Positions 1 through 64,000 of a DNA stretch of 64,000 nucleotides are shown in pieces. The notes beneath the pieces were generated by a model. That model made no database searches, was not told the origin of the DNA, and saw only the letters and a program-made list of their open reading frames with translations. Position 1 is the stretch's first letter. Each line of letters opens with the position of its first letter. The translations under genes were made by a program, and so were the position numbers. Source of the stretch: Plicaturopsis crispa FD-325 SS-3. Its lineage: Eukaryota; Basidiomycota; Agaricomycetes; Amylocorticiales; Amylocorticiaceae. The stretch lies in NCBI GenBank assembly GCA_000827205.1, contig KN832556.1:413436-477435 (forward strand), in the 5' to 3' direction.

Positions 1-1210
1 ACCATACTGCGACAATATCATGCAGCTCCATAGCGTCATTTCCAAATTGCACCATCACCTCCCGCGTGCGCTCCAGGAACGCGCTTGTGAAGTGCGTCAG
101 AACCGCCTTTCCGTGTGCTACCGAGGGGCCCTCGGTAGATTCTAGCGCTGGGTCGACGACTTCCTTGTAAAGCGGGAATCGGAGTTGGTGGGGAGTGGTG
201 ATGTCGAGAGGCAGGAGGAGGAACCGGTCTAATGGAATGCCAGTGTTTGGGTCGTCGGGTGTGAGGACCTCGCGCACCGCATATGGGTCTGCGAAGAAAT
301 TGACTGAAGAAATCGCGGTCATTATGTGTGTGGTGGTCCAAATATTAGAGCCATACATTCCGAGACAGGACTCGTGTTCCCGGGGACATCCAAGGCGCCG
401 CCCATACACGACACCCGCCCTATACGGTCCCGCACCGTAGCAGCATCTTTCCGCAGGGCGGTCGCCAGGTTTGTGAGAGGGCCCAAAGCAATGTATGTCA
501 CGCTGCGCGCAGGCCGTGCGCGCAGGACCTCGAGCGTCATGTCAACGGCAGGTCTGTCGGTGGGATTCAGCTGAGGATGGAAAGGCGTCCCGTCCTTGAT
601 CTCATAGTCTAGATCGGGGTGTCGGCCAGTTATGTCACCCAAGCCGTCCCTTTAGAGAGGTAGAGAGAACTGTTGTCAGTTTATGGGCATTTAATGCATT
701 GACTGGAGCGGTACCGCAGCCTGACCTTCCGTGGAAATACTCAGCACTGTGGAGGTCCCCATCGAGAGGTCCCACAGCGCCTTTGGCGACAAACGGTTTG
801 GTTTCTGAAAATAAATTAGGGAACCGTCCGCGGTCTTCTGGGTGACGTTCTATGTGGCGGGTGAGCGCCTGGTACGTCTTGAAGATATTGATACTGCCGG
901 CTCTATAAGTTTGTGGGGCGCGCATTTACTGGATGGCAGACCTCACCGCGATGACTCTAAGTCAGTATTTCCTATTGTTCATAGGGTGAGTACATTGATC
1001 ACAGGAGTAAGTACCCGCCAGATATGCTCACCAAAGGATACTACGAAACCGAGGATTTCTAGCTCCGGCGAGGCGAGAGCTAACAGGATAGCGATGACAT
1101 CGTCTACTCCTGGGTCTGTGTCGACTACCAAAGTTTTGTTTTGTCAACGCTACAGTCACAATGGTAATGGGATGCTCACTAATGACTGGAATCTTTGCAG
1201 CTGCCGCCAT
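1..1210 (-). CDS. Inosine/uridine-preferring nucleoside hydrolase (3' end off window)
   Basis: Hydrolyses the N-glycosidic bond of ribonucleosides to base and ribose (purine/pyrimidine salvage, cytosol). The start ATG at 1208-1210 opens MAAAAKIPVI, and a 55-base intron (1125-1179) joins this to IDTDPGVDD, the calcium- and ribose-binding signature of the family. Further exons read on as FGNTDLES, then YFHGRDGLGDITG, then ALGPLTNLATAL, all family landmarks. A 53-base intron at 304-356 restores PVSEFNFFADPYA. The frame is open to base 1, so the last part, with the active-site His region, lies outside the window. Without the first intron the N-terminus looks frameshifted; with it the protein is regular. 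It diverges from RACK1 across about 0.9 kb. Confidence 0.93.
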
Positions 1211-2126
1211 GGTATCCTGGAGTCTTGATGCAGTAAGTAACTCAGATGTCTCTCCTCGGTCACGGTACAGATCAGCAGATCGATGATATCGCAAGAAACT
1301 TAGGATACAGGCGTTCTACTTACAGGAGAGCTGCATATGTTGTGGCGTCGCGACCCGCTGGGGTCGGCCCGAAATGCTATGATCGCGCTATGACAAAGTA
1401 GAAGTAGGATACGGGTTCCAGTCGTTGAGTACGATAGCGTAGCAGAGCATGAAGCTGATTGAAGTCATGACGGCACTCATAGTCGCGGAGCATATTCAAA
1501 TTCACGAAAGTCATTATTGGCGATAGGCATACGATGTTGCATGGCTACATAAGTAGAGTATGCGACAACATCAAGACACTAGGCACCTGGACAGAACCCT
1601 GACAAGACCCACAGCTCACATTCCCGCACGCCGATCCAGAAGCAGCTGGAAGGAAAAGTGTTGAGTTAGAAATGCAAAAATGGGTGCGGAGCAAAACTGA
1701 AGCAGGAAGAGTCAGAGATCTTGGTGGAAAAATGTAGTCTCATCGGGCGAACCCTCTGAAGTAGCAAATATATTTTCGAATACATCATATTGAACGCAGG
1801 AGGTTGGAAGGCAAGAATGCAACAAGACATGTATACTCACTGGTTGTCCATAAACTCGTTGAGCAGCCGTCGCGCCTGAAATTTGGGCATCCGTTACAAC
1901 CAAGAGCAGTTCGAAGCCTCCAGACGAGTAGAACATCACACAGCGAGCAAGACCAGCGCCATTTGGCGGTGCAAGGAAGAGAGAACGCGGCCGCTTAAAA
2001 GGGAAGGATGAAACTGTACAGTTGAAGGGTGGCTGAAAGTCCCACGCCACACATCTCCGCTGCGCCCTCTCACAAACTGTAGCAGCTGCCGCCGACGTTC
2101 AGCTACATTTTCGATCTACTTTCAAC
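1211..2126. other. Intergenic, divergent promoter region
   Basis: This is the space between the start of the nucleoside hydrolase (leftward) and RACK1 (rightward). A 112-codon open frame on the minus strand (1712-2050) has no recognisable domain and no splice partner. The last 80 bases before the RACK1 ATG are pyrimidine-rich, as often seen before highly expressed fungal genes. Nothing else is supported. Confidence 0.5.
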
Positions 2127-3306
2127 ATGGCCGAGTCGTTGCGTTTCCTCGGGTCCCTGGCAGGCCACAAAGGCTGGGTTACGGCCATCGCCACCTCTTC
2201 GGAGAACCCAGACATGATCCTGACGGCTTCCAGAGGTACTTGACGCAGTACCTTGCACCGAAATACATGATCTCTGAACGCAGCTCGACATTTAATCAGA
2301 CAAGACTATCATTGTCTGGCAGCTCACACGCGACGAAGACTCGTACGGCTACCCAAAACGAATCCTCCACGGACACAACCACTTCGTGTCTGATGTTGTA
2401 ATCTCCTCCGACGGACAGTTCGCGCTCTCCTCTTCGTGGGACCACACCCTCCGCCTGTGGGACCTTAACACCGGTGCCACCACCCGCCGATTCGTCGGCC
2501 ACACATCCGACGTCCTGTCCGTCAGCTTCAGCGCTGACAACAGGCAAATCGTCTCCGGTTCGCGCGACCGCACGATCAAACTCTGGAATACCCTTGGAGA
2601 GTGCAAATATGATATCAAAGACGATGGCCACACCGAGTGGTAAGCTAATCAGTTGCATTTGTTTTGTATAGGCGAAGGCTAATCAGGATTTGAAAGGGTA
2701 TCGTGCGTACGGTTCAGCCCGAACGTTTTGAACCCTGTAATTGTATCCTGCGGCTGGGACAAGGTTGTAAAGGTGAGTTTGTGTTTCTATAGCTCTCATC
2801 AACAAATCCGCTAACATCGTGTATAAGGTCTGGGAGCTCTCGAAGTTCAAGCTGAAGACCAACCACTACGGCCACACCGGTTACATCAACACCGTCTCCG
2901 TCTCTCCCGACGGCTCCCTCGCTGCCTCCGGTGGCAAGGATGGCATCACCATGCTCTGGGACCTTAACGAGGGCAAGCACCTCTACTCCCTTGAGGCTGG
3001 CGACGTTGTCAATGCACTCGTCTTCTCGCCCAACCGGTACTGGCTCTGCGCTGCAACCGCCAGCTGCGTCAAGATCTTCGACTTGGAGAGCAAGTGAGTA
3101 TTTTCCGCGACATAGCTATCTGTTTTTCTTCTTAACGAATTTGATCTCGTAGATCTATCGTCGACGAGCTTAAGCCCGACTTCACCGATGTCGGTGCCAA
3201 CTCGCGGGAACCCGAGTGTGTGTCCATCGCATGGTCTGCGGATGGTCAGACCCTGTTCGGTGGCTTCACTGATGAGGTCGTGCGGGTGTGGACCGTCACC
3301 TCTTAA
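2127..3306 (+). CDS. CPC2: RACK1/Cpc2-Asc1, Gbeta-like WD40 ribosomal scaffold
   Basis: Seven-bladed WD40 scaffold bound to the small ribosomal subunit near the mRNA exit channel; links signalling kinases to translation. Exons are 2127-2235, 2300-2639, 2697-2772, 2828-3093 and 3153-3306, with introns of 55-64 bases. The protein is about 315 residues, the usual length. It starts [20 protein letters not shown] and shows regular GH...WD blades (for example [38 protein letters not shown]), ending [11 protein letters not shown]. The yeast orthologue hosts a snoRNA in its intron; no convincing C/D or H/ACA boxes are visible in the four introns here. Followed by a convergent gene about 190 bases away. 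Confidence 0.97.
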
Positions 3307-3495
3307 AAAGCTTGCTTATGTTGGTGATGATATGGGGTGCTGTGGACGAGCGGGGGTGGGCTCGTATTTTTTCGTAGTCGCAAAATCCACAAAAAAATCT
3401 CTCTTTGCGCTACGAGTGATATGCCCTGACCATCGCAAGCAAACTGCAAGTGTGACTACATTTTTGCATGAGTTTCAACATGGGCGGATCTCCAT

Positions 3496-4770
3496 TTACA
3501 GCGCGGCATCCTGCATATTCCTTTGGCGTTCATTATAATCCCATCGATCAAGTCCCCCGAAATCAATCTTGAGTGCTTCGGTGAACATATTGACTTGCAG
3601 TTCGCAGATGTGCGATACTCTGGCTCGCCAGCTGTCTCCCCTGTGCACGATAGAGCTCAGCCTTGTATACAGAGTGAAAACAAAATAAAATGGTGGACTT
3701 ACGAAGCAGTACCGTACGTATCTGAGCTGGTCTGACTGACCACGCGAACACATTGGTCCGTGTTTGACTTTGCATCGTATATCCAAACGTTCTTGCCCGT
3801 GTAAATCTCCTGCCACCCGTCGTGGTCGGCAAGTCGATTCGGGGGCTGAACACGCGTCGCGCCAGGGGGTCGAGAGGGTGCCTTTCTTAAGTCGACGTCG
3901 TTGAGGAGGCGGAGGGCGGTGAGATTCGAAATGCCGGTCAGGATGGCGCGCTCATCGGGTGATGAGGGGTTGACGACTTTGAATATTGGCGTAGTTTCAT
4001 CGTCCTCATCGCTCTCATCATCGGCGTCCTCTTCCATGGCGTCGTCCTCGTGGGGGCCACCCGAGGGCCCGGCCTGCGCAACTCTCTCCCCTGGCGCGTC
4101 GGATGTAAACTCCTTTTCCCCTTCTTGGAGACGCGCGTAGAAGGCCGTCCACGCAGCTTCGTCGGAGTAATCCGTGCGAACAACAAGCCCTATCTCTGGC
4201 GCATCCCTTGAGATGCTGTCCAGCGGGTCGCTGTCTGTAACGAACTCGGCGTCTTCGAGCGATTGTCGGTCGGCAATCTACGCCATCGACGGCCGTAAAT
4301 AGGTGTTTGAGAATGGATACAAAGGAACTCACCTGTGCATTACTGGGACTCGCTAACGCGGCTTTCTGTTCCGCGGGAAGAGCCCAAAATTCATTGGCAA
4401 CACGCAAGTTCCATCGACGCCGGCCTTCTCCAGGATACGCTGCCTTAACATCTGAGTATTTGCTCTGAAGGTATGGCGTTAACGGTGTAAACCATAATCA
4501 CACGTACAAGGATACGTTCTTACCAGTAGCAATTTGGGTAAAGGTGAATTCGGATCCATAGCAGTGGATTGCCAGCGCTCGGGTCCTGGCTGGTCGCCCA
4601 ACTTTCCTGAAAGTATGCAGATCGCGCAAGGTCAGTAATCCGTCTGGGGTTTATATCTGCTGGTCATTAGAGCAGTTAGCTAGGATGAATTAAGGTACTC
4701 ACTTCCCGATACCGAAACTGCGCTCAAATTGCAACGGAACCAGATGGAATCAAATACAGTCAAGTTGGCA
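3496..4770 (-). CDS. Unassigned acidic protein
   Basis: Not recognised. The 3' part is clear: a minus-strand frame reads RRRWNLRVANEFWALPAEQK, then after an intron EIGLVVRTDYSDEAAWTAFY, then a Glu/Asp-rich run around 3990-4050, then NDVDLRKAPSRPPGA. A 41-base intron (3662-3702) leads to a last exon ending ERQRNMQDAAL at 3496. An upstream exon reads LTVFDSIWFRCNLSAVSVS near 4700-4770. The joins of the first two or three exons are not resolved, so the start is approximate. The RTDxSDEAAW pattern recalls small fungal/bacterial DUF proteins, but I cannot name one with confidence. Convergent with RACK1. Confidence 0.6.
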
Positions 4771-5035
4771 TGGCTATAAAAGGAAAGCGTAGTAATCGAT
4801 CAATTGTTTCGAGCCACGCCAAAGCCACGCAGACTTAACTCGGCGCCTCTTTCTTGGACGCGTACCACCACGGCCAGCTCACAATCAACTTCCCTGTCTG
4901 TTTCCACATACTTACACACGATGTACACGGTACGCGTCCGCTCGGCAATGAAGCTCTGCAACATCTTAATTGCATCGCTTCGTAGGATTCGTCCCGCCCG
5001 ACACACCTTAAATACGAAGGTTCGATGCTGCTACT

Positions 5036-5884
5036 ATGAGTCGACGACCCTCTCGCAAGTCCCAGCACGATCAGTCCATGCTCTCGGTTTCTCAGAGAGG
5101 CCTGCCTGCGGCTTTGCCTAAGCACGCTTCTCGCATCGGGCATTCGTTCGCTGCTTCATCTGGACAGGTGCGGCATGTCAGTTTTTGGACCCGCGCATCG
5201 GAAGCATGGAATAGACGTCAGAAGCGATTGGAGGAGGAAGAAAAGCAAAAGACATACTATGAGCGCGCATGCGACACCACTGCTAAATTCATTTGTGAGC
5301 CTCGTCTTTCTGCTCATCGCTGCATCATTGGCTAACATGCATCGACGCTTTGCGTCCTGACAGCAGTGTCATCTTTCTTCATTGCCGTCTATCGGGGCCA
5401 TGTACATGCCAAGGCTACACGTGAGGAGAAAGCTCTCCATAACCGGATTGTTCGAATTGAGGAGGTCCTTGCTCAGCCCTACGATCCTGCTGACTCCTAC
5501 TCTGTTTGGCGGCATTTCTGGCTCATAATCGGAGTTTGTTGTGATGTTGACCCCGAGCGTCGATCGATGCATAGTCGAGCGACATTCGAGACGTGGGAAT
5601 CCTCGCGCGTCGAGCTGCATGCTGTGACAAGCCAAGCGTGCGAGCACTTCCGCACATTTCTGCATCATGACAAAGGGGCGCACGAGCTCGTTGTTATGCA
5701 GGAGCTTGCAGCACACTACTTGAAGGAGGTCCAAGCAATCATAGCTGGCGAGCAAGCCAAGGATACGCCCCAGATACACCGGCACAACCTAGAGCGTGAG
5801 CGCGAAGAGGAACTGCGGATGATTGCCAACTTGCGAAACGAATTCCCGCGCGACGTTCTACAAGCGGATGTAGAGGTCGGGTAA
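5036..5884 (+). CDS. Unassigned two-exon protein
   Basis: Exon 1 (5036-5294) encodes a basic N-terminus (MSRRPSRKSQHDQ...) and a charged helix (NRRQKRLEEEEKQKTYYER). A 69-base intron (5295-5363) joins in frame to exon 2 (5364-5884), giving FISVSSFFIAVYRGH, a short hydrophobic stretch that may be a membrane anchor. The rest is helical and charged, ending NEFPRDVLQADVEVG; about 259 residues in all. Splice frame and codon use look genuine. No domain recognised. Basic start, one hydrophobic segment and helical tail would suit a small organelle-membrane protein, but that is inference only. Confidence 0.65.
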
Positions 5885-6323
5885 TGGTGATGTATGTGAG
5901 TGTCTAGATAATCAACTACTTGAAGATGTCTCTGTCCTCATAAAACTCGACATGTACAGGTTCTCCATGATGGTCTCCCCGCTTCAATATTTGGTCCTCG
6001 AGCCCGCTGCTCCACCACTCATCTCGATTTCTTTGCATCCATTCGACGTTGCTTTGTGACATTTGCTTTTCTGCTTTCTACCGCGCTTTCGGTTATCGTA
6101 TATGATGTCGCTAGGGTCGCGTTCTCATCCAATCCAGTCCGTGCTTGACATTGACGCCCGGTTCAATATCGAAGGAGATCTGCCACGATGGGAACCAACA
6201 AACACCTCGTTGCAATCGCGTGTCTAGTCCTCTTATACCGTGGCCCATGGTGAGCCACCCATCATCTGTCCCCTTGTTGCCCTGATCTCCCCATCGTCCG
6301 CATAGTATTGAGAACTGCGTACC
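5885..6323. other. Intergenic
   Basis: Between two rightward genes. No open frame with family resemblance or splice support; presumably the 3' end of the upstream gene and the promoter of the BTB gene. Confidence 0.4.
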
Positions 6324-8004
6324 ATGGAGAAAATTGGTAATGATGAGTGGACATCTAACTCGGTCACGTCCACATTCAGGATCAAACACAAAAACGGGCG
6401 ACCCATTGGCTGCGTCAAGGAGGACGACTATGTATTCACCAAGGCTTGTGGGCTAGGGTGGAAATTCGGTATTCGCCACGATGATGCATCCCCAGAGATT
6501 GGCATATATTTCGACTGCAGCGTTATCGGACAGGGAATTGGGGTCATCGTAGTAGTGGCGACACTTCAGCAGGACAGCACGCAACGAGGAGCCAAAGGCT
6601 TCAACTCCAAACAGGAAACTCTGACGCGTCAGCGTTCCAACCGCGGACGAGATTTGATCAAATGGTGGCATCCTGCAGATATCATCGAGCTCCCCTTTGT
6701 CTCTTTCCTAGTCACCTTCACCGGCGTGCAATTTGACGTCCCTAAGCCTTTGCCCGCACCAGATTCAGAACCCACAGCCAAACTTTTGGACATTCTTGCG
6801 CGATCCCTGTATACCGGAGCCTTCATCGACACTCAGTTTCTCGTATTTTCACGACGGTGCGCAAAGTCGGGCATTCTGGATCTACCTCGCCCAGTTTTCG
6901 CGAACGGCTCGATATTGAGCTCGGAATCCGAGTATCTGAAAAAAGGTGAGTGAGATTTACGTGCATATTCCAATCATCATCACTAAATGCATTCTGAAGC
7001 ATTGTCAGTGGATGCGAACTCGTTTAGCGACGCCTCTTTGGTCCCCGTGGAGGGCGACTCTATTTGGGAAGTACAACATCAGCAAAAGCAGCTCGCGGAC
7101 TACGACTATGCAGACGACAGCGACTTAGAGGACGACGACGATGGAGAGCCACCCGCGCCTCCCTCTTACGACTTCCTGAATGCACCGTGCGTTGTCTCAT
7201 ACTGATGCTCGATACGTCTAATGCGAGAATCAATACGGTCAGACCGGACACCAAGGACACCAACACCCAGAGCCTCGCTGGTGTATCAACGGCAGAGCAC
7301 GTCTCTTACCCCGTTGCGTTTCAAGGGCGAGTTATGCTTGTGACAGACTTTGCACTAACTACGTAAGTTTTCGGTATTGATGCACGGTAGGCCCGACGCA
7401 CTTACTAAATTTCTGTGGCATTCCCTGTAGATGGCGAGCTTTAGTACATTACCTCTACACTGGAGAGGTCGCGTTCACAAGCCTTCAATCGAAACTTTCC
7501 TCGCGGTCTTTGCCTCGTGCTACCGACGCCAAGAAGGAAAATACCTCTCCACCACCATGCTCGCCGAAATCTATGTATCGCTTGGCGGTGAAGGTTAGCG
7601 TGTTCAATTTCGTTACTGCAGTGCACATATTTGAACTTACTCATCTGGGTCTCCAAGATGGGCCTCAATGACTTGGAGGAGCGCGCGTTTCTTGCCATAC
7701 ATGGCGATATGACGCCAGGCAACGTCCTCAACGAAGCCTGTTCCAAATTTTCCTCTGGGTAAATTCTATCATGTTGTGCGGGCGTCTGAAGTAATATTCA
7801 TCTCCTTGCAGGTATCCGAAAGTATTGGAAATGCAAATCCGCATTTTATGCGAACGTCTCGAGGCCCCCGAAGTGAAAGATGCTCTTCCGTTGCGGCTTG
7901 CAGAGATCGCTGAGGGAAAACTACCTCATTGCCCCTCTTTCCTAGTCGCGTTTTACAAGGCGCTGAGGGCCGAAAACGGTTCGAAAGAGAGAGCCCAAGG
8001 ATGA
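6324..8004 (+). CDS. BTB/POZ-domain protein
   Basis: Probable substrate adaptor for Cullin-3-type ubiquitin ligases, or a transcriptional scaffold, as usual for fungal BTB proteins. The first exon (6324-6943) opens MEKIGNDEWTS and carries a beta-rich N-terminal region in the place a MATH domain often takes. It is followed by the start of a BTB fold (LLDILARSLYTGAFIDTQFLV). After an acidic linker (DYDYADDSDLEDDDDGE) the BTB core resumes (MLVTDFALTT, then WRALVHYLYTGEVAFTSL). Later exons give MGLNDLEERAFLAIHGDM and a helical C-terminus ending GSKERAQG. Five to six short introns. The BTB is interrupted by a long insert, common in the expanded BTB sets of Agaricomycetes. MATH assignment is by position, not clear motif. 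Confidence 0.8.
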
Positions 8005-8136
8005 TGTACCAGATTTCCTTTGAACTACTTTTGACTAGTAGACATAGGTAGTGAGGGCGTTCGCACCATAATTCGATAAAAAGTCTGTGTCTCTACGAAG
8101 GTGAAGAGGTTCCCGCTGACATGCAAATTCCATGCC

Positions 8137-10690
8137 TCATGAACCAGAGCCGGAACTCGCCCATACTCTGCCCGCGAGGCCGAACGTGCCACCTCTTCTA
8201 CAAACCTCTTCGAACGCAGCGCCTTCGACACCCCCGCCCTCCAGCATGCCGCCTACCATTCCAAATCCACCACGGACAGCAACGCGCACCCCAGCCCCAG
8301 AGTCATAGTTCACGCTGATCTCCACGAGGCCTGATATCGGCGCGCGCTCCGGGGCAGTCATCAGGATAGTCGCCGGCGTAACGTTGGGACGGGGAGCGAC
8401 TGGAGATGCGGACGGCGGGGGTGCAGACGCTGCAGACGTCGGCGGGGCACCGGGGGAGGATCCAGTCGGGATGTAGACATTCACGGGTATTTTGATAGGG
8501 TTGACTATGCCGCTTAGCACAGCTTGGAGGTCCTCGTCTGTCGGCTCTGCATCTCCGTCCTCTGACTCTGGGTCTGGGTCCGCAGAACGAGGGACGTTGT
8601 GCAAACCCTCTGCTGTCCATGGACAGCCGGTCAAGACTTCGTTCAGCCAGCACTGTTCCCGAACGATCTACTTTTTTTGTTAGATACAACGAAGGTTTTG
8701 TGTGACTGTGCAAACGCACCTCTAGGACACCCCAAACATCTTGCATGCTTCTGACTGGGACATGCTCAAGGATGAAGCCTGGTTCATCAGGTGGCGTAAG
8801 GCGCAAATGAAGGGGTGGGTGGATGCCCGTTGGAGAATGCTAAACCATGCGAAATGTCAGTAAGAATGGATCCACAAAATCAAATCAATTAAACAAACAT
8901 AGAGAGTCGTGTATCGCTCAGGTGAGATCGTGTTGGACACCGGGTTCAGCTGCAATAATCAGCGGCGGCACCCTTGCGTACGCACAAAAACCAAACACAC
9001 CAGTAAATCAATCCAGCTTCCCGTACGGAACACAATACCCATACCGTTCATGCCCATGCTAGTCATCACGTCCACATCCATTGCACCAATACCCATCATA
9101 CCCTCGAGTGAATCTGGGTCCGGGTCCGGGTAGAGCACTCGCTCCACGGCGCGCATGCGCCCCTGCGACATGACGACCCCTCGGTGCGAGCCACCAGACG
9201 TAAAATCGAGCACCCACGAGTAATTGCTTTGCTCGGGAGGGGCAGGAAATATATGGTCGTCATTCGGGAGGGGAAGTGTCTTCGGAGGCTGGGCGGGTCG
9301 TGTTAGCGGAATCGGCGGTAAGGGATTGGATGGGGCGGAGCGCGTGAGGATGAGTGTCGCCAAGGTTACGCCTTGAGCTGGAATATTATCGGAAAGATAG
9401 GCACGCAAATGGTCGTGTGCGACGTCAATGTCGGGGATCGGCTCCCCAGAGGTAAGGGAGCTTGCAATGGGAGGGGAAGTGCGTGAGAGCGTAAGGTAGG
9501 CGAGGGGCGATAGATAGACGAGGAATGAGACAGATGGTGAAATGAAGTAGGGAAGGGGGAGTCCGTGGGCGCGCTGTAAGAATATGTCGAGCGGCGCACT
9601 CTTCTGTCCCTTTAACCTAAAGCATGAAAATGTTTGTTTATAGCTCCAGCGTATGGTAGAGAGTAGAATAACTTACGCGGCAATCGCACCAGCTTCGGAG
9701 CATGCGAATCTCCCGCTGAAGGCATTTACTTGGTCAACATCCGTAAACCATTTCACTCCACCCTCTACGCCTTTTGCGAGTTCGTCGAGCAACATCAAAT
9801 AGGCCAACCAATCGCAAACGCGTCGTCCCAGTCTTTCGGCTTCGATTGGATTGCGCTCACCATCGGTCTTGTGCACTTCTTGGAGGAATGCGCGGATACC
9901 ACGCGCGAGAAAGGCATCTAGAGTGGCAGACCCTCCAGTATTCGTGCCATGGGTCGTACCGGCCGTGTCTCCCTCGTTGGGAATCGCATAGCTGGTTTTC
10001 ACGCCGGCGACATCCAGTCGAGTGTCTTCTTCGCGCTCAGGATGCACCACGGAAAAATCGATATCGACGACAAGGACTTTGCCCCCGAAAACGAGTGTCA
10101 CGCGCCCTGCATTTTCAGGTTCTTTGAACATCTCCATCCCTGCTGCAGTGCCCCATGCTTCAAAGCGCGTAATACACCACTCGACGAGCCTAGCACGGGA
10201 TAAAGGGATATCTTCACCGTACACCGTTCCTGGGCGCCGCACACGAAGGGCCTGTGTTATTTGGTGGACGTTTTGCTCAGACTACTAAAATTCCCAGTTA
10301 ATACTCGCCACACGAGATGAAGCACATCTCACTGACAGAATGGAGTGTGTGTTGTATGGCGGCGTGTTGGCGCAACTGGGACACGACCTTTGGGTTGTTA
10401 AACGGATGCGCGGAATGGGCCTGCAAAGAATGGGATAGTTGCTCTGCCACATTGACAAGGTCTTTCAGGGAAGCGATAGTGGACCCCGATGCGGCGGCAA
10501 ATGGGTGGTGCCCTTCGTGCGCTATCGCATCTTGAGTGGTATGTTTTTGAAGCGTTGACAGTACGGTTGGCGACGGTGTGTGCACAGGTTCTTCTTGAAG
10601 ATTTCTGGGAGGCATAGAGCGACAATACGGACGTTTACAGAGTTTTCCGTGGCTAGTCTTGGACTCTTGGTAGAACGCAGTCACGGTCAA
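8137..10690 (-). CDS. MED1: Mediator of RNA polymerase II transcription subunit 1
   Basis: Subunit of the Mediator middle module, nucleus. The N-terminal exon has helical content (TIASLKDLVNVAEQLSHSLQ, then LRQHAAIQHTLHSVSE). The next exon gives MRRPGTVYGEDIPLSRARLV, ITRFEAWGTAAGMEMFKEPE and GGKVLVVDIDFSVVHPE, a block typical of the fungal Med1 domain. Further exons read TRLDVAGVKTSYAIP, DAFLARGIRAFLQEVHKTDG, SWVLDFTSGGSHRGVVM and HVPVRSMQDVWGVLEVREQC. The last exon holds a Ser/Pro/Ala-rich linker and a beta-rich end. Two starts are possible: 10690 or the more N-terminal-like MPPRNLQEEP at 10615. Shares a promoter with CDC123. Family call rests on overall pattern; Med1 is poorly conserved. 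Confidence 0.72.
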
Positions 10691-10881
10691 GACAAAATCG
10701 GGGCAAGGCTCGATCAGGGGAAGTTATTGCCAATCTTGGATGTCGAAATCGCGGTCGGGAACGCCCCTGAACTTGCTCTGACTTCCTTCTGTACTGTATA
10801 GCTGACCGCTGAGCTCTGCCTATCGACATAGGATAGTCGTTCTATCGTTTTGTACAAAGGTATAGCAGGAACGTCTAGGAA
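10691..10881. promoter_or_regulatory. Compact divergent promoter MED1/CDC123
   Basis: Only about 190-265 bases, depending on the MED1 start, separate the two opposing ATGs, so both genes must be driven from this stretch. No clear TATA box or CCAAT box stands out. Confidence 0.45.
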
Positions 10882-12131
10882 ATGGCCATCGCACCCAAAC
10901 CCCCGCCATTATTTCCGCCCGTAACGCCTGAATACCTGCTTTCTTTCCAATTTTCTGCTTGGTATCCAATATTCTCAGCACTCAGCATCAAGTCAACTAT
11001 CATCCGACCGCTCAGCCAGGACTTCTGCGAATATCTCGACGCGGATGGTGTCCTTGTTCCCGAAGGCTCTGAAAATCTGTTGGTCAATCCCGGTGCTCTC
11101 ATGACGTCCGGCTGCCTATTGTCCTTTGCAGGCCCGCAGAAAGCACTCTTTCTGACGATGACGACTCGGACGAAGAGGAAGGCGAGACAAAACGCTACGC
11201 GTTTCCCGATCTTGATTCGCAAATTCGAGAGGCCGTGAAACAGTACGGCGGTGTTTTCCCCAAACTCAATTTCTCTTCACCAAAGGTGCGTTGTGCTCTC
11301 TGTCTTGTGATCGCATATAGCTGACAATGGTGCAGGACGCAGCATGGGTGCTCCCTGCCTCATCGCCGTTGAAATGTGTCTCGCCATCCGACGTGTACCT
11401 CCTGCTCAAATCATCCGACTTTGTCTCGCATGATCTCAGTGCAGAGAGTGTGTTCGAAGGGTGCGACCCTTCAGCATTTGAGGATGCGCCACCGTATGAG
11501 CTCGAGCTTGTTCTTCGTAAGTGGTACTCGGTCGACCGAAGTAGAGAGCTCCGGTGTTTCGTTCGACAGAATGTACTTCTCGGTAAGCGACATCATGCAA
11601 CGTCCCACCGAACTGCGCCTATATCTAATACCCGCAGGGATATCGCAACGAGATGCAAACTACTACGAATTCTACAACGAGCCCTCCACAAGAAATAAAA
11701 TTCTTTCCACGGTTGAACAGTTTTGGCAAACAAATATCAAGCAGCAATGGCCGACGCGAGGAGACTGTATGTTGCTCGTCTATTTTCCATCCTCCCCACT
11801 CACGCGGCGCTCGATAGACACGTTCGACATCCTTCTAACGCGAGACCTGGCGCGCGCCCACATCCTAGATTTCAACCCTTACGCGCCGCGGACCGACTCG
11901 CTTCTCTTCGAATACGACGAACTCCTCGACCTGCTCACGCGGGGCGTAGAGCGGCCGGAGCTGCGCGTCATCGACTCGCGTATCCACCCCGCTGCTACGT
12001 GCAATGCGCCCGCACATCAGCACAATATGGTGCCTTTCGAGGCCCTGAGCCTGAGCAGCGGCCGGGGAATTGGAGAGTTTGCCGAGCTGTGGCAGGAGGA
12101 GATTAAGAAGACGACGGAACCAGATGCATAG
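10882..12131 (+). CDS. CDC123: Cdc123/D123, eIF2 assembly factor (ATP-grasp fold)
   Basis: Chaperone that joins eIF2 gamma to alpha to build the eIF2 complex; cytosolic, ATP-grasp-like fold. Starts MAIAPKPPPLFPPVTPEYL with FSAWYPIFSALSIKSTII, the conserved entry of the D123 family. An intron removes the apparent early stop and joins to an Asp/Glu-rich insert (TLSDDDDSDEEEGE) before GVFPKLNFSSPKDAAWVLP. Then come KCVSPSDVYLLLKSSDFV, ELRCFVRQNVLLG and ISQRDANYYEF, the core catalytic-fold signature. An intron inside the next segment gives FDILLTRDLARAHILDFNPY, with the DFNP magnesium/ATP motif. Ends EEIKKTTEPDA. About 380 residues, normal for the family. Five short introns. Confidence 0.94.
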
Positions 12132-12490
12132 TAAACCGCCCTTTTGTTACCACTCGTATGTACTTCATAGTGCAGAGATTATCTCACCCACGGTGTATCG
12201 TTAGCACATACTTACACTGAAAGTGTCGAGCCCATGTACTTGTATGAACGGCGGCAAAATGAACACTTGAGGACGTTACGCATGCGCAGCCCTCGGACTC
12301 GCTTTGTAAGTGTCCTTGACTCCTTCGACGCCAGCAGAGCCTTGCCTCAAGTTAAATAGCTCACATGCCCACTAGATTCGGTGGGACTCTCAGAGGTACG
12401 ATCACGCCGCAAAATTCAGACCCGAAGCCAAATTTCTATTCCGTTCCACGAACCGAATATATGAAAAGATGAATACAGCAGTGACAAAGC
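12132..12490. other. Convergent intergenic region
   Basis: Between the 3' ends of CDC123 and the secreted protein gene. No coding signal; presumably both 3' untranslated regions. Confidence 0.4.
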
Positions 12491-13382
12491 TCACGCGACG
12501 CCCTTGGACGCCGCGCCGTTGTTCTTCACGTCGGTCGCGATGTTGGTAGTCAGTTTGGTGCTGCACGCGAGTAACCGTTAGCTCTGATCGACGAGCGAGG
12601 AAAGATACAAAAACGTACTTCTCTGCAGCCAACTGGCTCTCGAGGGAGGACGTGTCGGAGCCAGCGGCTTTGGCCTTTGCAATCTAAAGGGACGTTGAAC
12701 ATCGACGACGGAAAAGTGAGCCTGTGCGACACCGTACCTTGATGTTGAGGCCCTGCACTTCGCCTGTCAATTTCAAGACCTTGTTCTTAATCTTGCCAAC
12801 AGAGAGCGCGTCAGCTGGTAAAAGACCATTTAGTCAAGCAATTCGAGGGATTGTAATGAGAAGTGGTACGCACCAGCGGCGCCTGACGCAGCATCGATCT
12901 GCGGGTCGAACTGGTCGGTCTCCGCAGACTCAGCCGCCTGCCTCATAGTCTCAATGTTGGCAGCCGTCGTATCGTCGATAGTGGACAGGTCTTGTCCCTG
13001 GAACGGGTCGACGAAGACTGCGTTGGCCTGCGCTTGCGCGTTGCCACCCGTGCCGTCAGAGATCTGGAAATCCGCATAGCTAGAATGCCCATGAGCCAAG
13101 CAATCTTGGGGCAGATGCATGCGCTAGAGGTACTCACTCTTGCAGCTTGAAGCTGCCCGCAGCGGCGGTGGCAGTACTGGTGCTATTCGCAACGGCAGTC
13201 GTATTGGCCGCCGCAGCCGCAGCCTTAGCTGTGGCCTTGGATGCCGCGGACGAGGCAGTAGACGTAGCATTCTTGCTGCTGGTCTTGCGGAGCACTAGGC
13301 CATTTCCGACTGGCACTGGTGCGGCGCTGACCATTCCCGCAAGGATGGGGAGGACGAGTGCGAGGAGGGCGAAGCGAGCCAT
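12491..13382 (-). CDS. Small secreted protein, unassigned
   Basis: The ATG at 13380-13382 opens a signal peptide (MARFALLALVLPILAGMVSA, cleavage likely before or after APVP). A Thr/Ser/Ala/Lys-rich low-complexity stretch with possible O-glycosylation follows (SSKNATSTASSAASKATAK). Three introns lead to YADFQISDGTGGNAQAQANA, then VFVDPFQGQDLSTIDDTTAA, then MRQAAESAETDQFDPQIDAA, then a helix (VGKIKNKVLKLTGEVQGLNI), ending KNNGAASKGVA. No cysteine in the mature part that I can see. The sequence looks like a conserved basidiomycete secreted family of unknown role. An upstream in-frame ATG at 13691 exists but would bury the signal peptide, so the later start is preferred. Confidence 0.82.
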
Positions 13383-14729
13383 TTGGGAGTAGCGGAAGAA
13401 ATCAAGGGGATGTACGAAGGCGAAAGACAGTGAAAGGGAGAACGGCAAAGCAAAGACGTCGACCGGCGGGAAAAGCGGGCAGAACTTGCTGCTGCTGGGT
13501 AGGGCTGGGTGGGAAGAGAGCGCTAGGCTACGGGTGAAAAAAAGGGGAAAGAAAGAAAGTGGGCCGCCTTCAAGGTGCTGGAGAATGCTGGGGGAAAGGC
13601 GTGTGCCCCAGCCAGTTCTTATACCAGTGATCGGCTCCCGGGCCCTTCTGGTAGCTATAGGAAGCTGCGCGCGTAGAAGGCTCAGGTCCAATTTCTAAAA
13701 ACTTATGTATGAACGAGCGTCAGTACCCAAAATCAATTCATGAAAGCCATCGTACCCATGCCACACCAAAGGCTTTCCAGCGGTAGCATGCAGCTGCTCC
13801 AGTGCTGCTCCGAGTCGAGCTCACGCTCGAGGACTTGCCAAGACTGGCCATGGGTAGTCGATTTTGGCGAGGCATTTCTGATGTGCATTCCGAGGGTGTT
13901 GTCGGGAGGCCACAGAAGGCGATGGGACAAGGGGTCGCTACGGAGATGTCGATGACATTTCCCATGGTTGCGAACCTATGTAAATTGAGCGGGCCTGGAT
14001 GATCAACGGACCGCGGAAAGCGGGTGAAGCGTTCAGTAGAATTGGCACCGGGGCGGGTGAGACGGCGCGGTCGTCAGAGAAACGACCTCGACGTCGCTTG
14101 AAGGCATGTTGCCTACATGTTGCCTGTGCTCGTAAGTACTATGCCTACATGTTGCCTGTGCTCGTAAGTACTAGGGTCAGCATAGGAAGGCAGTAACACA
14201 CGAGTCTGACAGAGTACAAGGGCATTACATTGCCACCAAGTGAACACTGCGCAGACAAGAAACGTGGAAGTACTCCCGCCCATGGTGGCGAGAAGAAGGT
14301 TTGTGACCGTCGTGTCATCAACGCTTCAGTGGCCATGCGCAGAGATTACCGTTTAGAATCTTCACACTTTTCCTAGAGGGCGTAGTAGCGAAAGAGAGGG
14401 GCAAGACGAGGACAAGATAGCTTGCTAATGACGGAAAACACGGTGACAACAGACCAATAAGTATACAGTTACAAGCGGACGAGGTTGAAGTCTATAAGGA
14501 TAGTTACAACGCAGCAATTGGTTCTGGGGATGGTCCGGATGGTGCAGCGCGTACGAAAGACTAGACGTGACACAGACGTGACAATGCGGGGGGTGAGGAG
14601 TTGGCGCGTGGACGAAAGCGATAGCAAAACAGGTGGGTAGCTAGAGGATACGACAACAAGGATGACAAGGTGGCCACGGAGAGATAGTTGCTATAGGTGG
14701 TAAGATGTCCGAGACGACAATGGATACAA
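13383..14729. other. Long intergenic region
   Basis: About 1.3 kb upstream of the secreted protein gene and downstream of the next leftward gene. Short frames on both strands show no domain. It holds a 32-base tandem duplication listed separately. No other feature seen. Confidence 0.4.
14111..14174. repeat. Tandem duplication of a 32-base unit
   Basis: The units at 14111-14142 and 14143-14174 agree at all but the last base. A short echo of the unit core (CATGTTGCCT) precedes the first. Each unit carries a GTAAGTAC, a splice-donor-like string, but no exon is evident. Confidence 0.9.
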
Positions 14730-15418
14730 TCTACAATGAAACGAGGCATGCATTAGAGTGGGCATATCGAATAACAGAATGCAATGAGAACATACCAGTT
14801 GCCATTTTCCCAACCGCCGGTACGAGACTTTTTCTTTCGGGGGTGAGGTTTGCGAGGCGATCGCTGGAGCTTGTCGAGATAGACATCGTCGTAGCTCCGG
14901 AAGACGCACGGGCCCTGGCGCTCAGCATACTCGGCAAGAGTAGCCCATACGCAGTGCCAGTGCCCGTCCTGGAACTTGAACGCGACACCCGAATGCGACT
15001 GATCCCACTCCGCCGCCGACTCCGTCTGTTTCCTGAGGAACGCTTTGTCTGAAAGCGTGATGTACGCGCAGTCTACGATGGTGAGGTCGACGGTCGCTTG
15101 ACCAGATGGTGGGTTAAAGACGGGGTCAAGCCACGAGTCCATCTCGAGCTCTTTGGGCACACCGGGGTGCGTGGGGTCGTACCCGTCGATGAGGACTTGG
15201 AAGGTGGTGTTGTCGGAGAAGTCGAGAGTCAATGTAGGGTGTTTCGCGGACCGCCGCACGCGCGTGAGGGTCTTCCCGATGACTTCGTCGGGGTCGACGC
15301 CGATGGAGTTCAGCCGCAGAGCTGCTGGCCGGCGTCGGGCTTTGGTGGGTGAGGGCGGCTGCGAGGACGAATCATGCGAGCTCGCCGATGAGTAGTCAGA
15401 TGCAGAATCGGAGAACAT
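14730..15418 (-). CDS. Unassigned conserved-looking protein
   Basis: One long exon from the ATG at 15416-15418 encodes a Ser-rich start (MFSDSASDYSSASSHDSSSQ), then a folded-looking part (VIGKTLTRVRRSAKHPTLTL, ELEMDSWLDPVFNPPSG, VDLTIVDCAYITLSDKAFLR, GVAFKFQDGHWHCVWATLAE), and a basic tail (RKPHPRKKKSRTGG). The exon runs into a good donor after the codon for Asn; splicing to the acceptor at 14731 would create the stop codon across the junction (TG then A at 14730). Unspliced, it would end 12 residues later at 14753. About 207 residues. No domain recognised. Confidence 0.7.
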
Positions 15419-16356
15419 GGTGGTGGTAGAGAAAGACGCAAAGGACGGGGGTCATTCGAGTTTTGTAGGAGGTCGCGATAGACAATGAGGCGCTGATCTG
15501 CGCTGATGTGGACTCGGATATCTCCCACGTGTCTATATGTGGACTGCTTCTCTCCATTGTTCAATGTTTCCAAAAAAGCAGAACGCAAGGCAGCTCAGGG
15601 ACAAAAAATCGAAAGGCGGCGTGGTCGATTGCGTACACAGACGAATGCAGTTATGTGTTCAAGTCCACTGGATGGCCCCGAAGACCGGCGAAAAGTCACC
15701 CGCCATCTTGGAAGGAAAGCAACGGGTAAGCGCGACCTGTCCCCGGTGTCCGCACGCCCGACTCCAGACGTAAAGCGCCAGCCCATGTATATGACATTGT
15801 AAGGGTCGAGCCTCCGGGGTGACTGACCACGACCGTGTTATGTACGTCGGTCGGTAGACGCGATTATGAGCAAGGGTTCCCCGACGCGCTCCAATGCTTT
15901 TCCATGCCGACGAGGGACAGTCAGCTAAACGATACGGGGACCATCCTGTCGCGTATCTCGAGCACAGAGTTGATTCAGCTCTCGCAGCGCGAAAAAACGC
16001 GTCCCATCATACCAGGCTCGAGTCGCGTCCTTCCGTGCGCCGAAGGAACGAGAACAGTGACCCCGTCGTGTCCCTTTCGCACTGAGACTCGAGTGAGTTG
16101 TATAACAAGTAGACAGCAGAGCCATTGACGACCGCAGGGTGCACCGCGCATGGAGTCACCATGAAGTGGTGCGAATTGAAAGAGCGAGGGCTGCAGCCTG
16201 CCCTGCGCCTGCCAGTGTGAGGCCAAGCTGAGCAGATCCGAATTCCGCAGAACGGCGCCGATCAACGGCAAGCACGTCGAGCTCGAGTATAATCTACCAC
16301 TTACATAGACCGCGTTCTAACCGCGACGACGAGCTGAATACCGACTTTTGTGCAAG
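15419..16356. other. Divergent intergenic region
   Basis: About 0.9 kb between two divergent starts. Several short overlapping frames but none with a domain, splice pattern or consistent codon use. Presumed promoters. Confidence 0.4.
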
Positions 16357-17856
16357 ATGAGCGCAAACAAGTACGCAAACCTTCCAGACATCGTCTGTAC
16401 CCTCTCTCTTCACATTCCAGCAGTGTAATTTCCGACACACGCACTACAGGATACCGCGCAAGATATCTATGAGACGGACGATATCTTCCCATCCGCACAC
16501 GGAAACGTGAGCAAACCGCGTCTGACAAGTGCAAGGCACATGCTGATCTGCGTGTACAGAATGGCGACTCCAGCGACGAGGAGCTCGCACTCCCGACGCG
16601 TACAGCCGCCACGAGAGGCCGCAATGCAGAGTTTGCAGCAGGCAGGGAGGAGCTCGACTCCAGCCATCTCATAGACCCAGATGAAGCTAGCAAAAAGTTC
16701 CGCAAAGCGGAAAAACGACGAGGTGCGCTGCTGCATTGCTGGTCTCATCCGGACTACTGACACGCGTTCATTTAGAACGCCAGAAAGCGCGGTATACGTA
16801 TCCCCCGGAGTCTCCCTCATCCCCCGCATCCCCTAGTACACTGCACGGCGCTCCCGAGCGACCGGTTCCGATTGCGCATCGTCTGCGCGCGCTCCAGGCG
16901 GAGTTAGCTTCTCTTGAAGTCGAACTTGCCGACCCGTCCAATCCTCGGCTCCATCGCGAGCGTGAGGAAGACAACGTCGACCCGGGAGAGCTGATTCGCG
17001 GTCTTGTGGATGTGAGAGTGCGGCTGGAGAAGATCAGTAAAGGAAAAGAGGGGAGGGGGAAGCTGGTCAACGTTGTTATAGGTAATGGAGAGGCTGAAGA
17101 AGGCACACTCCCGGTGGATGGCTCGGAGGATGTGGACAAGGAGAATACTCACGATGCAGGGACAAAAGATGGCAAAGGAAAGGGCAAAGGGGAGCCTTTG
17201 GATGTGAGGAGCGTTGTAGAGATGGACAAACGCGTGGGGGAACTCGAGAAACTCGTTGGCTCATCGAGTGCCGCGCTGGACGAGGTACGGACTACGGCTG
17301 ATATTCTATCCTTTCCGTCTGCATTGCTAAATGGTCTCGAAAGGTCTCGCCTCTGCCACCGCCACTCCTCCCAATGTTGACGCGACTGAACACCCAACTT
17401 GCCCTTCTTACACAACCACGGCACATAGACTCCATCTCTCGTCGCCTCAAACTACTTCTGTCTGATCTTGAGCGCGTCTCCAATAGCGCGGCTGCAGCCA
17501 AGCGCCAACATGGCCCGCCGGCTCCCAATGCAGCCCCAACGCCCCCTGCGTTGCAAGATCAACTGTTGCCTATCCTGACGCGTCTCGGACCTGCACTTCC
17601 ACATATTCCTCATATTTTGACGCGTCTACGTACGCTTGCTGCTCTGCACACCGCCGCAGGGGAATTCAACAACACGCTTACCGGGTTGGAGGACGAACAG
17701 CGGCGTGCGCGGGAATCGCTGAAGGAACTCGATGGCGCGGTGGAGAGTGTTGCAAAGAGTCTGGAAGAGAATAGGAAGGTAGTCGGTGGGAATGTTGCTG
17801 GCTTAGAGGAGAGGGTCGAAGGGCTTTTGAGGAGGCTAGACGAGCTAAGTCGATGA
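16357..17856 (+). CDS. DCTN2: Dynamitin (dynactin subunit 2, p50)
   Basis: Builds the shoulder of dynactin and ties the p150 side arm to the Arp1 filament; needed for dynein-driven nuclear and vesicle movement. The first exon MSANKYANLPDI is diagnostic. The next two give DTAQDIYETDDIFPS and GDSSDEELALPTRTAATRGR, the family's conserved N-terminus. Then LIDPDEASKKFRKAEKR and a long coiled-coil body (HRLRALQAELASLEVELADP, VVEMDKRVGELEKLVGSS, MLTRLNTQLALLTQPRHID, LEERVEGLLRRLDELSR to the stop). About 420 residues, usual length. Five introns, mostly near the 5' end. Confidence 0.95.
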
Positions 17857-18112
17857 GGGATGAGCCTGTCTTTCTTCTACGTTTTGGAGATACCCATCGC
17901 TGTTCAATGGCTTTTTTCTGATACGACCCTGCCTGCTCACTATGTAAATGAGCGAGTGTCTGATTTTACGCGCCTGGGGGGCTTAAAATCGTGGTGCCCG
18001 CCGCACAGTGCGGAGTTCGGGAGTCGAAGCCGAGACGCGTTCGTCGCGTCGTACTTAGTACCTTTTCCTCTTACTTTCTGCCGTTTCGCCGTGTTTTCTT
18101 GTCCTGTGCGAT

Positions 18113-21100
18113 ATGCCTCCGTTTCAAACGCCCATGAATGGCGCGGGACAGAAACGCAAGAGTGACGGATGGATTCTACCCAACGCCAAACGTCCCGCTC
18201 TTGATGACCGGCAGTGGCCCGGACACGGTGGTGGAAGCTCGGCTACGAAGTATTGGATGGTTCAATGGTGCGTTTTGTATTACCATGGAACTCATTACGC
18301 GCGTGCTTAAGACGCGTCAAATGGTGCAGGCGTGTGCCGCAGACAAAGAAACATAAGACATGGGACGGAGACGCTGTGCTCGTCGCCGAAGGCTCTAAGT
18401 GTACGCTTTACGATACCGACGGAAAGGTGTAAGTCCCATATACGCGTTATACTAGACCAGAATTCCGACTGCTCCTTAGAATTGGCAACGGCAGCCACTC
18501 AACCTCGGATCCCTTCCGCGAGGGCCTCGAATTCAAGCTCGCGTCGAAAGAGCTCGAGGTGGACCATGCGATTCCTGCGCAAGATTTTCTCTCTGGAGCC
18601 TGTTTCGGACGCGGTGTACCAGTCGCGTCGTCTGCACACGCGCCAAAGACCTCTATCTTGACTCCTGTGCGGAGCGTCGGTATGACATCGTCAGCAGGCC
18701 CATCGAAGCAGTTTAGACCACCGCTGTCGAACTACAGCAGCAAACCAAAGTCACGGGGAATACCTCTGCAACCGGTGGATCTCGTCTCACAAACTGGTAG
18801 GAAAGAGATGGAAATGGAGGTAGAGGAGAAACCTGCTAGTGCGCCCGAGTCACATTGGACAGCTAACTGGTACAGTTATATGGCATATGCTACGGAGGTG
18901 ATGCTGACGTTGGGCTCCGTGCCCCAGGCGCAAACATCAAAGTAAGAAGAACAAGACATGGGATGGCGACGCGTTCGTCTCGCACATAGGTAACAAAGTT
19001 CACCTCATATCCGAAGAAGGGAAAATGTATGTCCCATCCCTCTTCGTCCGGCTTTCCCAAGTGTTCAGCTCATCGTCGTTTCGGTAGTCTCGGAACTACG
19101 GCCTGGAAGGGCCTGCCCATGTATAGCACTTTTGAGACGCGCATCGGTGGTAAAGACGTGATTCTTGATCGACAAATCGCCTCCTCCGAACTGCCTACCA
19201 TCGTCGGTAAAGCGCAGCTCGAGTATGCAGACGCGCACGACGAAGAAAATGACGACGGGTCCGCGCCGGTGTCCATTCTCATGCAGCCAAATGCCGTCGC
19301 TGCAAGGGAGGGGAACACGTCTCCGAGCATGAAGAACTCGGACGGGAGCGCAAAGAAGTTCATCGCTCCTCAAACTTTCTATGGAAAACCGGCTCCGAAG
19401 CCAGCACCTAAAGGCCCCCTGTACGTAGTACACACTATTATGCGCGGCGCCATCGTGTTGACTGATGTCTGTTTGCAGCCACGACCCTTCGGCGGAGAAT
19501 GCAATCGTCCTCAAAGCTCCCACAAAGGAGCACGAGAAGAAATTCAACAAGAAGTTGGTTATTTGTCGCAAAGCCTCTCTACCTTGCTTATGAGTATACC
19601 TACAGGAACCTGCCCATTGTTCCTGTGGTTTTAGACCCAATGATTGCTCGGCATCTCCGTCCTCATCAAGTAGAGGGTGAGCACATTCCTCTTCCCGGTT
19701 CTCCCCTCTATCTAACTATGCGGTGGGCAAATAGGTGTCAAATTTTTATATGAGTGTGTAATGGGGCTGCGCAAGCACGAAGGGCAAGGATGCATCCTTG
19801 CGGACGAGATGTATGGTCGCTTCTCCTTCTCGGCAGACTCGCAGGACTTAAGCAGATGCTTTACTACTTTTCCAGGGGTCTCGGAAAGACGCTTCAGGTA
19901 TCATCAGCGGGCCATAAGCTCGGATATATTACTGATGCGCCTCTTCTGTCCAGACAATTTGCCTAGTGTGGACTTTGCTCAGTAAGTGCATTACTAGGCG
20001 GTAGGGTATTCTTAGCTCAGGCTTTGCGTAGGGCAAAATCCATACAGAGCAGAGAAACTCAATTCTGTGATTGGGAAAGCCTTGATAGTTTGCCCTGTCA
20101 CATTGGTCAACGTACGTTTACGTCCTTCTGGTCTTTGATTTTCTAAACTAATAACACCTTCTGCCCGAGGATAGAATTGGAAGGCAGAATTCCACAAGTG
20201 GTCAGTATAACTCGACGTCCAGTATGACGACATCCTTTTGACAATTCTCGTGTTCTATCAGGCTGGGAAGGGACCGCGTTGGGGTCTTCACTGGCGACAA
20301 AGACAAGGGCGTCATCAAGCAATTCATCAACTCGTAGGTTTCTATACAGTAACATTGACTGCCTTATTCTTACCCGTAGCCAACAGGAAGATTCATCATG
20401 TCCTTATCATCGGATATGAGAAATTGCGGACCGTCATGTGAGTCGACTTCTCCCTTGACAACGTTTTCAAACTGATATCTCTCGTGTCAGCGATGATCTA
20501 GCATATTGCCAGTAAGTCTCTCTGGTCGAGGACCTGCGTAGAAAATATTGACATCTTCTTTAGGCCACCTATCGGCTTGATAATATGTGACGAAGGTGTG
20601 CTCCGCTCCCGCTATAGACTCTACATGGGCATACGTTGACACCATGCACGACAGGTCATAGGCTGAAGTCTGCAAATAATAAGACATCCGCCATGTTTAA
20701 AGCCCTCCGCACGCCACGCCGGGTCATACTATCAGGAACGCCCATTCAGAATGATCTTAGCGAATTTCACGCCATGGTAGGATTTTCTCGTGCTTTCTTT
20801 TACTCGGCAACGACCTACATTCATTCGTAGGCGGACTTCTGCAATCCTGGACTGCTGGGTATGCATCAACCTACGCCATTCTGCGTGGCCATATTTGATT
20901 AACCTCTATCTAGACGACTACAGCACCTTCCGTAGGGTGTACGAGGCACCCATTCTGAAGAGCCGTGCGCCTGACTCCACGCCGAAGGAGAATGAAATAG
21001 GGGAGGCACGGTCTGCGCAGGCGAGTATTCACCTCAAGAACCATGGCATGAACTAACCTGACCGTTACGAAAGCTACTGAACATCAGCAAAAGTTTTGTA

Positions 21101-23137
21101 CTCCGTCGGGAGGCGACAATCTTGAAGAATTACTTGCCACCTAAACGTATGTGCTCTTCTGGTCATCGATGCGCTACGACTCAATATGTTGCGAAGATGA
21201 ATACGTTGTTTTCGTAACGCCTACCCCTCTCCAGCTCTCCATTTTCTCTACAATTCTCAACGCGGACAAGCTCGATGACCTTGCTCACAGCTCGACAGCA
21301 GAGTCGCTCGCTCTTATCGGCATGCTCACCAAAATTAGTAACAGTCCGATTTTGCTCAAAGCAACCGCAGACAAGGCTAAGGGTGGTGGGGGAATCAAGA
21401 GAGCCGGAGTAGAAGAAGCGCTGAAACTGTTGCCTTCAAACGCAACTATCGAAGATTTCTCCCTGAGTGGTAAGTTTTGTTCGTGACGCTCTCTGTGCGA
21501 TGCCTGTTCATTATCGCCCGTCCTCAGGGAAGCTGTTTGCCCTCTCTAATCTCCTGAAGGCCATACGCGCGGTGAGTCGTAGCTTATAGGCCCTGCGACT
21601 AATTGAACTAAATCTCAATCCAGAACACGGAGGAAAAATGCATCCTCGTCTCGCATTACACATCGACTCTGAATATCCTAGAAGCGTTCTGCAAGAAGAG
21701 AAATTACACTTACTTCCGCCTGGACGGGTGCGTGATGAACGTTCTTGTGGTTGACGTGTACTCACGAGTGTTTCTCGCAGCCAAACACCAGCCGCAAAAC
21801 GGCAAGAATATGTCAATATCTTCAACAACTCGTCTCAGCAGAGTCGATGTACGTGCCTATCATCCTTTCACTCGATGCCTCACAGGTTAACATATAAACA
21901 GTCTTGTTCTTGTTAAGTTCAAAGGCAGGTGGAGTTGGACTCAATCTCATCGGCGCATCGCGGCTCTGCCTCATCGATTCCGACTGGAATCCAAGGTATC
22001 TTGATCTTGCAATAGCTTCTGCTTCACTTATGCTGACCCTTTGAACTCTCAGTCACGACCTTCAGTCCATGGCTCGCATTCATCGGTAGATATCTGCATC
22101 TTGGCTTTTGGCCATTGCTAATGCCGCTCCCAGTGATGGACAGAAACGTCCAGTGTTTATATATCGTCTGTTGACGGCCGGCACGATCGACGGTATGTCG
22201 GCGACTGTCGTCCCTGTCTTCCGTATCGCTGACAAGTTTCAAATCGTCAGAAAAAATCTACCAGAGACAGGTCACGAAAATTGGGCTCAGCAATTGTGAG
22301 TGATTGCCTTATTTGTATGATCCTCAGCACTGACGGCTAGTATAGCTTTGATGGGATCGGTAAGGATATCTCGACGTAGCCACGACAGTCTGAGGTGCTC
22401 ACACTTTGGAACAGGGGAATTCGGGGTCAAAATCGGATTCGTTTTCGCGCAAGGATGTATGTATGCTTTCGCCCAGCCCACCATTTGATACTCAATTCCT
22501 TCCTGCCAGCTACGCGACATCTTTCGCGTCCACCCCGATACTGCATGCAATACTCACGATCTCCTCGAATGCTCCTGTGGCGGAGCGCAAAACTTGGCAG
22601 CAGACGGCACAACAGCTGATGCACACCTCCCGGATTCGTCTAGTGATGACCCCATGGACGAGGATGATAGCTCAGAGAAGGGCTTCGTTAATGCTTCACA
22701 GGTGAAGCCGGAGATGATCGACAAGATGGACAAGGCTGTAAGCTACCCATCTGTAGTCTGCACGTATTTGACTCAACACCGCCTATATGCAGTACCTCAA
22801 GAAGAAGAAAGAAGCGCTGGCCGCCTTAGGAGAATGGAACCACATCAGCTGCCTGCGCCCAAGCGCCCGGGATGACATTCACGACGACATTCTGCGTAAG
22901 TTGATCTACGTCCCCAAACCGACCGTCAAAGAGAAAGCGCCTGTCGAACACAAATCCCGCGCCGCAAAACTGCTCGCCGAGATCGATCTGGAGAACGTTG
23001 CTGCCATGGAGGAAGAGAACGCAGTGCTGGGCGTCAAAGACGTGCCTGGGGGCACCGTGTGCTTTCTTTTCGAGAAAGGTTCCAAGGCTGCGCCAATCCC
23101 TGACGCGGAGGACGCGGAGGAAGAAGACGAGGACTAA
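18113..23137 (+). CDS. RDH54: Rdh54/Rad54B, Swi2/Snf2 recombination translocase
   Basis: Double-stranded DNA translocase that remodels Rad51/Dmc1 filaments and aids strand exchange, nucleus. About 15-20 short introns. The N-terminus holds two related modules: YWMVQW...[13 protein letters not shown] (exons near 18113-18430) and HWTANW...[12 protein letters not shown] (near 18860-19030), each like the single DUF2439-type module of RAD54B. The motor follows: RPHQVEGVKFLYE; motif I split by an intron as [26 protein letters not shown] (motif II); [11 protein letters not shown] (III); then the second lobe with [33 protein letters not shown] (V) and [17 protein letters not shown] (VI). The C-terminus has a Cys cluster ([13 protein letters not shown]) and an acidic tail ending EEEDED. 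Intact in all motifs checked. Confidence 0.93.
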
Positions 23138-23799
23138 GTCGGACTATGCATTACTTTCAATCTCTCATTCGCTAGATCGATATACATGCTTTATAAGACC
23201 AGCCTGTACCCCCAACCTAATGCCACAGACTCTAGTTTGCCTTGTGATATGTATATAGCTGATATGTGGACAAGCGCGAACCGCGCGACGCTCGCTAGAA
23301 GCTGACAAATCAGCCTAAGAAGGTAAGTAAGTTGCTGCACCCTGCCAGTGCCACCCTTCCGATTCGTTCTTTCTTCCTTCCCACTGCCTGGCAGCGCAGG
23401 CCCTCGGCTTAGACATGCGTCGAATAAGATTGGCAGGCATTGGCGCCAATACTGCTTGCTATCGTGCGTCAAGCCAGGATGGTAGCAAGCCTACCTTCTG
23501 GTCGCTCGTATTCCGTCAACGACGGCGCGACACAGATCCCAAATTTGACGATGTACTACCGCTTCTCTGGGTTTACAATGCTGTAGGGTATTCCACGCAC
23601 TCTGTCGCCGATGCTTCTTTGGAGCCGCGCCGCATCATATGGCTTGTTTAGGTGCAGATGAGCGCTCGAGCATGGAACGCATCAGATCACGGTTGTGTGT
23701 CTCCGTGAAGTTAGCCCACGGGCGCCTCTGTAGACTCTACATTAGGGCTATGTTGAACCGTGCGTGTCTCCCTTCCTCGTAGACTCTCACTGCATTGCT
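23138..23799. other. Intergenic; includes upstream part of duplicated block A
   Basis: RDH54 3' end to about 23285, then sequence shared with 26602-27120 (the upstream part of block B). No gene of its own; presumed promoter and 5' leader of the membrane protein gene. Confidence 0.5.
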
Positions 23800-25492
23800 A
23801 TGGCCTTCATTCTTCGTTACAATCCTTTGCTGCCTCTCTTGTTTCTGTCATGTCTAGGCACTACCTTAGCCACGTTCGTATACCGTTTATGTGAGTTGCT
23901 ACCCGTGTTTGTGGTTCTCCTGTAGCTCTAATATTGCTTATAGACGACAATGACGGATGTGTCCACGGCGGCTCGGACAACAATGATACGTCCCCTCCCA
24001 AGAACGAAAATCCGTCTGTCCCGTACCAGTCGTGCTGTAGTTGCTCTGTCTAATGGAAAGATGATACGAAAGGCTGCCGGGGGATCCTGGCAACTGCTAT
24101 AACGCCCCGCTTGGTTCTCCCGCTTGGAACAAGCTAGAGATTGCCTGGAATGGCCAGGCCGGCAACGCAAGTTGTATGTGATGCTCTTTCCCCCACCTCT
24201 GGATCACTACTCTAACATGCTTACTTACTTGACAAGGTATTCCTGTCGGTCTTTTTGGAGTCGTAACGTACTGCAATGTAGACTGCACGCAAGGCGACTC
24301 GCATTCAGGCTTCCAGACAGAAACCGGTCCGTCGTATTGTTACGATAGCCCCCAAAAGTACGTCTACACTGTCAAATGGATTCAACGTTCCTAGTCTCCA
24401 CTTATGCTCTTCGTTCAGCTGCTCTATTGGCTCTTTGTACGTCCAGCTCTTCGATATCTGAGCCAACACCTGAAAGAGACGCAATCACAGCCGTGTGCCT
24501 TGCGACGCTACAGTGACTGTCACTGCATCGTCCACACTGACACTCTCGGTGGCACCTACAAACGCAACAAGCTCACCCTTTGTGGCAGCTACATCGCCAG
24601 CCCAATCTTCTAGCGCCTCTACACGACTTTCTGTGGGGACTATTGTAGGTGATTATTTCTCTCCCCGCTTGTGCATGTGCTCTATTTACTAACACATTGG
24701 GTGGTCTCGCAGGTATAGTCGTCGGAGCTTTGGCCTGCTGCATAATCCTGGCCTTCCTGGGGCGATGGTTCCACAAACGCCGCCAGGCTAAAGGCGATGC
24801 TTCCATCCCCGATCCATTCATGCCTTTGTCCGGGCCCTCACTGCGCACTACCAAGAATGTCGTTGAGGCGCCGTCAGGGAGGCATCCCCTCATGATTGCA
24901 TCGTCATCTACAGCTGTCCAACGAAGCCATCACGTTCCTACGGCTGTCCCACCAAGCCACCCTGTCCCGCCACGTCACCCTGATCATCCGTCGCGTTTTG
25001 TTCACTATGTAGATGTGGTGGATATATCACCTCAACCAGCGAGTGTCGTAGATCCGCCACCCCAGTACGTCGATCGGCACGCATAGCAACATTCGTTCCA
25101 CGCGCGCTTTGCACTACTCGTCGCTCGCTTCCCGGCCAACATACATCGTACGGTCGGCTGTCTAGCTTCTTTGGTTAAGGGTGTTTGGGTTTGACGCGAT
25201 TTGCTTAGATTTGCTTGTTGGATTTTGCCTGCGTTGATCCGAGTCGAGCAATGTTTCTTCGATGCTATCAGCGGCATGAGTTCGAGGTTTTGATTTTCTA
25301 CCGTTACGGGACTCGCTCGGGCTCGCCGCAGCCTCAGCGTTGCGACGGGCACCGGTTTCATCCACAGTGTGCGCTCGGACATACAAGCTGCGAGCCATAG
25401 TAGTGTATTCGTCTGATCATCTGTCTGTGTGTAGCATAGTTTACATACGGTATAACATTTAACAAATCGACGGGACCAACTGAAAACTACAG
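23286..25492 (+). repeat. Segmental direct duplication, block A
   Basis: Aligned by eye with block B at 26602-28739 (offset about 3.32 kb). Shared sequence starts at GACGCTCGCTAGAAGCTGAC and ends just past AACAAATCGACG. It contains promoter, full gene and 3' flank. Similarity is highest over the last two exons and lower with small indels in the promoter and ectodomain exons. Confidence 0.92.
23800..25086 (+). CDS. Single-pass membrane protein, tandem copy A
   Basis: Unassigned cell-surface-type protein. Signal peptide MAFILRYNPLLPLLFLSCLG; short ectodomain with paired cysteines (DPGNCYNAPLGSPAWNKLEI, GLFGVVTYCNVDCTQGD, SYCYDSPQNCSIGSFRVPCD); Ser/Thr stalk (TLTLSVAPTNATSS, SPAQSSSASTRLSVGT); one membrane helix (GIVVGALACCIILAFLGRWF) followed by stop-transfer KRRQAK; and a Pro/His-rich cytoplasmic tail (HHVPTAVPPSHPVPPRHPDH) ending PPPQYVDRHA. 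I read seven exons; every junction keeps phase if donors such as GTACCA (after PSVP) and GTACGT (after SPQ) are used. Apparent stops lie inside those introns. The layout resembles the many fungal wall-sensor-like proteins, function unknown. Confidence 0.8.
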
Positions 25493-26601
25493 TGTGCGAA
25501 TCGCCAAACCGACACGCGAGGGTACCCTCTCGCGGAATCGTTTCTCTGGCCTCAATTCTCGACCTTTCTCCCTGAAAATAGGCGCATTCGACGCGGAAGA
25601 TGCTAAAGCAAAGGACTTGTGGAGCGAAAGTCCAAAAATAAAATTTTTATTTTTTCTTGTCACCAGAATTTGCAACATCGGCACAAAACAGCTTAAAACA
25701 CGGGTTTTCTGCCGTTTATAAGGCCTGTGCGGTCATGTACGCCCCTGGATAGGTCCCCCAGAGCATCTCCAGGTCCTGTTGTTGTGCGAAAGTGTGCTGG
25801 ACATTGATGCCAAGGTGTGGTATTTGTTTCTGCAGACTGCCGAGGAATATAATCGCTGTTTGCTGAACATCATTCCAGTAAGTGTGAACCCCGTTTTCGG
25901 GCATTTCTCGAGGTATCCTCACCAGGGGGAAGGGTTGGGAGAGGTTAGGACCCATACGGAATATATATATTTTTTTCTCAGCCAAAATTTGCACCCACAC
26001 CCAAAATTCGCTGAAAATCACTAAATATGCTTGTTTTAGCTAGTTTTACTTTCAATTTTTCTTCGCGCCGCAAGCGGCGTACGTGCCAGCGATGGGCGGG
26101 CGTGCTGTGAATGAGATTCGCACACTGTAGAAGGAGTAGCGTCGCGCGTCAGAGCGTCCCAAGTCACTAGTCCTCGTCCATGGCATACTGTACTGGAGTC
26201 TGTCATTTCGTCAAGGTCACTTTTTGCATCGTCAGTCCTGGCCAGGGCTCCTAGGGGCTCCTGCGCGGCTATATTCATGTACATGTTCTGCTTCGAACTG
26301 ACTCAACAGACACCGCCTCGCAACTGCTGGCCCATATAGCATACAAATCCCGCAACCCCAATGCACGCTACCAGTGATAACGCACCATAGCACAGCTTGC
26401 GTGCACCTGCGTGCAGACTCGGAGCCCTGCGGAGTCAATCTCGGTATGGCTTAGTAGTGCCCGCAAACTTCTCCAAGAGCCCAGCTGAGCGCTTGCAGTC
26501 TGAGAACCTCATGGGCTATGTAGTCACTTGTATGGTCAGTGGGTTGTTGCAATTTCGATGAGTTAAAATCTTGAACGGTAACCGCAGTTCTGATTCAGAC
26601 T
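25493..26601. other. Unique spacer between duplicated blocks
   Basis: About 1.1 kb with no counterpart after block B. It begins with a 20-base near-palindrome (CGCGAGGGTACCCTCTCGCG, about 25515), then A/T-rich runs near 25630-25660 and 25960-26035. A minus-strand frame near 26230-26430 contains a hydrophobic stretch but no start, splice logic or relative. No terminal repeats of a mobile element could be defined. Confidence 0.5.
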
Positions 26602-28739
26602 CGACGCTCGCTAGAAGCTGACAAATTCGCCCAAAAAGGTAAGTAAGTTGTTGCACTCTTCCGATTCCTCGTTCTTTCTTCGTTCCCACTGCCTAGCAGT
26701 GCAGGCCCTCTGCTTAGACTCGTAACTACTCTAAAATGCATCGCATAAAATTGACAAGCATTGGCGCCAAGAGTGTTTGCTATCGTGGCATGGTAACGAG
26801 CCCACCCTCTGGTATTCCGTCAAAGATGGCGCAACGCGGCGAGTCCCAAATCTGACGATGTACCACAGCTTTTCTGTGCTAACAATTCTGTAGGGTATTC
26901 CACTTATCGCCGAGGCTCAAGTACATTCAACCTCTACCTTTGGAGCTGCGCCGCATTCCGAGGCTTAGATAGCAGCAGATGGGCGCTCGAGCATGGAACG
27001 CATCAGATCACGGTTGTGTGTCTCCGTGAAGTTAGCCCACGGGCGCCTCTGTAGGCTATACATTAGGGCCATGTTGAACCGTGCGTGTCTCCCTTCATCG
27101 TAGATTCCCACTACATTGCTATGGCCTTCATTGCTCGTTACAATCCTTTGCTGCCTCTCTTGTTTCTGTCATGTCTAGGCACTACCTTAGCCACGTTCGT
27201 ATACCGTTTATGTGAGTTGCTACCCATGTTTGTGGTTGTCCTGTAGCTCTAATATTGCTTATAGACGACAATGACGGATGTGTCCACGGCGGCTCGGACA
27301 ACAGTGATACGTCCCCTCCCAATAACGAAAGCCCGTCTGTCCCGTACCAGTCGTGCTGTAGTTGCTCTGTCTAACGGAAAGATGATACGAAAGGCTGCCG
27401 GGGGATCCTGGCAACTGCTATAATGCCCCACTTGGTTCTCGCGCTTGGAACAAGCTGGAGATTGCCTTGACTAGCGAGGCCAGCAACAACAGTTGTATGT
27501 CGTGCTCTTTTCCCCACCTCTGGCTCACTACTCTAACATGCTTACTTACTTGACAAGGTACTCTTAGGGGGCCTTTTGGAGTCGTAACGTACTGCAACGT
27601 AGACTGTGCGCAAGGCGACTCGCAGTCAGACTTACAGACAGGACCCGATCTGTATTGTTTCGCTAGCCCCCAAAAGTACGTCTACACTGTCAAATGGATT
27701 CAACGTTCCGAGTCTCCACTTATGCTCTTCGTTCAGCTGCTCTATCGGCTCTTTGTACGTCCAACTCTTCGATATCTAAGCCAACACCTGAAAGAGACGC
27801 AATCACAGCCGTGTGCCTTGCGACGATTCAGTGACTGTCACCCCATCGCACACACAGACACTCTCGGTGGCAGCTACAAACGCAACAAGCTCACCCTTTG
27901 CGGCAGCTACATCGCCAGCCCAATCTTCTAGCGCCTCTACGCGACTTTCTGTGGGGACTGTTGCAGGTGATTCTTTCTCTCCCCGCTTGTGCATGTGCTC
28001 TATTTACTAACACAATGGGTGGTCTCGTAGGTATAGTCGTCGGAGCTTTGGCCTGCTGCATAATCCTGGCCTTCCTGGGGCGATGGTTCTACAAACGCCG
28101 CCAGGCTAAAGGCGATGCTTCCATCCCCGATCCATTCATGCCTTTGTCCGGGCCCTCACTGCGCACTACCAAGAATGTCGTTGAGGCGCCGTCAGGAAGG
28201 CCTCCCCTCATGATCGCATCGTCATCTACAGCTGTCCAACGAAGCCATCACGTTCCTACGGCTGTCCCACCAAGCCACCCTGTCCCGCCACGTCACCCTG
28301 ATCATCCGTCGCGTTTTGTCCACCATGTAGATGTGATGGATATATCACCTCAACCAGCGAGTGTAGTAGATTTGCCACCCCACTATATCGATCGGCGCGC
28401 ATAGCGACATTCATTCCACACGCATTTTGCACTCGTTGCTCGCTTCCCGGCCAACATACGTGGTACGGTTGGGTGTCCTGCTTTTTTGGTTAAGGGTGTT
28501 TGGGTTTGACGCGATTTGCTTGTTGGGTTTCGCCTGTGTTGAGCTCGCAATATTTCTTCGATTCTTTCTCCGGCATGAGTTCGAGGTTTCGATTTTCTAC
28601 TGTTATGGACTTGCTCGGGCTTACCGCGGCTCCAGGCTCCGCTCGGACACACCTGTATCTTGATCAGTCTGTGTATGTATGTATAATATAGATTACGGTA
28701 TAAAAATTCAACAAATCGACGACACCAATGGAAAACAAG
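26602..28739 (+). repeat. Segmental direct duplication, block B
   Basis: Partner of block A at 23286-25492, same order and orientation: promoter, gene, 3' flank. Ends about 10 bases before the stop of the resolvase gene on the other strand. Confidence 0.92.
27121..28404 (+). CDS. Single-pass membrane protein, tandem copy B
   Basis: Paralogue of the gene at 23800-25086 with the same exon plan. Signal peptide MAFIARYNPLLPLLFLSCLG. The ectodomain differs in several places (GPFGVVTYCNVDCAQGD; SDLQTGPDLYCFASPQ), whereas the membrane helix and cytoplasmic tail differ at only a few residues (RWFYKRRQ for RWFHKRRQ; ending PPHYIDRRA). All exons stay open when spliced as in copy A, so both copies look functional. 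More change outside than inside the membrane suggests either ligand-side divergence or gene conversion of the 3' half. Function unknown. Confidence 0.78.
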
Positions 28740-28746
28740 AAGAACC

Positions 28747-31671
28747 TCATGTAAGATCAATGAAGATGTCTGCGTCATCAAGAAATAGAGAGCTATCTTG
28801 CGAGGAGGATGACATTGGATATTCGTGCATACCGGCGCCGCCCCTCGCCGCGTGTAATGAAGGACGAGGGCGGTTAGACGAAGACGAGGCGCGAGGAGGT
28901 GGCGCGTCCTCTACGTCGCTGAATATCTCGATAACGTCTGAGTCGAGACCTATGACCGGCGGTGGCTGAGGGCGAGGAGGCGCGGGTTCCCGGCCAAGAG
29001 AGGATATCGAGGACGACACAACGACAGGGCGTCTCTTCGGCACAGCCTGAGAGCCCCGAAGATTGCTGAGAACGGTCGAGCGGTGCACATTGGCGGTGGC
29101 CGGCGCGGGAGGCTTCTTGCGCGCTGCAGCGGCCACAGGTTTGCGCCCGCCAATGCCCATAATCTGGTCAAACATGATGTCAAACCGATCTGGCGGCGCA
29201 TGATCTGACTCGGCGTCGGCATCGTCGTCCGTCTCATCCAGGTCAACCATGCGAGGTACGTCGGGCGCCGGACCATGAGTAGTTTTCCTCCGTTTGGATG
29301 CATTGGACTTGGCCGTGCCCTTCGCGCGCGCGTTTCTCGAAGGCACATCCGGGGCTGACAGTCGTGGACGCTTGCGAGCGGGGGCCTTCTTCCGGCTGCG
29401 CGACGCGCCTGGCTCCGGGCCCATGATCTGGTCGAATATCCGGTCCATTGCGTCTCGTTGCTGCGGAGGATCGTCTTCGGCATCTGACGCGGCCGGCCGC
29501 TGTGGTCGCTGTGATTGCTGCGACAATCCTGTCGCGCCCATGATCTCATTGTACAGCACATCAATCCTGCCGCCGCGCTCTTGCGTTGGCGCGTCCTCGT
29601 TGTCGGACATGGCGAGCATGCTTGGGTCGTCGGGGTTCGGGAATGTGAACAGGAAGCCGGAAGCGCTGGGTTGCGCGCGGGAGGGGCCCGCGAGCGCGCC
29701 GTCCGGGATGGCGCGAGAGGGGCCCGCAGAGGCCGAAGAGGAGCTCGCAGCATTCGCCGCCCTCTTTCGCGGCTTAGGCGGAGCTCTGACGGGCGAGCTC
29801 TCCATGCCCGATGCGCTCTCCTCATCGCCCGAGGTCGCTTTCGCCTTGCCCTTGCCGCGAGACGCCTTCTGCTTCTTCGCCCCTGCGCCGAACTCGTATT
29901 CCTCTACGAGCCGTGGATGCACCTGGCGCATCATGCTGACGGGGATCCACATGAGCATGGGGCTATTCGGCTCTGGCGGCGGCGTCTTCAGCTCCTTGGT
30001 GGTCCCCGGGTCGACCCTCGTCCCCTTGATGCCCGCTTTCGCCATTGCTACGAGCTGGATCGGCGAGACTTCGACGCGGTACTCCAGCACGCGGTCCGTC
30101 GAGACATGCTGGCGCGTCCCGACAATACGCAGGATGAGCGGGTTGGGATCCGGCGCGGCGGCGGCGGAGGGCTGCGAACCATGGTTGGCAAATGTCGCCC
30201 GGCGCCGCTCGACGTCGGACATATCGAGAAACTTCTTCACAAGGCCCGCCGGAGTCCCTACAGCCTCTGCATTCGACGGGGTGAGGGGGCCGCGAATCGC
30301 CGCGTCCAGAATGCCCGCCGCGATCCGTCGGTCGCGCTCCCTGTCGTCTGCCTCGAGCGCCGCGCGGCGGAGCACGCGCATGACGGCGGGACCCCAAACG
30401 AGCGTGCGGAAGCAGTGCACGAGCGCGCGCGCGTGGCCCCATTCAAACTTTTCCTCCGCGAACGCGGCAATGCGCGCGAGGTGCATCTCGCCGGTGCCGC
30501 GCATCGGCCCGCCGCCGCGCGCGCTGCACACGGGGCTTGCGTAGTTGGTAAGAAGCGTGCGGTCGGGGAAGGTCGCGGGGACAGAGAGCGAGGGGTGTGC
30601 GCGGTGCAGGAAGCCGCGCGAGTTGGTGCGCAGCTCGGTGTTGATCGCGTCGCGCCACTGCGGGAGGAATTGGTCGAGGGGCTGTTGGTCGCGGCGCTGG
30701 AAGGCTTGCAGCAGCTGGTCGCCGAACCCGCAACGCGCCAATGCATGTGCGGTCTCTTTCCCAAATTTTGAAACACCTCCCTGTAAGCATGAATTGAATT
30801 TAGCATGGTATACTTGACGCGTTGAAAATTGGGCGCACAGCATCGTAGTCTCCGCCCGAGAGCAGGGCAAAAAGGATCATCCCTCCTCTGGTGAGGGAAA
30901 CTTCGGGATGGTTTCTCACGTTGTCCGCTGTAAACACCATGACGTGATGCTTGCTTGCTTTGCCGTTGGCGTCCAGCGCTGGGTTGCACTTGTTGCCCGT
31001 GAGCGCCAAACTAGGGCTGTTGTAGGCAGGTGAGCAAAGACACAATTTTCGACAGAAAGCGGCTCTTACTTTCTTATCACTGTGAGCGCGCCAAAGACTA
31101 GCGCGTCGATATCGTCAGTCATGACTGCGTCGATCACGCCGCTCCGGTTCAGATGGGCAAGTTCCGCCTCCGCTTCTCCCAAAGCCTCGTTCGCGCTATC
31201 AACATCTAGAGTGCAGAGCAGGATAGCAGGAGACGCGTAGACTCACCATGCGCCATTCCATTCCGAATATGTCTAAGATGTTCTTCAATTCAGCGGTAAG
31301 ACCGTGCGACCCGGCCTTGCCCATCTTGCTGCCGCGCTTCTGTTTCGGTCGCTCGCGGCCATCGAACACGAACAGCGGGAGCAAGGGGAGCTCCGCGAGT
31401 TTACACGCGCGGAAGAAGAGGAGGCGCAGTTTTGGGTTCTCGCCTTCGTTGGTGCTGAAGTGGGCGTGCTGGTACCATATACTAGCATCTATACCAACGC
31501 GGTACGCGCGTTTTCCAGACTTGTTACTCTCGAACCCATCTACGACACATAGATGGTGGAACGAGCGCGACTGTCCGGCTTTGTTCACGATCTTGTACGC
31601 GAATTCAGGGTTGGGGGGAATGTCACTGCAGAAATGGTATCACTCACATCCCATAGTCCTGGAACACCCAT
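28747..31671 (-). CDS. YEN1: GEN1/Yen1-type Holliday junction resolvase (XPG/Rad2 family)
   Basis: Structure-specific nuclease that cuts four-way junctions symmetrically, nucleus. Exon 1 is MGVPGLWD (31671-31648), then IVNKAGQSRSFHHL. The XPG-N domain carries VGIDASIWYQHAHF and FVFDGRERPKQKRGS; the XPG-I domain carries EAEAELAHLNRSGVIDAVMT and DDIDALVFGA; then LLSGGDYDAGVSKFGKETAH, the helix-hairpin-helix part. Acidic catalytic residues are present. A chromodomain-like part (LEYRVEVSPIQLVAMAKAGI, LMWIPVSMMRQVHPRLVEEY) precedes a long disordered tail with three copies of a D-x2-[FY]-[DN]-[EQ]-I-M-G motif and a SUMO-interaction-like VIEIFSD. Introns cluster in the 5' half; the 3' exon is about 2 kb. 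Long antisense frames here are shadows. Confidence 0.88.
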
Positions 31672-32329
31672 TGTAAATGGCGCCCGCCGTAGATATTGTC
31701 GTTCTCAAGCGGGTAGAACAGAAAGAATACAATGATAATAGAGCGAAAGGGAAGCGAAACAGCTGAAGTTGAAGTAAAGACCGAAGAAAAAGTCGGGCAG
31801 ACGGTCACCAAGCCGTGCCAAAAGCGCCAAAGGTCACAATCACGTTGGCCGTTACTTTCCTGCGCGAGTTTTTGGACGCTTTCACTTTGTTTTGCTTTGC
31901 AGCTTGCTTCCAACTTGCTTCACTAATTTTCAGTCCTTGCTGGCCATTCACATATCGGCAAGCGGTTTTCACGTTACTGCTTGCTATCATGCGTCAGTCT
32001 CCAGCCCTAGTCTCTGCAGTATAATCTTGCTTCTAATGCCGGTCAAAATAACGGCTTTCATACGCCCACAGCATGTCGGCCGACTGACTGCTCTCAGCTG
32101 TACTTCTGTCGCATATGTTTCTCGCCGAGAAGAACAACATGACAGCACTGTACATGCTTGGGATTCCACGTTGACTAAGTAAACCTTGACGCTGGCAACT
32201 CGTGGCATCTCCGGCGCTTAGATGTACTGCCTCTTTCTCGATATGTGCAGACCGAAATATACGCGGGGACACACTCCCTCTTAAATCTCATCTGTAGCCA
32301 CAGGAACAACAACGCATATACCTCTGAAG
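31672..32329. other. Divergent intergenic region
   Basis: About 660 bases between the starts of the resolvase gene and the next rightward gene. Pyrimidine-rich tracts near 31850-31930; no coding support. Confidence 0.4.
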
Positions 32330-34257
32330 ATGTCGTCCTCGCAGACGATCCACCCGGATTACGAGATCTATGCCGAGTAAGTCCTCTCGTATACATCCAG
32401 CGCGCTATTGACGCACACGATGGTCCCAGACAGATGGCATTGCTGATGCACGGCACAGCTCTATGGTATGTGCATGTCATACACACCATATCGATTTTGC
32501 CTGACTTTTTCTTAGGGAACCATCGCCTATTCGACATCGATATGATTGTGTGCGCCTCGGCGACGTTGGATATATTGCAGAGGGCCAGTTCTGTCTTCTA
32601 TTCCATGCAGCCGAGCCTTTGGGATCGCGTGTGCTCGGGGAGGATGTTCCTCTCGAATTTGAGCCGCTAGACTATGGTTCGGTCAAACAGCTGCAACCTC
32701 GTTTACCCCGACCATTGTATACTCAAACCGTACACAATAAAGGCGCGTCACTTGACGCAAGTCCCCCCGACATGTATGCTAATTGGATATGCCGTGACCC
32801 TCACTGACGACGACACGGATCCAGGACTTTTGTGCAAGCAGGCGCCTCTTTCAAATTCGATCTGACAAGCGACAAGGGTGCCATATTGCTGACCAGATAC
32901 CCCACGTACCGCAGCAACGCGGAGCTCAAGGGAAGCTGCATGAAGTACACGAGAAAGCACCATTCATCATGGGTGCAGTTTGCAGAGGACAAAGGACACG
33001 GCGCGGTCAACCCCATCCTTGTCACCGGCACAGACCTTACACTAGACTTTGCGATGCTGGCCTACGCATCCCTTGGACGCAGCGTAGATGTCAAATTCAG
33101 CGCTGAAGCCACCGGCATCGCATCCCTGCAGGCGTCCGTATGGGGCAAATGGGCATTCAACGGGTCTGTCCATCACACTTGTGGGCCGCAAGTCACTGCG
33201 GCTCCGGGCTACATTCCCCAAGGAAATGCATTACTGGAATTTCCGGACACTGAGGATGTCCGTCCAATGTTCGATCAATGTGTCTTTGTGCGCGGCTTCC
33301 GCATTCGCAAGCGATTGGGTTTCTTTCCGCAAGTTATGAATGCGGCCGCAGAAGCGGTGGACCTTGATGGGGATTCTTCGGACCATGATGCCTCTGCAGG
33401 AGGTGCACTAGTTGCATCGGAGGCGCTCGATGTCGATTCTGCATACGTTGTAGACGATGACATGCCCCCGGTACTACTTGTGATCTTGTTGTTTCACTCT
33501 ATGCACTTACTCACGCCGTTTCGTCCAGGATATAGACCCGTTAGATTGTATAGCGCACTATATATTCAAGGTAAGCCATTCTTTGTGTCCACAGCAAGAT
33601 AGCATTTTGATCGTTTTTTACAGAACTCGGACGCTTCTACATGCATTCTTCACGACGATGATTGCACCGCTCTGATCAAGGTAGGTGATAAACCTGCTTC
33701 TGCCACCGCTAAGACTCAACTTTAGATGCTTATACTTATATTCAAGGACTCCGACCTCCAACCTGGGGAGAGCTTGGGTGACTTTTTAGCCCGTCAAAAA
33801 CCCAAAGTGACAGTGGATGCGGATGGAGGTCAGTCTCTTTGTCTTTCCTCAGCACCATTGCATTGCGACGAAATTGCTCACAAACAATCCAGTGGCGAGC
33901 GTATATCTCCCTGACAAAGAATTCGCCCCGGATTCTTCCAAGGTTCCTGTCGTTGAACCTATCACAGACAAGGCAACAGCACTGAACTCGCCCGTGTCTG
34001 TTACGCTTCCTCCCGGACTGAGCAGAAACCTGCTCGCAACAGTGTTCAAAACTGTCGACCACTCTAGTGGCAGTCTATACGCAGTCAAAATCAGGAAGAG
34101 AAGCCACTTCCGACGTGGACCGAAATTGGATCGTGCGCCTGATGAGGTCGTGCTTCAGCGGCTGAGGGGACGGAGGATGGATGAGATACAGACAATTTTT
34201 AGCAACGATGAGAGCATCAGTACGTACCCCATCGCCCGCGGACTATTAAGATTTTAA
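32330..34257 (+). CDS. Unassigned basidiomycete protein, possibly 5' part of the AAA gene
   Basis: Starts MSSSQTIHPDYEIYAE; splicing gives QMALLMHGTALWEPSPIRHR, RYDCVRLGDVGYIAEGQFCL, FHAAEPLGSRVLGEDVPLEF, then ASFKFDLTSDKGAILLTRYP and KYTRKHHSSWVQFAEDKGHG, VFVRGFRIRKRLGFFPQVM. This pattern (GDVGY...EGxF, an RYPTYR and KYxxxHxxSW block, RGFRIRKR) belongs to a lineage-specific Agaricomycete family of unknown role, as far as I recall. Acidic region follows, then DIDPLDCIAHYIFKNSD and DDDCTALIK. All introns to about 34225 keep phase. The frame can stop at 34257, or splice from a GTACGT donor at about 34218 into the AAA exons; both are open. Confidence 0.7.
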
Positions 34258-34290
34258 ACCCCACTAAATACAGAGCTCATCCTCCGGTAC

Positions 34291-35522
34291 ATGTCCCAGG
34301 ATGCTTTAAGGTAGGTAATCCTAATCCGTAGAGCTGTATCGTGACCTGATGAGCACTTTACGCAGGGTGGTCGCACGCAATCATTCCATCGTCACCCAGA
34401 TATTTCTCCAAGCTAAAGGAGACTACGAGGCAGAGATAATGCATCATACCCAAATCCACAGCTTCGACCCCCGCGCGGGATGGAAATGGCACGAATCCCG
34501 CCCCAAATTGCCCTTATCGTCCATTGTGCTTGTGCCTGACATCAAGGACCTGCTCTTGGCTGACCTCAAAGATTTCACTAACGGCCAGCAGGTACGTCTC
34601 CCTCTCTATGTACACGCAGATATCTTACCCACATTGTTTATTGTGAGCAGTGGTATGAGGAGCGCGGGATTCCCTTTCGCCGTGGATACCTCCTGCACGG
34701 TGCTCGCGGTTCTGGCAAGTCGTCGCTGGTGTACGCGATTGCCGCGGAAATGGCACGCGATGTATGCGTCCTTTCGCTGGGAACGGGTACTCATGGAATC
34801 TCCGACATGGAGTTCTACGAGTCGCTGCAGCAGATTCCGCCGAATTCTATACTTCTTATTGAGGACATCGACGTAACACTTCACCATGCAGCCCGGAAGG
34901 ACGGTACTGCGCTTTCGGAGCAGCCCAGCCACGCGCCCTCCGGAGTAGGAGAGGAGGCGTCACTCGTGCAGCAGTTGACTGTAGATGGAATAATCAAGGC
35001 ACTTGACAGCTTGGTGTCAACCGAGGGTTGCATATCATTCACGTATGCCGTCGTCCTGTTCATGCCGTGTATATGCCTGATCTTCGGCGGGTTCCTAGGA
35101 CTTGCACTCACCTGGAATGGGTCGATCCCAGTCTATCGCGCTCTGGCCGCATGGATGTCTGGCTAGAGTTCAAAGACGCGACCCAGTGGCAGGCGGAGGA
35201 GCTCTTCTGCAATGTCTTTGCGACCCAATACGGGTTTGGAGACTCTGTCGAGCTTGGCGCACAGGGCGAGCGGCAGCTTGACGAAGTGGGGATAACAAAG
35301 CTGGCACGAAGATTTGCGGACACAATTCCACACGAGCAGCTAAGTATTGCAACACTGCGTGAATGTAAGTGTCAAACACTGTTGCCGATTTCTTGGACTT
35401 CATACTGATGAAAGTTGCTAGACCTGCTGAAACATAGGTTCGACCCAGAATCAGCGGTCAGTGACGCCCTCGCTTGGGTTGCTAGCGAGCTCCTTTTACG
35501 GAGGCAAGCACAGTCAATATAA
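34291..35522 (+). CDS. BCS1-like AAA ATPase, divergent
   Basis: AAA module of the BCS1 type. Exons give VVARNHSIVTQIFLQAKGDY, GWKWHESRPKLPLSSIVLVP, DIKDLLLADLKDF, then WYEERGIPFRRGYLLHGARG with Walker A GARGSGKSS, Walker B NSILLIEDIDVT, and after a 60-base intron HLEWVDPSLSRSGRMDVWLE, ending LLKHRFDPESAVSDALAWVA and RRQAQSI at 35522. BCS1 relatives use ATTNH at sensor 1; here the match reads TTCTH. The usual N-terminal membrane helix and BCS1_N domain are absent upstream; instead the reading frame can be spliced from the preceding unassigned gene. The start given (MSQDALRVVARNH) is the minimal one. Mitochondrial translocase function cannot be assumed. Confidence 0.75.
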
Positions 35523-35752
35523 CTGTGACGTGCTCCTGAGCCAGAATGTATCCGAGTCTGCCATCAGGACTGGACTTTCACATCACACGAGAGGAGGCCT
35601 AACAATGTTGGTGAACTTACATGTCCACGGTGCATTCACCGTTTAATGCTGTATTCCTAGCTGGCTAGATATCCAATTCTGCATGACATACATACAGTCT
35701 ACAAGCTCTGGCCCGTCACGCTAAATCGCTTTCAGAACCCGAGGGCTGCATG

Positions 35753-37399
35753 TCAAGATATCCGTACGTTAGCAGGTACGTGGATGAGATTAGGATGAAA
35801 GACGCTCGCCTCGCCTGCCGGAGTGTCACTTGGGAGCTCGGGGAGTTCTATATCGAATCCCTCACGCTTGAGCGCGCGGAGCGGCTCTAGTTTGCTTTCC
35901 CCAGCAACAGTGCTAGACTCATCATAATAAAATTGCACACTTTTGAGAGGCGCAAGCGCAGCCTTCGCAAGCTGAGCCTGCGGGAAAGGGTCTCCGCCGG
36001 GCCGCCATCGCGAGCGGAGCATCTTGGCTAAGCATTCGGGGTCGATCTCCACGTAGCAGAGGTTCAAGATCTGCAATGCCGGAAGGTAGTCAAGGTTGGG
36101 AGAGTTGTCGACACGTATCATGGTGGAGATGGCCAGATTTCCGAACGCCGAAGAAGAGGCAACGTCGAGCTCACGGAGGGAGGAAAGGCGGCATAAAGAC
36201 TCTATGAATTCGCCTTCTGGGATGTCAATAGTGTCCAGCAGGAGACGAGTCAGTTTGCATTGACTGCGCTCCAGGAAGGACAAGAAAGAATTCGGAGGAG
36301 CGGATCCTGAACATGAAAGCCCGAAGTCTTGCAGCGCAGGTGCGGTCATCATTGTGAAGAGAAGAACGACCGAATGCGCTCCACGACTGGAATAAGCCAT
36401 ATGAAAGCGCCGCAAGTGCGGAAGTAGCACTGGACTCATCGCAAATGGTTCTTCTCGCTCCCAATTCTCGTCGTAGTCCCTGATGTCTATCAGAGTGCAT
36501 TCAACCAGATTTGTAGCGTCCGATAAAATCGAGAAACATTGGCGAGGTGTTCGATTACGCAGAGTCAGGTGTGTCAATTGGCCCCAGGGTAGGTTGACTA
36601 TGGAGCTAACACTAGCCTCGTTGATGTAGGATAACTCGCGTAGGAGTGGCGACGGTCCTAGATCCCAAGCAGGGTCAGTTTCGTAGATGAGATTGACTGA
36701 AAGCGAGCGTAGGGAGGGAAACCCCCCAGAGGCGCCGGCGCCGCTCTTGGCGAGCTCTTCGCGAAAATGAGGAAGTCGAAGTACAACGTCGAGGAGTTCC
36801 CAGCGAGAGATGTATGATATGATTAGGCGTGCGAGCTTTGGAGTGTATCGGTGGTTATACTTCAATGATAGTGGTAGACTTCCGGAGCGTTGAATCCAAA
36901 CGTTCACCGCGAAAAAACGCCCACGGCGGCGGGGTCGTCCCGGGTAAACCGATGTCCACAGTTGCGGAGTTGACAATGCAACTGTCCACCATTTGTGGCA
37001 CACGCCTCCTAGGCGTAGCACCATCGGATGGATGTCTTCGATTTCGTCAGGAAGGCAATCAATGAAGATGTGCGAAAGCAGTTCATTTGGGAGCCGGCGT
37101 AGCGCGGAAATGAGGCCGTGGTTCGCATTGAGACGTTTCTCAAGAGCCTGTTCTTCGGACGCGAGTCGAGATAGAATATCTTGCAGCCGAGGCACCTCGG
37201 CCTTGACCACAGACAGACGCGTCTCGGTGTGAAGGAGATCGTGGCGGACGAGGGGTAAATCCGCCGTCTGCGGTACGTCGTTGGTCTCGAGTAGATCTGG
37301 AAGAGGGTGAACTGGTAGTGGGGGTGTCTCCTCCCTCGTAGGGGTACCGCAGTTATCGCATGTACCCATATCTGGCATCGCACGACCATCAGCAAGCAT
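35753..37399 (-). CDS. F-box protein with leucine-rich C-terminal part
   Basis: Likely SCF ubiquitin-ligase substrate receptor. Intronless frame. The start MLADGRAMPDMGTCDNCGTP at 37399 fits the usual basidiomycete layout; an in-frame ATG at 37618 would add 73 residues of weak character. After a coiled segment (LHTETRLSVVKAEVPRLQDI) comes the F-box LRRLPNELLSHIFIDCLPDE and GVCHKWWTVALSTPQLWTSV. Degenerate leucine-rich repeats follow (LPHLRRFHMAYSSRG, CKLTRLLLDTIDIPEGEFIE, LPALQILNLCYVEIDPECL). Such F-box genes are greatly expanded in Agaricomycetes and single members seldom have known targets. Intact. Confidence 0.88.
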   Translation of the reverse strand: MLADGRAMPDMGTCDNCGTPTREETPPLPVHPLPDLLETNDVPQTADLPLVRHDLLHTETRLSVVKAEVPRLQDILSRLASEEQALEKRLNANHGLISALRRLPNELLSHIFIDCLPDEIEDIHPMVLRLGGVCHKWWTVALSTPQLWTSVYPGRPRRRGRFFAVNVWIQRSGSLPLSLKYNHRYTPKLARLIISYISRWELLDVVLRLPHFREELAKSGAGASGGFPSLRSLSVNLIYETDPAWDLGPSPLLRELSYINEASVSSIVNLPWGQLTHLTLRNRTPRQCFSILSDATNLVECTLIDIRDYDENWEREEPFAMSPVLLPHLRRFHMAYSSRGAHSVVLLFTMMTAPALQDFGLSCSGSAPPNSFLSFLERSQCKLTRLLLDTIDIPEGEFIESLCRLSSLRELDVASSSAFGNLAISTMIRVDNSPNLDYLPALQILNLCYVEIDPECLAKMLRSRWRPGGDPFPQAQLAKAALAPLKSVQFYYDESSTVAGESKLEPLRALKREGFDIELPELPSDTPAGEASVFHPNLIHVPANVRIS

Positions 37400-37780
37400 C
37401 CGGCTTGGTGCTAAGTGAATTCGAGACTCACGAATATTTCGACGGTCGACCGAGATGCGAGCGATAATGAGCCCTATGAATGAGATCTGTATTTGTGCGT
37501 GAATCAGCAGCCTTGGACCTATAGTATGATAGAATGAGAGATGCTCTACTGGAATAACGAACAACTGCAGATGTTGGCGGTACAAGAGAGAGAACGCGTC
37601 GCGCCTTGAAATTCCCAAGTCCTCAAGAACGTCTCCTCAGAACATCTCGAGTCGTCAGGCTTACTGGCAGCTCATTCACTGATTCAAAAACATCCCCTCG
37701 CTCTATCCATGCTCGTTCGCTCCAAAAACTTCCAAACAACTATCGGTGTCGCTTTCGAGTGGATTTCCTGCAAAACAAAT

Positions 37781-37875
37781 CGTCACCTGAGCGATTCGAA
37801 CACTCGCGGGCAAAGCCCAACCGCTAAGGAGCTAATAATAGCAGGCGATCCCGTTAACCACTCCGGCAAAGTGAC
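37781..37875 (-). tRNA. tRNA-Ser(GCT) with 13-base intron
   Basis: Minus strand. Acceptor stem GTCACTT pairs with AGGTGAC (one G-T), discriminator G at 37781. D-arm GCCGGAGTGGTTAACGGG; anticodon stem ATCGC/GCGGT; loop CTGCTA plus 13-base intron TTATTAGCTCCTT plus A. The intron contains AGC, which can pair with the GCT anticodon as is typical. Long variable arm GGGC-TTT-GCCC marks a class II (serine) tRNA; T-arm GAGTG-TTCGAAT-CGCTC. Lies between the F-box gene and the asparaginase gene. Confidence 0.95.
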
Positions 37876-37994
37876 GATGGCCTCTAAGTCCTCCTTGACC
37901 GCCGTAATCCGAGGATGTCTCTGGACGATATGTCGAAACTGATCGTCGAGCTGTGAACCTGCTGTGCATTCTCCAGCTCTTGCTTCCCACCGCC

Positions 37995-39268
37995 ATGGAG
38001 AAAGAGCCTCTCCTCCCGACGAAGTCGCCCAAGAAACGCCAGAATTTCGTGTTGGTGATACATGGCGGCGCAGGCACGATGTCCCGGAGCAAGTCCACGC
38101 CAGAACAGCAGGCGCAATACAGAATTGCTCTCAATAACGCATTGCGCGCGGGATACGAAGTGCTCAATGCAGGTGGTGAGGCGATGGACGCTGTTGTAGC
38201 CGCCGTTAGCTACATGGAAGGTGCGGTATTTTCTTCCAGATACAACGCGTTGGAGATACCACATTGACATGACATGCTAATAGATTGCCCGCTATTCAAC
38301 GCAGGCAAGGGTGCCGTGTTCAATGTCGAGGGAAAGGTGCGTGTGAAACGCTGATGATCGTATGTTTCGCCAATCCTGGCTTGCACACAGAATGAACTCG
38401 AAGCATCGTTGATGCTTTCCCGCCCGCCGCTGACGCACCCAGAGGTCCCCGGTACACGTCGGGGAGTTGGGCTGACGCTCCTCACATCGATACGAAACCC
38501 TTCCCAGCTCGTTCGACAACTCTATCTCTCCCCTGATGTTGTGCCTCACGCGTTTCTTTCGGGCGCCCCTGCCGAAGCTCTTAGCACCATCCCACCCGTT
38601 GACCCGTCGTATTTCTTCACCGCGAAGCGTTGGATCGAGCATCGTCGCGGACTCGGTCTGCCCGACGAGCCTTACCCCTTCCCGTCCGAAGACGATAAAC
38701 CCGCGTCCGAGGACTTTGATCCTGACTTGCTACCGAAAGGCACTGTAGGTGCCGTAGCACTGGACGTGAATGGCTGCCTTGCGAGCGCGACTAGCACCGG
38801 CGGGCGCACGAACAAGCTCGCAGGGCGCGTGGGCGATACGCCGCACATGGGCGCCGGCTTCTGGGCAGAGGAGTGGCCCGCGCCTACATCGTGGCTTCCC
38901 TGGCGAAAAGGCAAGAAAGTTGGTGTGGCTGTGAGCGGGACCGGCGACGGCGACCATTTTATTCGGCACGCCACAGCATCTACCCTCGCACGGCGAATGC
39001 AGTTCTTGGGACAGCCGGTCGAGAAGGCTGCCCAGGCCGTCGTGGACGAGTTGCGCGTGGCCAACGGGGATGGAGGTGTGATCGCCGTCGACCGCGACGG
39101 AAAGAGTGAGTCTCGCATTTTGGCTTGAGTCACATGTGTGCTGCATGCTCACCACGATCTCCAGCTGCAATGCCGCTAAATTGCTCTGGAATGTATCGTG
39201 GTGTGATACGCCCAGACGGTATTCCCAAGACTGCCATCTTCGCGGACGACATTCCTTCTGAGCTGTAG
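37995..39268 (+). CDS. Isoaspartyl peptidase / plant-type L-asparaginase (Ntn hydrolase)
   Basis: Hydrolyses isoaspartyl dipeptides and asparagine; made as a precursor that cuts itself before a catalytic Thr. Starts MEKEPLLPTKSPKKRQNFVL with VIHGGAGTMSRS, then DAVVAAVSYMEG; introns precede CPLFNAGKGAVFN and NELEASLMLSRPPLTHP. The autocleavage site is visible in LLPKGTVGAVALDVNGCLAS (Thr of GTVGA), followed by STGGRTNKLAGRVGDTPHMG and AVSGTGDGDHFIRH. The last exon is TAMPLNCSGMYRGVIRPDG, ending DDIPSEL. A linker of about 90 residues before the catalytic Thr is typical. Intact. Confidence 0.93.
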
Positions 39269-39604
39269 GTTGACGTATCCGAATACCACACTATCGTTGT
39301 AAGTCGAAGAGTGTATATGATGATGTACAGCGAAGTTGCGGTTTACTCTCGCCGCCTCTATGATGGGAAGCACTTCGAGCGTGGTACGGTGAAACTGATG
39401 TGTGTCAGGCTCCGCCAAGGTATTTGCCATACCAGCAGCCTTTGCCTGCATTACGAGGAAAATGTAGTGCATCGGCGCCCGGTGACAAACCGGCCACCAA
39501 TATGAATGCTTAGCAGCTAGGAAGCCCTCTCACAGCACTTCTGGATCACCGACTGCAGGTGGTCAACACGCCGTCGACGGTGGTATGTGCCCGTCTCATT
39601 TTCG

Positions 39605-39610
39605 TATAAA
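39605..39610 (+). promoter_or_regulatory. Candidate TATA box of secreted gene 1
   Basis: TATAAA 113 bases before the ATG. The matching place in unit 2 (near 41213) reads CATACAAAT, a weaker match, so the two promoters may differ in strength. Confidence 0.45.
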
Positions 39611-39722
39611 GACAAGGAAACTACTTACATCCTACTCGATAGTGACATCCCTCCATTCGTTCACCTCTCCTTCTCTTTCCTTGCTTACCCATATCCGCCC
39701 TACTAGCTCCCCGTCTTTCATA

Positions 39723-40603
39723 ATGTTCGTGCAAATCATCACTGTCGCGCTCGCGCTCTCTACCAGCGCATTCTGCGCTCCGCAACTGATCGAGAAAAGA
39801 GATGTGGGTGGCATGCATATCTCGCCGGTCCCTCTATATGCTGACCACCGTTCTAATCGTGCTTCAGCTGGCGTGCTCGAGCAAAGCCACGGGCGAATTG
39901 CACCTCTATACTACATTGCAGGCTCCCAACCCCCCTGCTGTCGGTCCGGATGGGATTCTGCTCGGTCTCGACCCGGTTAGGGATGCCAACAACCACCCCA
40001 TCCTCCAAAGGTACAACGAGGTCTACGACAAGTTCAGCTGGTACGAGTGCGACAGCAAGGCTATGGGATACACCGTATCCGACAATTTATCCTTCGGGTG
40101 CGAATTTTGGCCGAAACCGTTCACAGGACGAGCTGACAGGGAGGTACATAGACAAATTCGGAAGGCGTCGGATGCGAGCCAGTGCCTCACCGTCGACGAC
40201 TTGAAATCGACCGAAGCGACTATCACTGCACAGCCGTGCATTACCACGGACGATGCTTCGCTCGTCAGCCAGTTCTGGGTATGTACGCTTACCACTGCAA
40301 GTAGACAGAAGATACTGATTTTCTTTCAATACCAGTCTTTCAAAAAGACTAACGGTGCCGATGGCCTGCCCGTCAATGCAACCTTTTTGGGCAAAGCGCA
40401 CAGCGACAGCGCCTCTTCGGGATACTACTCCACCGAGGCGTTTTACTTGGGCGGAAACCAGGGCGTCGAACGTGAGTTTTCCACAGACCTCGGTGCTTGG
40501 TAGCGTTATCCCTGACCATTTTTACTCTCGTCCAGTGCGATTCGTCGATGCGTACAACGAGAGGACGCCGTACCAGATCGTTCTGACGGCCGCGTCGGGA
40601 TGA
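39723..40603 (+). CDS. Small secreted protein, tandem copy 1
   Basis: Signal peptide MFVQIITVALALSTSAFCAP followed by a KR dibasic site (LIEKRD). After an intron: LACSSKATGELHLYTTLQAP, DGILLGLDPVRDANNHPILQ, FSWYECDSKAMGYTVSDNLS; then CLTVDDLKSTEATITAQPCI and SLVSQFW, KKTNGADGLPVNATFLGKAH, ending RTPYQIVLTAASG. About 200 mature residues with few cysteines. The CLTV...ITAQPC...SQFW run resembles one QxW repeat of a ricin-B-type beta-trefoil, so carbohydrate binding is possible, not shown. One intron in this copy has a weak GTGCGA donor. Function unknown. Confidence 0.8.
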
Positions 40604-40879
40604 ATGGAATGGTACATCTCCATGCATTGTTGCATGAAACTACAGGCCTCTAGGCCATGGACAATATCTCACCATAATTAGTCGCTCCTTTGCTTTCAAT
40701 CTATCTATTCACACCTAGGACAGGACCATTACACTGCAAGTAACAAGTCGACAAAACGCGTTACGCGCACTCAACTGCGATCATTGAGTCACTGTCCTTG
40801 ATTTTCAGTGCACAGACGCGAACAAGATCCCCCGTCATGTGAGTTCCAGAGCAAATGCAATGCACATTTCTGTGGTTTA

Positions 40880-42340
40880 CTCGCCCCATCACTTGCGATG
40901 CGAAGCGCGGGTCAAAGGACCTGATGTTCAACGTTTAGACACGGGGAGCGCGTGGTACGGTGAAATTGATGTGGGTAGGCTCCACACCGCCAAGGCATCC
41001 GTTATACTTGCAGTCTCTGCATCATCCAAGGATCATCATCAGGAAAGATGGACCCGGAGTGCACCAGAGCCCATCGAACTACGGTGGCAAATCATTATTA
41101 TCAATTCATTTTGCATGGCACCCGTCGAGTCCCCCACAGTATTCGTGCACATGGGACACCGACTGTCGACGGTCAACACTCCCTCAATGACCGTATGTGC
41201 CCGTGCATTATTCATACAAATAGAGGGGAGCTGGTACTGACATACCACCAAGTAGTGAAATCATTCCGTTCGTTCTTCTATACCCTTCCCTGGACCAGCC
41301 GCACCATTTAATTGTCCCCCATAATGTTCATTCAAGCCCTCGGCGTTGCCCTCGCACTCTCTGCCAGCGCCCTTGGTGCTCCGCAAGTAATTGCGAAAAG
41401 AGATGTAAGTGCTAATCATACGACGCAAATTTAGCTACGTACTGACCAGTGTTCTCATTGTGCATCAGCTGGCGTGCTCGCGCAAAGGCACGGGCGACTT
41501 GCATCTGTATACGACACTGCAGGCTCCTAACCCCCCTGCTGTTGGTTCGGATGGGATTTTGCTCGGCCTCGACCCGGTCAAGGACGCCAACGGCCGCAAG
41601 ATCCTCCAGAAGTTCAACGAGGTTCACGACCAGTTTGTATGGTACGAGTGCGACAGCAAGGCCCTGGGATACACCGTCTCCGACGACCTGTCCTTCGGGT
41701 GAGCAGATTTTCCATTTGAATATATATGCCGGTCGAAGGGATGAGCTGACGAGGAGACTGACAGACAAATTAGGAAGGCGTATAATACGAGCAACTGCCT
41801 CACCGTCGACGACCTGAAATCGGAACAAGCAACGATCACGGCGCAGGCCTGCATTACTACGGACGACGACTCGCTCGTTAGCCAGTTCTGGGTATGCTCC
41901 CCCGGTATCACGATAGATGGAAAGACGATGCTGACCTTGCATTTAATCAGTCCTTCAGAAAGACTAACGGCACTGACCAACTTCCTGTCAACGCAACCTT
42001 CTTGGGGAAGGCGCACAGTGACAAGGCGTCGCCGGGATACTACTCCACCGAGGCGTTTAATTTGGGCGGAAACCAAGCCATCGAGCGTGAGTTGCTAGAC
42101 ATCCGTGCCGCGTACCGCTGTTCCTGACAATTTCTCGCCCTCGTCTAGTGAAATACGTCGACGCGCTGAACGAGAGGACGCCGTACCAAATTGTTCTGAC
42201 GGCCACCTCGGGATGATTGAGATGATATATCTTCATCCATGGTTGCATGAAACTACTTACGGGCCTCCGGGCCACGGACAATCTCACTGCATACTCATTA
42301 GTCGCTCCTTTGGAAACAATCTATTTAATCATATCATACC
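40880..42340 (+). repeat. Tandem duplication, unit 2 (secreted protein gene)
   Basis: Partner of 39300-40720, same orientation, about 1.6 kb period measured ATG to ATG (39723 and 41324). Confidence 0.85.
41324..42216 (+). CDS. Small secreted protein, tandem copy 2
   Basis: Paralogue of the gene at 39723-40603 with the same introns. Signal peptide MFIQALGVALALSASALGAP and KR site (VIAKRD); LACSRKGTGDLHLYTTLQAP; VKDANGRKILQKFNEVHDQF; CLTVDDLKSEQATITAQACI; DSLVSQFW; RTPYQIVLTATSG. Most differences are single substitutions, no break. Potential N-glycosylation sites (NTSN, NATF) differ partly from copy 1. Same function caveats. Confidence 0.82.
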
Positions 42341-42716
42341 TCGGAATTGTCTAAGAATGACCACGCCAGTAGTGAAGTGGGCTACGCACATTCGACAAGA
42401 ATTTCTTAGGTCGCTGTCCTTGACTTTGAGTCTTTCATGCGAACGTGATTTGAGCGCGTCACCACTTAAGACATCCAAGCACAGACTTGGAAGCTTTGTA
42501 GCAGGCCGGCGGCAAGTGTGCTATATCCATAGTATTGAGTTAGAGCCATCGACAAAGATTTTTGACCACAGAATCTGCATTGTCAGACACGATCGACAAG
42601 TGGATGGACTACCGCTGCAGGTCTTTTGCCTTGAAGAGATAATGCCCGACACCCCATCTATTGTCAGCAGACAGTTAGCTACGCATCTTTCAAAGCACGC
42701 TGGATGATTAATAGAC
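42217..42716. other. Convergent intergenic region
   Basis: The first 120 bases belong to the duplicated unit's 3' flank. The rest is read through by a minus-strand frame that continues past the spliced stop of the methyltransferase gene; I treat it as 3' flank. Confidence 0.4.
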
Positions 42717-44402
42717 TCACTCCTGTCCCCCGTTGAGCCCGAAGAATCTGTATTCGCGTCTCGTTCAATGTCATATCGATGCAGAGATGAACAGACGTAC
42801 TCGGAACACGCAACATAGAACACTCGGAATCTACGGCGGGTTGGATCAGTACAAAGGTGACACAGAGCAGAGGCATATATGCAAATTAGATACCTGTAAA
42901 AAGCCTTCCGAGCCTCCTCCTTCGAGACGCCTTTGGCCGCGGCATCCGCTTCAAGTTCCCTGAGGCCTTCTTTGGCGTTCTTGTCTTGCCTCTTGAGCCA
43001 GTCTTCCAGGGTGCGGGAATAATGGCGTCCGTCAAGATACCAGCTCCGGATGAGCGTCAGGTCGGATTGGAAGTACAGCTGGGGGGACGTCAGACGTTGT
43101 GCGTATACAATATGTGCGAACGGAGCCGTACGAGAAGGTCGTGCGAGGGCATGGTTCCACCTAATAGATAAGATGATGAGCCATGGAATAAGGCCAGCTA
43201 GACAAGCTGAACCGCACCAGAGAAGAAAGTCCGCGCCATCCACCCATCGCCCTCCTCAAAGTGATACGGCGTCGTCCGATGGCAAAATATGTGCACGAAC
43301 AGTAGCGCGTCATCAGGGTTTTCTGGTGTCTTGGGACGAAGCCAGGTTGAGACCTTGCGGAGGAGTATTTGATAGTTCTTCATGTGCTCGAACATCTACG
43401 GTAGTAGAGAAATTAGATGCCGCTAACGACAGTGTGCGATGCTATACCTCAATAGATAGTATTCGATCGAAACTAGGATGGACGTCAATACGATAAAACG
43501 CAATTGAATAAGGGTTAGGACTAACTGTTTAGAGCCTGAAAAATCAAAAGTGTTGACATCGGCGGTGATGATCTGGCATGTTGTCAGCAGCACCTGGAGG
43601 CACAAACTGACGAAACATACCTCGACGTTGCTCAATCCACGCGATTTAGCAGTGGCATCTATATGTGCCTTTTGAGTCGCCGAGTTCGATAGACCGGTTA
43701 TGCGCGACTTGGGATATTTCTGCGATCAAAAAGTCGCGTGAGCACTGCTACTACGAGTAGCCCTCGCCCCAGCAAACGAACCTGCGCCAAGTACAGTGAT
43801 AGGCTTCCCCATCCTTCACAATAAAATGACCGTTCAGACGTCAAGACAAGCTGCGCATCAGAGGAAAGGTATGCAGACCACAGCCCAAGTCGAGAACATC
43901 CTGCCCGTCAGCTAGCTGGGCTTTCTCGCAGTAACTTTCGAGCATGAGAATCTCGGCCTCTTCGAGCGTCTCTTTGCCGGTGGGGTACAAACAGGAAGAG
44001 TATTTCGCGTAGGGGCCCAAGCATGATAGGATAAATTTCGTAGATACCTGGAAGACGCGTCCGTTTGGCGTTCAGCTTGTAGGCAGTGACAAGGTGACTC
44101 GGACGTACTTCGTAATGCTGCTCATTAGCCTTCTCCGTAGCGTCGGCGATGGTGGTGCGCGCCCGGACTTGCTCGATCCATTTCATCTTTTCGGCGTGGT
44201 TGGCCTCGAAAGATCCGTGGTCTATCTCCCGCAGTCTCTGCCGACACAGCGCACGAATGACTGGCCGCAGGACGAAGTCGGGGATCAAGCCCTTCCCACC
44301 AAAGACGCGTCAACGGCCAAATATTGGTCGAGCAGAGTATACGGCTACCTTGTCTATTAGGTTGTACCCCACCTGTAGGATACTGTCAGTGTCAAGAGTC
44401 AT
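42717..44402 (-). CDS. SAM-dependent methyltransferase, cyclopropane-fatty-acid-synthase type
   Basis: Class I methyltransferase related to CFA synthases and coclaurine-N-methyltransferase-like enzymes. Starts MTLDTDSILQVGYNLIDK; then IPDFVLRPVIRALCRQRLRE; SSCLYPTGKETLEEAEILML; the SAM motif DVLDLGCGWGSLSLYLAQ (restored by an intron within it); KYPKSRITGLSNSATQKAHI; MFEHMKNYQILLRKVSTWLR; HIFCHRTTPYHFEEGDGWMA; SHDLLVYFQSDLTLIRSWYL; RHYSRTLEDWLKRQDKNAKE. The last introns lead to RVFYVACSEFFGLNGGQE and stop. Relatives end about ten residues later with a hydrophobic tail, so the C-terminus is slightly short. About ten short introns. Confidence 0.9.
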
Positions 44403-44553
44403 AGTCGTCGACGGTCGTGAAAGTCAAGATGGGAGACGTCCGTAACAACGCCAACTTGAACTAACTTAGCTTCCGCCACTCTTTATTGGCGTGGGAATCT
44501 ATTCCCATATACGCCGGTGACGTCCTTCCTTCCTGCACGCGTTTCTCAAACTT

Positions 44554-47500
44554 TTGCCTCCATCGTTCATCGTTGCTCTCCCACCGACGCCCATGTCGGC
44601 CGCTGCGCCCCTCAAATCTCTCGCAGCCCCCCTAGGGCGCAGAACCGCCACCCTAGGGCACAGAACCGTACTCACCACTCGCGGAATCAGGGCGGGCGCC
44701 GACCGGTATACAGCTATCTGGGCGTTCTTCAAGCAGCAGCACACGACCACAGGCAGTTCTGCAGCACGACTGTCTGGAGGTCCGAGGCCTCTCGAATGGA
44801 ACGCACACTCGTTCCATTCTACGACTCGTCACGCCAGCGTGTGGACACCATGCATCGGAGTGACTGGGACACAGTCCCGATATTATTCTAAAAAGTCTCG
44901 CAGGCATGGAGGGGGGAGGAGCGGTATATTTAGGGACCTAACACAGGCCGACGAGCCTCCCGTCTCAGATGAACATTACAGCAAAAATTCTATATACGAC
45001 GCATCGAATATCCCTGTATCAGCGAACCAGCCTCAAGGATCCTCTTTGCAAAATACGAATGGAGGAGAAGAAGCCACGAGCGCGACGGCTCCCCTCCCAC
45101 ACGACAAGGACGCCAGAAACGAACCCCCACCTCCACAGCCCCCTCCTCATCTATCCCCCTCCCCCTCAGCCAATCCACCTCTCCCTCCTCCCTCTGCCGC
45201 ACCCATCCCACCCCCACCCCCTCCGCCCGCACACAACCTCTCCAACTACCCCCGCTTCATCCGGCGGCTCGTCCTGTCCCTACCGCACCTGCACCGGCCG
45301 ACATTGGACGACTTCCTGAACGTGTCTACGGGATTCTGGCAGCGGACGCGGATCCGGTTCAAGTGGTTCACGATCCGGTCGTTCCGGAAGTTCAATGCGG
45401 ACGATATGTCGGCGTTTGTGACGTGGTTTTTGATGAGCCAGACGTTGTGGATTTTTGTGGGGACGTGCGTATCTTCATTTGTGTTGCGCGTTGAATGAAT
45501 GAGCGCTAATAATGGGGGGAATGCAGGACGACGTTCTTCTCGGTTGTTTTCGCGACAGCTAATAGTTTGCGGCTGCAAGGTACGCAAACTCCCGACACCC
45601 AGTATGAACAGTGCAGTTGATCGAGCTATATTGTAGAATACGTCGCGCGGGGGATCAGCGACTACCTGACCTCCGAGACGGGCGTGACCATCGTCTTCGA
45701 GTCCGCGATCGTGCCGAAATGGAAAGACTCGCGCATATCGTTCAAGCACGTGTTCATCTCCCGGCGCCCGCCCCCCTCTTCCTCCTCCTCCTCGCATAAA
45801 CGCAGGAAGAACAATGCACACATGGCGGCGGTGGGGTACGATGTGAGCAACCACCCCGCGTACCACCACGTCGGGGACGACGAGGACGAGCACCCCTCCG
45901 CCACCTCCCGCGCCTCCGGGGAGGATGGGGAGGATGGGAATGGAGAGGATGAGGAGGATGACAACTGGTCGAAATTCGACCTGAACGTGGACTCGATCGA
46001 CGTGACGCTGTCGCTGAGGCGGTGGCTGGATGGGAAGGGCCTGGTGGAGGACGCGGTGGTTAAGGGTGTGCGTGGGGTTTTGGGTGAGTTTTCCCCTCCT
46101 CCCTCTATCCTATGTATTGTTTGGGATCTCATTGAATGAACGATGCAACGATCGAACGATTGAATGACATTGATTGACGTGAACAGACCGCCGTTCGATC
46201 CACTGGGACCCCCTCCACCCGCTCGACCCCGCCTCCTTCCGGCACGTCGCGCGCCAGGGCGACTTCGAACTCGCCTCCCTCCAGCTCGAGGACGTCCTCA
46301 TCACCGTCTACCAGCCCTCCCCCTCCCCCACCTCAACTTCCCGGTCCAATAGCTCCGCGTACCGGTCGGCTAACGCGCGCGAGCCCCGGCCATTCACCGC
46401 ATCGATATTCCGCGCGGACCTGCGCGGGCTGCGGAAGCGCTGGCTGTTCTACGACTTCCTGTGCGCGGAGAGCGTGGTGGGGCAGTTTGACGGGTGTCTG
46501 TTCAGTTTGCACCGGCCGCAGAGTATTGGGCGGACGACGGAGGCGGATTTGAGGGAGGGGCAGTGGGGGAGGATGGTTAGTGCTTTTCCTTTTTTTCTTT
46601 GCACTTCTCCTTACCCTCTTTCCTTCTTTGCACTTCCCTACCCTTGCACTTGGTGTTGATACGAGCTAACGTGACCCGCCGAACAGACCCGCATCCGCAT
46701 CGACGGCGTCAACGTCGACCACATGCGCGGCTCCACCACCGCAGCGGACGACGGCCCCGTCTCCTGGATCACTTCAGGCAAAGTGGACGCCGTGCTCGAT
46801 ATCAAGTTCCCCCGTGACCCAAGTGAGATGGAGCCGCTCAATGTGCTGCTGGAGGGGATTGCGGACGCGATTACGAACACGGCGTATGAGTTTATTCCGG
46901 GGCAGAGGGAGCTTGCGAAGCCGCCTCTTAGTGCTCCTCCTTACGATGAATCGGGGGCGGCTGCGGCGAGGAAAGCAGGGAAAGAGGGGAAATGGGAAGG
47001 CGAGGGGGCGCAAGAAGAGAAGGACGACGTGCCGCGCGTGGTGGTAGACATCGACCTGCGATTCCGGGACCTGAAAGCTGCGGTGCCGATTTTTGCGCAG
47101 GAGCTGTCTTATAGGAACAACGCGCTCATACGGCCGATTGTCGCGTTTATAAAGTGCGTCCATTCTCCCAGTCACCTATCTATGCCTATGTGGAGAGGAA
47201 ATGCTAACGGTGGAACGGGGGGATAGTGCGAACAGGACGCTGGTGCCGATCCATTGTCGGGTGGTGAAGGACCTGGGGGACTTTGATGGGGCTTGGACAG
47301 TGAGTCTCCGTCTTCACTATTTCTTTACATCGTGCAATGCTCATGCCGGTGGACAGATGTGGGAAAGTGCGTACAGTATTACACAAATATTGCATACTCT
47401 GACCTCTGACCCCTTCCTGCAGCTGGCCTAATGGACGAGATATCCGCCAAAGTAAGCTTCCTCCCCTACAACTTAAAAAACGATTGCCCGCGAACTAACG

Positions 47501-47697
47501 ACGCCCCGACTTAGATCTACGACGCCCTCGCGTACCACGTCACACAAGCGAACATGAACGGGCGGATCCGGACGGTGAGCCTGTGGTCGCTGCAGATGAC
47601 GGCGTCTGCGGTGCTGAATGCGCTGCGGGCGGGGGTGGACCCGGTGTCGGCGCATTTGCGGGAGGTGTATAGGGGGAGGGGGGTTTTGCCTGCGTGA
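44554..47697 (+). CDS. MDM31: Mdm31/Mdm32 mitochondrial inner-membrane protein
   Basis: Inner-membrane protein needed for mitochondrial shape, nucleoid inheritance and cardiolipin balance. Arg-rich, acid-free N-terminus fits a presequence (APLGRRTATLGHRTVLTTRG); a second ATG at 44593 is possible. A Pro-rich low-complexity part follows (about residues 170-230). Core: NVSTGFWQRTRIRFKWFTIR, SAFVTWFLMSQTLWIFVGT (membrane segment), TTFFSVVFATANSLRLQ, EYVARGISDYLTSETGVTIV, FESAIVPKWKDSRISFKHVF. Then an acidic insert, FDLNVDSIDVTLSLRRWLDG, GLVEDAVVKGVRGVL, DVLITVYQPSPSPTSTS, FRADLRGLRKRWLFYDFLC, RIRIDGVNVDHMR and the C-terminal ISAKIYDALAYHV. Seven introns. Intact. Confidence 0.93.
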
Positions 47698-48772
47698 CGC
47701 CTGGGGTGTTGCCTGCGTGAAACCGACGTGTGTTCCTGAGTAGTGGGCGGTGGGCAGTGGGCAGCAGGTGGTGGACAACCGAGGTGTGTGGCCGTCCTGT
47801 GTTCGCTCGCCTGTGCGGTGATCGCTAACCTGACCTGTGCTCCCTGCTCAGCGCTCAGCCCGTTGCTCGCATGTTCGTATGGGCATCCGGGAGTCTCGGG
47901 GCGGCGACTTAGTCAAGTACGCGAGCGATTCAATCAAGTCGGCGGGCGCCTCGACCATGTGGCATGTTGCTCGGGCTGAACCGAACGGGCGCTCGGTCGG
48001 TCGCACGTTTGCTGGCGCCGCCGCCGCCGATCCACGCATGCGAGCCGATCCATGTATGCCACGAAGAGTCTCCGTAAATACGCAAACGCAAAGAGCCTCC
48101 GTCTCCGTAAACACGCAGAGAGCGGCCATCGATTCGAGGGCCTTGCCAGAAATGTCGATACGAAAATGAAGAATGAAGAGATCGGGCGGACGGATCGGGC
48201 GGGGTTTGTATGGAGGCGCGATAAGATAAGATTCGCTGCTCCTCCCTCCCTCCCTCCTGTTGCTCGATGCTCCGTGTTTCCTCGCGCAGCTCATGAGAAA
48301 TGCAGCGAAGCTTGGGCTTGTAAGGGAGACGGTGTGATTGGGTAGACGATACTGGGGGGAGGTGGGACGAAGGTAGAGCTGCAATTGCGCGCCACACAAA
48401 TGCAGCTCTACTTGGAAGCCCGACCGGGTAAAAGCCACAGCTACCCTGGCAATCCCATGTGTGCACCAATACTTAGACTCACCCGGGGGGCTGCTGACCC
48501 TGCACTCGCCCCGAGAATGCATGTGCATATAGTACACCCGTATACGTATACGTCAACCGGCTCGTGCACATCAAGAAACTGAAAGCCCTTCTCCTGTACT
48601 TACGGATGAGCACGGCGAAATTCGTAGATATGGCCCGCGAATTCTCCGATAACGGGTCCTCCGGGCTCTTGTATAGATGTACACACGGCTGGGGCGAGAA
48701 TGGAGAGGCCCAGCGTCCAGACTCAGCCGGTATGCAGCCACCCGGATGGCTCGGGGCTCCTGCGTCCGTTGG

Positions 48773-48839
48773 GCCCGCATTCAACTGGACTTGCGGTCGC
48801 ATTCAACTGCACTCGGGCCCGCATACGACTCAACTTGCG
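48773..48839. repeat. Three imperfect tandem units of about 22 bases
   Basis: Units 48773-48795, 48796-48816 and 48817-48839 share the core CGCATTCAACTG...CTTGCG; units 1 and 3 are closest. Confidence 0.75.
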
Positions 48840-49377
48840 CAGGTGGCCGCTAACATGGCCATAATGGCGGTGTCTAGCGTAGAGACGACGACGAACACGG
48901 CTAGCGAACTGCCCGTGCACATCTATCTACCTCGCTCGCCCGGGGAAAGCTTGCGTTGGGGGATCAAAACGCTATGTATGTAACAACGTAACGGACGCAA
49001 ATCAAGTCGTAGTGGTCCGTTTGGAGTAGTGGCCCGTTTGCCCCAGGCCTTGTTCAGGCCGCAGGTTTCCACAGCAGCGTCTGCCTCTCCTTGTCCTCTA
49101 GCACGCGCTTGCACAACATAACGTAGAATAAGAGATGAAAATAAAAGACAACTCGTAGTAGAGAAAAAAGAAAGGCGGTGTGCCTTGAAAGTTGACGGCG
49201 TGAATTGATGCTGTTTTGGTTTCTGTTTCCGCCACCCGTCCGGTCCTCCCGCTTAGTCCGACTCGACTAATTGTTCGCTAGTCGTCTCTCTCCTCCCACC
49301 CCCATCTTCCCTCCTCCTTCCGTCCCATCCTTTCCCGCCTCCCTCCCTCCGCCTGCATTTCTACTTAGGGCGTAAAC

Positions 49378-49412
49378 GCAAAGGCAAAGGCAAAGGCAAA
49401 GGCAAAGGCAAA
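49378..49412. repeat. Hexamer microsatellite (GCAAAG)5.8
   Basis: Five perfect GCAAAG units plus GCAAA, ending five bases before the ATG of the next gene, hence in its 5' leader. Confidence 0.95.
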
Positions 49413-49417
49413 CCAAA

Positions 49418-51499
49418 ATGCACGCCTCCTCATCTACAGCAGCGGCGGCGAACAACAGGCCCAAGAAACGGTGAGCACCCTCTACCCCGTGGGCGCTAGT
49501 TAGTCAGTTACTCATGCAGGGTGGACGGACAGCAGACGATTCACGCGCGAGCAGCTGGTTAGGAACCTCGAAGTGAGCATTCACCCTTACATCCGTCTAT
49601 CTAGTTCCCTGGGATACTGCGTTGTCTCTGTCGACGTACGCTGACACACGCTGAAGATCATCGGGACCCTCTCGGCGCTGCTGCCGCCGGACCTCCCGCC
49701 TTCGCCGCCTGCGTCGAGGGCGGGCTCGCCTGCGCCTGGATCAGCGTCGCACGCGGCGTCAGGATCGGGGTCGTATGGCTCGTCGGGGTCGGGGTCGGGA
49801 TCGGGGTCGAAGCGCAAGGCCGCCGACGTCGAGAGTAATAGTCATAATAACAAGCGCCCACGTACGAGTGCAAGCCACCTCCTACCACCGCCGCCAGCGC
49901 CGCACCGCCAACCTAAATTCGAGCCCAAGACAGGGCCATCCTCGTCTTTCCGCCCTAAAGCAGAGCCGTCGCTCCGCCCGAAATCAGAGCCATCGGAGGA
50001 CGGCGAGGTGCGCGATGAGGGCGTGGAGGCGCCTACGCCGAAAGTTGAGGTGAGGGATGAGCAATTTAAGGTTGAGAAGGTCGAGGCTCGCGATGTGAAA
50101 GTCGAGGCCCCTGCACCGAAAGTCGAGGCGGTAGCGTCGCAGGCACTGGTAGCACCATCGCAAGTGCCCGCCGTCGCCCCCGCCGTAGCGCCCGCCGTCG
50201 CCCCCTCCCAAGTCCCCATCCGCCGCCCCCGGCGCGGCCGCCAACCCGTCGCCTACTGGGACGGCATCCACGACCAATACCACCGCTACGGCCGCATGCT
50301 CAAATACTCCGGCGACGCGCGCTTCTGGTCCACCTTCCCGCCCTCCCACAAAGAGTACCGCCCCCTCCCCTCCCCGCCTCCCCCGGGCTCCCCGTATCAT
50401 CAATTCGGCGGCCTCATCGCGAGGCTGGAGCTGGTGGATGCGCTGGTGTGCTTTACGTATTCGATATGGAGTCGGGATTACTCGAGGGGGATGTGTGCGA
50501 GGGAGACGTGGGGGACGATTGAGGCGTTTTTGGGGTGGTGTAAGGGGAAGTGGGAGGCGGAGGATACGGTGGGGGAGAGGGAGAGGGCGTTTGTCGGGCT
50601 TATGTGCGTCTTCCCTTCCACACCTTTACACATACGTCCTTGGCATATACTGACGTGCGGGCAGATACATGATCGAGGGCTTCATCCACGGACGCAACTC
50701 GGCGTACCAGGCAAAATACTTCCTGGACGCGCAGACGACGAAGCTCGTCGAGTCGTACAAGGGGCTCGTCGCAGAGGCGTGCGCCGAGGCCGAGAGCAAC
50801 CCCGCATCAGGTTCGGGAGCGGGATCGGGGGCATCGGGTGGAGCGGGGGCGGGAGCATCGCCATCATCGCGCACCCCGCCGATGCTGCCCTCGCCCGCGA
50901 GTATCGCACCTGCTAACAGCGCCAACTCCACGCCTACCGGGAACGCCAGCGGCACCCCCCTCTCCGCTAGTGGTAGTTCGGCTGCAGCATCCTCTTCCTC
51001 CTCGTCGGCCACGAAACCCCCAGCGCAGAACACCGGCGCCTGGCCCTCGTCCATCCCGCCCTCCCTCATCCCCGAAAAATACAAATCCGCCCCGCCCCCC
51101 GCACACGTCGCCGCCGCCGCCGCCTCCACCACCCTCCCCATCCCCCCAAAGACCCTCCTCGCCCTGCGAGACCACCTCTCCGCCCTCGCCTCCGCCTCCT
51201 TCTGCATGGACCTCTCCTCCCGTCACTTATCCCTCCCCATCCTCGCACGGCACTTCCCCAGCACCTTCGCGCGCATGGTGGGTTCCAGCTTGGCGCCGCA
51301 CGAGGAGTATGAGGCGGATGTGGAGGACGGGGAGGGGGAGTTGTTGTGGCCGGGGCAGACGGTGACGGGGGAGGGGTTGGGGTGGGTGTGTGCGATGGGG
51401 AAGGCGATGATTGGGGAGATGGGGAGGGAGATTGGGTATGTGGGGTTGAGGGGGGTGGTGGCGAAGCCGGAGCATGGCGCGCCACAGGGGAAGCGGTAG
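49418..51499 (+). CDS. Unassigned nuclear-type protein with disordered N-terminus and helical C-terminus
   Basis: Starts MHASSSTAAAANNRPKKR, then WTDSRRFTREQLVRNLE and IIGTLSALLPPDLPPSPPAS. A Ser-Gly run and a basic patch (KRKAADVE, KRPR) suggest nuclear import; a Lys-Val-Glu-rich repeat and a (VAPA)n run follow. From about residue 240 a folded, helical part: VAYWDGIHDQYHRYGRMLKY, FGGLIARLELVDALVCFTYS, WGTIEAFLGWCKGKWE, ERERAFVGL, IEGFIHGRNSAYQAKYFLDA. Ser/Ala/Pro linker, then PPKTLLALRDHLSALASASF and a final helical segment ending KPEHGAPQGKR. Three introns. No named domain; a distant tie to the AF4/FMR2 C-terminal homology fold is a guess. Confidence 0.75.
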
Positions 51500-52979
51500 G
51501 AGCGTTGGTGTGCGGGGTTCGCCCGCACGTATAGCCCTTTGCTTTTCGTTTCGTTCTCGAGCACGGGTGCCGCGGGATGGGGTGCGCCCCACCGACCCGT
51601 GTCTCACCAGCAGCCACCGAATCAGTCGTCACCGCCAGGCATATCTTGTTGTACTGGTCCTCGTCACGCACGCTGGCTTTCCGCGCCGCAGCCCCTCTGT
51701 CCTCTGCACGCCCCCTCCCATATCTCCATCTTCCTGCCTCTCCACCTACCCATATCGCATTCCGTGTAACCCCACACCCGCAAAACACGACCGACCCGAC
51801 CCGACCCTGTACCACTACCACCTGTACCACCAAAAAGCCGCTCCGCCCGTCCGGCCGCATCGTTCTGACCCCTCGCACTCATACGCATACGCATAGTCGG
51901 CATAGTCCCGACATCTGGCATCCCGACATCTGGCATATCGATCTCGCACCATCCATCCATCCAACTCTTGAACAATGCTCAAACACAATAAACAGGAATA
52001 TAGGAAGACTATATTCACACCCTCATCATCTCAATCATCTCATTTGGATCTATCATCTTCGCTGTTCGCGGTGGGCGGGACGTTCGCTAGCTGCTCATAC
52101 GGAGTCCCCGTGCACTTTCTTCTCGGCGGCTCTTCGTCATTCGATTCGCGGACTGCACTTCGATTTGCGGGCTGCACTCCACCCTTAGCGCGCCGGGTGT
52201 GCCCCGGAGCGCCCTGACTTTTAATTTATTTTCTGCCTGGTCTCGGTTCTGGTTCTCGCGCTCGCGGTTTGAAGGTTTGCAGTTTGAGGTTGAGGAATTA
52301 ATTATATATTAGGCTACTTAGACGGCGATACGAATGTAGCTTGCTTGCTTGATGCTTGATGTCGATGCACTAGCTTGATGCCGACACTGGACAGTCGTTG
52401 CACTGGTTGAGCGTATGCGATGGGTCCGATTCAGACGCGCAATAATGCCTGTGCCGACTTAGCACGGCCGCGAACTCGACCCGGGAGATGAACTCCGTGT
52501 CATCTCGGAAACACTGAGACCCGTGCTCACAGCACCGTGCATGACGGGCATACGGGTTGTACATGTGAGCACCTGTGAGAGGGCCCACATCTCGGGGGTC
52601 GTCGGGTGAGCCTGGGTAACGCACCTGTGCACGCCATACCACTGGCACTCCGGCCACGTCAGGCGGACAAGGGACAGTATGCTCAGGTCGCCACACACAT
52701 GCACATGCACATATCGCCGAGGAGACTGCGACGGCCAGAAGTAGGGTAGAGACGCGGGGGCGTTCTGCATTGGTTTCAACAATGTGGCATGCATATGACG
52801 TAGAGCGTAGACACATAGAGCATGGGGTGTTCGTTCGTGTGGGGGGAAGAAGAAAATGGAATGGAAGGTGAAACCCGAATGCATTGCAAGAGACGAAAGC
52901 CAAAAACCCGTGCCGCACTTCGCCCTCTTTCCTCCTTTTTTCTCCGAGACGCGGCCGAGAAGAGTGTACAAGGGGGTTT
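51500..52979. other. Long convergent intergenic region
   Basis: About 1.5 kb between the 3' ends of the preceding gene and RPS5. Short direct repeats (GACATCTGGCAT twice at about 51911-51938; GCTTGATG units near 52345-52380). The long frames here are shadows with no domain. Confidence 0.45.
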
Positions 52980-53840
52980 TCACCGATTGGACTTGGCGAC
53001 ACGCTCGAGCTCGTCCTTTTTCTGTTTTTCGTAGCAGTGTATTAGTGGGAAGGTGGGAAATCTGGACGAATGCTGGACGAACCTTGATGGCGTACGAGTT
53101 CGAAGAGCCCTTGGCGGCGTTGATGAGTTCGTCGGCCAAGCACTCTGCAACGGACTTGACGTTACGGAACGCAGATTCCCGTGTCTGCAAAACAAATTCA
53201 AAATTCAGCCTCTGGGCCTCGTTGTAGCTGCGACGATATACATACACCGGTGGTGAGGAGGGACACAGACTGGTTGACCCGCCTGAGCGGCGAGACATCG
53301 ACAGCCTGGCGGCGGACGGTACCCTGCGAGCCGATACGTGTCGAGTCCTCGCGGGGCCCGGTGTTCACGATGGCGTCGACGAGAACCTGAATGGGGTTCT
53401 GGTCCGTGAGGAGGTGGATGATCTCGAACGCGTGTGCGACGATGCGGACGGCGAGCAGCTTCTTGCCGTTGTTGCGGCCCTTCATCATCAGGCTGTGCGT
53501 GCCCACAATCAGCCCCGCGCGCTGCTGCTACAATGGATGGGTGGAGGAAAGCGCACCTGTCAACGAGACGCTCGACAATCGGCATCTGCGCCTTCTTGAA
53601 CTGCTTCTTGGCGTAACGGCCGGCGGTGTGGGGCAGGTAGACGGCATGGCGGACTTGGATGTAGTCCGTCAGCGAGATGTCCTTCACCTCGACACTGTGC
53701 GATTCGGTTTCTTGTTAGCCTCGATAGTCCGCTGCTGCGATAACGCGCCGCACGCACTCCTGGGTATCCCACTTTCCGAACAGCTTGATTTCCTGTCCGA
53801 GCTTGGAGACGTCCTTGGGGAGCGTTGCGACGGCGGCCAT
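52980..53840 (-). CDS. RPS5: 40S ribosomal protein S5 (uS7)
   Basis: Small-subunit head protein at the mRNA exit. Starts [28 protein letters not shown]; then [140 protein letters not shown]; last exon [13 protein letters not shown]. Four introns, the last about 60 bases, joining AIK to KKDE. Near-universal sequence and length (about 200 residues). No snoRNA boxes recognised in the introns. Confidence 0.97.
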
Positions 53841-54385
53841 TTTGACGGTGTTTCTTGAGGGGGAGAAGGAGGAGAGGGACCGCTGGAACTTGTAATTACT
53901 TTTTGTCGACCGGATATTTCGTCGAGCTCAGCGTCCGCCTCAATTGGCCTGTTTGCGATTGTTGTGTCCGCCTCAAAATCAAGGTTTGCAAGATGCAACA
54001 TCGTGGGAGAATCTGACATAATACTGTACAGTTGCCCCTGCCCACCGTCCTGGTCGATAATTTTGTAACAAATGTACAGCTGCTGAAGCGCTGAACGGTG
54101 AATGCTGCAATTCTAAGTATCATATAGGTATACAGTTTCGTACGAGAGTCGATGGATGCGGCGCGGTGCGTATACAGTGTGGAAATACATGAGACAACGA
54201 GGACAAGTTCGTGGAGGACGCGATGACCGAAACAACAGATGGAAGAACTATGTGGGATCCTGTATCGTATAATGAAGATGAACCGTGAATGCAAAGCGAA
54301 TGCGAGAAAATGCAGAGTGCAACGTAACATGCATGCTGAGGGGACCGTGTTATAATGCTGGAGAGTCGAGGGGGCGGGCGTCCAT
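53841..54385. other. Intergenic
   Basis: Upstream of RPS5 and downstream of the next leftward gene. No coding support; presumed RPS5 promoter in the first 200-300 bases. Confidence 0.4.
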
Positions 54386-55933
54386 TCACGCATCGCTAGC
54401 CAGCGCCCGCGCCTCGTGCTCCATGGCGCTCTGCGTCCACAGGCGCCGCTCCTTCTCCTCGTGCGCCTTGTCCTCCGCCGCCCGGCGCGCCACGACCTCC
54501 CTGCGCACATGCGCCAGCGCAGCCTGCTCCGAGCGGCGCGCGCCCTCCGCACGCGCCTCCGCGTCGTCCAGGCGTCGTTCCGCCTGCCGCCGTCGCGCCT
54601 GCTCCGCCGCCAGGTCGTCCTCCAGCCGTTGCGTGTACGGCATGCGCGCGGGCCCGTGGAGCACGGTCGCGTCGGGGAGGGCGGGCGCCGCCGCCGTGAA
54701 GGAGCGCATGAGCCCGAGCGTGTTTGTAGCGGGTGGGTCGGGGCCGGTGCTGCCGAGCGCGCCGTAGACGCACCGCAGCCATTTCGCGGCGTTGTTGCTG
54801 TGCTCGACGGCGGAGGGGTCGTTGGGGCCTGCATGCCGGGAAAGGTCGTGCTCGCAGCTGGACAGTAGGAGGTATGCGGGCTTCATGTCCGGCTGGCGGG
54901 CACCGTCGTCGGTCATCACTAGTTGCGGAGGAGGTCAGCATTGGAGTGTAGCGCAAGCGAAAATCCCGACGCGTGCACGTACTTTTGACAAGGGCTGTGG
55001 TAACTGTGACGGCTGACCGCGGGTTCTGCAGGCGACGGTACTGGGCAGCGACAGTCATCCACGCACCTGGCGGCGCCATAGTGGCCTGGAGGAGCTTCAC
55101 GATCCCGGCGGGATCATGATCCAGCCCCTCGAGGTCATACGTGATCTTCTCGCCACACAACTTAAGCAGTATCTTCGACGAGGGAGACAATGTAGGAAAG
55201 CTACTCGGGGCAGCCTCCGCTGGGACGGTAGCAAGGGCCGGAAGGCTTTGGGGATCGGAATGAGGGGACGCTATTGATAGTGGGGACAACGGAGAGGGAG
55301 GTTGCCGCGCGCGTTCAGGCTCGTGTTCGTTCGTGCGTTTTCGCGTTGGAATATGGATGTCGCCCGATTTCAGGACATGCAGAAAGGTGGACGGCGATGG
55401 CGCAGGCGTCGGAGGTAGCTCGGCCACGGACATGTTCGCGCTGGACGATGTCACGGAGCTATGTGTTACAAACGCGTTGTGGGTATTCGACGGGCCCGCA
55501 CTCGCGTTGTCGAGCTCGGTCGCTAACTTCTTGGTGGCGTGGCCCGCGTCGACGGCCCACGGGCTCTTGCGTTTCAGAGTTCCCTCAGACACGACCATCG
55601 TGTCGAACTCGTCGCGCAGGGTCTGGCTCTCGCTGAGCGCGTGGAGCACCACCGTGATCCCACAGACAGTAAACTTGCCGAGGGTGCGCGGAATGTCGGA
55701 CTCCGTCGCATACTCGACGAAATACTGTGCACTCGCGCGTGGCGTTGCATGCGAGTAGACATTAGTTCTAGAGACCGAGATAAAAACGCGTTAAATCGCT
55801 GTGAACACGATACTGATGAGAGGAACGACGCGTACATGGCATTACCGTTTACGAGCAGTTTACGAACGTCGATCACGCTCGTTGAAGATAATGTAGGGAA
55901 CTCGAGCTTGACGACACGATCTGTGCGAGCCAT
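54386..55933 (-). CDS. Unassigned protein with C-terminal coiled coil
   Basis: Starts MARTDRVVKLEFPTLSSTSV, then after an intron TPRASAQYFVEYATESDIPR, GKFTVCGITVVLHALSESQT. A Ser/Pro-rich linker carries AELPPTPAPSPSTFLHVLKS and LSPLSIASPHSDPQSLPALA. Next PSSKILLKLCGEKITYDLEG, KLLQATMAPPGAWMTVAAQY. After a further intron, AYLLLSSCEHDLSRHAG, NNAAKWLRCVYGALG and a long Ala/Arg/Glu coiled coil (QRLEDDLAAEQARRRQAERR) to the end. About 480 residues, three exons. No domain recognised. The Arg/Ala-rich coiled coil generates long shadow frames on both strands. Confidence 0.72.
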
Positions 55934-56580
55934 GGCCGCGAACGCGAGGCGGAGGGGGGAATTCGCGGAGAAGGGGAGGAATGTCGACAAAAGTCGTGTT
56001 GAAGCTGAAAGGTAAGGGCAGAATTGCACGCCGGCGCCACTAAACTTGATCGACGTCGGCTCTTGAACTCAAACTTCCATGTTCGTTTTGGTTTATCGTC
56101 GGAACACTCTAATGCGGGCCCTGACGATATGTGGGGGATCTCTCTGCCTGAAAGTGTACTCGTCTCTCGATACGCGGCTCGCTCATGTTTCCGTCATCGA
56201 AGGAATCGCTGGGCACATCTTATCGAGCCTGAGGTACTCCGAGTCAACGTCTCAATCTGCGCGCCAATGCAGCGTCCACATCTCGCGACTTGACATAAGT
56301 AGCTGCGTTGTCATGGGCGTACATTGTGCGCGGTGTGTCGTTTAGGTGCGCAGTATTACTCCTCGTCCCGATGGGAGGCCCAGGGCTGATACGAATATAC
56401 ACATAGGGTTTGGCCGTGCTAGAGGCTTATTCGCCGCCGCGCTGTTAGCTTGAGTCCGAACGCCGGGGCATGGGGCCTCCCCACCAGCATCGATAAGCAC
56501 TGTCTCTTCGTCGCCGCGCCCGCGGCACCTCGATAGTTGCGTGCGCGCCATTTCGCAAGCGCTCAAAACGAAACCATCCG
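55934..56580. other. Intergenic, CpG-normal
   Basis: Upstream of the coiled-coil gene. No coding support. CpG dinucleotides are frequent up to the last one at 56579-56580, where composition changes abruptly. Confidence 0.5.
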
Positions 56581-59139
56581 CTCTATCTGAGTTCAATTGG
56601 TGCTGTCTAAATAAACCTGGCCCTCTTCCTTCTGTGCTGAGCTGCTTCCTCATCCTCCTCCTCCTCCTCTGCTGCAAATGCACTGTCTTCATCATAGGAT
56701 TTCTCCTCCTCCTCAGATGTATCCTCCAACCAGTGCTGCTTTCTGCCTTCAAGCTGTTCTTCCTCATCATCATCCTCAAGCTCATCCACCAGCTCATCCA
56801 CCTCATCCTCTGTGGCCAGGACCTCTTCATCTTCATCTGCTACCTCTTCTTTGACTGCTTCTAGTATAAAAGTAAGTATTTCAAAGAGGCAGTAATGCAA
56901 GACAGATGTGCTCACCAGACTCATGAATATTTTGTGGCCTGTTGAAGTTACTCCAGGCTGAAAAGCTGCCTAGCCCTTCTGTAGCCTTGATCAAGCTGAG
57001 AATGGACTCTCTCAGTTCAAAAAGCTTCCGCCGGCCCTGTAAAAAGTCCTGCCTCTGCTCTTGGTGGTGCCTAGCCTCCTGGAGAAAGGACTTGACAACT
57101 CTGGTCCTCATAGCTTTGCCATTGCTGCCATTATGCATCCAGTTGATAGGGCTGTGCTGCATGGCATATAGGGTAAGGAGTAGATGATTGTTGTTGAGGT
57201 TGGTGACTGCAGCTGTGATGTGGTGTGGAGGGGTCTGGAGATGCCTGATATTGAGGTTTTGTTTCTTGAATTTGGGATTCAGGGCCTTTTGTTGGTGGAA
57301 AGCTGCATCAGCCCATTGGTCCAGAAGAGCAAGGAAGGCATTGAAGTCCTCTTCATCCTTCTGCACCAGTTCTGGCCTAGCAGGGAGAGGGAGATATGCA
57401 AGTCTTGTGATTTTCTGCAGATGAGGAAGGAGAGCAGTATGTTTCTTTGCAGCAGCAGAGCAATGATCTAGATGTAAGGAGAAATATACTGTTAGATTAT
57501 TGCTCATACCAACTTGAGGATAATAGGCCAACTCGCCTTGTGCCACAATCCTGTGATATGAAACTCTGCTGACTTTCCATGAGGATGAGCCTTCCATTTG
57601 GCTACCTGGTCAACAGGTGTGGTAGCCCAGTCAAAAATGGCTGTGTCTTGATGCTGAAAGTACTGGAGCAGGTGGTGCATAATCTCTGTCTCAGAGGGTG
57701 TGACTATGTTGTCAGAGGGGTGTTTGCTAGCTCTTCTTTTCTTGTAGTCCAGAAGTCCTGGGACAATCCAAGAAGCTACCTAGAAAGAAATACAATAGGT
57801 TAGACAAAGCCTGCTTGTATAAGGAAATGAAGCTTGCCAATGAGATAGGTTTCTGTACTGTCAACAGCTGGTCCATAAGATGGTCCACAAAGGCAGGACA
57901 GAGTAGTGGCACTCCAGCATCCAAGGCAGGGACATAGAGGGGCCCAGACATAGCTCCAGAAAATAGGATGGCAGAGAGCTTCTCCATCAAGAGTGACAGT
58001 ATAGTGATTTCCTGAGCACAGTAGTATTCAGTGTCCTCCTTGGCTCTCTGTACCTCCTCTTTCAGGCAGTCAAATAGCTGCTGCTGGTACTGCTGAAATG
58101 GTTCCCTCCAGAGGTCACTAGACTGCCCAAAATGCTGCATGTGGCCCTGCAGGTGCCTGTAGTGGATGCTGGAAGCAGACATCACTAGGCCAGCCACTTT
58201 GAGGGAGAAAAGACCTTTGGCTTTGCTAGCTTTGCCCAGTTGCCTGTAAATCTTCTGGGTAAGAACCTCTGGGGAGAGATTCCCCTCAGGTAGAGGCAGG
58301 GCTGAGGCCAGATAGACAATTTGCTGGTATCCTCCTCTCAGGAAAGGCAAAAGCATCTTTGAATGCAAACACATAGTTAGAAACATAATTCTGCAGGATC
58401 TGCAATATACAATGAGCTTACCCCCCAAACCACCTGTTTGCATTCTAATAACTTTCCAGGGGAGAAGCTGTACTGCTGGAAGGCCTGGAGCTTGTATAGT
58501 TTCCTGAAGAGTTTGACCACATCTGTGTGTTTTGCTTGGAGGGTCTTCACATCTGTGGAGGTCAAATGCTGGTCCTTAGCAGAGGAATTGAAGATCCTGT
58601 TCAGCTGCTCTTGAGGTGTGCCAGGGTGCTGTTTATACAGGCAGATGAGTAAGAAAAGTGCTTTGAAATTTAACAACACTCTTGCCTGTTGCTGCCTCTG
58701 TGACTTTCCATTTCCAATGCTAGGGCTTGTGTCAAGCATCTCTGAGGTCTAATAAAATTGATTAATTGTAATGCTTGACTTAGAGGATAAGGGACAGGTT
58801 ACTCACATAGTATAGGAGGACAGAAAGGAGAAGAAGTTCAAAGTAGAGGGAGTAAAGCTGGAAAAATGGGGTTGTGTAAGGCTTTTTATGTCCTTGAGTG
58901 TGGACAATGTCCACAAAGTTGCCTGATATGGAACCATGAAGTCTTCAGTCCACCCTGCACTTGGACACAAATCCACAATGTTGTTATGTGTCCCATTTTG
59001 TGCAGCATTGTCCTTGGGAAATGCAATATATATGAAGGCAAAGCAGGAGAACCTGTACTTGGCAACCACCACTAAATATGCATACCAACAATGAGACCCA
59101 GATAAGTATGCACACCCCAATTCCAGAATAAAGGTCCAC
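56581..59139. other. CpG-depleted island
   Basis: Read base by base, this 2.56 kb holds only three CpG dinucleotides (57029, 57032, 57534) and none at all in the 1.6 kb from 57536 to 59139, whereas flanks have several per 100 bases. TG and CA are abundant. Both edges are sharp: CpG at 56579 on the left, and at 59140 and soon after on the right. No convincing terminal inverted repeats or target duplication found by eye. Confidence 0.9.
56607..58942 (-). CDS. Unassigned multi-exon gene inside the CpG-depleted island (5' end uncertain)
   Basis: Phase-consistent exons on the minus strand. (1) from 58942: GNFVDIVHTQGHKKPYTTPF, FELLLLSVLLYY; 58-base intron. (2) TSEMLDTSPSIGNGKSQRQQ, LICLYKQHPGTPQEQLNRIF, KLLECKQVVWG; 65-base intron with TTCTAAC branch. 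(3) MLLPFLRGGYQQIVYLASAL, KEDTEYYCAQEITILSLLME, ALDAGVPLLCPAFVDHLMDQ; 79-base intron, weak GTACAG donor. (4) VASWIVPGLLDYKKRRASKH, WKAHPHGKSAEFHITGLWHK; 66-base intron. (5) KHTALLPHLQKITRLAYLPL to WSNFNRPQNIHES. (6) Glu/Asp-rich tail ending in basic HRRKRARFI. About 700 residues and no break. I cannot name the family; an accessory gene carried by a mobile element is possible. The acidic tail and basic end suggest a nuclear protein. The 5' end may be missing. Confidence 0.65.
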
Positions 59140-59185
59140 CGGCACACTCAATACAACAGCAGCTAGCCGAGAATATATCCCACCC

Positions 59186-60978
59186 TCAAACAGTTGACCC
59201 CCGCGCAAGCGCACGCAGCCGTTGTCTCAGCCCCTCCTTTCCCCCGTCCTTCCCATCGCTCGCAGCCCCTTCTTTGCTCGTCGACTCTCCTGCGCTCGGA
59301 CTCCCGGTGTCCTCCGTGACGGGTGAGCTCGCCGACGAGTCGTCCGAGCCTTTGATGGAGGGCAGCCCCGTGGGCGACGGATGTGGGCTCTCACGCATCG
59401 TGTTGCGGCGCGAGTCGTGGTTGTCGACGTTTATGTGGATGGCGGAGCTCGTGTCGATGTCGATGTCAATTTCTTCGATGGTTTCTGTGACATAGGCGAT
59501 GCGCGTCCACCGGCGGTAGCGTGTATACTGTAGAGAGAAGCAGTTAGCCATGCGTATTCATTGACGACAAACGCTGACTCGAATAGGGCAAGGGCAAACG
59601 AAGCGGCGGCCAACAGGTCGGCACACGAGCGGCGCGCAGTGCTCGATGCTCAGCGAGAAGAGACGTACCTTTCCGATGCCCCCCTTCGGACCGAGTCCCT
59701 CCCATTTGTTCCCACCATACACCCATCCATCGGCATCCGTCTCAATCTCCTCGTCGCCCTCCTCATCCTCTCCCGCATGGTACACGCCGTCATCCCCATC
59801 GTCGCCCGCGCCCGCGCCATCTGAGCGCGCAGCGTCCGCAGGGCGCGAATGCTCGTCCATCGACGCACGCATCTTCCCAGCCGCACGCATGAGCGCCCCA
59901 CTCGCACTCGCACTCGTGCCCGGCTCGTCCGCGCTCGGCAGCGGCCGCACGACGCGCTCCCCGCCCGCGCCGACGACCTTCCACTCCGGCTCCTCCCACG
60001 CCCACCGCGCCGTGCGCACCTGGCGTTTCCGCCCCCTACTCAATGTGGCCGTAGACGATGGCACGCGGACGGTGCTGGGGCCGGGGAGCGCAAACGCGCT
60101 GGGCGGGCTGACGGCGTGCCCGGCGCGCGAGGACCACGCGGGGCGCTCGCCCGGGAGTAGCGCGGCGGTCCAATCGAGGCCCATCCACCAGCGCTGGTTC
60201 TCGTACAGCGTGAACAGGAAGCGGACCGTCTGGCCTTGAGCGGGCGTGGAGGGCGCGGCGGCTGCGGGGACGGAGAGGATGGAAGGGGGTTGGGCAGGCG
60301 CGTGGGGTGGGGGCAGTGCGAGTAGCACGCTGCCGAGCTTGTAGCACGCCCAGCGGACGTGTGCGGTGCGCCATAGGGTGCGGCGGAGAAACGAGGCCCA
60401 GGACGCGTTCCATGTGAGGAAAATGGTTCCGGTCAGCGCGATGAGGATTCGGAGAGGTACGAGGTGCGTCAGAATGAGATAGGGGAGGTAGAGGAGCGTG
60501 AGTGCGCGGAGAAGCCTCGAGGGTGTAAGCGTGGCTGCGAAGGGTGGCTGCGAGAAGGATGGGAGGACAGAGGATAATGAGTCGAGATGTGCGATGGTGT
60601 TCTCGAGCGTGTGCTCCGTTGCTGGCGGCGGGGGGCCAGTCCTCTTAGGTGCAGAGTACCTTCGTACTGTGAGCACAAATAATATGCTTATTGGAAGGGT
60701 ATACCTGCGCCACAAAGGACGTCAATTGTATTATACGAGGACAAATGATGATGAGGGAGAACGCACCGTAGTACAAATTCACCAAGCATGCAGAAAGCCC
60801 ACCAGGCGGCTAGCGCAAGCCAGCACTCTGCCCACGGTGCGCGCCATGTGAGAATATCTGCTACGTGTCGGGCGGAGGCGACTAAAGGGGCGAGGAGAAG
60901 GAGAGTGCTGATGAGCGGGGTAGGAGTCGTAGAGAGGAGTGAATGCACATCCGAGGCTTGTGCTTGAGCAGTCGACAT
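59186..60978 (-). CDS. Pex24/Pex30-like peroxin with dysferlin domain
   Basis: Integral membrane peroxin of the Pex23/24/30 group, acting at ER-peroxisome contact sites on organelle number and size. Starts MSTAQAQASDVHSLLSTTPT with hydrophobic segments (LISTLLLLAPLVASARHVAD; CWLALAAWWAFCMLGEFVL); later LLRALTLLYLPYLILTHLVP and LRILIALTGTIFLTW give a reticulon-like hairpin. Dysferlin N part: TVRFLFTLYENQRWWMGLDW, LLPGERPAWS. Dysferlin C part: WAWEEPEWKVVG, DADGWVYGGNKWEGLGPKGG, then after an intron YTRYRRWTRIAYVTETIEEI. The Trp-rich pairs are diagnostic. The tail is disordered and Ser-rich, ending LRQRLRALARGSTV. The stop lies 46 bases from the edge of the CpG-depleted island, so only a short native 3' flank remains. 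Otherwise intact. Confidence 0.88.
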
Positions 60979-61666
60979 TTCCGAGTCGTGAAGTAGCGGT
61001 CGTTCGTCGATCAGTGTCTTAACATTGAGCGGCAGTGGTTTATTCGGTGGTGTCGAGTGGAAAGCCGAGGGAGAATCAGGTGCGTGCGCGCCGCATGCAC
61101 TACTGTAATAGTAAACGGTAAGCTCAACTTCGGACTAGCGAGGGGATGCAGTGCGAGATGCACCTCCGTAGCGGTATGTATCCAGACGTACTTTTTCTTT
61201 TTATTGTTGCAGGGTGCTCTAGGTCAGACACTGACGTAGCGCGTCAGCGAGGCGTATGTGTAATGGAGCGAAACGAGGCTGCCGGACTGAAAGTGGGGTC
61301 TTCCAAAAGGCGTGCTACCTTGCGCATATGCACAGCCGATAGCTGGAAACTAGTCAAGCGGCGCAGCAGATGTAGTCCAGAGCCAGGACTCTTGTCAAAG
61401 TTGTCAGTGGACGCCGTTCGATGCCGCGCCTCTCTCTTGCTCTCCACGACAATTAATTCCGAAATCGCGGCAGAGGTTCCTTCATTCATTCCACCGCGCG
61501 CTTGTCGAATCACTAACTTTCACGACGGCTACACTTATACACAAGGCTACACGGTCAGATAAATATGTTTTTCTATGTGCACATCAATGAATGGTAGTTC
61601 CAAGAGTTCAAAGCGATCCAAAACATGCAATATTATAAGTTCCAATAGTTGTTATCGTTAATGTCG
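60979..61666. other. Intergenic
   Basis: About 690 bases between the start of the peroxin gene and the 3' end of ELL. Short frames only; presumed promoter plus 3' flank. Confidence 0.4.
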
Positions 61667-64000
61667 TTAATCCGAAGGAGTCCCCGAGCCCCCAGAGCCG
61701 TTGAAGTTACGACGTATCGCCTCCAGCTCGGCCACCGAAGCGTTGTAATGCGCCGTCAGCTTCTGGATCTCGTCCCCGTCCATGAGCTCGCTCTCCCCGT
61801 CCGAGTCCGTCGCCATGCCGCTGTCAAGTCGGGCCAGCGCTCGGCGCGCCTTCTGCTGCTGCCGGCGCACCCTCTTGAACGCTTCGAAATACACATCGTA
61901 GCATCTGTCATAGCGCGCCCGAATGGCATCGTGGTCGGGGGCGGGCGGCCGGGCACGGCGGTGCGCGCCGGATGGGGGGTTGCGCGAGCTGATTTGGCCC
62001 TCGTCCTCTGAAGACGTGTATATCGGCGAGCGCCGGCGGGAGCGGGCGGCGGCCATGGACTGTCTCGCGCGACCGTCGGCCGCGAGGGGCGAACCGGGAG
62101 GTGGTCTATTCGAGTTGGGCAGCGACTGGCGGGAGGGAGGCAGTGGCGAATGTTCCCTCTTGATCCTTTGGCGAGGCAGCGGAGAGCGGTCATCGGGTGT
62201 GAGAACAGGCTTTTTGGGCAAGGAGAGGTCGCGGACGGGCTTCGCAGAGGGGACGGGGAGGACACCGGTGTCGGTTTTACGCCGTTTGGGCGCATCGCCA
62301 GCTGTAGACGGACTGGGTCGGTCATGCTCGTCAGTATCGGGTATGGGTTTCTTGCGCTTCACGCCCGCCGCCGGGGAATCGTTTCGTCTATCCTGTGCCG
62401 CAGGTCTCATCCGCTCTCCTCTCTCCACCACTCGATCTCTATCCCCGCCATGCTCACTCTCCCTACGCCTGTCACGGTCGGCGTCTCGTCCTCGTTCCTG
62501 CTCTCGCCTCTCCGCGCGCTTTTCATCCTCCCGAGCTTCGCGGCGCGCCGCCTTGGCGCTCTCCCGGTTATAGTCCGCGTCGCGGCCTCTCTCACCGCCC
62601 CGCTCTCTATCGCGCTCGCCATCTCGTTCTCGCGCTTTCTCCTGCCGCTCAACCGGTCTTGAGGACGCGTCGTTGGGCTTTCTCATACGCGAGGCGGAGG
62701 AAGACCTTGCCTTTGGTTCATCCACCAACACAGAGACAGGTTTCGCAGGCAACGAGGGCGGAAGCTGGTCCCTCTTGACTGGCCGTGCGGCGGGCGGTCG
62801 CGGGCTGTCGGTGGCGTCCGAGCGCGAATCCTGTGACCCCGATGCCGAAGCCTTGAACCCGGATCCAGGGAGTCTCCTAGCGGGGAGAGGCTTGGCCTCT
62901 TGCTTGAGCTTGACATCTGCAACACGAGGAGGTTCCGCGTCCTTGCTCCTCGCGCTGGCGGTTCGGGAGGCCTTCAGGCTCTCGTCTTTCATCGTCACCT
63001 CGCCCTTCTTCTTGGCGCTGTCGACCTTGGACTTTGCGGTCGCCGCCTTTTTCTCCTTGACCTCTTTCGAGGATATCCCCCGTTTAGCTTCGGTCTTTAC
63101 TGCTCCGCTTCCGGATGCAACAGCACGGGTAGACTGTGTCGCAGGGGGGACAGCAGGCGCCGCATTTGGGTCGGCCTGCGTCTGGAAAGTAGCCCATAAT
63201 TCGCTCGACTTGGGGATTTTTAGGCTTTGGAGTGCCATACGGGCCTTGCGGGCGCATTGCACTCGATCTTGATAAGAGAAGCGGGGCCACTGCCATGGCC
63301 GTGTCTCAAGCCACGAAGTCTGTTTGAGCATCCATTTTCGAGGAGAGTTATCTCCCTTTGACGCGGGGGCAGGTTCCGCGATCTAATGACTATACATCAG
63401 TGACATATCGCGGCGCAAAGCCCAATGCACTTACCTGTTCCAGGAGTTCTGTCAAGCGCCTGCGCATTGCAGCATCGCATGAACCGCCGCCAATGGCACG
63501 AACAACCTCGTCGGCCGTAACCGCGTTGGTCGCAATCTCGTTGGTAACAAGGAATCTCAACATCCTATCGCGTGCAGGATCAGGCTGGTCTGATGTGGGT
63601 GCAGGTGCCGATGTCTGCGGAGATCCTACTCGAGCGGGGGTGGACGACGCAGACGCGTTGCGGAGGCGGTCGGACTGGGTTGGCTTCTTCACTATAGGAT
63701 TGGCAGCGGCTGGAGCTTTCCGCTTTTTGTTTGTCGCGGGAAGTACGGGTGGCTGCTCGAGCATGATAGTCTTGCGCTCGGAGCGCTGTTTCTCCGCTTC
63801 GCGCGCGCTTTCGCGCAGTTTTCCGCCAATGTCGGCTTCGTCGAGGTCGCGCTCGATCGTGAATTTTCCGATGACATTTGCGTGCAATTTCAAGGGCGCC
63901 ATAGGCTTTGCGGCAGTAGGAGCGCGCACGTAGAGGTCGTGCGGGGATTCCTCCTTGACTGGACGCAGAGGGAAAAAGTGGTCGCCAATGTATAAGCCCT
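61667..64000 (-). CDS. ELL: RNA polymerase II elongation factor ELL (5' end off window)
   Basis: Suppresses transient pausing of RNA polymerase II, nucleus. The frame enters from the right edge as LYIGDHFFPLRPVKEESPHD, then LHANVIGKFTIERDLDEADI, ERKTIMLEQPPVLP, MLRFLVTNEIATNAVTADEV, RRRLTELLEQ; an intron (about 63380-63434) leads to WMLKQTSWLETRPWQWPRFS, QDRVQCARKARMAL. A long Arg/Glu/Ser-rich disordered part follows (REDEKRAERREQERGRDADR). The C-terminal occludin/ELL homology domain reads RARYDRCYDVYFEAFKRVRR, QQQKARRALARLDSG, DGDEIQKLTAHYNASVAELE, AIRRNF, ending SGTPSD. The winged-helix segment in the middle and the terminal domain are both present; only the first part of the N-terminal domain is outside. 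Confidence 0.9.

Follow-up and report, generated by a model that had tools for sequence, protein, structure and literature searches.

Fungal 5mC is placed mainly on transposons in two reviews (PMC7862722, PMC13297926), in which gene-body methylation is described as mostly lost and gene bodies are said to have largely evaded CpG methylation on account of its mutational cost. Marked genes are not without precedent: in the rust Puccinia striiformis gene-body CpG methylation is found on lower-expressed secretome alleles (PMC12129025), and in Coprinopsis 5hmC is found on orphan genes and on multicopy paralogous genes (as cited in PMC8889193). With respect to mutation, genes of Rhizoctonia solani AG8 are reported to undergo CpG-biased hypermutation (PMC4014442), CpG-biased RIP-like mutation is described in basidiomycetes (PMC4352252, PMC4014442), and RIP in Podospora is discussed as a hypermutator or diversifier of NLR repeats (PMC4986451). 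TET/JBP genes that reside on transposons may help these to escape from methylation (PMC12730594).

The locus described here, a CpG desert that covers an open gene of Plicaturopsis crispa, resembles each of these systems in part. With the CpG methylation that falls on transposons and silent genes in the Agaricomycotina (Coprinopsis, Laccaria, Ganoderma) it shares the CpG context and the presence of DNA methylase genes; there, however, the main target is transposons, whereas here the loss lies on open genes and the sampled transposons are spared. With gene-body methylation (plants, animals, P. striiformis) it shares a gene-linked CpG mark, the preservation of the reading frame and, in most of the NLR genes, a CpG-richer 5' part, but here the mark is deduced from CpG loss and concerns a small class of genes, and the 5' flank of the desert gene is depleted as well. 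Like RIP on the NLR repeats of Podospora, a mutational defence process would be hitting NLR genes, yet the context is CpG, the affected sequences extend over entire stretches of genes, not over repeats of high identity, and are stop-free where read, and the nucleotide-binding region of the NLR genes is under strong purifying selection. The CpG to TpG change in agaricomycete protein-coding genes is common to R. solani AG8, where it is genome-wide and polymorphic between nuclei, whereas here it is near-complete and sharply bounded. Searches of the open-licence literature brought up no account of basidiomycetes in which intact NLR genes are depleted of CpG while the transposons are CpG-normal.

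The desert and the gene beneath it

In the window, i.e. the whole 64-kb stretch of DNA that was analysed, the observed/expected ratio (o/e) of CpG is 1.05, and between positions 56581 and 59139 only 3 CpG occur in 2,559 bases (cytosines at 57029, 57032 and 57534, with zero CpG from 57534 to 59140), where 138 are expected from the base composition of the desert itself (46.5% GC) and 209 from the density of the window. The adjoining 1-kb flanks hold 109 and 132 CpG. Outside the desert the widest CpG-free gap in the window measures 118 bases and the minimum o/e among 300-base windows (n=1,217, overlapping) is 0.53, so that the sharply bounded CpG desert claimed in an earlier, sequence-only reading of this DNA is confirmed. 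TpG and CpA are enriched in the desert (mean o/e 1.36).

On the minus strand the desert contains a gene of which the five predicted coding exons join in a single 622-codon frame. The coding introns are of the GT-AG type (65, 79, 65 and 55 nt) and three of the four carry a CTAAC motif. The features are, in the order of transcription:

56581..59139, no strand: CpG desert (3 CpG, o/e 0.022)
58807..59139, minus: 5' flank or probable 5' UTR with the first non-coding exon (0 CpG in 58740-59139)
58749..58806, minus: probable 5' UTR intron, 58 nt, GTGAGT...TTATTAG (GT-AG)
58422..58739, minus: coding exon 1, ATG at 58739
58357..58421, minus: intron, 65 nt, GT-AG, CTAAC near the acceptor
57859..58356, minus: coding exon 2, 166 aa, within an open frame of 282 codons that is longer than any in all 500 shuffles
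57780..57858, minus: intron, 79 nt, GT-AG, CTAAC near the acceptor
57510..57779, minus: coding exon 3, joins in frame
57445..57509, minus: intron, 65 nt, GT-AG, acceptor ambiguous
56916..57444, minus: coding exon 4, in a region with an open frame of 242 codons
56861..56915, minus: intron, 55 nt, GT-AG
56607..56860, minus: coding exon 5, acidic tail ending in RRKRARFI, stop TAG at 56607-56609

Six open exons had been proposed. Five coding exons stand in frame, and a sixth, 5' non-coding exon is likely, predicted from the 58-nt intron upstream of the ATG; the acceptor of the third coding intron is ambiguous (the exon starts at 57444 or 57414), the frame being kept either way. Chance open frames were rejected as an explanation, the two longest frames (282 and 242 codons) exceeding the maxima for the longest and second longest frame in 500 Markov shuffles (228 and 169 codons). 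The acidic tail with its basic end suggests that the product is perhaps nuclear.

The loss of CpG extends beyond the coding sequence, i.e. CpG is absent from the four coding introns and from 400 bases of 5' flank, and the non-coding parts of the desert show an excess of TpG and CpA (o/e 1.34 and 1.44). These observations bear on the possibility that CpG was avoided through selection on codon pairs, RNA or chromatin, without any methylation. Such avoidance would fit the third codon bases that precede a G, which are distributed over A, G and T instead of being T alone, but it accounts poorly for introns and a flank that are equally CpG-free and that show the TpG and CpA excess, and we regard it as very improbable.

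On the 3' side of the gene the desert ends about 27 bases past the stop codon, and at the opposite side it ends about 47 bases short of another stop, which is taken as the end of a neighbouring gene of the Pex24p type (peroxisomal membrane peroxin). This neighbour (59189-60715, minus) lies directly upstream of the desert gene on the same strand; its domain is located in the open frame 59558-60715, and the open frame 59189-59398 would be its last exon.

Relatives, origin and CpG loss of the desert gene

The product of the desert gene has no convincing relative in the sequence searches that were performed. With Pfam, the spliced protein gave nothing over the cut-off (one match, E 0.13, not a transposase), as did the protein in pieces (best E 0.0048, in the acidic tail), and a NACHT or NB-ARC domain was absent. 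No convincing match was obtained for exons 2-4 in PHROGs or for exons 1-4 in NCBIfam, the best hit of the first 544 residues among the PDB sequences had an E-value of 1.7, and exon 2 recovered no relative from viral contigs. When the full protein and exon 2 were each used as query in a protein search, 6,222 and 53 candidates with shared words came up, none of which was kept at E 10; as a control, a piece of a KDZ transposase from the same genome recovered 766 relatives in the same database, which shows that such fungal sequence is represented there. For exons 2 and 4, AlphaFold models built from the single sequence were all helical (pLDDT about 45) and too poor for a fold search.

In the 33.2-Mb genome the gene found only itself, the next match being at chance level (E 0.42). 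The gene is thus single copy by a search that was a loose first look, which very distant copies could escape, and the multicopy family that had been anticipated did not appear. A transposon remnant of a known class was rejected: the gene is single copy and no transposase, reverse transcriptase or helicase domain was found.

The base composition speaks to the origin of the gene. Outside CpG contexts its third bases (A.15, C.375, G.326, T.15) are nearly those of the host (A.154, C.35, G.338, T.158, from four long open frames of the window taken as genes), and its GC content equals that predicted for host DNA from which one G/C per CpG has been subtracted (46.5% observed, 46.8% predicted). A source with CpG-poor DNA, the second of the two origins suggested earlier, is therefore not favoured, and an AT-rich foreign gene was rejected on the host-like third-base usage.

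The same figures count against a horizontal arrival, in which the gene, or an unclassified mobile element, would have been methylated for a long time in another fungus before it was inserted behind the Pex24p-type gene. Its single copy, its sharp edges, the lack of a recognizable relative and an o/e below that of every other locus examined in the genome could all be understood in this way, and so could a nine-base direct repeat that surrounds the desert:

56554..56562, plus: direct repeat CGCAAGCGC, left copy, 9 bases, flanking the desert (possible target-site duplication)
59204..59212, plus: direct repeat CGCAAGCGC, right copy, inside the open frame 59189-59398

This repeat was rejected as proof of an insertion, given that its chance probability is 4.1%, that it was noticed post hoc and that the right copy falls, apparently, within the neighbour's last exon. 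No inverted repeats of at least 8 bases were found between the two desert edges and, as described above, no transposase domain in the product; there are, moreover, further intact genes in this genome that are CpG-poor without any need of transfer (see below). A horizontal arrival is, on this evidence, rather unlikely.

As to age, the excess of TpG and CpA (.0395 per base) makes up for no more than half of the missing CpG (.081), and the third bases before G show no pile-up on T; together these indicate that the loss is old rather than recent. The earlier expectation that such decay should ruin the coding capacity proved too strong. Among the codons only CGA can be converted to a stop by CpG decay, and unselected decay simulated on the four long open frames of the window introduced stops at a rate of about 4.3 per 622 codons and altered 16-23% of the residues. 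Selection on the protein is hinted at by its composition: glutamine and histidine together are doubled (12.7%, compared with 6.5% in the 55 long open frames taken from transposon-type loci) and cysteine and tryptophan are not (2.6% against 3.1%), as expected if CGN-to-CAN changes were tolerated and CGN-to-TGN changes purged.

The simulation also weighs on the notion that the gene is degenerate or decaying and that its frame has stayed open by luck. One could point to the lack of a conserved domain, the ambiguous splice site and the three CpG that are left, but the chance of zero stops under unselected decay is 1.4%, and five coding exons that join in one frame, with open frames beyond those of the 500 shuffles, are hardly what a decaying gene would offer; we consider it the least credible of the accounts discussed here.

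CpG content of transposons and NLR-type genes

The sequence-only reading had expected CpG loss on repeats. In the sample this fails: the core of the match had a CpG o/e of at least 0.75 in 68/68 transposon-type loci examined, which comprised the best matches per list (KDZ 20 of 43, RVT_1 30 of 42, Plavaka 10 of 84, hAT dimer 8 of 13, Helitron 0 of 8). The proposition that the repeats are CpG-depleted was accordingly rejected, and since the sampled repeats have lost no CpG within the coding sequence that was matched, the desert gene is not one of them. Normal CpG in transposons may reflect their youth, or it may reflect the TET/JBP genes that some fungal transposons carry (PMC12730594); at least one old-looking transposon has escaped depletion, namely a Plavaka copy (L072) with 8 in-frame stops spread across the match and an o/e of 0.96. 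When whole transposon loci including their flanks were scanned, the lowest 300-base windows had an o/e of 0.13 (L080), 0.31 (L015) and 0.34 (L020). The low-CpG windows of L015 and L020 adjoin KDZ matches.

The hAT locus L080 extends into a CpG-poor gene with a P-loop like that of NACHT/NB-ARC proteins, the domain being named on its paralogue L084. This gene belongs to a STAND family of which six members were found, none with stops within the match; the sole NB-ARC match in the genome is a NPHP3_N/NACHT gene (L081, G000:C10:725698-728835) with an open frame of 499 codons, which is CpG-poor from about position 500 to the end (o/e 0.15) and CpG-normal upstream. The family members are:

L080/L083, L084, L085, L086 and L088 (contigs C12, C13 and C15): CpG-poor, NACHT-region o/e 0.10-0.26
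L087 (C13b, G000:C13:958700-959700): mosaic, first 720 bases CpG-normal, next 282 CpG-free, perhaps because the domain edge has shifted or through gene conversion

In total, a low CpG content (o/e 0.10-0.26) was seen in 6 of the 7 NLR-type STAND genes that were examined, all six having open frames in the parts read. That other genes might share the low CpG ratio, which had been named as an observation that would speak against the original interpretation, was found for this one class and not for the rest of the 64-kb window. The contrast between CpG-poor NLR-type genes (6/7) and transposon-type loci with CpG-normal cores (68/68) is, in our view, what is new here; its Fisher value is 3.5e-8, which overstates independence because the paralogues are related and which applies to small, non-random samples picked by family. 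Among the loci examined, the footprint is the opposite of the picture given in the reviews: the transposons are unmarked, and NLR-type genes and an orphan gene are stripped of CpG with their frames open.

Purifying selection was measurable in the six-member family. Among its five CpG-poor paralogues dN/dS was 0.10-0.16 in 10/10 pairs, at dS values of 0.14-1.47 that exceed 1 in 7 of the 10 pairs and are there near saturation. The CpG-normal stretch of C13b was used as a reference for the nature of the changes and was compared with all five other paralogues. A third-base C followed by G in C13b is matched by T in the other paralogues in 68/90 comparisons (76%), against 79/265 (30%) for such a C followed by A, C or T, a control that strengthens the NLR part of the argument. 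These 90 third-base CpG correspond to TG in 68 cases and to CA in 1. For a C in the second codon position (n=30) the counterparts are CA 10, TG 1, CG 1, CT 12, CC 5 and AT 1, and for a C in the first position CG is retained in 9/15. Given that deamination strikes both strands equally, the ratios of 68:1 and 1:10 are such as selection against amino-acid change would leave, on the assumption that C13b preserves the older, CpG-rich state; the CpG-to-TpG changes in these paralogues thus appear to have been kept almost only where they were synonymous. Against a reading in terms of hypermutability, 17/30 of the second-base comparisons are NCT or NCC, which are not products of deamination.

A CpG-directed, repeat-induced process resembling RIP, acting on the desert gene while its sequence was duplicated, would link these observations differently. 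The basidiomycete and Podospora reports cited above (PMC4352252, PMC4014442, PMC4986451) make such a process conceivable, as does the fact that the CpG-poor NLR genes come mostly from one six-member family. The desert gene is now single copy and stop-free, though, and the sampled multicopy transposon-type loci are undepleted, including the copy with 8 stops, so that we think this account improbable.

A proposed gene-directed CpG mark

The reading that we prefer, with a confidence slightly above even, is that the desert is the footprint of a long-lasting, gene-wide hypermutability of CpG, probably due to 5mC, on an old single-copy host gene under purifying selection, as in the NLR genes. CpG cytosines across the whole transcription unit would probably have been kept methylated, methylated CpG would have decayed to TpG or CpA, and those decays that damaged the protein would have been removed by purifying selection; the same state, in a less complete form, would apply to the NLR-type STAND genes and not to the sampled transposons. 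In P. crispa the mark therefore appears to be tied to certain genes and not to repeats. We infer 5mC as the cause from the CpG loss, and a host origin of the desert gene and a path in common with the NLR genes are deductions of the same kind. Of the two origins offered by the sequence-only reading, selection on the protein while its DNA was, presumably, methylated is consequently the better one, a milder state being found in 6/7 NLR-type genes, with purifying selection measured among five of them.

Several findings weigh against the preferred reading. Most of the NLR genes read are richer in remaining CpG in their 5' part, whereas the loss in the desert gene includes 400 bases of 5' flank; the third bases of L084 (A.18, C.29, G.27, T.26) are more A+T-rich than those of the desert gene; and the o/e of the desert gene (0.022) lies far below that of the NLR genes. 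The low-CpG windows beside the KDZ matches of L015 and L020, the alternative reasons for normal CpG in transposons, the lack of a relative of the desert gene and its nine-base flanking repeat count in the same direction.

Homology to DNA methylases was detected at three places in the genome (4 matches), and TET/JBP gave 6 matches, 5 of these over the cut-off. The motifs of one methylase locus (L009) we take to resemble those of DNMT5, and the motifs of L010/L011 presumably resemble DNMT1/Masc2. A more far-reaching proposal is that CpG methylation is aimed at chosen intact host genes (the NLR families, which are of the immune-receptor type, and one or more single-copy orphans) instead of at transposons, in heritable gene-wide domains in which the genes are silenced or hypermutable and the proteins are kept by selection; we put this forward as tentative and on balance doubtful. 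If such gene-targeted methylation were true, a system like gene-body methylation would operate in a group that is said to have largely lost it. If methylation as such were true, the locus would offer a direct system in which to study the long-term upkeep of a methylation domain on a functional gene, as well as a route to asking what sets the edges of such domains and whether methylation serves to silence or to diversify NLR repertoires.

A minor observation concerns another part of the window, where a GC-rich block (65%, around 29000-31000) carries an open frame of 707 codons for a low-complexity, charged protein.
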